In this document: piece by piece, positions 1 through 25,774 of the stretch | Layout of the letters: each line of letters begins with the position of its first letter | Numbering within the stretch: position 1 is the first letter of the stretch | Origin: a virus | IMG/VR virus record: IMGVR_UViG_3300044999_000023 | Coordinates: 1-25,774 of that record | Length of the DNA: 25,774 bases | Reading direction: 5' to 3' (one strand) | The notes under the pieces: model-generated | Databases searched by the model: none | Seen by the model: the letters and a program-made list of their open reading frames with translations, nothing else | Told to the model about the DNA's origin: nothing | Program-made: the position numbers and the translations under genes

Positions 1-174
1 AAAGGGCAGTCATCTTCCAGTTCGCCATCTTTGGATGTCGTGGACCGTGATCGTTATTACGTGCCCAGCAATGTGGCTGTCATATCTCAGAAAGCAAATC
101 AGATCAAGAACGAAGCATCTGTGGAAGACCTTCGCAGAGTATTAGCCTATTTCGAGAGCCGAAGCGCCGCATAA
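1..174 (+). CDS. C-terminal part of an HNH-like phage endonuclease (5' end outside window)
   Basis: The frame is open from the first base to the TAA at 172-174, giving 57 residues. The segment DVVDRDRYYVPSNVAVIS followed by QKANQIKNEASVEDLRRV matches what I recall of the tail of small phage HNH/zinc-binding nuclease-like proteins, where a 'SLDRID..KGYV.GNV..IS..AN..KS.AT.EEL' pattern closes the fold. The metal-binding N-terminal half would lie upstream of the window, so catalytic competence cannot be judged. A 52-nt gap separates it from the next promoter. Family assignment comes from motif memory only and is moderate. Confidence 0.6.
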   Translation, partial: KGQSSSSSPSLDVVDRDRYYVPSNVAVISQKANQIKNEASVEDLRRVLAYFESRSAA

Positions 175-226
175 ACACGTCCATCCGGACATGTCCTAAA
201 AACTAACGCAGACGTTAATAAAGCAC

Positions 227-255
227 TTGACAAATGTCACGTCCCTTATTAAAGT
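227..255 (+). promoter_or_regulatory. Sigma70-type promoter
   Basis: TTGACA at 227-232, a 17-bp spacer and TAAAGT at 250-255. It lies about 70 bp upstream of the gene at 323. The same TAAAGT -10 variant recurs at 18625 and, leftward, at 6146, which supports a phage-specific promoter style. The TTG of the -35 opens the downstream frame and can be mistaken for a start codon. Confidence 0.7.
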
Positions 256-322
256 GTACTTGTCTATAGCACGTAGCCGTAGAAGTCTCGGGCCCCGCAA
301 CACTACCTGGGAGGGTACAAAA

Positions 323-724
323 ATGGAATTCTGGATTAGTGACGCCGATGGCAATGGCAAACCAAAACCGGAACGCAAACGCAAAAACGTCGTGAACGCC
401 CTTGAGTCCCACGAGGAATACCTCAAGATGAAGAACGTGATTCTTAGCGGCCGCATGAAACCGATGCAATCGGCCGTCATTACAATGGGTCCAGCCGATT
501 CAAAACAACTAGGTTACAAGTGGCCCTGGCGCACAGCCGTGGATTCCTTACGCCGGCTTGTGAAATCCATGGGTCTGCAGTCCGACTATACGATCCGCAA
601 ATATGAAACATCGACCAGTGGCGTGTGGGCGATCCTGGCCACATACGAGCCTCCAATGACCGCCGCCCAGCCCCGATCCGAAGCCCCGCGGCAGCCGGCG
701 GCGAGACCCCGTAAAAGAGCCTGA
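323..724 (+). CDS. Hypothetical protein, 133 aa
   Basis: I do not recognise this family. The ATG at 323 is chosen because GGGAGGG lies 7-8 nt upstream; the frame is open further upstream to 227 but only into the promoter. The protein starts MEFWISDADGNGKPKPERK, has a basic central region (KMKNVILSGRMKPMQS), a WPWRTAVDSLRRLVKSMG helix-like stretch, and a Pro/Ala/Arg-rich tail (PRQPAARPRKRA). No membrane segment or signal peptide is visible. It forms a single-gene cassette with its own promoter upstream and an intrinsic terminator 7 nt after the stop, a moron-like arrangement. The basic tail would suit nucleic-acid binding, but that is only inference. Confidence 0.75.
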   Translation: MEFWISDADGNGKPKPERKRKNVVNALESHEEYLKMKNVILSGRMKPMQSAVITMGPADSKQLGYKWPWRTAVDSLRRLVKSMGLQSDYTIRKYETSTSGVWAILATYEPPMTAAQPRSEAPRQPAARPRKRA

Positions 725-730
725 TATGCG

Positions 731-760
731 AAACCCCCTGAAAAAGGGGGTTTTGTTTTT
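731..760 (+). terminator. Rho-independent terminator
   Basis: AAACCCCC, a TGAAAA loop, then GGGGGTTT followed by a T-rich run TTTTGTTTTT. It closes the gene ending at 724. In the other direction the stem is not followed by a T tract, so it should act mainly rightward. Confidence 0.88.
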
Positions 761-974
761 CATATTTGGATTTGTTCCCAAACGGCGGGAATATCTAGAG
801 CACTCATGCGGCCTACCGATTCGGCATAGGATACGCGAGATCGGACGAGCTTCTTTTTGCGTTGCATGGATCGTATTTGGCGTTTCAGTCTTCCCGTTAG
901 TTGACGTGGTCGAGATCCTGCGCGCCCATTCCGCAATAAGTGCAGTAATATCCTGAAACCTCTACTTTAGACAT
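760..974 (-). pseudogene. Possible remnant of a small HNH/zinc protein, frame broken
   Basis: Leftward, an ATG at 974 (GGAG 10 nt upstream) opens MSKVEVSGYYCTYCGMGAQD LDHVN and stops at 897. CxxC plus DH right before the stop looks like the start of an HNH-type zinc nuclease. A second frame, shifted, runs to a TGA at 760-762 and encodes MQRKKKLVRSRVSYAESVGR MSALDIPAVWEQIQI from an ATG at 867 with no ribosome site. Together they look like two ends of a gene with its middle lost or shifted. Each piece alone is very short, so this could be chance. Otherwise the 725-1033 stretch holds only the terminator and a hairpin. Confidence 0.25.
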
Positions 975-1026
975 CTATTTCGTTCTCCGCGATACTTTCA
1001 CCGTTCTTTGCTTTTGAAGCATTTCT

Positions 1027-1045
1027 ACGGGCTCTAGAGGCCCGT
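1027..1045 (-). other. Hairpin containing the stop codon of the last leftward gene
   Basis: Leftward the sequence is ACGGGC-CTCTAGA-GCCCGT, a perfect 6-bp stem. The TAG in the loop is the stop of the gene ending at 1034. No U-tract follows, so it is not a standard intrinsic terminator. It may protect the 3' end of the leftward transcript. Confidence 0.5.
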
Positions 1046-1429
1046 TTCTACCGCACCGGTACCGGAAAAACGGTGCTTTCGGGTCACTTGAAGGAACTTC
1101 GCAACCTGTTCCGGTGTCCTGGCCCGCTTGGCCCGAACGCGAGCGATCTTTATGGCCATCTTCACCTGGGCCTTGTTCTTGCGGTCGAACTCGAGGCAGC
1201 CCTCGGCATCGCCGTTCTGAACCACAGCCATGCCCTCAGCAACCGCAACCCGCCGAAAGTTGCCCCAGGTCTTGGCATGGTGCCCCGCCGGCAAGAACAT
1301 CACCGCGAGCTGGCCGGCGTCATCGTCGCGGGCGTAAATATGCCCCTGTCGCCCTGGAATGGTCGTCTCGCCGTCTTGGGTGGTGGTTTTGAGCCGGTGT
1401 TCTTTAGCGAAGCGTTCGAGGACCGTCAC
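1034..1429 (-). CDS. Hypothetical protein, 131 aa
   Basis: Starts at a GTG (1429) that overlaps the TGA of the preceding gene as GTGA, with GAGGAG about 7 nt upstream, so translation is probably coupled. The sequence has a compact N-terminal part with TTIPGRQGHIYARDDDAGQ and AVMFLPAGHHAKTWGN, then QNGDAEGCLEFDRKN, and a basic helix-rich C-terminus (KMAIKIARVRAKRARTPEQV). This looks like a widespread phage or bacterial hypothetical family, but I cannot attach a function. It is the last gene of the leftward series. Its coupling to a ribbon-helix-helix candidate could suggest a paired module, but no toxin signature is visible. Confidence 0.75.
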   Translation of the reverse strand: MTVLERFAKEHRLKTTTQDGETTIPGRQGHIYARDDDAGQLAVMFLPAGHHAKTWGNFRRVAVAEGMAVVQNGDAEGCLEFDRKNKAQVKMAIKIARVRAKRARTPEQVAKFLQVTRKHRFSGTGAVETGL

Positions 1430-1653
1430 CGGGAACTCTCCTCAAGATGGTCCAGATAGAACGCAACCGCCACCCGACAAAGCTCCGCCAGGTTCGTCCC
1501 GCACTCCCGGGCTGTGGCGATCATCCGATCGTGAAGCTCTGGCGCCACCCCGAATCCGACGGGGATCTTCGGGATCGCGGTATGTATGGCCCGCGTCCCC
1601 GTGGCGCGGTCTACGGCGTGTTCGAGGTTTTCAATTGTTAGGCCGATGTGCAT
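1426..1653 (-). CDS. Small ribbon-helix-helix (CopG/Arc-like) DNA-binding candidate, 75 aa
   Basis: The ATG at 1653 has GGAGGAG about 3 nt upstream and overlaps the end of the previous gene by 16 nt. The core IPVGFGVAPELHDRMIATAR followed by ECGTNLAELCRVAVAFYLDH fits the RHH layout: a short beta strand, helix A ending in an Ala/Arg face, a turn with G(T/S)N/S, and helix B. RHH proteins dimerise and bind operators as repressors, antitoxins or plasmid regulators. In a block with the integrase, a regulatory role in lysogeny is plausible but inferred. I see no HTH-type CI repressor elsewhere in the window. Confidence 0.7.
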   Translation of the reverse strand: MHIGLTIENLEHAVDRATGTRAIHTAIPKIPVGFGVAPELHDRMIATARECGTNLAELCRVAVAFYLDHLEESSR

Positions 1654-1802
1654 GTCTCCTCCGTGTGTATCTTGATGGCGTCCGCCACGATGGCGTTCTG
1701 CGTGAACTGCGGCAGCAATGCCAGTGGAACGCCGTCGTCAGCCCGGTGCGTAAACCACCACCGCCTTGTGGCGCGTTCCAAGTCTGCGGCGTTGATGGTC
1801 AC
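1638..1802 (-). CDS. Hypothetical protein, 54 aa
   Basis: The start is a GTG at 1802 that overlaps the upstream TGA as GTGA. The frame continues upstream to 2039, but that part overlaps a better small gene in another frame, so I take the GTG. The protein starts MTINAADLERATRRWWFTHR and ends ADAIKIHTEETCTSA. No recognised domain. The tail bases supply the ribosome site (GGAGGAG) of the next gene. Confidence 0.55.
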   Translation of the reverse strand: MTINAADLERATRRWWFTHRADDGVPLALLPQFTQNAIVADAIKIHTEETCTSA

Positions 1803-1957
1803 TTGGTGTTCTCGGCACATTGGACCAACTGCGCCAGCAATACCGCGATGGCCCAAACTCCGCGGGCAATGTAGCCCTGGATGTCCTTCACTTCGATGTT
1901 CTTGTCTACGGCGCTTTCCACGCGTTCGGCTTCTCGCTGCACTTCGTCTAGTGTCAT
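1799..1957 (-). CDS. Small protein with one predicted membrane segment, 52 aa
   Basis: The ATG at 1957 is preceded by AGGGGAG with a 9-nt spacing. The sequence starts MTLDEVQREAERVESAVDKN, an amphipathic charged helix, then has IQGYIARGVWAIAVLLAQLV, a hydrophobic stretch that could span a membrane, and ends QCAENTK. The stop overlaps the next GTG. The charged-helix-plus-TM plan recalls small phage membrane proteins, but no family is recognised. Confidence 0.55.
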   Translation of the reverse strand: MTLDEVQREAERVESAVDKNIEVKDIQGYIARGVWAIAVLLAQLVQCAENTK

Positions 1958-1995
1958 TTGAAAAAACTCCCCTGCGTAAGCCCGCCGGCGAAAAA

Positions 1996-2193
1996 CTATC
2001 TTCGAGATCTTTCCATCTCTGACTCAACCAAATCTTCAATAACCCGCCTTATTCGACCTCGCGCACCTACCGCAATGGCTTCGTCCGGCACCCACGTTTT
2101 GGCTCCAAAACCGCAAGATTTGCAGACCTTCCCGAATTGTTTGATCCTGGTGCATTGACACAGTTCCGTCTGAAACATCTGGGACAACTTCAC
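1996..2193 (-). CDS. Small Cys-rich (zinc-ribbon-like) protein, 65 aa
   Basis: I chose the GTG at 2193 because GGGGGAG lies 8 nt upstream; an in-frame ATG at 2238 has no ribosome site. The protein carries CQCTRIKQFGKVCKSCGFG, with two Cys pairs typical of a small zinc knuckle, and then a basic helix (GARGRIRRVIEDLVESEMER). It lies just downstream of the integrase, 96 nt past its stop. Possible roles include a directionality or DNA-binding factor, but nothing in the sequence proves this. Confidence 0.6.
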   Translation of the reverse strand: MKLSQMFQTELCQCTRIKQFGKVCKSCGFGAKTWVPDEAIAVGARGRIRRVIEDLVESEMERSRR

Positions 2194-2289
2194 AAAATCA
2201 ACTCCCCCTGTGATAGTACGATTTAGTGATCGTTCCATGTGTCCACGGTATCGTCACTGCGGGGGATCGTAAATGGTACGCAGGAGCCA

Positions 2290-3165
2290 TTACGCCTTGT
2301 TACCGAAGTGCACGTTTTCCATCGCTTTCCGGACACTCTCCGGAATAGTTTTCACATAGCACTTCTGTGTAACCGACACATTCTCATGCCTCAATATGGC
2401 CTGGATCGTCTTATCATCCACGCCTTGAGCATGAAGAAAAGTTGCGAGCCCCCTGCGGAAAGCATGCCAGCCATTCCAGGTCTTCCCGACTGCCGGCACG
2501 ATAACCCGCGAAGCTAAGTTGCCGAGGTCGAGCGGGGTATTCGTGGAGCTGGCAAAGATCAGCCCCGCCGCGCGCTTGTGGCCCGCCAAGGCTGCGGCCA
2601 ACACCGGCACCACCGGCACCGGGGCCTTGCTCGCGGGGCTCTTAGTAGTTTTGACGTGCGATTGCCATACCGCCCTGTTGACCGACAAGGTGCAGGACTT
2701 TTCATCCCAGTCCGACCAGCGCAAACCGCGGATCTCTGATTTACGCAAACCGGTGCACGCCGCGAGGAGCACAACCAGGCGCGCTTGGCCGGTGAGGTTG
2801 GCCAGCATGAACTCAATCTCCTCTGGGGAATAGGCGTACGTCTCGCCAGCTTCGGGCGCCGTGGGTACCTTCACCGCCCGCCAGGGGTTCTCGCGATCGC
2901 ACGAGCCCATCCGCAGCGCGTGGCCCCAGATACCGCTAAAGAAGTTCTTGATGTGACCCAGCGAGGTCCGGTTAAGCTGGGGATTGTCAGCGCAGATCGC
3001 GCGCATGATGCCCTGGGCGTCGCATGTGCGGATCTCCAGGGAGCACTCCTCAAAGTACCGGGCGTACATCCGCCAGATTTTCGAGTATCCAGAAACAGTC
3101 GAGGCGGCCAGCGATGCCTTGATGTGCGCGAAGTATTCGCCCTCGACGAACTCACGAACGCTCAT
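2290..3165 (-). CDS. int: Tyrosine-family site-specific integrase, 291 aa
   Basis: Phage integrase of the lambda Int/XerC superfamily: it recombines attP with a host attB through a 3'-phosphotyrosine intermediate. An N-terminal SAM-like core-binding domain spans about residues 1-100. The catalytic domain follows, with R141 in TGLRKSEIRGLRW, K175 as candidate beta-strand Lys, H234 and R237 in WHAFRRG, H260 in ILRHENVS and Y270 in TQKCYVKTI, so all catalytic residues are present. The ATG at 3165 has AAAGGAG upstream; a TTG seven codons earlier overlaps that ribosome site and is rejected. The start overlaps the stop of the HNH gene as ATGA, so its expression is probably coupled to that gene. No att core could be identified by eye. 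Confidence 0.95.
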   Translation of the reverse strand: MSVREFVEGEYFAHIKASLAASTVSGYSKIWRMYARYFEECSLEIRTCDAQGIMRAICADNPQLNRTSLGHIKNFFSGIWGHALRMGSCDRENPWRAVKVPTAPEAGETYAYSPEEIEFMLANLTGQARLVVLLAACTGLRKSEIRGLRWSDWDEKSCTLSVNRAVWQSHVKTTKSPASKAPVPVVPVLAAALAGHKRAAGLIFASSTNTPLDLGNLASRVIVPAVGKTWNGWHAFRRGLATFLHAQGVDDKTIQAILRHENVSVTQKCYVKTIPESVRKAMENVHFGNKA

Positions 3166-3674
3166 AACCAGCTCTCCTTTCGGCAAATTTTTCCTATTGT
3201 GCCATCGCTTACCTTAAACATAGCCGCGATTTTTCTATGTGATAGACCAGATGCGCGCAAGGCACGAATTTCTACCACGTGGACACGAGTTAGCTTCGAG
3301 AACTTACATCGCTCTCCACGTAAACGGAGGCCGAGAGTGAAAGCATGCTGGGAGTTTTCCGCAGAGGTTACCCAATCCAAGTTGTCCACGGTGTTAGTCG
3401 TCTTGCTCCCGTTGACGTGGTTAACTTCTGGTTTGTTCTCTGGGTTTGGAATGAAAGATTTTGCAACGAGTCGATGGATCGCGGTAGACGTGAATTTTGG
3501 GGAGGTTCCGCGCAACCGGACAGTGAGATAACCGCGTTCACTAATCTGTGGTCTGAGGATGAAACCAGGTGACGTTCGTTTAGCGGGAGTTAGCCGCATC
3601 ACTCTTCCATCGCTCGATACCGCGTATTCTGGAAACTCGGTAATACGCGCCCACATTGTTCCCACGTTAGCCAT
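3162..3674 (-). CDS. HNH homing endonuclease with NUMOD4 and C-terminal HTH, 170 aa
   Basis: Domains in order: NUMOD4-type start (WARITEFPEYAVSSDGRV, residues 8-25); an HNH_3-type core (IHRLVAKSFIPNPENKPEVN to HVNGSKTTNTVDNLDWVTS, about 67-104) with the NHVNG metal/catalytic motif; and a helix-turn-helix tail (SHRKIAAMFKVSDGTIGKI, 145-163) of the kind used for DNA targeting. This is the plan of phage free-standing homing endonucleases such as I-HmuI relatives. The ATG at 3674 is used; GTG at 3683 is an alternative. A promoter lies so close that the mRNA should be almost leaderless. The stop overlaps the integrase ATG. The insertion sits between the hairpin operon and the integrase. Confidence 0.92.
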   Translation of the reverse strand: MANVGTMWARITEFPEYAVSSDGRVMRLTPAKRTSPGFILRPQISERGYLTVRLRGTSPKFTSTAIHRLVAKSFIPNPENKPEVNHVNGSKTTNTVDNLDWVTSAENSQHAFTLGLRLRGERCKFSKLTRVHVVEIRALRASGLSHRKIAAMFKVSDGTIGKICRKESWL

Positions 3675-3683
3675 ATGCGTCAC

Positions 3684-3711
3684 CTTATAGCGTTTGTATG
3701 ACCGGCGTCAA
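3684..3711 (-). promoter_or_regulatory. Promoter of the HNH gene, near-leaderless
   Basis: On the minus strand: TTGACG (3711-3706), a 16-bp spacer and TATAAG (3689-3684). The ATG begins 9 nt after the -10, so RNA should begin about 2 nt before it. The integrase would be read from the same start. Confidence 0.55.
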
Positions 3712-3736
3712 TTTGCTTTGCATCATGGAACTAAGT

Positions 3737-3765
3737 TGACACAGGGTTGAGCAGACCACGTATCA
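3737..3765 (-). repeat. Type I intergenic hairpin, copy 1 (11-7-11)
   Basis: Minus strand TGATACGTGGT, a 7-nt loop, then ACCCTGTGTCA. As RNA, 10 of 11 positions pair, two as G-U. The leading TGA is the stop of the 28-aa gene. Unlike the other copies, no ribosome site follows; the HNH promoter comes next, which suggests the endonuclease displaced the original partner gene. Confidence 0.75.
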
Positions 3766-3849
3766 GTTCCAAACGTGTAGCATTTCCATTGCGAGCAGCG
3801 CGAACAATACTGACGCTGCAAACGCGAGCGCCGCTAAAAAGTTTTTCAT
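3763..3849 (-). CDS. 28-aa membrane micro-protein
   Basis: ATG at 3849 shares its A with the preceding TGA (TGATG), so re-initiation is likely. The peptide is MKNFLAALAFAASVLFALLA followed by MEMLHVWN, a single hydrophobic span with one N-terminal Lys. Its TGA forms the first bases of a type I hairpin, as for the larger genes, which supports it being real. Function unknown; it resembles the many tiny phage membrane peptides. Confidence 0.6.
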   Translation of the reverse strand: MKNFLAALAFAASVLFALLAMEMLHVWN

Positions 3850-4208
3850 CAGCGTAAACAGCCTTTCTGCGGGTCAATCACGTTGTACGGCTCTAAGGTC
3901 GGAGGGAAGGATAATAGTTCTTGGCGATGTTCCCAAATCAGACATCGGGCCGCAATGCGATGGCCTACTCTGGTTAGAGTAACGTCAAGCATTTCGCGGG
4001 GAGTATACATAGGAGAGTATTCATAGGTTATTAAACCCTGCGCTTCTAGAAAATGAACCATCGGCCAAATTCTCGATGCACAACAACGGTATACACCCGA
4101 CATCTTCTTACCTACAACGTGCTTGTACGCATCTTCGCTATCAATGGCGAGCAGAGCACGAATTAGGAACGCCTGACGTGCGGGTGTGAGATGGTTGTCT
4201 TGTCTCAT
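3849..4208 (-). CDS. Hypothetical protein, possible winged-helix fold, 119 aa
   Basis: Start ATG at 4208 with GGAGGAAGG upstream; the frame extends further but without a ribosome site. The middle reads VYRCCASRIWPMVHFLEAQG then LITYEYSPMY and LDVTLTRVGHRIAARCL, which follows the pattern of a winged helix (recognition helix, wing, then a 'LT..G' helix) seen in PadR/MarR-like proteins. This is a shape argument only. The upstream hairpin is degenerate. The downstream 28-aa gene is coupled by TGATG. Confidence 0.7.
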   Translation of the reverse strand: MRQDNHLTPARQAFLIRALLAIDSEDAYKHVVGKKMSGVYRCCASRIWPMVHFLEAQGLITYEYSPMYTPREMLDVTLTRVGHRIAARCLIWEHRQELLSFPPTLEPYNVIDPQKGCLR

Positions 4209-4224
4209 TTGTCCCTTCCTCCCT

Positions 4225-4252
4225 TGATACGCGGTGTCGTTCTCACGTGGAA
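4225..4252 (-). repeat. Type I intergenic hairpin, degenerate copy
   Basis: The second arm ACCGCGTATCA is well conserved and is followed by GGGAGG, but the first arm reads TTCCACGTGAG and only about 6 of 11 positions pair. The upstream stop is 34 nt away instead of inside the arm. It looks like a decayed copy. Confidence 0.5.
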
Positions 4253-4285
4253 GCCGAAGAAGCACAGTATTTTTCGGAGCATGAG

Positions 4286-4474
4286 TCAATCCTTTTCGAG
4301 TGCCGCGTAACACTTCTTTATGAAGTGCGGCATTGTGTTGTTAAGCAAGCCAACTTTCACTTCGTCATGGCGAGGAAACCAGCCGTTACATAGGGAACAA
4401 TAGGTAAACGGTGTGCGCATGTCGATTGGGGCGTTAACGCTAGAGTGCTCGTACTTAGTCCCTTCATGTTCCAT
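4286..4474 (-). CDS. Small Cys/His protein, 62 aa
   Basis: ATG at 4474 has a perfect AAGGAGG with a 5-nt spacing directly after a type I hairpin. It contains YCSLCNGWFPRHDEV and a later KKCYAAL, so one CxxC plus His and Cys could bind one zinc ion. No family recognised. The compact size and intact translation signals argue for a real gene. Confidence 0.7.
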   Translation of the reverse strand: MEHEGTKYEHSSVNAPIDMRTPFTYCSLCNGWFPRHDEVKVGLLNNTMPHFIKKCYAALEKD

Positions 4475-4486
4475 AAAATCCTCCTT

Positions 4487-4515
4487 TGATACGTGGTGTC
4501 GTGAACCACGTGTCA
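4487..4515 (-). repeat. Type I intergenic hairpin, copy 2
   Basis: Minus strand TGACACGTGGT, loop TCACGAC, ACCACGTATCA; 10 of 11 positions pair (one C-A mismatch). The TGA is the stop of the gene ending at 4513 and AAGGAGG starts right after the second arm. This is the clearest example of the stop-hairpin-Shine-Dalgarno unit. Confidence 0.85.
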
Positions 4516-4764
4516 GTTAAGTTTGATACCCTGGGCGTTGCAAGCCTCAACGAAATCGACCGAAGTAAATTGCGACAGGGCTGTACTGGAAGGTGCTGCA
4601 CACAGATTTAGCGCTGACACAATGCGTGCTGCGTAGGCTTCCGCAAATTGAAAGATTCTTTTGCGCTGGTATTCTGGTGTCGGATCGTCTGCTAGTTCGT
4701 AGGATAGAAAATTGTTAATTTCGCCTCGCGGTAGCTCGCGGGTATAAAACTCTTCTGCCGTCAT
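4513..4764 (-). CDS. Hypothetical protein, 83 aa
   Basis: ATG at 4764 follows AAGGAGAAGTGAAA; the upstream extension to 4842 lacks a ribosome site and overlaps the hairpin and the upstream gene. The protein begins MTAEEFYTRELPRGEINNFL and has a helical middle (YQRKRIFQFAEAYAARIVSA). It ends IKLN with the TGA inside the hairpin. No domain is recognised; predicted soluble and mostly helical. Confidence 0.7.
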   Translation of the reverse strand: MTAEEFYTRELPRGEINNFLSYELADDPTPEYQRKRIFQFAEAYAARIVSALNLCAAPSSTALSQFTSVDFVEACNAQGIKLN

Positions 4765-4778
4765 TTTCACTTCTCCTT

Positions 4779-4807
4779 TGACACGTGGTCTCGTTAACCG
4801 CTGGTCA
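4779..4807 (-). repeat. Type I intergenic hairpin, copy 3
   Basis: Minus strand TGACCAGCGGT, loop TAACGAG, ACCACGTGTCA; 8 of 11 positions pair, with both ends of the stem intact. The TGA is the stop of the gene ending at 4805, and AAGGAG follows at once. Confidence 0.75.
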
Positions 4808-5062
4808 GCCAGCGTCTTTGTCACACGATCTGCGGTATGCAAAAGACTGCTCCTTCGGCAATACCGTAAGATTTTCCGACATGCCCCAAGTCGAGACGGC
4901 GGCTTTGGGTGGTGCGCCCGAGAGCGGATCCGCGAAGGTTTCCGAATGCCCTCGGCGTCCGTCGCAGCTAAAGTACCCGTCTTCGTGCCGCCACTCCAAT
5001 GCAGATATGGTGCTCGATGTTCTTTCTATTTGTTTACGACAGTTTTTGCAGATCACGAGCAT
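4805..5062 (-). CDS. Small zinc-binding-like protein, 85 aa
   Basis: ATG at 5062 with GAAAGGA upstream; a longer frame to 5233 overlaps the neighbour's coding region and is rejected. The start MLVICKNCRKQIERTSS and the later YFSCDGRRGH give CxxC...C...H, consistent with one structural zinc. The C-terminal half is low in features. Function unknown. Confidence 0.65.
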   Translation of the reverse strand: MLVICKNCRKQIERTSSTISALEWRHEDGYFSCDGRRGHSETFADPLSGAPPKAAVSTWGMSENLTVLPKEQSFAYRRSCDKDAG

Positions 5063-5079
5063 TTTGATTTTTTCCTTTC

Positions 5080-5108
5080 GGACTAGCGGTTTCGGTAACC
5101 GTGCGTCA
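5080..5108 (-). repeat. Type I intergenic hairpin, copy 4 (weaker)
   Basis: Minus strand TGACGCACGGT, loop TACCGAA, ACCGCTAGTCC; 7 of 11 positions pair, including the four next to the loop. The geometry is exactly 11-7-11 and the TGA is the stop of the gene ending at 5106. Confidence 0.65.
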
Positions 5109-5390
5109 GTTTTTCGTTTCGTAATAGCAATCGGGCTCACATGCCCCATTATGCGAACGTCTGTGGTGGCCCGTAACACGCTCTTTACCATTCGCCAGTT
5201 CCTTCGCGCGCAGCGCCTCTTGCGCAATTTCACTGAGTCCTAGGTAATCTCTCCATTTCTTCGCAAATTTCTTGCGCGGCATCTCGCTATGGAGGTCTCC
5301 TAGGTACTCGCGGAATTTTTCAATTTCATCCAGGTCGTGTCGTGAAAGTAGCTTCACTTTTCGGCCCCACACTGGAATACGCTTTGCCAT
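5106..5390 (-). CDS. Basic hypothetical protein, 94 aa
   Basis: ATG at 5390 lies 5 nt after GAGGGG. The sequence MAKRIPVWGRKVKLLSRHDL is very basic; the middle has charged helices (DEIEKFREYLGDLH, RKKFAKKWRDYLGLSEIAQE) and the tail has NGACEPDCYYETKN with a Cys pair. It may be a nucleic-acid-binding protein, but no family is recognised. Confidence 0.7.
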   Translation of the reverse strand: MAKRIPVWGRKVKLLSRHDLDEIEKFREYLGDLHSEMPRKKFAKKWRDYLGLSEIAQEALRAKELANGKERVTGHHRRSHNGACEPDCYYETKN

Positions 5391-5409
5391 GTTTGCCCCT
5401 CTCTTTTTC

Positions 5410-5438
5410 TGACGCACGGTTCATAGAACCCTACATCA
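5410..5438 (-). repeat. Type I intergenic hairpin, copy 5 with covarying arms
   Basis: Minus strand TGATGTAGGGT, loop TCTATGA, ACCGTGCGTCA. The arms differ from the consensus TGACACGTGGT at several positions, yet 10 of 11 still pair (two G-U). That points to selection on RNA structure. Here the upstream gene stops at a TAG inside the arm (5433-5431) rather than at the TGA. Confidence 0.78.
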
Positions 5439-5667
5439 TTTGTCGCGCATTGCTGTATGGCTCAAACTCCCAATTGCATTCGCCGGCGTTAACCAGTTGC
5501 GCGTTCTCTAAGCACTCTTGGTGCCAGTGGTGGTGCTGAAATTCGTCGTCATACACTGAGCGTTCGCTAACGTATTGCTCTCCCTTCGGGATTGCTTCGC
5601 CGCACCAGATACAGCGGTGGACCTTCCGCGCGGTCGGTTTCGTTTGAGACAATAGGGTATAGCTCAC
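5431..5667 (-). CDS. Zinc-binding phage protein, 78 aa
   Basis: GTG at 5667 overlaps the preceding TGA as GTGA and has AAAGGA upstream; the ATG at 5712 would lie inside the neighbour. It carries CIWCGEAIPKGEQYVSERSV followed by YDDEFQHHHWHQECLENA. This CxxCg..I..Ge.Y...(s)..........H..C layout is common in small phage zinc proteins that I recall as 'hypothetical' or HNH-adjacent. It is expected to bind one zinc. No catalytic motif is evident. Confidence 0.75.
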   Translation of the reverse strand: MSYTLLSQTKPTARKVHRCIWCGEAIPKGEQYVSERSVYDDEFQHHHWHQECLENAQLVNAGECNWEFEPYSNARQMM

Positions 5668-6122
5668 TCGCTTTCCTTTTCTTCGGTAGGCGTCCAAGTG
5701 CACGTGAGCCACAAGCCACTAACCTCGCGGCTAATTGCGCGACAGCCTTCGAGCTGGCCAGGTTCCCAGATCATTGTCCCGTCGGCCAGTTCGCGGTCAT
5801 GCGGCGCCCAGCCGTGCACGCATGACATCGATACTTCGATAACCGGATCGTCGGCGCCGATGTCCCGCGCGTCATCCGCGAATTCCTCAAGCGCTTCCTT
5901 GAGGTCGCTTTTCGCTTGCTCGAATATCGACGAATATGCGCAGTCGCTTTCATAATCGGAAAGAATGTCATCTTCCTCGGATGTGTACGGCGCGAATGAG
6001 TCAAGATCGAAGTCGCTTTCAAGGTCATCGACTTCGGACGCCAGGTTCTCCGCGGTATCCTTCTTGTCGTTGAGCGCTCCCGAGATTGCATCTTGCGCGT
6101 ATTGCTCTAAGTCCCTTGCCAT
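5664..6122 (-). CDS. Acidic protein, 152 aa
   Basis: ATG at 6122 has GGGAGGG just upstream and follows a promoter by about 20 nt. The first half is strongly acidic (SEVDDLESDFDLDSFAPYTS, EEDDILSDYESDCAYSS, KEALEEFADDARDIGADD). The second half is more globular with VSMSCVHGWAPHDRELADGT. Strongly acidic early phage proteins often act as DNA mimics or host-enzyme inhibitors; that is only a hypothesis here. First gene after the internal promoter and coupled to the zinc protein downstream. Confidence 0.8.
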   Translation of the reverse strand: MARDLEQYAQDAISGALNDKKDTAENLASEVDDLESDFDLDSFAPYTSEEDDILSDYESDCAYSSIFEQAKSDLKEALEEFADDARDIGADDPVIEVSMSCVHGWAPHDRELADGTMIWEPGQLEGCRAISREVSGLWLTCTWTPTEEKESE

Positions 6123-6145
6123 AATCCCTCCCAGGATGTGAAGTC

Positions 6146-6175
6146 ACTTTACTACGTCCGCGAACCACGTGTCAA
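6146..6175 (-). promoter_or_regulatory. Leftward sigma70-type promoter
   Basis: Minus strand TTGACA (6175-6170), 18-bp spacer, TAAAGT (6151-6146). The -35 is embedded in TTGACACGTGGTTC, nearly the same as the first arm of hairpin copy 2. Nearby, 6188-6200 reads ATAAGTCACTTAT, a 13-bp near-palindrome that could be an operator. Confidence 0.65.
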
Positions 6176-6187
6176 GGCACGTTTGTG

Positions 6188-6319
6188 CTATAAGTCACTT
6201 ATGCCCGCCTCAAGCCAGTCAGCAATGCCAGGAAAGGCCCACCTTAGTGGCAGTCCCACAGCGAATTGCAGGCGGCCTAGTCTTATAATTACTGCGAGCG
6301 GTACTAGTTCGAGTGTCAT
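6188..6319 (-). CDS. Small hydrophobic protein, 43 aa
   Basis: ATG at 6319 overlaps the previous stop as ATGA. The protein MTLELVPLAVIIRLGRLQFA VGLPLRWAFPGIADWLEAGI is largely hydrophobic and could be membrane-associated. There is no independent ribosome site; translation would depend on coupling. No family recognised. Confidence 0.45.
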   Translation of the reverse strand: MTLELVPLAVIIRLGRLQFAVGLPLRWAFPGIADWLEAGISDL

Positions 6320-6447
6320 GTTAGTAATCCAAGCAACTCGCGCCACGTGACGCAAATTGCCGCCCGCTCGGTGTCCGCGCGGCATTCGCTGCAATTGGAG
6401 TGACTCATGTTCTCCGCTAGATGTCGCTTGTGCTGTAGGCTTCGCAT
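6316..6447 (-). CDS. Small Cys-containing protein, 43 aa
   Basis: ATG at 6447 with GAGGA about 9 nt upstream, or ATG at 6408 with GGAG 3 nt upstream. The shared part reads MSHSNCSECRADTERAAICV then TWRELLGLLT, with CxxC. The stop overlaps the next ATG. Small and unrecognised; kept because of its tight fit between neighbours. Confidence 0.45.
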   Translation of the reverse strand: MRSLQHKRHLAENMSHSNCSECRADTERAAICVTWRELLGLLT

Positions 6448-6449
6448 GG

Positions 6450-6680
6450 CTATTTGTCCTCCGCGATTCTGCGGTTAGCAGGAACGCCAGGGTCAACGTT
6501 CAAAGGATGACGAACATTGATAAATTCGGGATTACGAATACCACCATGCAATTGATACCGTTGTCCGCGCCACGTCACAGACTGCCATCCCGCGTGCATC
6601 TGTGGCGTGCGCTCGATTGTCCCGATAACTTTGTAACCGTTATCGCCGTCCTTCAGCTCGATTACGTGTTTTTCTCGCAT
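6450..6680 (-). CDS. Hypothetical protein, 76 aa
   Basis: ATG at 6680 lies directly after the previous TAA (TAAATG) and 7 nt after GGGAGG. Starts MREKHVIELKDGDNGYKVIG, contains HAGWQSVTWRGQRYQLHGGI, and looks like a small beta-rich protein. No recognised family. Confidence 0.7.
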   Translation of the reverse strand: MREKHVIELKDGDNGYKVIGTIERTPQMHAGWQSVTWRGQRYQLHGGIRNPEFINVRHPLNVDPGVPANRRIAEDK

Positions 6681-6941
6681 TTAGCGTCCTCCCTTGAACG
6701 GCCGATCGAGCCAGCGTCCTACTGGCCACGTTTGCCCACTTGAGTAACAGTCTGTTACGCGCGGTCCAAGTGGATTGTTGGGCGGGAATTGCGTATTGCA
6801 GAACCATTCCCAGTCGCTTTTGTACTGTGGCGCGTAATACATGCCGTTGGGCGCGGCATGCTTTGCCCAGTCTGGGATGTGCTCTACGGTGTATCGATGA
6901 ACGTAACGTGATTTGGCTTGCTCGAAGGTAATCGCTTTCAT
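6681..6941 (-). CDS. Hypothetical protein, 86 aa
   Basis: ATG at 6941 is preceded by GGAGG about 10 nt upstream, directly after a type II hairpin. Sequence MKAITFEQAKSRYVHRYTVE continues with aromatic-rich YYAPQYKSDWEWFCNTQFPP. The pattern 'MK.ITFE.A...Y.HRYT.EH.P.W' is familiar from phage hypothetical proteins, but no function is known to me. Its end carries the ribosome site of the next gene. Confidence 0.72.
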   Translation of the reverse strand: MKAITFEQAKSRYVHRYTVEHIPDWAKHAAPNGMYYAPQYKSDWEWFCNTQFPPNNPLGPRVTDCYSSGQTWPVGRWLDRPFKGGR

Positions 6942-6964
6942 GTCTTTCGTTCCTCCGTGTGGGT

Positions 6965-7013
6965 TAGTTACCCCGCCACGTGCCAATCATGCGGACACGT
7001 GGCGCGTTAACTA
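6965..7013 (-). repeat. Type II intergenic hairpin, copy 1
   Basis: Arms TAGTTAACGCGCCACGTG and CACGTGGCGGGGTAACTA on the minus strand, with 16 of 18 positions complementary and a 13-nt loop. The first TAG is the stop of the gene ending at 7011, and GGAGG follows within about 10 nt. Confidence 0.8.
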
Positions 7014-7211
7014 GCCTTGCGCGATGTCTTTGACTACTCGAATGTTGATACCCTTCGCGTTGCCTTGGTCCGCGAGGCTCCACGAATCTCCCGCGTACGC
7101 ATCGCAGAGAATTTCAACACTCGTAACTTCGCGGCCTTCGCTATCGTGTAGACCAGTGCGGACATTGATAATGCATCCGTCCACTTCGATATGTTTCGTA
7201 TTCTTAGCCAT
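7011..7211 (-). CDS. Hypothetical protein, 66 aa
   Basis: ATG at 7211 has GGAGG with an 8-nt spacing. MAKNTKHIEVDGCIINVRTG continues HDSEGREVTSVEILCD and ends NIRVVKDIAQG; it looks like a small beta-sheet protein. The TAG stop forms the base of the type II hairpin. Not recognised. Confidence 0.7.
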   Translation of the reverse strand: MAKNTKHIEVDGCIINVRTGLHDSEGREVTSVEILCDAYAGDSWSLADQGNAKGINIRVVKDIAQG

Positions 7212-7226
7212 GTAAGTGTCCTCCGT

Positions 7227-7282
7227 CTAGTTGCTTCGCCACGTTCCAAAGGCCTAACTCGGAAACGTGGCGCGGGAACTAG
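7227..7282 (-). repeat. Type II intergenic hairpin, copy 2
   Basis: Outer stem CTAGTT/AACTAG, a 4x4 internal loop, and inner stem CGCCACGTT/AACGTGGCG. Same plan as copy 1 with diverged linkers. The upstream gene's TAG lies in the outer stem and GGAGG comes right after the second arm. Confidence 0.78.
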
Positions 7283-7473
7283 CGCTGTTTAGTGTGGCGA
7301 AAGGTTACGCGGCCGGCTTTGCTGATTCGTGGTTCCCAGGACTCCAGCACATCGCCATTGTGCACGATGCTAATCATATAAATGACTCGCTGGGCTATGC
7401 GCTTTGCTTCCTTGCGTGCGGCGGCTAACGTTTTCACGGTTACGTGGTTAGGTCCGTATGAGATGTGATACAT
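7279..7473 (-). CDS. Hypothetical protein, 64 aa
   Basis: ATG at 7473 is 9 nt after GGAGG; a GTG at 7494 precedes that site and is rejected. MYHISYGPNHVTVKTLAAAR then KEAKRIAQRVIYMISIVHNG, a beta-alpha-beta-like small protein with a basic tail. Not recognised. Confidence 0.68.
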   Translation of the reverse strand: MYHISYGPNHVTVKTLAAARKEAKRIAQRVIYMISIVHNGDVLESWEPRISKAGRVTFRHTKQR

Positions 7474-7500
7474 CGTTTGTGTCCTCCGTGTCACATTGCT

Positions 7501-7529
7501 AATCTCTCATGCGTCAAACCACGTGTCAA
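7501..7529 (-). promoter_or_regulatory. Weak leftward promoter candidate
   Basis: Minus strand TTGACA (7529-7524) within TTGACACGTGGTTTGACG, 17-bp spacer, GAGATT at 7506-7501. The -35 is perfect but the -10 is poor, so this may instead be a relic of a type I arm. Confidence 0.35.
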
Positions 7530-7538
7530 GCATAAACG

Positions 7539-7552
7539 TCACTCACGCACGT
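7539..7552 (-). promoter_or_regulatory. 14-bp motif shared with the GIY-YIG promoter
   Basis: Minus strand ACGTGCGTGAGTGA, identical to 12913-12926, where it forms most of a promoter spacer. A related ACGTTAGTGA is in the promoter at 24113. Possibly an operator for a phage regulator. Confidence 0.4.
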
Positions 7553-7707
7553 TTATTTGTGTGCGGCAGGTAATTCCTTCCCAAAGGAGTGTTACAAGGT
7601 GTAACGGATAGTTGCCATTCCTCACGCCATCTACAGTTGCCATTCCTCACGCCATCTACTACCGCAGTAGTGAGATTGCCAGCCCGAGCTGACCTATCGC
7701 CGTCCAT
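7543..7707 (-). CDS. Doubtful small gene interrupted by a 25-bp duplication, 54 aa
   Basis: ATG at 7707 lies 3 nt after AAAGGG and about 20 nt after a type I hairpin, the same arrangement as for other genes here. It starts MDGDRSARAGNLTTAVVDGV. A perfect 25-bp tandem repeat inside it shifts the frame. Removing one copy gives a 48-aa product ending EGITCRTQINVRE at 7539. It may therefore be a recently broken gene. Low certainty either way. Confidence 0.35.
   Translation of the reverse strand: MDGDRSARAGNLTTAVVDGVRNGNCRWREEWQLSVTPCNTPLGRNYLPHTNKRA
7610..7659. repeat. Perfect 25-bp tandem duplication
   Basis: AGTTGCCATTCCTCACGCCA TCTAC occurs twice head to tail (7610-7634, 7635-7659). The unit is not a multiple of three. 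No third copy is seen in the window. Confidence 0.9.
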
Positions 7708-7727
7708 TCGCCCTTTGTTTTCAATGC

Positions 7728-7756
7728 TGACACGTGGTTTAGTAGACCATAGGTCA
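7728..7756 (-). repeat. Type I intergenic hairpin, copy 6 at the start of the leftward block
   Basis: Minus strand TGACCTATGGT, loop CTACTAA, ACCACGTGTCA; 9 of 11 positions pair (one G-U). The TGA ends a frame that is open for about 57 codons rightwards but has no ATG or GTG, so the matching upstream gene may be lost or degraded. Confidence 0.72.
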
Positions 7757-8018
7757 GCCTAAGCTATTGATATCATTAGCTTGCCGGCCTTCCCCGCTTT
7801 TAGGCTTCCCGCGGCCCAGGTTTGCCCGCGGTGGCCCGCCGGCGGCCTGCAGACGACCTAGGGGAGGAGCCAACGACCCCCCGTCTGTCCTATTGGCGAT
7901 TGTCCGTGCGGCGCGCCAGGACCACAGATATTTAGGTTAGTGACGCTGCGTAAGTTACCGCAGAATCAATTCGATGGCGGGACGCAATTAACGCGTGACG
8001 CGTCACGCAACAAAGTTC
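7757..8018. other. Divergent control region without a clear gene
   Basis: It separates the leftward operon from the rightward methyltransferase unit. 7790-7915 is very GC-rich with a CCCGCGG direct repeat and a GCCGGC palindrome. A dyad CTGCGTAAGTTACCGCAG lies at 7946-7963. The leftward frame ending at 7754 has no ATG or GTG start. An origin or main regulatory region is plausible, but no iterons or AT-rich unwinding segment are seen. Confidence 0.5.
7993..8008. promoter_or_regulatory. Perfect 16-bp palindrome, operator candidate
   Basis: GCGTGACGCGTCACGC is its own reverse complement. It ends 10 bp upstream of the -35 of the methyltransferase promoter. Its half-site GCGTGA(C/G) resembles the GCGTGAGTGA motif at 7539 and 12913, so a common regulator is possible. 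Confidence 0.65.
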
Positions 8019-8047
8019 TTGACATACGTCAGTCAGCAAGGTAATCT
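8019..8047 (+). promoter_or_regulatory. Promoter of the methyltransferase unit
   Basis: TTGACA at 8019-8024, 17-bp spacer, TAATCT at 8042-8047. Transcription should begin near 8054, which rules out the in-frame ATG at 7995 as the main start. Confidence 0.75.
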
Positions 8048-8072
8048 TGGCTCGTCCGATCAAGTCCCGAAC

Positions 8073-9266
8073 ATGACCCTTACGGCCATAGATTCCGTCC
8101 AAGTTGCTGATCTGCCGAAAGTTGAGACCTATTTGGGGGACTGTTTGGACGTTTTGGCCTCTTGGCCCCCGGCGAGCATTGAAGCCGCCGTAACCGATCC
8201 GCCGTACGGCCTGGAATTCATGGGAAAAAGCTGGGATGGAGCCGACGGCTTCCGGCGGTCACTGAACAAAAACGACGTCGATCGCGAGAACGTGTTCGGC
8301 AGGGCATCCCGAACTTCCCCCGAATACCGAGCCGGGGGTTTCTTCCAAGAGTTCACCCAGGCATGGTCCGCCGAGGTGCTGCGAGTCCTGAAACCGGGCG
8401 GCCATCTGCTGGCTTTCGGAGGCTCCCGAACCTATCACCGAATGGCCTCCGGAATTGAAGACGCCGGGTTCGAAATCCGCGACCAGATCATGTGGATTTA
8501 CGGCCAAGGCTTCCCGAAGTCCCGAAATCTGAAAGGCGACTGGGACGGCTGGGGCACGGCGCTGAAACCGGCGCACGAGCCTATTGTGGTCGCACGTAAG
8601 CCGCTGGTTGGCACCGTCGCTGAGAACGTCATAGAGCACGGCACTGGTGCAATCAATATCGACGATTGCCGAGTGGATCTGGACGGTGACTACAAAAGCA
8701 AGCCGAATGGGCGCCCATCGCTCACGGGACGGGGCGACAACTACAATCCTGCAGTTGCCAACACCGCAGACACCCTTGGGCGCTGGCCCGCCAACGTCAT
8801 CCACGACGGCAGCGACGAAGTCCTGGTAGCGTTCCCGGAAGCGCCCGGGCAATTGGCTGACGCTAGTACGAATTCCGAACAGTGCAAGACGCAAAACGCC
8901 TACGGCACAATGTACCGCGGCCGCAAAGGAGAGCCCTCCGCGGATAGCGCGAACACCGGTGAAGTGGGCTTCAAGATGCGCCCCGGAATGCGGCGCCTTG
9001 ATGGGGGTAGCGCAGCGCGGTTCTTCTACTGCGCCAAGGCCTCGCGCAAAGAGCGCGGCCCCGAGAACACCCACCCCACGGTGAAGCCGATCGCACTTAT
9101 GAGATATCTCTGTCGGCTCGTTACACCACCCGGCGGGATCGTGCTGGATCCGTTCATGGGCAGTGGGTCTACGGGACTGGCCGCGACGGAAGAGGGATTC
9201 AATTTCAAGGGCATTGAGCGCGAGCAGGATTACGTGGATATCGCACGTGGGAGGCTTATGCGATGA
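8073..9266 (+). CDS. DNA (N6-adenine or N4-cytosine) methyltransferase, beta-class order, 397 aa
   Basis: S-adenosylmethionine-dependent amino-methyltransferase acting on DNA bases. The catalytic motif IV DPPYGLEF (residues 42-50) comes before the AdoMet-binding motif LDPFMGSGSTG (358-368). That order is typical of beta-class enzymes such as the N4-cytosine/N6-adenine group; DPPY favours adenine, but both occur. The region between holds the target-recognition part (THPTVKP lies just before the AdoMet motif, as usual). No restriction endonuclease partner is visible, so it looks like an orphan phage enzyme that protects DNA or affects regulation. The ATG at 8073 is chosen downstream of the promoter; it lacks a ribosome site. 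Its stop overlaps the next ATG. Confidence 0.9.
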   Translation: MTLTAIDSVQVADLPKVETYLGDCLDVLASWPPASIEAAVTDPPYGLEFMGKSWDGADGFRRSLNKNDVDRENVFGRASRTSPEYRAGGFFQEFTQAWSAEVLRVLKPGGHLLAFGGSRTYHRMASGIEDAGFEIRDQIMWIYGQGFPKSRNLKGDWDGWGTALKPAHEPIVVARKPLVGTVAENVIEHGTGAINIDDCRVDLDGDYKSKPNGRPSLTGRGDNYNPAVANTADTLGRWPANVIHDGSDEVLVAFPEAPGQLADASTNSEQCKTQNAYGTMYRGRKGEPSADSANTGEVGFKMRPGMRRLDGGSAARFFYCAKASRKERGPENTHPTVKPIALMRYLCRLVTPPGGIVLDPFMGSGSTGLAATEEGFNFKGIEREQDYVDIARGRLMR

Positions 9267-10330
9267 CGGCCTACTACAACGAACACGACCCCTTCGCGGC
9301 CGCCTGGCTGAGGGAACTTATCAAAGCCGGCCATATCGCCGGAGGAGAAGTGGATGAGCGAAGCATCGAAGACGTCCTGCCAAGCGACCTCAGACAATTT
9401 ACCCAGTGTCATTTCTTCGCTGGTATCGGAGTGTGGAGCTATGCACTTCGACAAGCTGGTTGGCCTGACGACCGCCCCGTCTGGACCGGAAGTTGCCCCT
9501 GCCAGCCTTTCAGCGCGGCAGGCAAAAGAGCGGGGACTGCTGACGAGCGGCACCTATGGCCCGCGTTTTATCACCTTATCAGGGAGTGTTCGCCTCGAAA
9601 CGTCTTTGGTGAACAGGTTGCGTCTAAAGACGGCCTCGCTTGGTTCGGGACTGTTTCGGCTGACTTGGAAGCAGCGCAGTACGCCGTTGGGGGTGTCGAT
9701 TTGTGCTCTGCGGGCTTCGGCGCGCCGCACATCCGACAGCGGCTCTACTTCGTTGGCTCCCTGGATTACGCCCACCACGCGCGGGAACGTGATGGCGGAT
9801 CACCACTACGCGCCTCACGATTTGAGCAATCAGGCGTTGCTGGCGGCGAGTTGGCCGACTCCAACCGGCCTCGCCCCGGCGAAGAACGGAAACAACGAGG
9901 CGGGGAATTCGTGCAATCTCGTGAAGATGAAATCTCTGTTGGGCCCAGCACCGTGGAGCACCCCGCGAGCGAACAAGTGGGGCTTTCCGGACAGCCACGG
10001 CTCGGACGAGAGACCGGTGTCGCCCTGGGCGACACCCGCGGCGCGGGACTATCGCAGCGAGTCAGCGACGGACGAGTACAACCTGGAGCGCTGGAGCCAC
10101 CCGCGCGGGAAGCCGCTGAACGCCCAAGTCTTATTAACGGATTCTGGCGCGAAGCCGAGTGGATCCCCTGCCGCGACGGCAAGTACCGGCCAATTGAACC
10201 CGGCGTTGCCCCGTTGGCTACAGGCGTTGCCAATCGCGTGGGAAAGTTGCGCGGATATGGTAACGCCCTTACGGCGGAAGTTGCCAAGGGCTTCATCGAA
10301 AGCTACCTCGAAGTAGAACGCGGCCTATGA
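9263..10330 (+). CDS. dcm: C5-cytosine DNA methyltransferase, 355 aa
   Basis: Contains the C5-MTase motifs in order: I FFAGIGVW (51-58), IV SCPCQPFSAAGKR with catalytic Cys80, VI-like VFGEQV (114-119), VIII IRQRLYFVG (157-165), and a motif X-like LRGYGNALTAEVAKGFI near 330. The segment between VIII and the late NGFWREAEWIPCRDGKYRPI is long, polar and low in hydrophobics (about 170-285). That is where a second gene runs in another frame, which may explain its odd composition. ATG overlaps the preceding TGA. Together with the amino-methyltransferase it would give the phage two base marks, probably against host restriction. Confidence 0.92.
   Translation: MTAYYNEHDPFAAAWLRELIKAGHIAGGEVDERSIEDVLPSDLRQFTQCHFFAGIGVWSYALRQAGWPDDRPVWTGSCPCQPFSAAGKRAGTADERHLWPAFYHLIRECSPRNVFGEQVASKDGLAWFGTVSADLEAAQYAVGGVDLCSAGFGAPHIRQRLYFVGSLDYAHHARERDGGSPLRASRFEQSGVAGGELADSNRPRPGEERKQRGGEFVQSREDEISVGPSTVEHPASEQVGLSGQPRLGRETGVALGDTRGAGLSQRVSDGRVQPGALEPPAREAAERPSLINGFWREAEWIPCRDGKYRPIEPGVAPLATGVANRVGKLRGYGNALTAEVAKGFIESYLEVERGL
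9354..10316 (+). CDS. Overprinted frame nested in the C5-methyltransferase gene, 320 aa
   Basis: An open frame of 963 nt in the +1 register, wholly inside the methyltransferase gene. Its ATG has its own GGAGGAG 6 nt upstream. It carries repeated W-x-T-P motifs (SWPTPTGLAPAKNGN, PWSTPRANKWGFPDS, PWATPAARDYRSES) and a C-terminal LNPALPRWLQALPIAWESCA. I recall such 'WPTPTA...RD' and 'LNP.WV.WLMG.P..W' features from phage proteins near or within cytosine methyltransferase genes. The biochemical role is unknown to me; a partner of the methyltransferase is a guess. The main doubt is that the motifs could be a by-product of the conserved overlapping frame. Confidence 0.6.
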   Translation: MSEASKTSCQATSDNLPSVISSLVSECGAMHFDKLVGLTTAPSGPEVAPASLSARQAKERGLLTSGTYGPRFITLSGSVRLETSLVNRLRLKTASLGSGLFRLTWKQRSTPLGVSICALRASARRTSDSGSTSLAPWITPTTRGNVMADHHYAPHDLSNQALLAASWPTPTGLAPAKNGNNEAGNSCNLVKMKSLLGPAPWSTPRANKWGFPDSHGSDERPVSPWATPAARDYRSESATDEYNLERWSHPRGKPLNAQVLLTDSGAKPSGSPAATASTGQLNPALPRWLQALPIAWESCADMVTPLRRKLPRASSKATSK

Positions 10331-10500
10331 CCTACCTCGACATCAATTGCTCCTACTGCGGCTCGTTCCACCACAACGGCCATCCAAAACTTACGTGGTG
10401 TCCGCGCTGCAAAAGTCCGATGTTCATTGCGGTGCCGCATGACTTCGAGATTGACCAACGTTTCAAGGCCGAAAGGCAAAGGACCGAAGATGACAACTAA
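10327..10500 (+). CDS. Zinc-ribbon protein, 57 aa
   Basis: ATG overlaps the methyltransferase stop (ATGA). MTYLDINCSYCGSFHHNG then LTWCPRCKSPMF gives two CxxC knuckles spaced by about 17 residues, a classic zinc ribbon. The C-terminus is charged. Likely a small nucleic-acid- or protein-binding factor; function unknown. Confidence 0.75.
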   Translation: MTYLDINCSYCGSFHHNGHPKLTWCPRCKSPMFIAVPHDFEIDQRFKAERQRTEDDN

Positions 10501-10744
10501 ACACCCCTTCTGGCAACTCGTCGAACGCCCCCGCAAAACCGATACCGACCGCGTCGCGCTGGCGGCGATTGCAACGTTGTCCACCGGCGTATACAGCCAC
10601 CTGACTCTTGAGCAGATATACGACGATCTCATCGGAGACTTCAACCGTCGGTTCGCCGAACTTGATAATTGCCAACCCCAGGTTGGTGAATCCGCGAAAT
10701 CCCAAACCACCTTCGGCAACATGGCCGGCAGGATGGGCCTGTAA
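10490..10744 (+). CDS. Hypothetical protein, 84 aa
   Basis: ATG at 10490 with AAAGGA 6 nt upstream, overlapping the preceding gene by 11 nt. MTTKHPFWQLVERPRKTDTD RVALAAIATLSTGVYSHLTL; helical, no recognised domain. The frame upstream of 10490 lies within the zinc-ribbon gene and is rejected. The stop and the next start share TAATG. Confidence 0.7.
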   Translation: MTTKHPFWQLVERPRKTDTDRVALAAIATLSTGVYSHLTLEQIYDDLIGDFNRRFAELDNCQPQVGESAKSQTTFGNMAGRMGL

Positions 10745-11076
10745 TGCTTCAAATAAAAATTCACGGCGCCACGCCAAAGGGCGGGAAGTCGATCTGTCTC
10801 ACTTGTAAGAAGGGAACCGTGGTGAAGGGACAGAACTGCCAGGAAGTTGTGTTCTGTGGACTCTTCGGTGAGTCCAACGGCGGGCGCGTGCCGTTCAAAG
10901 TCTCCGAATGCGCCGATTACCACCCCATCAACATTCCATGGCTCCACGAAATGGAAGAGATGGCCTGGAAGATTGAAGCACGTCGCCGTGGCCCCGCAGG
11001 GTTCAATGACCCCGCGCAACGCGGCGAAATGGAAGTGGTTGTGACGCGACCGCGTAATTCGAACATGCCCCAGTGA
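10744..11076 (+). CDS. Cys-rich hypothetical protein, 110 aa
   Basis: ATG shares its A with the preceding TAA. Contains SICLTCKKGTVVKGQNCQEV then VFCGLFGESNG and VSECADYHP: five Cys with a CxxC, a pattern I recall in small phage zinc proteins. The C-terminal part (LHEMEEMAWKIEARRRG) is helical. Function unknown. Confidence 0.72.
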   Translation: MLQIKIHGATPKGGKSICLTCKKGTVVKGQNCQEVVFCGLFGESNGGRVPFKVSECADYHPINIPWLHEMEEMAWKIEARRRGPAGFNDPAQRGEMEVVVTRPRNSNMPQ

Positions 11077-11168
11077 CTCTTATGCAAGCGCAGCGCGGGT
11101 ACGATCCCGCCTGGATGACTCAGATGATCGATCGTATTATGCTGGGGATAAAAGTGATTTACCACTAA
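11073..11168 (+). CDS. Micro-protein, 31 aa
   Basis: GTG at 11073 overlaps the preceding TGA (GTGA); an ATG at 11082 is the alternative start (28 aa). MQAQRGYDPAWMTQMIDRIM LGIKVIYH. Its last 4 nt overlap the end of the convergent leftward gene. Supported mainly by coupling. Confidence 0.45.
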   Translation: MTLMQAQRGYDPAWMTQMIDRIMLGIKVIYH

Positions 11169-11377
11169 GCGACGGACTGGCGAAGGAGGCGGGAGTACTC
11201 CTGTTCTTCTTCGTCAGTCAGCGGACGGCGAGTGCCGTTCTCTACGGCTACGATGTAATCCCCAGCGGACGTAAGATGGTCAAACGCTTCGGATAGTGTG
11301 GCGCGTGCGCCGAAGGGAATTGGGTTCTCTCCGTCGCCGCGATCCACCAAGCTAATCACTTCGTAGCGGGTGTTCAT
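11165..11377 (-). CDS. Isolated leftward gene, 70 aa
   Basis: ATG at 11377 has no usable ribosome site (GGAG is 14 nt away), but TATAAT lies 7 nt before it, so it is probably read as a leaderless mRNA. MNTRYEVISLVDRGDGENPI then ATLSEAFDHLTSAGDYIVAV and an acidic RPLTDEEEQEYSRLLRQ tail. It runs against the surrounding rightward genes, and its stop meets the end of the convergent micro-gene. Not recognised. A GTG at 11404 is a weaker start. Confidence 0.65.
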   Translation of the reverse strand: MNTRYEVISLVDRGDGENPIPFGARATLSEAFDHLTSAGDYIVAVENGTRRPLTDEEEQEYSRLLRQSVA

Positions 11378-11384
11378 GCGGTTG

Positions 11385-11413
11385 ATTATATCTCCGTAGC
11401 ACACGAAAATGAA
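11385..11413 (-). promoter_or_regulatory. Leaderless promoter of the isolated leftward gene
   Basis: Minus strand TATAAT (11390-11385), perfect, with a weak -35 TTCATT (11413-11408) at 17 bp. The ATG follows the -10 by 7 nt. Confidence 0.55.
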
Positions 11414-11468
11414 AGATGTTTTTGGTAACCGACGATGGTTACTTACGCGGCGAGGTAAACTGAACTAG

Positions 11469-12065
11469 ATGCCCAACAAGACCCCAGTCACGCCCTTCGA
11501 ACACCCCAAACCAGAGGGCTTCGGGCTCGCCAACAAGGGCGAGGGCAAAGCCCCCCAAATCCGCCATACCCGTCCTGCGGTAGCGCGACACTGGGCACGG
11601 CTCATAGTCGCCCACAACATGGACGTCGAAGCCGCCGTTGCGAAGGGCCTGGCGGCGGAGTACCCCGATGCCACGGACGCCCAGATCGTGTCCCTGGCGC
11701 GCACTCTCGAAGGTTCCCCGCATGTGCAACGCGAGATGGCCAAGCTCCTCGAGGACATCGGTTGCGGTGACGAGGCCCTCACGAAGCTCATTGGCATCTT
11801 GTGGTCCGAAGTCCTCGGCAAGAACGACAAGCGCTGGGCAGCCGCGGCAAGACTCCTCGCCGAGATCACCGGCGCCAGCAAGGCCTCCGAGAAAGGCAAA
11901 AAGCTCCCCACGTTGAAGCTGGCCGGCATGGATGAAGGCCTCTCAAGAATGCTTGGCAACGCCGCGCCAACAAATGACGCCCCAGACCAACCCGCCGAAG
12001 TGCTAGGTGATATCCTTGGAGATGACGGAGATTCGTCTCTCGAGGACATCACAGATGGCAACTAA
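11469..12065 (+). CDS. Putative terminase small subunit, 198 aa
   Basis: First gene of the head block, followed by three small genes and the large terminase after the GIY-YIG gene; this is the usual place for TerS. The middle part (KGLAAEYPDATDAQIVSLAR then TLEGSPHVQREMAKLLEDIG) is helix-rich and could hold the DNA-recognition helices; the C-terminus is acidic (GDILGDDGDSSLEDITDGN), as often in TerS tails that contact TerL. ATG at 11469; GAGG lies 13 nt upstream, a poor spacing. Assignment is from position and shape, not from a signature motif. Confidence 0.55.
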   Translation: MPNKTPVTPFEHPKPEGFGLANKGEGKAPQIRHTRPAVARHWARLIVAHNMDVEAAVAKGLAAEYPDATDAQIVSLARTLEGSPHVQREMAKLLEDIGCGDEALTKLIGILWSEVLGKNDKRWAAAARLLAEITGASKASEKGKKLPTLKLAGMDEGLSRMLGNAAPTNDAPDQPAEVLGDILGDDGDSSLEDITDGN

Positions 12066-12405
12066 CAAAGACTTCACAGGCTACGACGGCAAATCGAAGC
12101 CGGGCGCAGGGCGCCAAATTCCCGCGAAGGCTCAGCACGAGTCCGCGGGGGGCGACACCGCAAAGTCCGCGCGTAACCTCACCCAGAACGCCTCACAGGA
12201 AGATGACGACGGCGGTTCCAGTGAGTCTCTCCTGGACGGCCTAGCCGGCCTACACAGCGCAGTGCTCGGTGGCTTGGCTGGCATCAAGCGCGCCGTGGCC
12301 TCCAAAAACTCCGGTTCACAGAACCTCTACACCGGTCTCGCGGGCTCTAGTTCGCCGGCCGAGAAGTCGTGGTCGCGGAATAGCGGCTCCGAGAACGCCT
12401 ACTAA
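12055..12405 (+). CDS. Small Ser/Gly-rich protein, 116 aa
   Basis: ATG at 12055 overlaps the previous gene by 11 nt, with GAGG 9 nt upstream. Low-complexity start (YDGKSKPGAGRQIPAKAQ), then SLLDGLAGLHSAVLGGLAG and IKRAVASKNSGSQNLYTG. It shares a short 'G-I-K-R-A' motif with the next two genes. Function unknown; likely a virion or packaging accessory. Confidence 0.7.
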   Translation: MATNKDFTGYDGKSKPGAGRQIPAKAQHESAGGDTAKSARNLTQNASQEDDDGGSSESLLDGLAGLHSAVLGGLAGIKRAVASKNSGSQNLYTGLAGSSSPAEKSWSRNSGSENAY

Positions 12406-12406
12406 C

Positions 12407-12622
12407 ATGGCAATCAATCCCGCTCCCGAATACCACAAAAAGCTCGCAGGGTTCTCCGGCGTCAAACGCGCTGGCACCGCAGCGAAGCAGATTAACGGCT
12501 CCGACAAGACCCTCAAGCCCGGGGAGTACAGCTCACCGACGGCCTCGGATAACGCTTCGTTCGACAGATCGCCGTATCAGAAGATGGTCCAGAAAAGCAT
12601 GGTCGGGGGTCACCTCCGGTGA
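12407..12622 (+). CDS. Small protein with FSG-RAG motif, 71 aa
   Basis: ATG at 12407 directly after the previous stop; no strong ribosome site. MAINPAPEYHKKLAGFSGVK RAGTAAKQINGSDKTLKPGE. Shares FSG(V/I)(K/R)RAG with its downstream neighbour. The tail SPYQKMVQKSMVGGHLR is basic. Confidence 0.65.
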   Translation: MAINPAPEYHKKLAGFSGVKRAGTAAKQINGSDKTLKPGEYSSPTASDNASFDRSPYQKMVQKSMVGGHLR

Positions 12623-12894
12623 TCTCGCCCGAGTCCACGCTGCACCAACCGGGGAAGCTAACGATGCCCAATCTTCCGGGGCTGAATGACGGTAACTCGC
12701 AGCCAAACCCCTTCAGTGGGATCCGCCGCGCAGGGCAGGCGAAGCGCGCAATGAACTTTGAACGGTGGCAAGGATCGAAGTCCGGCGCAGGCTCAGATGT
12801 CCCCGATCAGAAATCCTTTGACGGCTCTAAATTTCAACAGCAAGGCGGCCAAGCTAAAACGCAATTTGGCTCCATGCGTCAAGCCAAATTATGA
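12619..12894 (+). CDS. Small protein with FSG-RAG motif, 91 aa (or 76 aa)
   Basis: GTG at 12619 overlaps the previous TGA (GTGA); an ATG at 12664 with GGGGAAG upstream gives a 76-aa form. It contains NPFSGIRRAGQAKRAMNF, a close relative of the motif in the preceding gene, so the two are probably paralogues. The tail is Gln/Gly/Lys-rich (SKFQQQGGQAKTQFGSMRQ). Confidence 0.65.
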   Translation: MISPESTLHQPGKLTMPNLPGLNDGNSQPNPFSGIRRAGQAKRAMNFERWQGSKSGAGSDVPDQKSFDGSKFQQQGGQAKTQFGSMRQAKL

Positions 12895-12903
12895 AAGAAA
12901 CGT

Positions 12904-12932
12904 TTGACGCTTACGTGCGTGAGTGATATTCT
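12904..12932 (+). promoter_or_regulatory. Near-leaderless promoter of the GIY-YIG gene
   Basis: TTGACG at 12904-12909, 17-bp spacer that contains ACGTGCGTGAGTGA, TATTCT at 12927-12932. The ATG is 10 nt further, so the leader would be about 3 nt, with no Shine-Dalgarno. Confidence 0.65.
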
Positions 12933-12942
12933 TAACTTACGC

Positions 12943-13428
12943 ATGCTCATATACGCCATCCGAAACATCATTACCGGAAAACAATACGTTGGCAAAACCA
13001 CCAAGTCAGCAGAAACTCGGTGGAAGCAGCATGTGCGCACTGCAAATAGCGGGCGTAACAGTTGTTTTCACGCAGCGATCCGGGAACACGGCCCCGCAGC
13101 TTTTATCTGGTATGTGCTCTCCGAAGCCTTAAATGCGGAAGTCGCCGACAAGCTAGAAAGATTCTGGATCAGGGAACTCAATACTTTCGATCCGGTTGGG
13201 TATAACCGAAATAATGGCGGGGCGGCTCGTCCATCCGGGTTTAGACATCGCCCAGAGACGCGGTCGAAAATGAGTGCGGCTCGGATGGGGCATAAGGCCG
13301 AAGCTAGTACCTTAGAAAAACAGCGCAAAAGAGCATTGGGAAATAGCTATCACTTGGGGCATAAAGCTACGCCCGAAGCGCGCGCGAGAATGAGCGCAGC
13401 TCAACGCCGCAGGTATGCTCGTGCCTGA
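12943..13428 (+). CDS. GIY-YIG homing endonuclease with NUMOD3 repeats, 161 aa
   Basis: The N-terminal nuclease domain (1-92) has IYAIRNIITGKQYVGKT (the GIY-YIG motif as IYA-YVG), catalytic Arg26 in ETRWKQH, Glu72 in KLERFWIRELN, and the closing GYNRNNGG. Two NUMOD3-like DNA-binding repeats follow (RHRPETRSKMSAARMGH at 101-117; HLGHKATPEARARMSAAQRR at 137-156). This is the plan of I-TevI/SegA-type free-standing phage enzymes. It lies between the terminase genes and overlaps the large-terminase start by 14 nt. An upstream TTG at 12904 lies in the -35 and is rejected. Confidence 0.93.
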   Translation: MLIYAIRNIITGKQYVGKTTKSAETRWKQHVRTANSGRNSCFHAAIREHGPAAFIWYVLSEALNAEVADKLERFWIRELNTFDPVGYNRNNGGAARPSGFRHRPETRSKMSAARMGHKAEASTLEKQRKRALGNSYHLGHKATPEARARMSAAQRRRYARA

Positions 13429-15067
13429 ACCCGCCCCCAGCTTCCACAAATACGAACTCCAAGAAGGCCTTGACGACAGAGCCAAACACCTGCTGCCCTC
13501 GCAGCGGGCTTTTGTTTTTGCCCCGGAGAGGTTCAGTTGTATCAGCGGGGGTTTCGCGTCAGGGAAGTCTTTCGCGGTTGTACTCAAGGGCACAGTCCTT
13601 TCTGCGGCCATACCCGGCAACGTTGGGAGCTTTCTTTGCTATCGCGGTTCGGACGTTGAGAAACGTCTATTGCCGTTATTCATGGAAGAGGTCTGCCCGC
13701 GGTCTTGGGTAAAGTCCTACAACAAAAACAAGCGCGTCGTGGTTCTTCGCAACAACAGCATCATTTCTTTCGACCACATCAAGGACTCGACCAGCGGTGC
13801 CGGTGCTGGCGTGGGCACCCGTCGAATCGGTTCGAACTGGGGATGGTTCGGTGTCGACCAGGGCGAGGAAATTGAAAAACCACATTGGGATGCCTTAGCG
13901 TCCCGTCTTCGGTTACCTCGTGCCCCGAAGAAATTCGGTTTCGCGTCAATCAACCCCGCCGGCCGCGACTGGTGGTGGGAAAAGTTCTTCCAGAAGGTCC
14001 AGCCATGGCCCCGCGATGAACAACGCCGCGCGCTGCAGTTAGATGGCAAGTTCTATCAGGCCGTGAAGTCCGGCGATAACATGCTGGGCATCTCGGTGAA
14101 CTCCCTCGAAAACCGCGTCAGCAATGGGGGTTTTGTTGAAGACGCATTTTTCGACTCACTGTTAGAAACCTATGGCGAGGCCTGGGTTGAGAGGTTCGTG
14201 TACGGCTCTTTTGACGATTTCAAGGGCCGGCTATTTGACGGATTCTCCGGCGGCCTGGTGGACTATGCAGATGCCTCTGTTCATGTTATCGACGACTTCC
14301 AAATTCCGAAGCACTGGGCCTGTCTTACCTCAATAGACGTTGGGGGCGACAGTCCGTGGGCCGTGATCCCGACTTTTGCTGACGAGCAGGGCAATGTCAT
14401 CGTGTGCCCGGGGTTCCACAATCGCACGGGGCGCGTATCAGACGTTGCGGCATGGATTAAGCGAAATGTGCCGTACAACGAAAATCGCACGCGTTTCATC
14501 ATCGACCCGGAAAATCCCGTAGCCACTGTTGAGTTGTCGGAACATTCCATATACGCCAGCCCCGCACAGAAGGCGATCATGCCTGGACTACTTCGCCTTA
14601 GCGGTTATCTCCACATCCAAAAGCATCGCGACCTTCCGCATTGGTACAAAGAAACACAGCCCCCGGCGCGTGACTTCAAATTTCGAGGCAAGGGCTCCCC
14701 GCAGATGTTCGTTATGAAGTCTGCCATGGTGGTGCGTAAAGAACTAGACACCGCGAAGTGGGACGAAACGAAAATTGACAAGATGTTCAAGTCTTCCACG
14801 GCGCGCTTTGACGCCGTAGAAGCTCTGCGCTACGCGGCCATGGAGCATCCTGAGCCCTCAAAAATCGTGGGTGTCGAGGATGCCAAATGGATCGCCATGG
14901 AAAAGATCGACCCCGCTAGCGCCAAAGAATGGCGCGCGTACGAAAAGCGCATCGCAGCCCGCAAAGGCGGCAAAACCGCGCTGCGCGACATGGACAGCGA
15001 AGAGGCCACCAGCATCGTCGACCAGTTCGGCGCACCCGTCACAAAGTACGATTGGAACGAGGACTGA
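13415..15067 (+). CDS. terL: Terminase large subunit, 550 aa
   Basis: The DNA-packaging motor ATPase/nuclease. Walker A GGFASGKS (45-52), Walker B WGWFGVDQGEEI (142-152, with the catalytic acid in GEE), a SINPAG coupling-like motif near 178-183, then an RNase H-like nuclease domain with candidate metal ligands D308 (SIDVGGDSPW), D364 (IIDPENP) and D466 (ARFDAVEALRY). Length and order are normal for a tailed-phage TerL. The ATG at 13415 has only a weak AGGT before it and overlaps the end of the GIY-YIG gene, so the endonuclease may have taken over the upstream junction. No intein or internal stop is seen. Confidence 0.95.
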   Translation: MLVPEPAPSFHKYELQEGLDDRAKHLLPSQRAFVFAPERFSCISGGFASGKSFAVVLKGTVLSAAIPGNVGSFLCYRGSDVEKRLLPLFMEEVCPRSWVKSYNKNKRVVVLRNNSIISFDHIKDSTSGAGAGVGTRRIGSNWGWFGVDQGEEIEKPHWDALASRLRLPRAPKKFGFASINPAGRDWWWEKFFQKVQPWPRDEQRRALQLDGKFYQAVKSGDNMLGISVNSLENRVSNGGFVEDAFFDSLLETYGEAWVERFVYGSFDDFKGRLFDGFSGGLVDYADASVHVIDDFQIPKHWACLTSIDVGGDSPWAVIPTFADEQGNVIVCPGFHNRTGRVSDVAAWIKRNVPYNENRTRFIIDPENPVATVELSEHSIYASPAQKAIMPGLLRLSGYLHIQKHRDLPHWYKETQPPARDFKFRGKGSPQMFVMKSAMVVRKELDTAKWDETKIDKMFKSSTARFDAVEALRYAAMEHPEPSKIVGVEDAKWIAMEKIDPASAKEWRAYEKRIAARKGGKTALRDMDSEEATSIVDQFGAPVTKYDWNED

Positions 15068-15108
15068 ACCGCGCCAAAGTGACATACAATAGAACACAGG
15101 ACACTAAC

Positions 15109-15495
15109 ATGCTTGGATGGAAGTTGATTCGTGAGTCCGAAATCGCGCTGCAAGCGCAGCTTACCGATATCCGGATTGCGTCCATTGCGAGCGATCTCCG
15201 CGCCGCCAAGGAATACGCGGCGAAATGCGAGCGCTTGATTGAGCACGAGCGCGAACGCATAGATCTCGAACGCGAGCGCGCTGATCGCATCGCCGATGGC
15301 CGATTCCAAGCGGATGGCCTAGCACCGGTGAGCGAGACTGTCCTACGCGAACAACGCGCGCAGGAAACAGCCGCCACAGAGAAGCGCACCGATTACATGA
15401 AAGAACTAATGGAGATTTACGGGGAGACCGAGTCCGACCTTCTCGAAGACGGCGCGGAGCCCTTGCCCGAAGAACTTGCGGAGACCGTTAGATGA
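15109..15495 (+). CDS. Coiled-coil protein between TerL and portal, 128 aa
   Basis: ATG at 15109 with AGGA about 7 nt upstream. The central part (KEYAAKCERLIEHERERIDL, then ERERADRIADGRF) is a strongly charged helix likely to form a coiled coil. The C-terminus is acidic (YGETESDLLEDGAEPLPEEL). Its stop overlaps the portal ATG. Position suggests a packaging or portal accessory; no family recognised. Confidence 0.75.
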   Translation: MLGWKLIRESEIALQAQLTDIRIASIASDLRAAKEYAAKCERLIEHERERIDLERERADRIADGRFQADGLAPVSETVLREQRAQETAATEKRTDYMKELMEIYGETESDLLEDGAEPLPEELAETVR

Positions 15496-17906
15496 GCGCA
15501 GCCGAACAGATCGATCCCCTAGCGGCACCGATTGCCGGGGACACCGAGCCCGAGAAACAGAAAGATCCCTACCAGGACTTCGCCGAAATCTCCGAGCGAA
15601 TCGATAAGTGCCTGAAAGCCGACGCGTTCTCGCGAATCTTTTTTGAAAATAATTGGGCCCGCAATATCTTCTTTTACGCCGGCGCGCAGTGGCTCCGCAA
15701 ATCGAACGGCCGCTGGGAACGCCGCAATTTGCCGAATTGGTTCCCGCGGGCCCAGACGAACAAGCTGGCGGAAAAAGCCAACGACCTCATCACGCAATTG
15801 TTGCAGGGCGGTCGCGTGCCGATTTCGTACACGCCATCCTCGGATAGCGAAGCCGATATGGGCACAGCCGACGTCGGCGAACGCATTCGTGAGGTGATGT
15901 ACACCGAAGCCCATTGCGATGAGCAGGCCCACCTCCTCGCGAGCTGGTTGATTCTCACCGGCAATGCTTTCGGCATTCCTCACTACGACATGGACGAAGC
16001 GCATGGCGTAACGCAAGTGCCCTTCCAGAAATGCGCCGATTGCGGCGAACAAATCGATCCCGAGGCAATCAATCCTGAAGCTCCTGCGTGCCCCACCTGT
16101 GACTCCGCGAACGTCGCGCCGTCGCTTGATGAGACCGGCCAACCGACGGACATTGCGCATGAATACCCCATCGGCGCCCTGCAGTTGGAAGTAGCCGGCC
16201 CGTTCGAAATCCGCGGTGATCACCGCATCTCGGATGTTCGCAAGTGGCGAAAATTCGTGCACCAGAAAAAGTACGATCTGGCCTGGGCGAAAGAGAAGTG
16301 GCCGGACTTCAAAGAACATATTCAAGCGGACAACGGCAGCTCCCCCGATACCGCACAGTTCTACATGGACCTCTTCGCGAACCTCACCCCTGACTTCGCG
16401 TTCGGCGCAGGGTTATCTTCGAACGGCTCGACCGCAGCGAAGTACCCCAAGGCTTCGGCGTATTGCTACCGCGAGTTGCCCTCCGAGAAATATCCCGAAG
16501 GCCTATATGCCGTTCGGATAGGGCCAAACCCCGAGGCAATCGTTGAGGCGGGTCCGCTCCCTACGACCTATGGCGCCGGCGTGAAAAAAGGCAAGAAATT
16601 CCTGCCGCTTATTCATTGGCGCAGCAATCTTGTCCCGGGTCGGCTGTGGGGAAAGACCCCGATCGATGATCTCATCACGCTGCAAGTCTTCCGGAACATG
16701 ATCGAAGCCAACATCCGGCTTTCTATTCAGCGCATGGGCAATGCGATGTGGCTCTTGCCGAAGGGCTGCGGTGTGGATGTTCTCACCGGCGAACCAGGGC
16801 AAACTGTGCCCTACAGTCCGATGTCTGTCGGCGGTACGAACTTCGCGAAGCCCGAACGCATTCCGGCGGATCTCAACAACATTGGCGCGCTGGTCACGAT
16901 GCTGAAAGTCATCGACGACGCCATGGAGAGAATCTCAGGTACGTTCTTCCTGCAAGGTGGCAATGCGCCGCCGGGAGTCACCGCCGCATCAGCCTTGGCC
17001 TACCTCGGGGAGAAGGGTCAACAATCCCTGTCCACCTTGCGTACTGGATGGGCGCAAGGTTGGGCAGAGTTTGATAAACAAGCCCTCGAGATTTGCCGCG
17101 AGAACTGGGACGACAACCGCATGCGCGCGGTCTCAGGCAAGAACCGCAAATGGCAAGTTGAGCAATTCTCAAAAGCTGACATCCAGGGCTCCGTAAATTT
17201 CATTGTCGACTGGAACAGCCTTGCGCCGAAGTCGAACGCCACGGAGCGCGCTACGATCGGGCAACTTGTTCAGCTCGGCATGGTGAACCCGCAGGATCCG
17301 GAGACGCAAATCGCGGTCCTTAAGAAGTTCGGCATGCTTGACCTTAAGGGCTCGTTCGATATCGACATCCAAGACGCGGCGAAGGAAGAAGACCGCTTCA
17401 TCAGCGATAACGAAATGCCGCAAGTAAGGCCATTCGTCGATAATAGCCAGGCCCACCTAATTTCACATATTGACTTTGCGAAAACAGACGAATTCCGCGA
17501 ACTGCCGCAAGACAAGCAACAGGCGTGGCTGGGACACATAAGCAACACGGTCCTGGACATCACAACCCGCCGGCTGATGCTCACGCAGGCTGGTCTTGAT
17601 CCTGACGTACCCGCGCTCGCCGAGGTGCCCAGCGCAGCGGCGTCGGTCGCCGCGCAGGCCTCCTTGCAGGCGCAGCAAGCCCAACAACAGGCCGCCGCTC
17701 AAAATGGCGGTGTGCCGAATGGCGCGGAGGGCCCAGACGCCCGATTGAATCCTGATGGCACACAGCCCGCAACGCAGGCCGACACCCAAATGCCCGACAT
17801 CGCCGATAGCGGCGTGCAGGGCCCAGAGCAGGCCGCACCGGCGGGGCTACCCCCGAACGTGAAGCCCGAAGGTTCTCCAAGACGGATTGACCTTCCAGGG
17901 CAATGA
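15492..17906 (+). CDS. Portal protein, 804 aa, with zinc-ribbon insertion
   Basis: Dodecameric head vertex through which DNA is pumped. It lies directly behind TerL and is large, like the portals of several short-tailed phages. Recognisable parts are the N-terminal SNGRWERRNLPNWFPRAQTN segment, the central NMIEANIRLSIQRMGNAMWL helical region and a Gln/Ala-rich C-terminal helix (ASLQAQQAQQQAAAQNG) fitting a barrel or crown. Residues 181-203 hold CADC...CPTC, a zinc ribbon inside the portal, which I do not recall as a general portal feature. ATG overlaps the preceding stop. Portal assignment rests on gene order, size and sequence style. Confidence 0.85.
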   Translation: MSAAEQIDPLAAPIAGDTEPEKQKDPYQDFAEISERIDKCLKADAFSRIFFENNWARNIFFYAGAQWLRKSNGRWERRNLPNWFPRAQTNKLAEKANDLITQLLQGGRVPISYTPSSDSEADMGTADVGERIREVMYTEAHCDEQAHLLASWLILTGNAFGIPHYDMDEAHGVTQVPFQKCADCGEQIDPEAINPEAPACPTCDSANVAPSLDETGQPTDIAHEYPIGALQLEVAGPFEIRGDHRISDVRKWRKFVHQKKYDLAWAKEKWPDFKEHIQADNGSSPDTAQFYMDLFANLTPDFAFGAGLSSNGSTAAKYPKASAYCYRELPSEKYPEGLYAVRIGPNPEAIVEAGPLPTTYGAGVKKGKKFLPLIHWRSNLVPGRLWGKTPIDDLITLQVFRNMIEANIRLSIQRMGNAMWLLPKGCGVDVLTGEPGQTVPYSPMSVGGTNFAKPERIPADLNNIGALVTMLKVIDDAMERISGTFFLQGGNAPPGVTAASALAYLGEKGQQSLSTLRTGWAQGWAEFDKQALEICRENWDDNRMRAVSGKNRKWQVEQFSKADIQGSVNFIVDWNSLAPKSNATERATIGQLVQLGMVNPQDPETQIAVLKKFGMLDLKGSFDIDIQDAAKEEDRFISDNEMPQVRPFVDNSQAHLISHIDFAKTDEFRELPQDKQQAWLGHISNTVLDITTRRLMLTQAGLDPDVPALAEVPSAAASVAAQASLQAQQAQQQAAAQNGGVPNGAEGPDARLNPDGTQPATQADTQMPDIADSGVQGPEQAAPAGLPPNVKPEGSPRRIDLPGQ

Positions 17907-18055
17907 ACTCCGGAACCCAACTCGGCACCGCGTTCTGCCGTCCCGATGATCCCATAGCGAACCGCCGCAAACCGCGGATGTTCGCTTCGGAGAACCCTAC
18001 GGTGTCCCCGAGCACGCCGTACGGATTTGGAGTTCTGCATTTTCCTGCAATCTGA
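17903..18055 (+). CDS. Small protein, 50 aa
   Basis: ATG overlaps the portal stop (ATGA). MNSGTQLGTAFCRPDDPIAN then RRKPRMFASENPTVSPSTPY; Pro/Ser-rich and without hydrophobic segments. Not recognised. Supported by coupling and by filling the space up to the next promoter. Confidence 0.5.
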   Translation: MNSGTQLGTAFCRPDDPIANRRKPRMFASENPTVSPSTPYGFGVLHFPAI

Positions 18056-18107
18056 AGGTTTCGGCAACAACCGCAGGTTCTTTATTGAGTCGTGCGGCGG
18101 GGTGTGG

Positions 18108-18136
18108 CTGACGTGCTAAACTTACGTTTGTAGCAT
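18108..18136 (+). promoter_or_regulatory. Promoter candidate
   Basis: CTGACG at 18108-18113, 17-bp spacer ending in TTTG (extended -10 style), TAGCAT at 18131-18136. The spacer contains CTTACGT, as in the GIY-YIG promoter. Moderate match only. Confidence 0.45.
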
Positions 18137-18142
18137 ACGCCG

Positions 18143-18216
18143 AACAGGGGAGTCGCTCTGCGACACGGCCTCGCATCGGGTGATGCCCTGGACTGGGCCC
18201 GACGCAAGGAATTCCA
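18143..18216 (+). other. Structured 5' leader with two hairpins
   Basis: Between the promoter and the gene at 18217 lie GTCGC-TCT-GCGAC and GCATC-GGGT-GATGC, both perfect 5-bp stems, followed by a GGGCCC palindrome and AAGGA. No U-tract follows. It does not match a riboswitch class I know. Confidence 0.45.
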
Positions 18217-18603
18217 ATGTACCGTTTCTTGCGCGTAACCGCCCTGTGGGTTCTCCTGCTGCCAACTACCGTTTCTTTCACCGGTGCCGCCTCTAATCAG
18301 CTAGTTCTCTGGGCTAACAACGACACCTTTCCCGTGAAGGTAAACCTCGTAAAACTGGACAAATTCACAGGCGGGCACACCGTTACGCTGCCCGATGGCA
18401 CCGTGATGATGGACGAGACGCACTGCCTTATGTCCAGCAAAACACATCTGAATTTGCTCGCCGACAACTGGGACTTTCACGAGACTATCGAATCAATCGG
18501 CGATATGCTGATCGATCTCGGCTCATGGCTGTGGACTTTTTGCCCGTTCGTTTGGGTTGCCGCGGTTGTCGGTAAGTTGCGCCCTATCCAGAAAAGCGCT
18601 TGA
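18217..18603 (+). CDS. Membrane-anchored protein, possibly DUF5317-like, 128 aa
   Basis: ATG at 18217 with AAGGA upstream. The N-terminus MYRFLRVTALWVLLLPTTVS is a signal peptide or anchor. The middle HCLMSSKTHLNLLADNWDFH then ESIGDMLIDLGSWLWTFCPF resembles the 'THL..LAD......I.SIGD.LI.LG.WLW' pattern I associate with DUF5317-type proteins found in phages. A second hydrophobic span closes the protein (FVWVAAVVGKL). Its function is unknown; the family name is from memory and uncertain. Confidence 0.65.
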   Translation: MYRFLRVTALWVLLLPTTVSFTGAASNQLVLWANNDTFPVKVNLVKLDKFTGGHTVTLPDGTVMMDETHCLMSSKTHLNLLADNWDFHETIESIGDMLIDLGSWLWTFCPFVWVAAVVGKLRPIQKSA

Positions 18604-18630
18604 CAACCTCCCACAGTGACGTGTTAAAGT
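18600..18630 (+). promoter_or_regulatory. Promoter for the small-gene/glycosyltransferase run
   Basis: TTGACA at 18600-18605 overlaps the preceding stop; TAAAGT at 18625-18630 gives a 19-bp spacer (18 if read as TTAAAG). The spacer ends with CAGTGACGTGT. GGAGG and the first ATG follow 20 nt later. Confidence 0.55.
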
Positions 18631-18650
18631 AGCGTGCGTGGAGGACATTC

Positions 18651-18746
18651 ATGGCACGCATCAAAGCGTACGTCCGTAACTGGTGGCGCCAGTGGGTCGT
18701 TGATGACTTCGACCGGCATTACCCCAACGAGCCTTGGCTTTTCTGA
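18651..18746 (+). CDS. Micro-protein, 31 aa
   Basis: ATG at 18651 with a perfect GGAGG 6 nt upstream. MARIKAYVRNWWRQWVVDDF DRHYPNEPWLF, an aromatic and basic amphipathic helix, possibly membrane-surface or protein-binding. The stop shares its A with the next ATG (TGATG). Confidence 0.65.
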   Translation: MARIKAYVRNWWRQWVVDDFDRHYPNEPWLF

Positions 18747-18847
18747 TGCGAAACCGCATAAAGCAAGTTCAAATGCTGCACATCTGCCTGGGGCGTTACC
18801 GCTGGCATCTCATCGATCTCTGGTACGTCCTTACGGGGCACGTCTAA
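18746..18847 (+). CDS. Micro-protein, 33 aa
   Basis: Coupled start (TGATG). MRNRIKQVQMLHICLGRYRW HLIDLWYVLTGHV; basic N-terminus and hydrophobic C-terminal half. No ribosome site of its own. Ends directly before the next ATG (TAAATG). Confidence 0.5.
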   Translation: MRNRIKQVQMLHICLGRYRWHLIDLWYVLTGHV

Positions 18848-19024
18848 ATGCCGCGTCTGCGCAAGGTCGAGAATTGGCGTGCGCTGGCCGTCGAGATGTA
18901 TTTCTATGCGTTCGGTAAGCGCTGCGTGCGTTGCTCTAAGCCTGTAGCTGCGAAAGACTTCACGCTATACCGGCTGGCCGGGGGCAGGGAATTGCTGTTA
19001 GCCCACGCGAGGTGCAAGCCGTGA
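18848..19024 (+). CDS. Small Cys protein, 58 aa
   Basis: ATG directly after the previous TAA. MPRLRKVENWRALAVEMYFY then GKRCVRCSKPVAAKDFTLYR and HARCKP: CxxC...H..C, the signature of a single zinc site similar to the zinc proteins in the leftward block. Stop overlaps the next GTG. Confidence 0.6.
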   Translation: MPRLRKVENWRALAVEMYFYAFGKRCVRCSKPVAAKDFTLYRLAGGRELLLAHARCKP

Positions 19025-19179
19025 CCGAATATCTCAAGCCCGGGCCGTTCTCGGTGCCCGTCAGCAACGGCAAGATGACAAACCGCGACTATGACATCGC
19101 CGTCGGTGCGCTGGTGTGGTGCTGGCGATGCGGGGAATACGTGAAGCCGGGGCACGATTGCCCGCAGGAGATCAAATGA
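19021..19179 (+). CDS. Small zinc-ribbon-like protein, 52 aa
   Basis: GTG at 19021 overlaps the preceding TGA. Ends with GALVWCWRCGEYVKPGHDCP, a CxxC-x9-H/C knuckle. No family recognised. Stop overlaps the glycosyltransferase ATG (ATGA). Confidence 0.6.
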   Translation: MTEYLKPGPFSVPVSNGKMTNRDYDIAVGALVWCWRCGEYVKPGHDCPQEIK

Positions 19180-20060
19180 GCCGTCGCAACAAGCAGCCGT
19201 TCTGGAAATCGCCGTCGATGAGCGTTACGTTGAATCCTCTTCGCATTATGGTGTGCGTGTTTACGAATCCCGAGAGGCACGGCTGGGTGAATCCCGAATT
19301 AACCACGACGCTAATTCGCCTGTGTGATCCCCGCCTTCAAATGAGCTACACGCCGATACATGCCATTTACCCGGCGTGCGCCGCGCGCAATAAAGCGGTT
19401 GACATCTTCCTGAAATCCGATGCCGAGATTCTCGTTCTTTTCGACAACGACGTCGCGCCTCCGCCGAATATCGCCGATGCGATTATAAGCATGCCCCAGG
19501 AGTGCAACATCGCGGTAATGCCGTATTGGGTGTGGGAACCGTCAGGGAAACATACGCTGATTTGTTTTGGAAAATGGGAAGACGGCACGATGTGCGTTCC
19601 TGACCCGACCACTCTAGCTCCTGGGTGGCAGTCGATGGGTGCGGGTGGAACGGGGTGCATGTTTATACGTCGGAAGGTGTTCGAATCTCCGGACAAACTC
19701 ACGGCGCCGTTCTTCAAGATTATTTCCGATGATCGTCGTGGCCAGATTGTCTCGGAAGACATTTACTTCACCGGTTTGGCCGCCGAAGCTGGCTTTCCGA
19801 CATGGACGAACACTGATTTCGTATGCAGCCATTACCACACCCTGGATCTCGCAGAGATCAACCTCGGCATTGTTCAGATTCTCAACAGATTCATCGCAGT
19901 GCTTCAGGAAAAATACGGCGCCCGCCCCGATGAAACTCTGGGTGTGCTGATGAAGGAACTACACCCAGAATTACTCCAGGCTCGAAAACTGGAGCAACGT
20001 GAGATGAGAGACGCGCAGCGCGAAAAGCATCCCACGTTGCCGGTGAATCAATGGAAATAA
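19176..20060 (+). CDS. Glycosyltransferase-like protein (GT-A fold), 294 aa
   Basis: ATG at 19176 in an ATGA overlap. After a short basic start comes a GT-A core: MVCVFTNPERHGWVNPEL (first strand and nucleotide region), ACAARNKAVDIFLKSDAE (the 'ARN.A...FL' helix) and ILVLFDNDVAPPPNI, with FDNDV as the DxD-type metal site that holds the nucleotide-sugar. The acceptor half has VSEDIYFTGLAAEAGF, whose 'ED..F' is typical of a catalytic base region, and CSHYHTLDL. No membrane span. It could glycosylate phage DNA, a virion protein or a host surface; context cannot decide. Next to methyltransferases in the genome, DNA modification is one option. Confidence 0.78.
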   Translation: MSRRNKQPFWKSPSMSVTLNPLRIMVCVFTNPERHGWVNPELTTTLIRLCDPRLQMSYTPIHAIYPACAARNKAVDIFLKSDAEILVLFDNDVAPPPNIADAIISMPQECNIAVMPYWVWEPSGKHTLICFGKWEDGTMCVPDPTTLAPGWQSMGAGGTGCMFIRRKVFESPDKLTAPFFKIISDDRRGQIVSEDIYFTGLAAEAGFPTWTNTDFVCSHYHTLDLAEINLGIVQILNRFIAVLQEKYGARPDETLGVLMKELHPELLQARKLEQREMRDAQREKHPTLPVNQWK

Positions 20061-20167
20061 AAGACTTTGGTTTCTGGGAATGGGTAAACGCTATTCAGTA
20101 CTTAATTTCACTGGCCGTGACCGTAGTGGTCATTGAGGCCCTCATAAGAGAGTGGAGATCGCGGTGA
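20051..20167 (+). CDS. Single-pass membrane micro-protein, 38 aa
   Basis: ATG at 20051 overlaps the end of the glycosyltransferase gene by 10 nt. MEIKDFGFWEWVNAIQYLIS then LAVTVVVIEALIREWRSR: one clear TM span with a positive C-terminus. Stop overlaps the GTG of the next glycosyltransferase. It could tether or accompany the two enzymes at the membrane. Confidence 0.6.
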   Translation: MEIKDFGFWEWVNAIQYLISLAVTVVVIEALIREWRSR

Positions 20168-21027
20168 AGCGTGATCTCGTTATGGGCGTTGCGACGGGCT
20201 ACACCTGGCCCGAACTTCGGCCGTACGCGGTGTCCCTTGCTCGCTGCGGTTTCAAAGGCGAGAAGCTGATGTTCGTGAACGGCCTCGCGCCAGAGACCGC
20301 CTACAAACTGGAAAGCCTGGGTTTCAACCTCATCGAATTCGAGTTGCCAAAGGAACTCGCCGATTGCGACTCACAGTCCAATGTAGGGGCTTGGACGATA
20401 CTCGGACAATACCGCCATTTTCTAGCCGAGCAATATCTCAAAGAGCACACCGGGGAATTCCGCTTTGTTCTCTGGGCCGACGTGCGCGATGTGGTGTTTC
20501 AGACTGATCCCTTCGAGTGGATCGCCGAGCACCTCAAAGAGCCCTATTCGCTCATCGCCGCACGGGAATGCTGGCGGATCGTGAACCAACCGCACAACAA
20601 CCAATGGGCTCGGTTTACGGCACCGGCGGAATACGAGTGGCTGAAAGAACAAGAAGTGCTCTGCGCTGGCACGATTGCTGGCACCGCTGAGACGATGCTC
20701 AAGTTGCATGAAGCTGTCTACGCCGCCGCGCAGACCCTCGACCCCCGCTCCAACGACCAAGGCATCTTCAACTACATCGTTCGGAAGCCTCCATTCTTGG
20801 ATCTTTGTATCGTGCCGAACATGGCCGCGGGCTTCGTGGCGACGGGCTGGAACACGAAGCGCTATGAGCCGTACGCCTATTCCACCGATGACGCCCCGGT
20901 GTTCAATGTCGGGGACTATGTCGTGTATACGCCAGATGGCGTAACGCCATTTGCGATTTCGCATCAGTACGACCGCGATTGCAATTGGAGGTATTGCATC
21001 GAGAAGATCATGGAAGCCGCCGAATGA
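20164..21027 (+). CDS. Second glycosyltransferase-like protein, 287 aa
   Basis: GTG at 20164 with GGAG 6 nt upstream and a GTGA overlap; a GTG four codons earlier is possible. The core has LVMGVATGYTWPELRPYAVS, then FVLWADVRDVVFQTDPFEW. The 'D(x)RDV(V/I)FQ.(D)PF' motif is the metal/nucleotide site of a GT-A branch seen in bacteria, phages and plants (DUF616-like). RSNDQGIFNYIV is the usual 'DQ' helix downstream. The two glycosyltransferases share little sequence, so they may act on different sugars or in series. Confidence 0.78.
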   Translation: MKRDLVMGVATGYTWPELRPYAVSLARCGFKGEKLMFVNGLAPETAYKLESLGFNLIEFELPKELADCDSQSNVGAWTILGQYRHFLAEQYLKEHTGEFRFVLWADVRDVVFQTDPFEWIAEHLKEPYSLIAARECWRIVNQPHNNQWARFTAPAEYEWLKEQEVLCAGTIAGTAETMLKLHEAVYAAAQTLDPRSNDQGIFNYIVRKPPFLDLCIVPNMAAGFVATGWNTKRYEPYAYSTDDAPVFNVGDYVVYTPDGVTPFAISHQYDRDCNWRYCIEKIMEAAE

Positions 21028-21122
21028 GTCCCGTTAAGAAATGGGCTTTGGTCCTTGTGATTAACTGCTGGGCATGGGTCATCGGCGTCATGCTGTTGAC
21101 CTTCCTGTACAACCACCGCTAA
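21024..21122 (+). CDS. Single-pass membrane micro-protein, 32 aa
   Basis: ATGA overlap with the glycosyltransferase. MSPVKKWALVLVINCWAWVI GVMLLTFLYNHR: one hydrophobic span flanked by basic residues. Last gene of the coupled run that starts at 18651. Confidence 0.6.
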   Translation: MSPVKKWALVLVINCWAWVIGVMLLTFLYNHR

Positions 21123-21223
21123 CGTCCCACTCGCACGTCCGACGCACACCCGACCACTTTGGTATCCTTAAGGAAGTATACGGACGCCCCAGGCTTCCGT
21201 GGAAAACTGTCGAGGAATCAAAA

Positions 21224-21685
21224 ATGATCAAGATGAAAAATTGCGGCGACTTCGTTATGGAGTTGACTGTCAGCGGTGCGCAGACCACGACCGCCGGCCA
21301 GCCAACCACGCAGACCTCCGCGATTGTGCCGTTCAACGGACGCATCAGCGCGATCTTCGCGCGATTGAAAGTCCAGGGCACCACGGGCACCCAGACTGTC
21401 GATCTGACCAAGAACAACGTTTCATTGAGCGGCTCCAGTGGCGTGTTCAATTTTCCGACTACGGTCGGCGGCAATGCCGCACCGACGTATACCCTCGCCA
21501 ACCTGACCTCGAATCCGGTCAAAGTGGCCAAGGGCGATGTCATCAGTTGCGTGAACACCGCAGTCCACAGCGGCACCGCAGCGAACGACTTGTCGATTTA
21601 TGTCACCCTCGAGCGCCAGCGCGTCGGGACGTTCAACGATCCCGTCCAGACGGACACGATCGGCTTCGATAGCGATCAGTTCTAA
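21224..21685 (+). CDS. Probable virion protein, beta-rich, 153 aa
   Basis: ATG at 21224 with GAGG 8 nt upstream; the longer upstream frame lacks support. The protein is rich in Thr/Ser/Val/Gly with alternating strands (VSGAQTTTAGQPTTQTSAIV, SAIFARLKVQGTTGTQTVDL), no Lys-rich helices and no signal. Such composition and the position between portal and scaffold suggest a head decoration or fibre-like protein. No specific family is recognised. Confidence 0.7.
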   Translation: MIKMKNCGDFVMELTVSGAQTTTAGQPTTQTSAIVPFNGRISAIFARLKVQGTTGTQTVDLTKNNVSLSGSSGVFNFPTTVGGNAAPTYTLANLTSNPVKVAKGDVISCVNTAVHSGTAANDLSIYVTLERQRVGTFNDPVQTDTIGFDSDQF

Positions 21686-21693
21686 AAAGTTTC

Positions 21694-21749
21694 GTTCACG
21701 GTACGTGAACAAATCGGTTTGCAACACAAACCCGTCGGCAACTCCGACG
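21694..21749 (+). other. Three tandem hairpins in front of the scaffold gene
   Basis: GTTCACG-GTA-CGTGAAC (21694-21710), GGTTTG-CAACA-CAAACC (21716-21732) and CGTCGG-CAACT-CCGACG (21733-21749), all perfect stems in an 83-nt gap. None is followed by a U-tract. The AGGTGG ribosome site starts 7 nt later. Possible roles: RNA stability, processing, or translational control of the capsid genes. Confidence 0.6.
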
Positions 21750-21768
21750 TAAAACAGGTGGTAATTGA

Positions 21769-22701
21769 ATGGCTGAAGAAATCGTTCTGGACACTCCAGT
21801 TGACGATGTCGATCCGGTAGTAGATCCACAGCAAGACCCATCGGCGGACGATCAAACTGATCCGGCGCCAGCGAAAGACGAGCCGTTTCTCCCGGTTAAC
21901 GAGAGAACCGTATATAAGACGCGGGAAGATGCAATCCGCGGCTACAACGAGGCGGCCAGTCGAATCGCGCAGCTATCTGCATGGGAGAAACAGGCGAAAG
22001 CCTATGGTCTGAATGATCCGAGGCAGCTTGACGACGTAGCCAAAGAAGTCCTCCAACTGAGGAAAGAAAAGGCAGACGCGGCGGCAAAGCTGAATTCGGC
22101 TCCGAAGACCGACCCAGCGGACCCGAAGGCGAAAGAAACCGCGCAGGTTCGAGAGTACCTGAAGAATCTCGGATATATCTCCAAAGAAGAGCAATCCGAG
22201 GACCTGAAGGAACTCCGAGACCAAATTGCGGAAATGCGCCAGGCGGGAACGCAGTCCGAGGAACTCCGTTTCCAGAATCAGGAAGCTGAAGCTCGGAATG
22301 ATCTGGGTGGCTATTTATCCGTGGCGGGAGTCAAGGACGACGCGAACGGCTCGAAGGCGCAAGTCATTGGGACGCTCGTGAAGGACTGGATTAACAACTC
22401 GGATGAGCGTGTTGAGCAGTGGACGCGCGGTGGAGTCGCCGCAAAGGCACTCGTAAAAGAGGGTGTCGACCACATGATCGGCATGCTTGGCTGGAAGGCG
22501 GCGGCACCATCCGCAGCCGGAGCGCTGAAGCCGACAGATCCAGGTTACGCCGCAGCGAAGGCCAAGGCCCTCGCAGCGAACAAGAAATTACCCGCACCGG
22601 GAACGGCAAAAGGTGCCGAAAAGCCAGCGCCGAAGCAACGCGGTCATATTAACGCCGAGCTTCACGAAAAAGCGTGGAAGGCAATGCAGGCAGCCGAGTA
22701 G
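21769..22701 (+). CDS. Putative head scaffolding protein, 310 aa
   Basis: Lies directly before the capsid gene. The acidic, Pro/Asp-rich start (DTPVDDVDPVVDPQQDPSAD) is followed by long charged helices (AKEVLQLRKEKADAAAKLNS, DLKELRDQIAEMRQAGTQSE) and a basic Ala/Lys/Pro tail (AKALAANKKLPAPGTAKG). Helical cores with a basic C-terminus that grips the capsid protein are typical of scaffolds. No protease motif is seen. ATG with AGGTGG 7 nt upstream. Confidence 0.75.
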   Translation: MAEEIVLDTPVDDVDPVVDPQQDPSADDQTDPAPAKDEPFLPVNERTVYKTREDAIRGYNEAASRIAQLSAWEKQAKAYGLNDPRQLDDVAKEVLQLRKEKADAAAKLNSAPKTDPADPKAKETAQVREYLKNLGYISKEEQSEDLKELRDQIAEMRQAGTQSEELRFQNQEAEARNDLGGYLSVAGVKDDANGSKAQVIGTLVKDWINNSDERVEQWTRGGVAAKALVKEGVDHMIGMLGWKAAAPSAAGALKPTDPGYAAAKAKALAANKKLPAPGTAKGAEKPAPKQRGHINAELHEKAWKAMQAAE

Positions 22702-22753
22702 TTGACACCTTGAGTGCGGGCGCAAGACGACATCGATCTAAGGAGAGTTTCAA

Positions 22754-24049
22754 ATGTCCACTGGACAGAACGTTGCAGGTTTTTCGGCCGCACTCAAGAA
22801 CGTCTATCTTCCCGGTATCCGAGAAGAACTGAACGAAAAGACCAACCTACTCGACCTCTTCACCGAGGGCGACCTGACGCAGTACGAATGGCAAGGTAAC
22901 CAGCTTGTGTTCGCTCTGCACTCGAGCCGTAACTACTCCGGCGTGATGTACGTCGCCGAAGGAAACGGGCTCCCCACCGCCGGTTCACAGGGCACCGCGA
23001 ACCTCCTGGTGCCGATCGCTCACCTGAAGGGTCGCATTCAGCTTTCGTACGAAGTCATGCGTGCATCGCGCTCCGACAAGGGCGCCTTTGTTCGCGCGAT
23101 GGACCTGGAACAAAAGGGCCTCGTGAACGACGTCGCTCGGCAGCGTAACCGTGCACTTGCCGGATACGGCTCTGAAGTTCTGGCCGTCATCACCACCGGT
23201 GCGACCAGCACCCTGCAGACCATCAGCAACCCCGGCGGAGTAGCCGGCACGGTGAACCCGGGCCGATTCCTGAAGCCGAACATGGTCATTGTTGTGACCG
23301 ACCCCACGGGCACCACGATCCGCAGCACGACCACGGCTTCCGTCGTGAGCGTCTCCGGTTCGGTGTTGACCCTCTCGGCGTCAATCGCGACGACCACGGC
23401 CGACATCATCACCCTGGGCACCAGCTCCACGGTCTCTACGGGGCAGGGTTCGTACAACAACGCCTCCATGGGAATCCTGGGAATTGTGGACACCAGCACC
23501 TACGTGACCACGATTTTCGGTTTGAACCGAACCACCACCGCCAACGCGTTCTTCGCGTCGACCGTGATGGGGAGCGTCGGGACGATCAACACCGACATCT
23601 TGCAGCGCGGCGTTGACAACTGCGAAGAAGTTTCGGGCGAAATGATCGACAAGTTCGTGTGCCACAGTTCGGTTCGGCGAGAGATTTCCAAGCTCACCGA
23701 GGCGGATCGTCGGTACGCGGCTGAGGGCCCAGCGAAGAATTACGACGCCGGAACTTTGGCCGGTGCAAACAAAAAGGACTTGACGTACAACGGATGGTCC
23801 TTCCGCACGGACAAGGATTTCGCGTACGGCACTCTCGCTGGCGTGAACACCTCACACCTGTTCTGGACCCCCGAAACCAAGGGCGAATGGGCCGATGACG
23901 ACGGAACGATTCTTCTGCGCGTTGCGAATATCGATGCGTACGAAGCCCGATTCCGTGTTTCGGAAAATTACGTCAGTGACAAGGGCAATTCCATGGTCCG
24001 TTGGGACGGTATCACCACCAACGTAAGTAGCGGCGTCTACGCCGATTGA
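22754..24049 (+). CDS. Major capsid protein, 431 aa
   Basis: Strong AAGGAG before the ATG, as expected for the most abundant product. An N-terminal helix segment (FSAALKNVYLPGIREELNEK), then QLVFALHSSRNYSGVMYVAE and HLKGRIQLSYEVMRASRSDK as in HK97-fold capsid proteins, where the E-loop and spine helix lie. A Thr/Ser/Val-rich stretch (about residues 165-235) looks like an inserted beta domain. A C-terminal DGTILLRVANIDAYEARFRV fits the P/A-domain end. Size and order fit; no cleavage site can be assigned. Followed by a terminator. Confidence 0.88.
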   Translation: MSTGQNVAGFSAALKNVYLPGIREELNEKTNLLDLFTEGDLTQYEWQGNQLVFALHSSRNYSGVMYVAEGNGLPTAGSQGTANLLVPIAHLKGRIQLSYEVMRASRSDKGAFVRAMDLEQKGLVNDVARQRNRALAGYGSEVLAVITTGATSTLQTISNPGGVAGTVNPGRFLKPNMVIVVTDPTGTTIRSTTTASVVSVSGSVLTLSASIATTTADIITLGTSSTVSTGQGSYNNASMGILGIVDTSTYVTTIFGLNRTTTANAFFASTVMGSVGTINTDILQRGVDNCEEVSGEMIDKFVCHSSVRREISKLTEADRRYAAEGPAKNYDAGTLAGANKKDLTYNGWSFRTDKDFAYGTLAGVNTSHLFWTPETKGEWADDDGTILLRVANIDAYEARFRVSENYVSDKGNSMVRWDGITTNVSSGVYAD

Positions 24050-24069
24050 TGTTAAAGGACTTACGGACT

Positions 24070-24101
24070 TTAGGCCACTCGAAAGGGTGGCCTAATTTTT
24101 T
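24070..24101 (+). terminator. Rho-independent terminator after the capsid gene
   Basis: TTAGGCCAC, loop TCGAAAGG, GTGGCCTAA, then TTTTTT. A perfect 9-bp stem plus U-tract 20 nt after the capsid stop. It separates the capsid gene from the HNH gene and from genes beyond. Confidence 0.92.
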
Positions 24102-24112
24102 GTCCTTTTGAC

Positions 24113-24141
24113 TTGACATGCGCACGTTAGTGACTTATGCT
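24113..24141 (+). promoter_or_regulatory. Leaderless promoter of the second HNH gene
   Basis: TTGACA at 24113-24118, 17-bp spacer with ACGTTAGTGACT, TATGCT at 24136-24141. The ATG is 6 nt further, so RNA should begin at the start codon. Placed just behind the terminator, it can also serve the genes after 24853. Confidence 0.7.
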
Positions 24142-24147
24142 TCATAC

Positions 24148-24810
24148 ATGGTAAAGAAACGTAGACCCAGCCGACGTATAGAAAACCCCACCGAACGTGT
24201 TTGCAGAGGGTGCGGCGTTCTAAAATCAATCGACAAGTTCCAGGAACAGAACGCCACTCGCGATCAGGATTGGGTGACGTACCGGCGTATTTGTAAAGAA
24301 TGCGAAGGCGCCAAGGCCTTGGTTCGCTATTACAAACAGAAAGAACTCGGTAAATGTTCTCACTGCGGGCAGAAGACACCGACGGAGGGCTACACAACGT
24401 GCACACCATGTCGCGATAAAAATAAAATCGCAAAAGACAATAGTATTCTTACGCTACGGGTCATAGTGCTTGCCGCGTACGGAAGAAAATGTGCGCATTG
24501 CGGAGACACTCGATTGGAGTGTTTGGAGATTGATCATATCGGGGGGTGGGGAAAGGACCATAAAGCCGAGACCGGAGAGCGCCTATCGGGGTACAGTCTT
24601 TGGAAATGGATTAGGGATAATAATTTCCCGCCAAGCATTCGACTTCTGTGTGGAAGTTGTCATTCCGCGCTTAGCTACTTCGGCATTTTGCCGCGCCTGT
24701 CTGCCTCTGGTGTTACACTTGTGAAAGAAGCGCCGCTAACTGACGCATCAACCGGCCTCCTCCCGTGCGCTCCGGAAGTGCCGACAACCGCTCTAGGATT
24801 GGTGAATTAA
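24148..24810 (+). CDS. HNH endonuclease with N-terminal zinc fingers, 220 aa
   Basis: The N-terminal half carries CRGCGVLKSIDKFQEQ...ICKEC and CSHCGQKTPTEGYTTCTPC, two zinc modules of the kind found in phage endonuclease VII-like and HNH proteins. The HNH core is KCAHCGDTRLECLEIDHIGG with the DH pair, then SLWKWIRDNNFPPSIRLLCG and SCHSALSYFG. The 50 residues after this are not conserved-looking. The ATG at 24148 has no ribosome site; the leaderless promoter selects it over a GTG/ATG further up. A homing-type gene inserted between the capsid gene and the next virion gene. Confidence 0.9.
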   Translation: MVKKRRPSRRIENPTERVCRGCGVLKSIDKFQEQNATRDQDWVTYRRICKECEGAKALVRYYKQKELGKCSHCGQKTPTEGYTTCTPCRDKNKIAKDNSILTLRVIVLAAYGRKCAHCGDTRLECLEIDHIGGWGKDHKAETGERLSGYSLWKWIRDNNFPPSIRLLCGSCHSALSYFGILPRLSASGVTLVKEAPLTDASTGLLPCAPEVPTTALGLVN

Positions 24811-24852
24811 CCCTAGAACCACCCCTGACTACCCGGGGAAAAGGAGCGCACC

Positions 24853-25368
24853 TTGATAGAATCCACGCAAGTCCGCATCGGCCTCATCGACCCCTCCCGC
24901 GAAATTTTCAATTCTGAAACCGGCGTCACCGTTTCCGGCAAAGACGTCATCAAGCAGATCAAAACCAACAATCGTTGGACCAACGACAAAGACGGCCGTT
25001 ACGTAATGGTGCAGTACGACTCGCTGACCTTCAACTTCCGCGAAGGCGAAACGCTGACTGTTCCCGAGTCAGTCGCGCGCTGTCTACGGCACAGTTCAGT
25101 AATTACGGTTGGCAGCGATAAGCTCAATGGCCCCATGATCCCGTTTCTCGAAGTGAAAGAGAAACTGGAAATGGCCCTGCCCACCGCGGAAAAGAAAACC
25201 ACCCCAACCACCTGCCCAATCTGCGGTGAAGACCAAAAGACCTTCCCCGCCCTGACCCGTCACTTGGGCCAGGAGCGCAAGAAACATCCGGAACTCTTCG
25301 AAGAGGAGAAATCCAAAACCGACTGGGAAGGGAAGTCCGGCACGACAACCGACGAGGTGGAAGACTAA
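24853..25368 (+). CDS. Hypothetical virion-operon protein with C2H2-type finger, 171 aa
   Basis: TTG start at 24853 with AAGGAG 6-7 nt upstream; no better start exists. The first 110 residues (VRIGLIDPSREIFNSETGVT, DGRYVMVQYDSLTFNFREGE, TLTVPESVARCLRHSSVI) look like a beta-rich small domain. Residues 120-145 hold TTCPICGEDQKTFPALTRHL, a C2H2 zinc finger. The C-terminus is acidic. Located after the capsid gene, so possibly a head-completion protein, but unrecognised. Confidence 0.72.
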   Translation: MIESTQVRIGLIDPSREIFNSETGVTVSGKDVIKQIKTNNRWTNDKDGRYVMVQYDSLTFNFREGETLTVPESVARCLRHSSVITVGSDKLNGPMIPFLEVKEKLEMALPTAEKKTTPTTCPICGEDQKTFPALTRHLGQERKKHPELFEEEKSKTDWEGKSGTTTDEVED

Positions 25369-25626
25369 ATGGACCGCATCCCCGTCGAATCGAAGCACCT
25401 CGTGAGTGTGGGCTACGAGCCCACCTCGCGGGTGCTCCATGTGGAATTCCATAATGGTGCCGTGTACGAGTACAAAGGCGTCCCCGAGCATTACTATCGC
25501 GCGGGTGCCGTGTACGAGTACAAAGGCGTCCCCGAGCATTACTATCGCGCGCTGTCCGACGCGAAGTCCTCGGGATCGGCGTTCCACAAGTACATCAAGC
25601 CGCATTTCCACGGAGCCCAAATTTGA
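25369..25626 (+). CDS. KTSC-domain protein with an internal duplication, 85 aa
   Basis: The frame MDRIPVESKHLVSVGYEPTS then RVLHVEFHNGAVYEYKGVPE matches the KTSC domain (short, about 60 aa, 'I.S.GY...L.V.F..G..Y.Y..VP'), ending GSAFHKYIKPHF. The block GAVYEYKGVPEHYYRA occurs twice in a row because of a 48-bp duplication, so the product is 16 residues longer than a normal KTSC protein. ATG directly follows the previous TAA. KTSC proteins are small and of unknown or RNA-related role (the domain is also seen fused to lysyl-tRNA synthetase); their function in phages is not known to me. Confidence 0.82.
   Translation: MDRIPVESKHLVSVGYEPTSRVLHVEFHNGAVYEYKGVPEHYYRAGAVYEYKGVPEHYYRALSDAKSSGSAFHKYIKPHFHGAQI
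25456..25551 (+). repeat. Exact 48-bp in-frame tandem duplication
   Basis: 25456-25503 and 25504-25551 are identical, starting GGTGCCGTGTACGAG. The unit equals 16 codons, so the frame is kept. Confidence 0.95.
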
Positions 25627-25774
25627 TCGCCCCCAAGTGGTTCACCGACGCCATCGCTCTGCTGGACCCGCTGTTGTCCGTGCGGAAGTCCGTCGTCACG
25701 TCGCACTGGGTAATTGAACGCAAGGCCGTGATTCCGGCTTCCGAAATCCAGATCCTCATCCGCCGCCGCGATAG
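25623..25774 (+). CDS. Start of a further virion-operon gene (cut by window end)
   Basis: TTG at 25623 overlaps the KTSC stop as TTGA. The 50 visible residues begin MIAPKWFTDAIALLDPLLSV and continue RKSVVTSHWVIERKAVIP, with no stop before the window ends. Another rare TTG start, as at 24853. Not recognised from this fragment. Confidence 0.6.
   Translation, partial: MIAPKWFTDAIALLDPLLSVRKSVVTSHWVIERKAVIPASEIQILIRRRD

Follow-up and report, generated by a model that had tools for sequence, protein, structure and literature searches.

An oriented intergenic repeat with start-side and stop-side forms, a possible boundary site for small-gene cassettes in phages

Introduction

What does a short inverted repeat do that stands, time after time, between the stop codon of one small phage gene and the Shine-Dalgarno (SD) sequence of the next? 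Such a repeat punctuates the stretch of viral DNA analysed here (the window), which makes up a complete IMG/VR record (25,774 bases). Small orphan genes lie in its leftward region, and after them come an HNH gene and a tyrosine integrase. No close relative of the window was found among named phages, and its terminase relatives in IMG/VR (L001 and L002) do not cover the element region. The original prediction took the repeats for RNA hairpins whose structure seems selected, and it listed a cassette boundary for gene exchange among their possible roles.

Results

A repeat family running from stop codon to Shine-Dalgarno sequence

The repeat is present in the window seven times, one copy being decayed and the other six good. 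Inverted arms of 11 nt enclose a core of 7 nt, and the copies lie between stop codon and SD. Read on the minus strand, along the genes, an element consists of the left arm TGACNNRYGGT, the core and the right arm ACCRYNNGTCA, 29 letters in all, and the SD comes after it. The family is real: the copies at 3737, 4487, 4779, 5080, 5410 and 7728 are all 11-7-11 and lie, together with the decayed one at 4225, where they had been predicted, and the stop-to-SD layout is supported as well. Matches to ACCACGTGTCA number 14 in the window against 6.6 expected, and none of 100 shuffles reached 14. The copies and the genes between them are listed below, with bit scores from a matrix made from other phages.

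7728..7756, minus strand (orientation uncertain): outlying element at the head of the leftward region, TGACCTATGGT-CTACTAA-ACCACGTGTCA
5410..5438, minus strand: divergent element, TGATGTAGGGT-TCTATGA-ACCGTGCGTCA, with an in-phase TAG within the left arm
5106..5390, minus strand: small orphan gene of 94 aa that separates elements 5410 and 5080; the arms that face it are exact inverted repeats
5080..5108, minus strand: alpha-like element, TGACGCACGGT-TACCGAA-ACCGCTAGTCC, 29.6 bits
4805..5062, minus strand: orphan gene, 85 aa, between elements 5080 and 4779
4779..4807, minus strand: alpha element, TGACCAGCGGT-TAACGAG-ACCACGTGTCA, 39.7 bits
4513..4764, minus strand: orphan gene, 83 aa, with alpha (4779) on one side and beta (4487) on the other; the two arms that face it form exact inverted repeats
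4487..4515, minus strand: beta element, TGACACGTGGT-TCACGAC-ACCACGTATCA, 36.0 bits
4225..4253, minus strand: decayed element, recognisable by core GAACGAC and right arm ACCGCGTATCA only, followed by the SD of gene 4208-3849
3737..3765, minus strand: gamma element, TGATACGTGGT-CTGCTCA-ACCCTGTGTCA, with which the array ends, upstream of both the HNH and the integrase gene

At 4779 the TGA terminates gene 5062-4805 in phase, and the SD AAGGAG of gene 4764-4513 comes directly after the element. The TGA at 4487 ends gene 4764-4513 and is followed by the SD AAGGAGG of gene 4474-4286, while that at 5080 ends gene 5393-5106, with AAGGA next. These three are clear among the four copies in which the TGA had been read as an in-frame stop, but at 7728 it closes a 60-codon open stretch without a recognisable start. 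The TAG reported inside the arm at 5410 is confirmed.

The element occurs in distinct phages

IMG/VR was scanned first with an arms-plus-SD pattern, which matched exactly two contigs, with several copies in each, and then with further patterns. The element carriers are seven contigs, namely the window, G1 (82.7 kb), G2 (65.8 kb), G4 (30.4 kb), G8 (13.7 kb), G9 (57.8 kb) and G10 (35.0 kb), which together provide 25 aligned copies, a single one of them from G10. An all-against-all protein comparison found almost no proteins common to the seven, so that the element is common to distinct phages. Neither the element nor similar DNA was found in 50,697 named phages, mycobacteriophages included. Bacterial chromosomes gave a single near-match, orthologous across three Mycobacterium genomes, which looks like chance. 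Non-family matches to an arms-only pattern in IMG/VR, which are without SD or core, were likewise put down to chance and served as a negative control.

With a leave-one-phage-out matrix, at least 20 of the 25 copies scored 20-41 bits, and controls did not exceed 12.9. The quality of the window copies was upheld in part by this measure: 4779, 4487, 5080 and 7728 lie at 20-40 bits, but 5410 and 3737, which had also been counted as good, reach at most 16 bits and 4225 was not listed. These three, and the copy G1_47726 of G1, fall below the range because their cores or arms are unusual. The core of 3737, CTGCTCA, is exactly that of G1_47726, which is likewise final in its own array. The best-scoring orientation tracks gene direction, with the exception of 7728 (27.5 bits on the plus strand versus 20.5 on the minus strand); the 14.9 bits of 5410 are obtained in the opposite orientation. 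The spacer measures 7 nt in 19 of 20 well-matched arm pairs, a reversed control giving no matches, and the one exception is a G4 copy with 4 nt, which also precedes an SD and an ATG.

Two half-sites rather than a stem

Pairing of the arms had been described as largely kept. This is correct for 5410 and 3737, and also for 4487 (10 of 11 pairs each), but it overstates the case at 7728 (9 of 11), 4779 (8 of 11) and 5080 (7 of 11). Over the 25 copies, 201 of 275 cells are paired within the element, against 201.9 expected when arms are re-paired at random (p 0.3-0.7). Among 19 copies, 75.1% of cells are paired versus 75.9% after shuffling, the covariation score is 0.116 versus 0.122, and double changes show no excess over shuffles. 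The arms have no wobble preference. Their positions 5 and 6 are nearly free, and position 8, counted from outside to inside, is mostly a pyrimidine in either arm, whatever its partner; the commonest combination there is a C-A mismatch. A preference for R7-Y8 is kept by both arms independently. RNAalifold retains the invariant GGU/ACC only, several copies are weak hairpins, and Rfam has no match within the window.

Since pairing equals that of random re-pairing, position 8 is independent of its partner and RNAalifold keeps GGU/ACC only, the arms look like two separately read DNA half-sites (TGACNNRYGGT) and not like an RNA stem. A selected RNA hairpin is rejected, given the absent covariation and the shuffle-level pairing. 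The proposal that RNA structure is selected is accordingly not borne out; the original prediction had itself named a lack of covariation as the result that would speak against it.

Gene-bracketing inverted repeats, formed by the right arm of one element and the next left arm, are exact in three of five window pairs (p 0.03), but they are not claimed because p is 0.54 in the other phages and 0.31 for alpha-beta pairs. Readthrough of the TGA into the following gene was also rejected, the distances from TGA to the next start having no constant frame.

Start-side and stop-side forms

The core is asymmetric and points with the gene wherever it is recognisable. It has two main forms, alpha (TAACGAG) on the start side and beta (TCACGAC) on the stop side, which differ in post hoc tests on 19 copies. 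An in-phase TGA stop is present in 9 of 9 beta elements versus 4 of 10 alpha elements (p 0.011), and the left arm is intact in 9 of 9 versus 5 of 10 (p 0.03); for the right arm the corresponding figures are 2 of 9 versus 9 of 10 (p 0.005). An SD with a start follows the element in nine of ten alpha copies, alpha leads in all seven of seven clusters (p 0.009), and one or two genes are counted from an alpha to the next beta.

The strict orientation with the gene, the stop-to-SD position and the start-side/stop-side division could be those of an RNA-level gene-end signal in polycistronic mRNA, with alpha as a leader before the SD and beta as a trailer from the UGA stop. Such a signal would act on ribosomes or on a ribonuclease (in processing, insulation or reinitiation) through the core and a short GGU/ACC stem instead of the full stem. 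The conserved, loop-like core closed by the invariant GGU/ACC is consistent with this mode of action, as is the copy with a 4-nt spacer before SD and ATG. Arms that neither covary nor prefer wobble pairs, that mostly oppose C to A at position 8 and that each keep the same R7-Y8 preference nevertheless argue against it, as do the weak hairpins of several copies and the missing Rfam match. We consider an RNA-level signal possible, if somewhat unlikely.

Isolated half-sites and promoters

Exact half-sites also occur in isolation, two in the window and none in controls.

7518..7528, minus strand: isolated half-site TGACACGTGGT, within CTTGACACGTGGT, some 45 nt ahead of the leftward operon's first gene (start 7473), with a -35-like TTGACA
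6164..6174, minus strand: isolated half-site TGACACGTGGT, within CTTGACACGTGGT, placed in the long gap that precedes gene 6122-5664; the region's best sigma-70-like match, TTGACA-18-TAAAGT

Half-sites that are independent, and that in these two cases overlap a -35-like TTGACA, once upstream of the operon and once ahead of gene 6122, would suit a DNA regulator site resembling cluster A stoperators or cluster K ESAS, on which a phage or host protein blocks or tunes transcription. Stoperators are intergenic and their orientation tracks transcription (PMC9283540), and ESAS, also intergenic, are inverted repeats that carry putative promoters and may be bound by a regulator (PMC11373665). However, comparable isolated promoter half-sites do not rise above background in the other six phages, and the protein comparison found neither a DNA-binding protein nor a regulator gene common to the seven. 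Moreover, the elements have no recognisable promoter, and a conserved asymmetric core, an in-phase TGA and an alpha/beta division would be unexpected for a plain operator. We regard a regulator site as unlikely.

A consensus scan of the window listed no promoter inside the elements, and the sole terminator-like match (4486-4516) is on the plus strand, opposing the operon. An intrinsic terminator or promoter within the element was dismissed, neither being found.

Signs of movement between phages

The window copy at 4779 (W4779) and G4_25663 are identical at 31 of 32 positions beside differing genes, and the same is true of G1_47515 and G2_58030; these islands of identity stop at the element edges. 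G2 and G9 share one isolated block of 76 nt, 93% identical, which begins at the left edge of the element and reaches the first codons of the next gene, its right end thus lying inside a gene and not at a site. The islands and the block would fit exchange at the sites, and transfer of the element for another use would look similar. No two of the seven phages were seen to have a backbone in common and to differ by swapped cassettes.

A patchy spread over unrelated phages, with unrelated genes beside the copies, might also result if the elements were passive linkers, that is, short sequences homogenised by general phage recombination without a dedicated binding protein, as in the boundary sequences of lambdoid phages. 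A putative Erf-like protein of G2, noted by sequence inspection, is in keeping with this. Passive linkers would not account for arms with inverted symmetry, for a spacing fixed at 7 bp or for the free positions 5-6, however, and we think them very improbable.

Recombinase genes differ among the seven phages. A tyrosine integrase occurs in the window only and a serine resolvase in G4 only, the remaining five having neither type on contigs that may be incomplete. A shared integrase is not present on these contigs, the tyrosine integrase being confined to the window, and no recombinase is common to all seven. Because no shared recombinase was found, the RNA-level gene-end signal and the stoperator/ESAS-like regulator site stay serious rivals.

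Discussion

We tentatively propose, from the features of the sequence, that the element may be a DNA boundary site that is marked for direction and serves cassettes of one or two genes as a recombination joint, an explanation that we hold to be possible rather than probable. The cassette boundary raised in the original prediction is supported to this extent, as a possibility only. Two inverted 11-bp half-sites, each read singly, would flank an asymmetric 7-bp core, and alpha and beta would bracket one or two small genes, so that the piece between two cores would be a complete translation unit (SD, ORF and TGA). Independent arms, fixed 7-bp spacing, an oriented core, the division and order of alpha and beta, and near-identical copies beside different genes are all seen here; from them we infer that cassettes may be swapped between phages at the site. 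In a swap, alpha would pair with alpha and beta with beta, through a site-specific recombinase of the tyrosine type, provided in trans, or through annealing of short homologies, and the alpha and beta cores would preserve order and orientation.

The element has the layout of a tyrosine-recombinase core site (inverted arms of about 11 bp and an asymmetric overlap of 6-8 bp), and its 11-7-11 arrangement with an oriented core resembles the geometry of such sites as dif/pdif (PMC6449649). The weak points of a recombination joint are the absence of a recombinase common to the phages and the frequent decay of the beta right arm, damage that ought not to occur in a working crossover site. A gene-cassette system in which alpha at gene starts and beta at gene stops are mutually incompatible recombination sites, and in which double exchange by a host-supplied or unrecognised recombinase lets unrelated phages swap complete SD-ORF-stop units without change of orientation, seems to us distinctly unlikely.

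Several known systems share part of this description. The SAS/ESAS of cluster K recur in intergenic positions within the region of non-structural genes, where they precede start codons, and no function has been assigned to them; ESAS have arms of 15-17 bp, a variable spacer and a SigA-like promoter, and accompany the SAS GGGATAGGAGCCC (PMC3203893, PMC11373665). The analogy drawn with them in the original prediction is fair in style (repeated, intergenic, imperfect inverted repeats with the left arm better conserved), but sequence and geometry are unlike: here the arms are 11 bp and of other sequence, the 7-bp core is fixed and asymmetric, a promoter is absent, an in-phase stop lies in the arm and two gene-end types exist. 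The 15-17-bp repeats, SigA-like promoter and SAS GGGATAGGAGCCC that define ESAS are not found.

Like our element, the PeSL elements of T4-like phages are intergenic, and a role in the shuffling of small genes from phage to phage has been proposed for them (Arbiol 2010 and Comeau 2014, as cited in PMC4503421). In the description given there (PMC4503421), an early promoter is joined to a stem-loop as a promoter-terminator, and by that description our element, in which promoter and terminator are both unrecognisable, is not a PeSL. Cluster A stoperators are single, asymmetric 13-bp sites bound by a monomeric repressor (PMC9283540). They too are numerous in short intergenic gaps and oriented with transcription, whereas here two inverted half-sites enclose a conserved core and no common repressor was found.

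In pdif, unlike XerC and XerD arms surround a 6-bp centre that varies between sites, in an 11-6-11 arrangement (PMC6449649). Both dif/pdif and our element have two inverted 11-bp arms around a short centre, and dif/pdif sites delimit exchangeable gene modules; our element has a conserved 7-bp centre and arms that are alike, and its likeness to these sites is one of geometry. Integron attC cassettes carry one gene each, have the stop codon in or beside the site and all point in the same direction. One-gene cassettes, stop placement and single direction thus recall the present arrays, but the arms here read TGACNNRYGGT, neither R/L boxes of the GTTRRRY type nor an integron integrase was seen, and by the covariation test the sites are not folded-strand substrates; by these features the element is not an attC site.

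The element is best called one of the repeated intergenic elements of phages, outside ESAS, PeSL and attC by the features tested, and its separate start-side and stop-side forms are an unusual property among them. The element bears on how small orphan genes, which make up much of phage accessory regions, are cleanly gained and lost. An oriented element with start-side and stop-side forms would provide a concrete, searchable mark of single-gene units together with a testable mechanism of exchange, and if the element acts on RNA instead, it would represent a new class of gene-end signal.

Element copies and gene context in other phages

The zinc-finger-like genes at 5431-5667 in the window and at 6074-6436 in G2, the 65.8-kb contig (L010), are homologous (65% over 57 aa); the G2 gene has an alpha element, the start-side form, immediately upstream, and the start of the window gene overlaps the preceding gene. 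The 30.4-kb contig G4 (L024) has, on the minus strand near record position 25433-25458, a copy of the element in which the spacer is 4 nt long (TAAG); this copy is followed by an SD and ATG and is enclosed by a plus-strand ORF.

Three Mycobacterium genomes (L014, L015 and L016) share a conserved locus, TGACGGCAGGTTAACGAAACCTGTAATCA, which fits the element pattern and looks like a single orthologous chance match. Clearly repetitive sequences of type TGACCRSYGGTCAAATTGACC in four IMG/VR contigs (L028, L029, L030 and L038) are unrelated to the elements.

Other repeats and promoter-like sequences in the window

The following features were noted in addition to the 11-7-11 elements:

6962-7016 and 7227-7282, leftward operon: second stop-to-SD inverted-repeat pair, distinct from the elements
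6163-6176 and 7517-7530: the same 14-mer, AACCACGTGTCAAG (CTTGACACGTGGTT on the minus strand), standing isolated at both places
7993-8008: palindrome GCGTGACGCGTCACGC, ahead of the promoter below
8019-8047, rightward: sigma-70-like promoter TTGACA-17-TAATCT, upstream of a DNA methyltransferase gene

The second repeat pair, of type TAGTTAACGCGCCACGTG..., has arms of 19-21 nt with 84-86% complementarity; in-phase TAG stops precede both repeats, and the CCACGT in their arms faces outward, not inward.

Two perfect tandem duplications are also present, one of 48 nt within an ORF (25456-25551), adding 16 codons, and one of 25 nt within a leftward ORF that is weakly supported (7610-7659).

The isolated 14-mers are probably promoter or operator half-sites.
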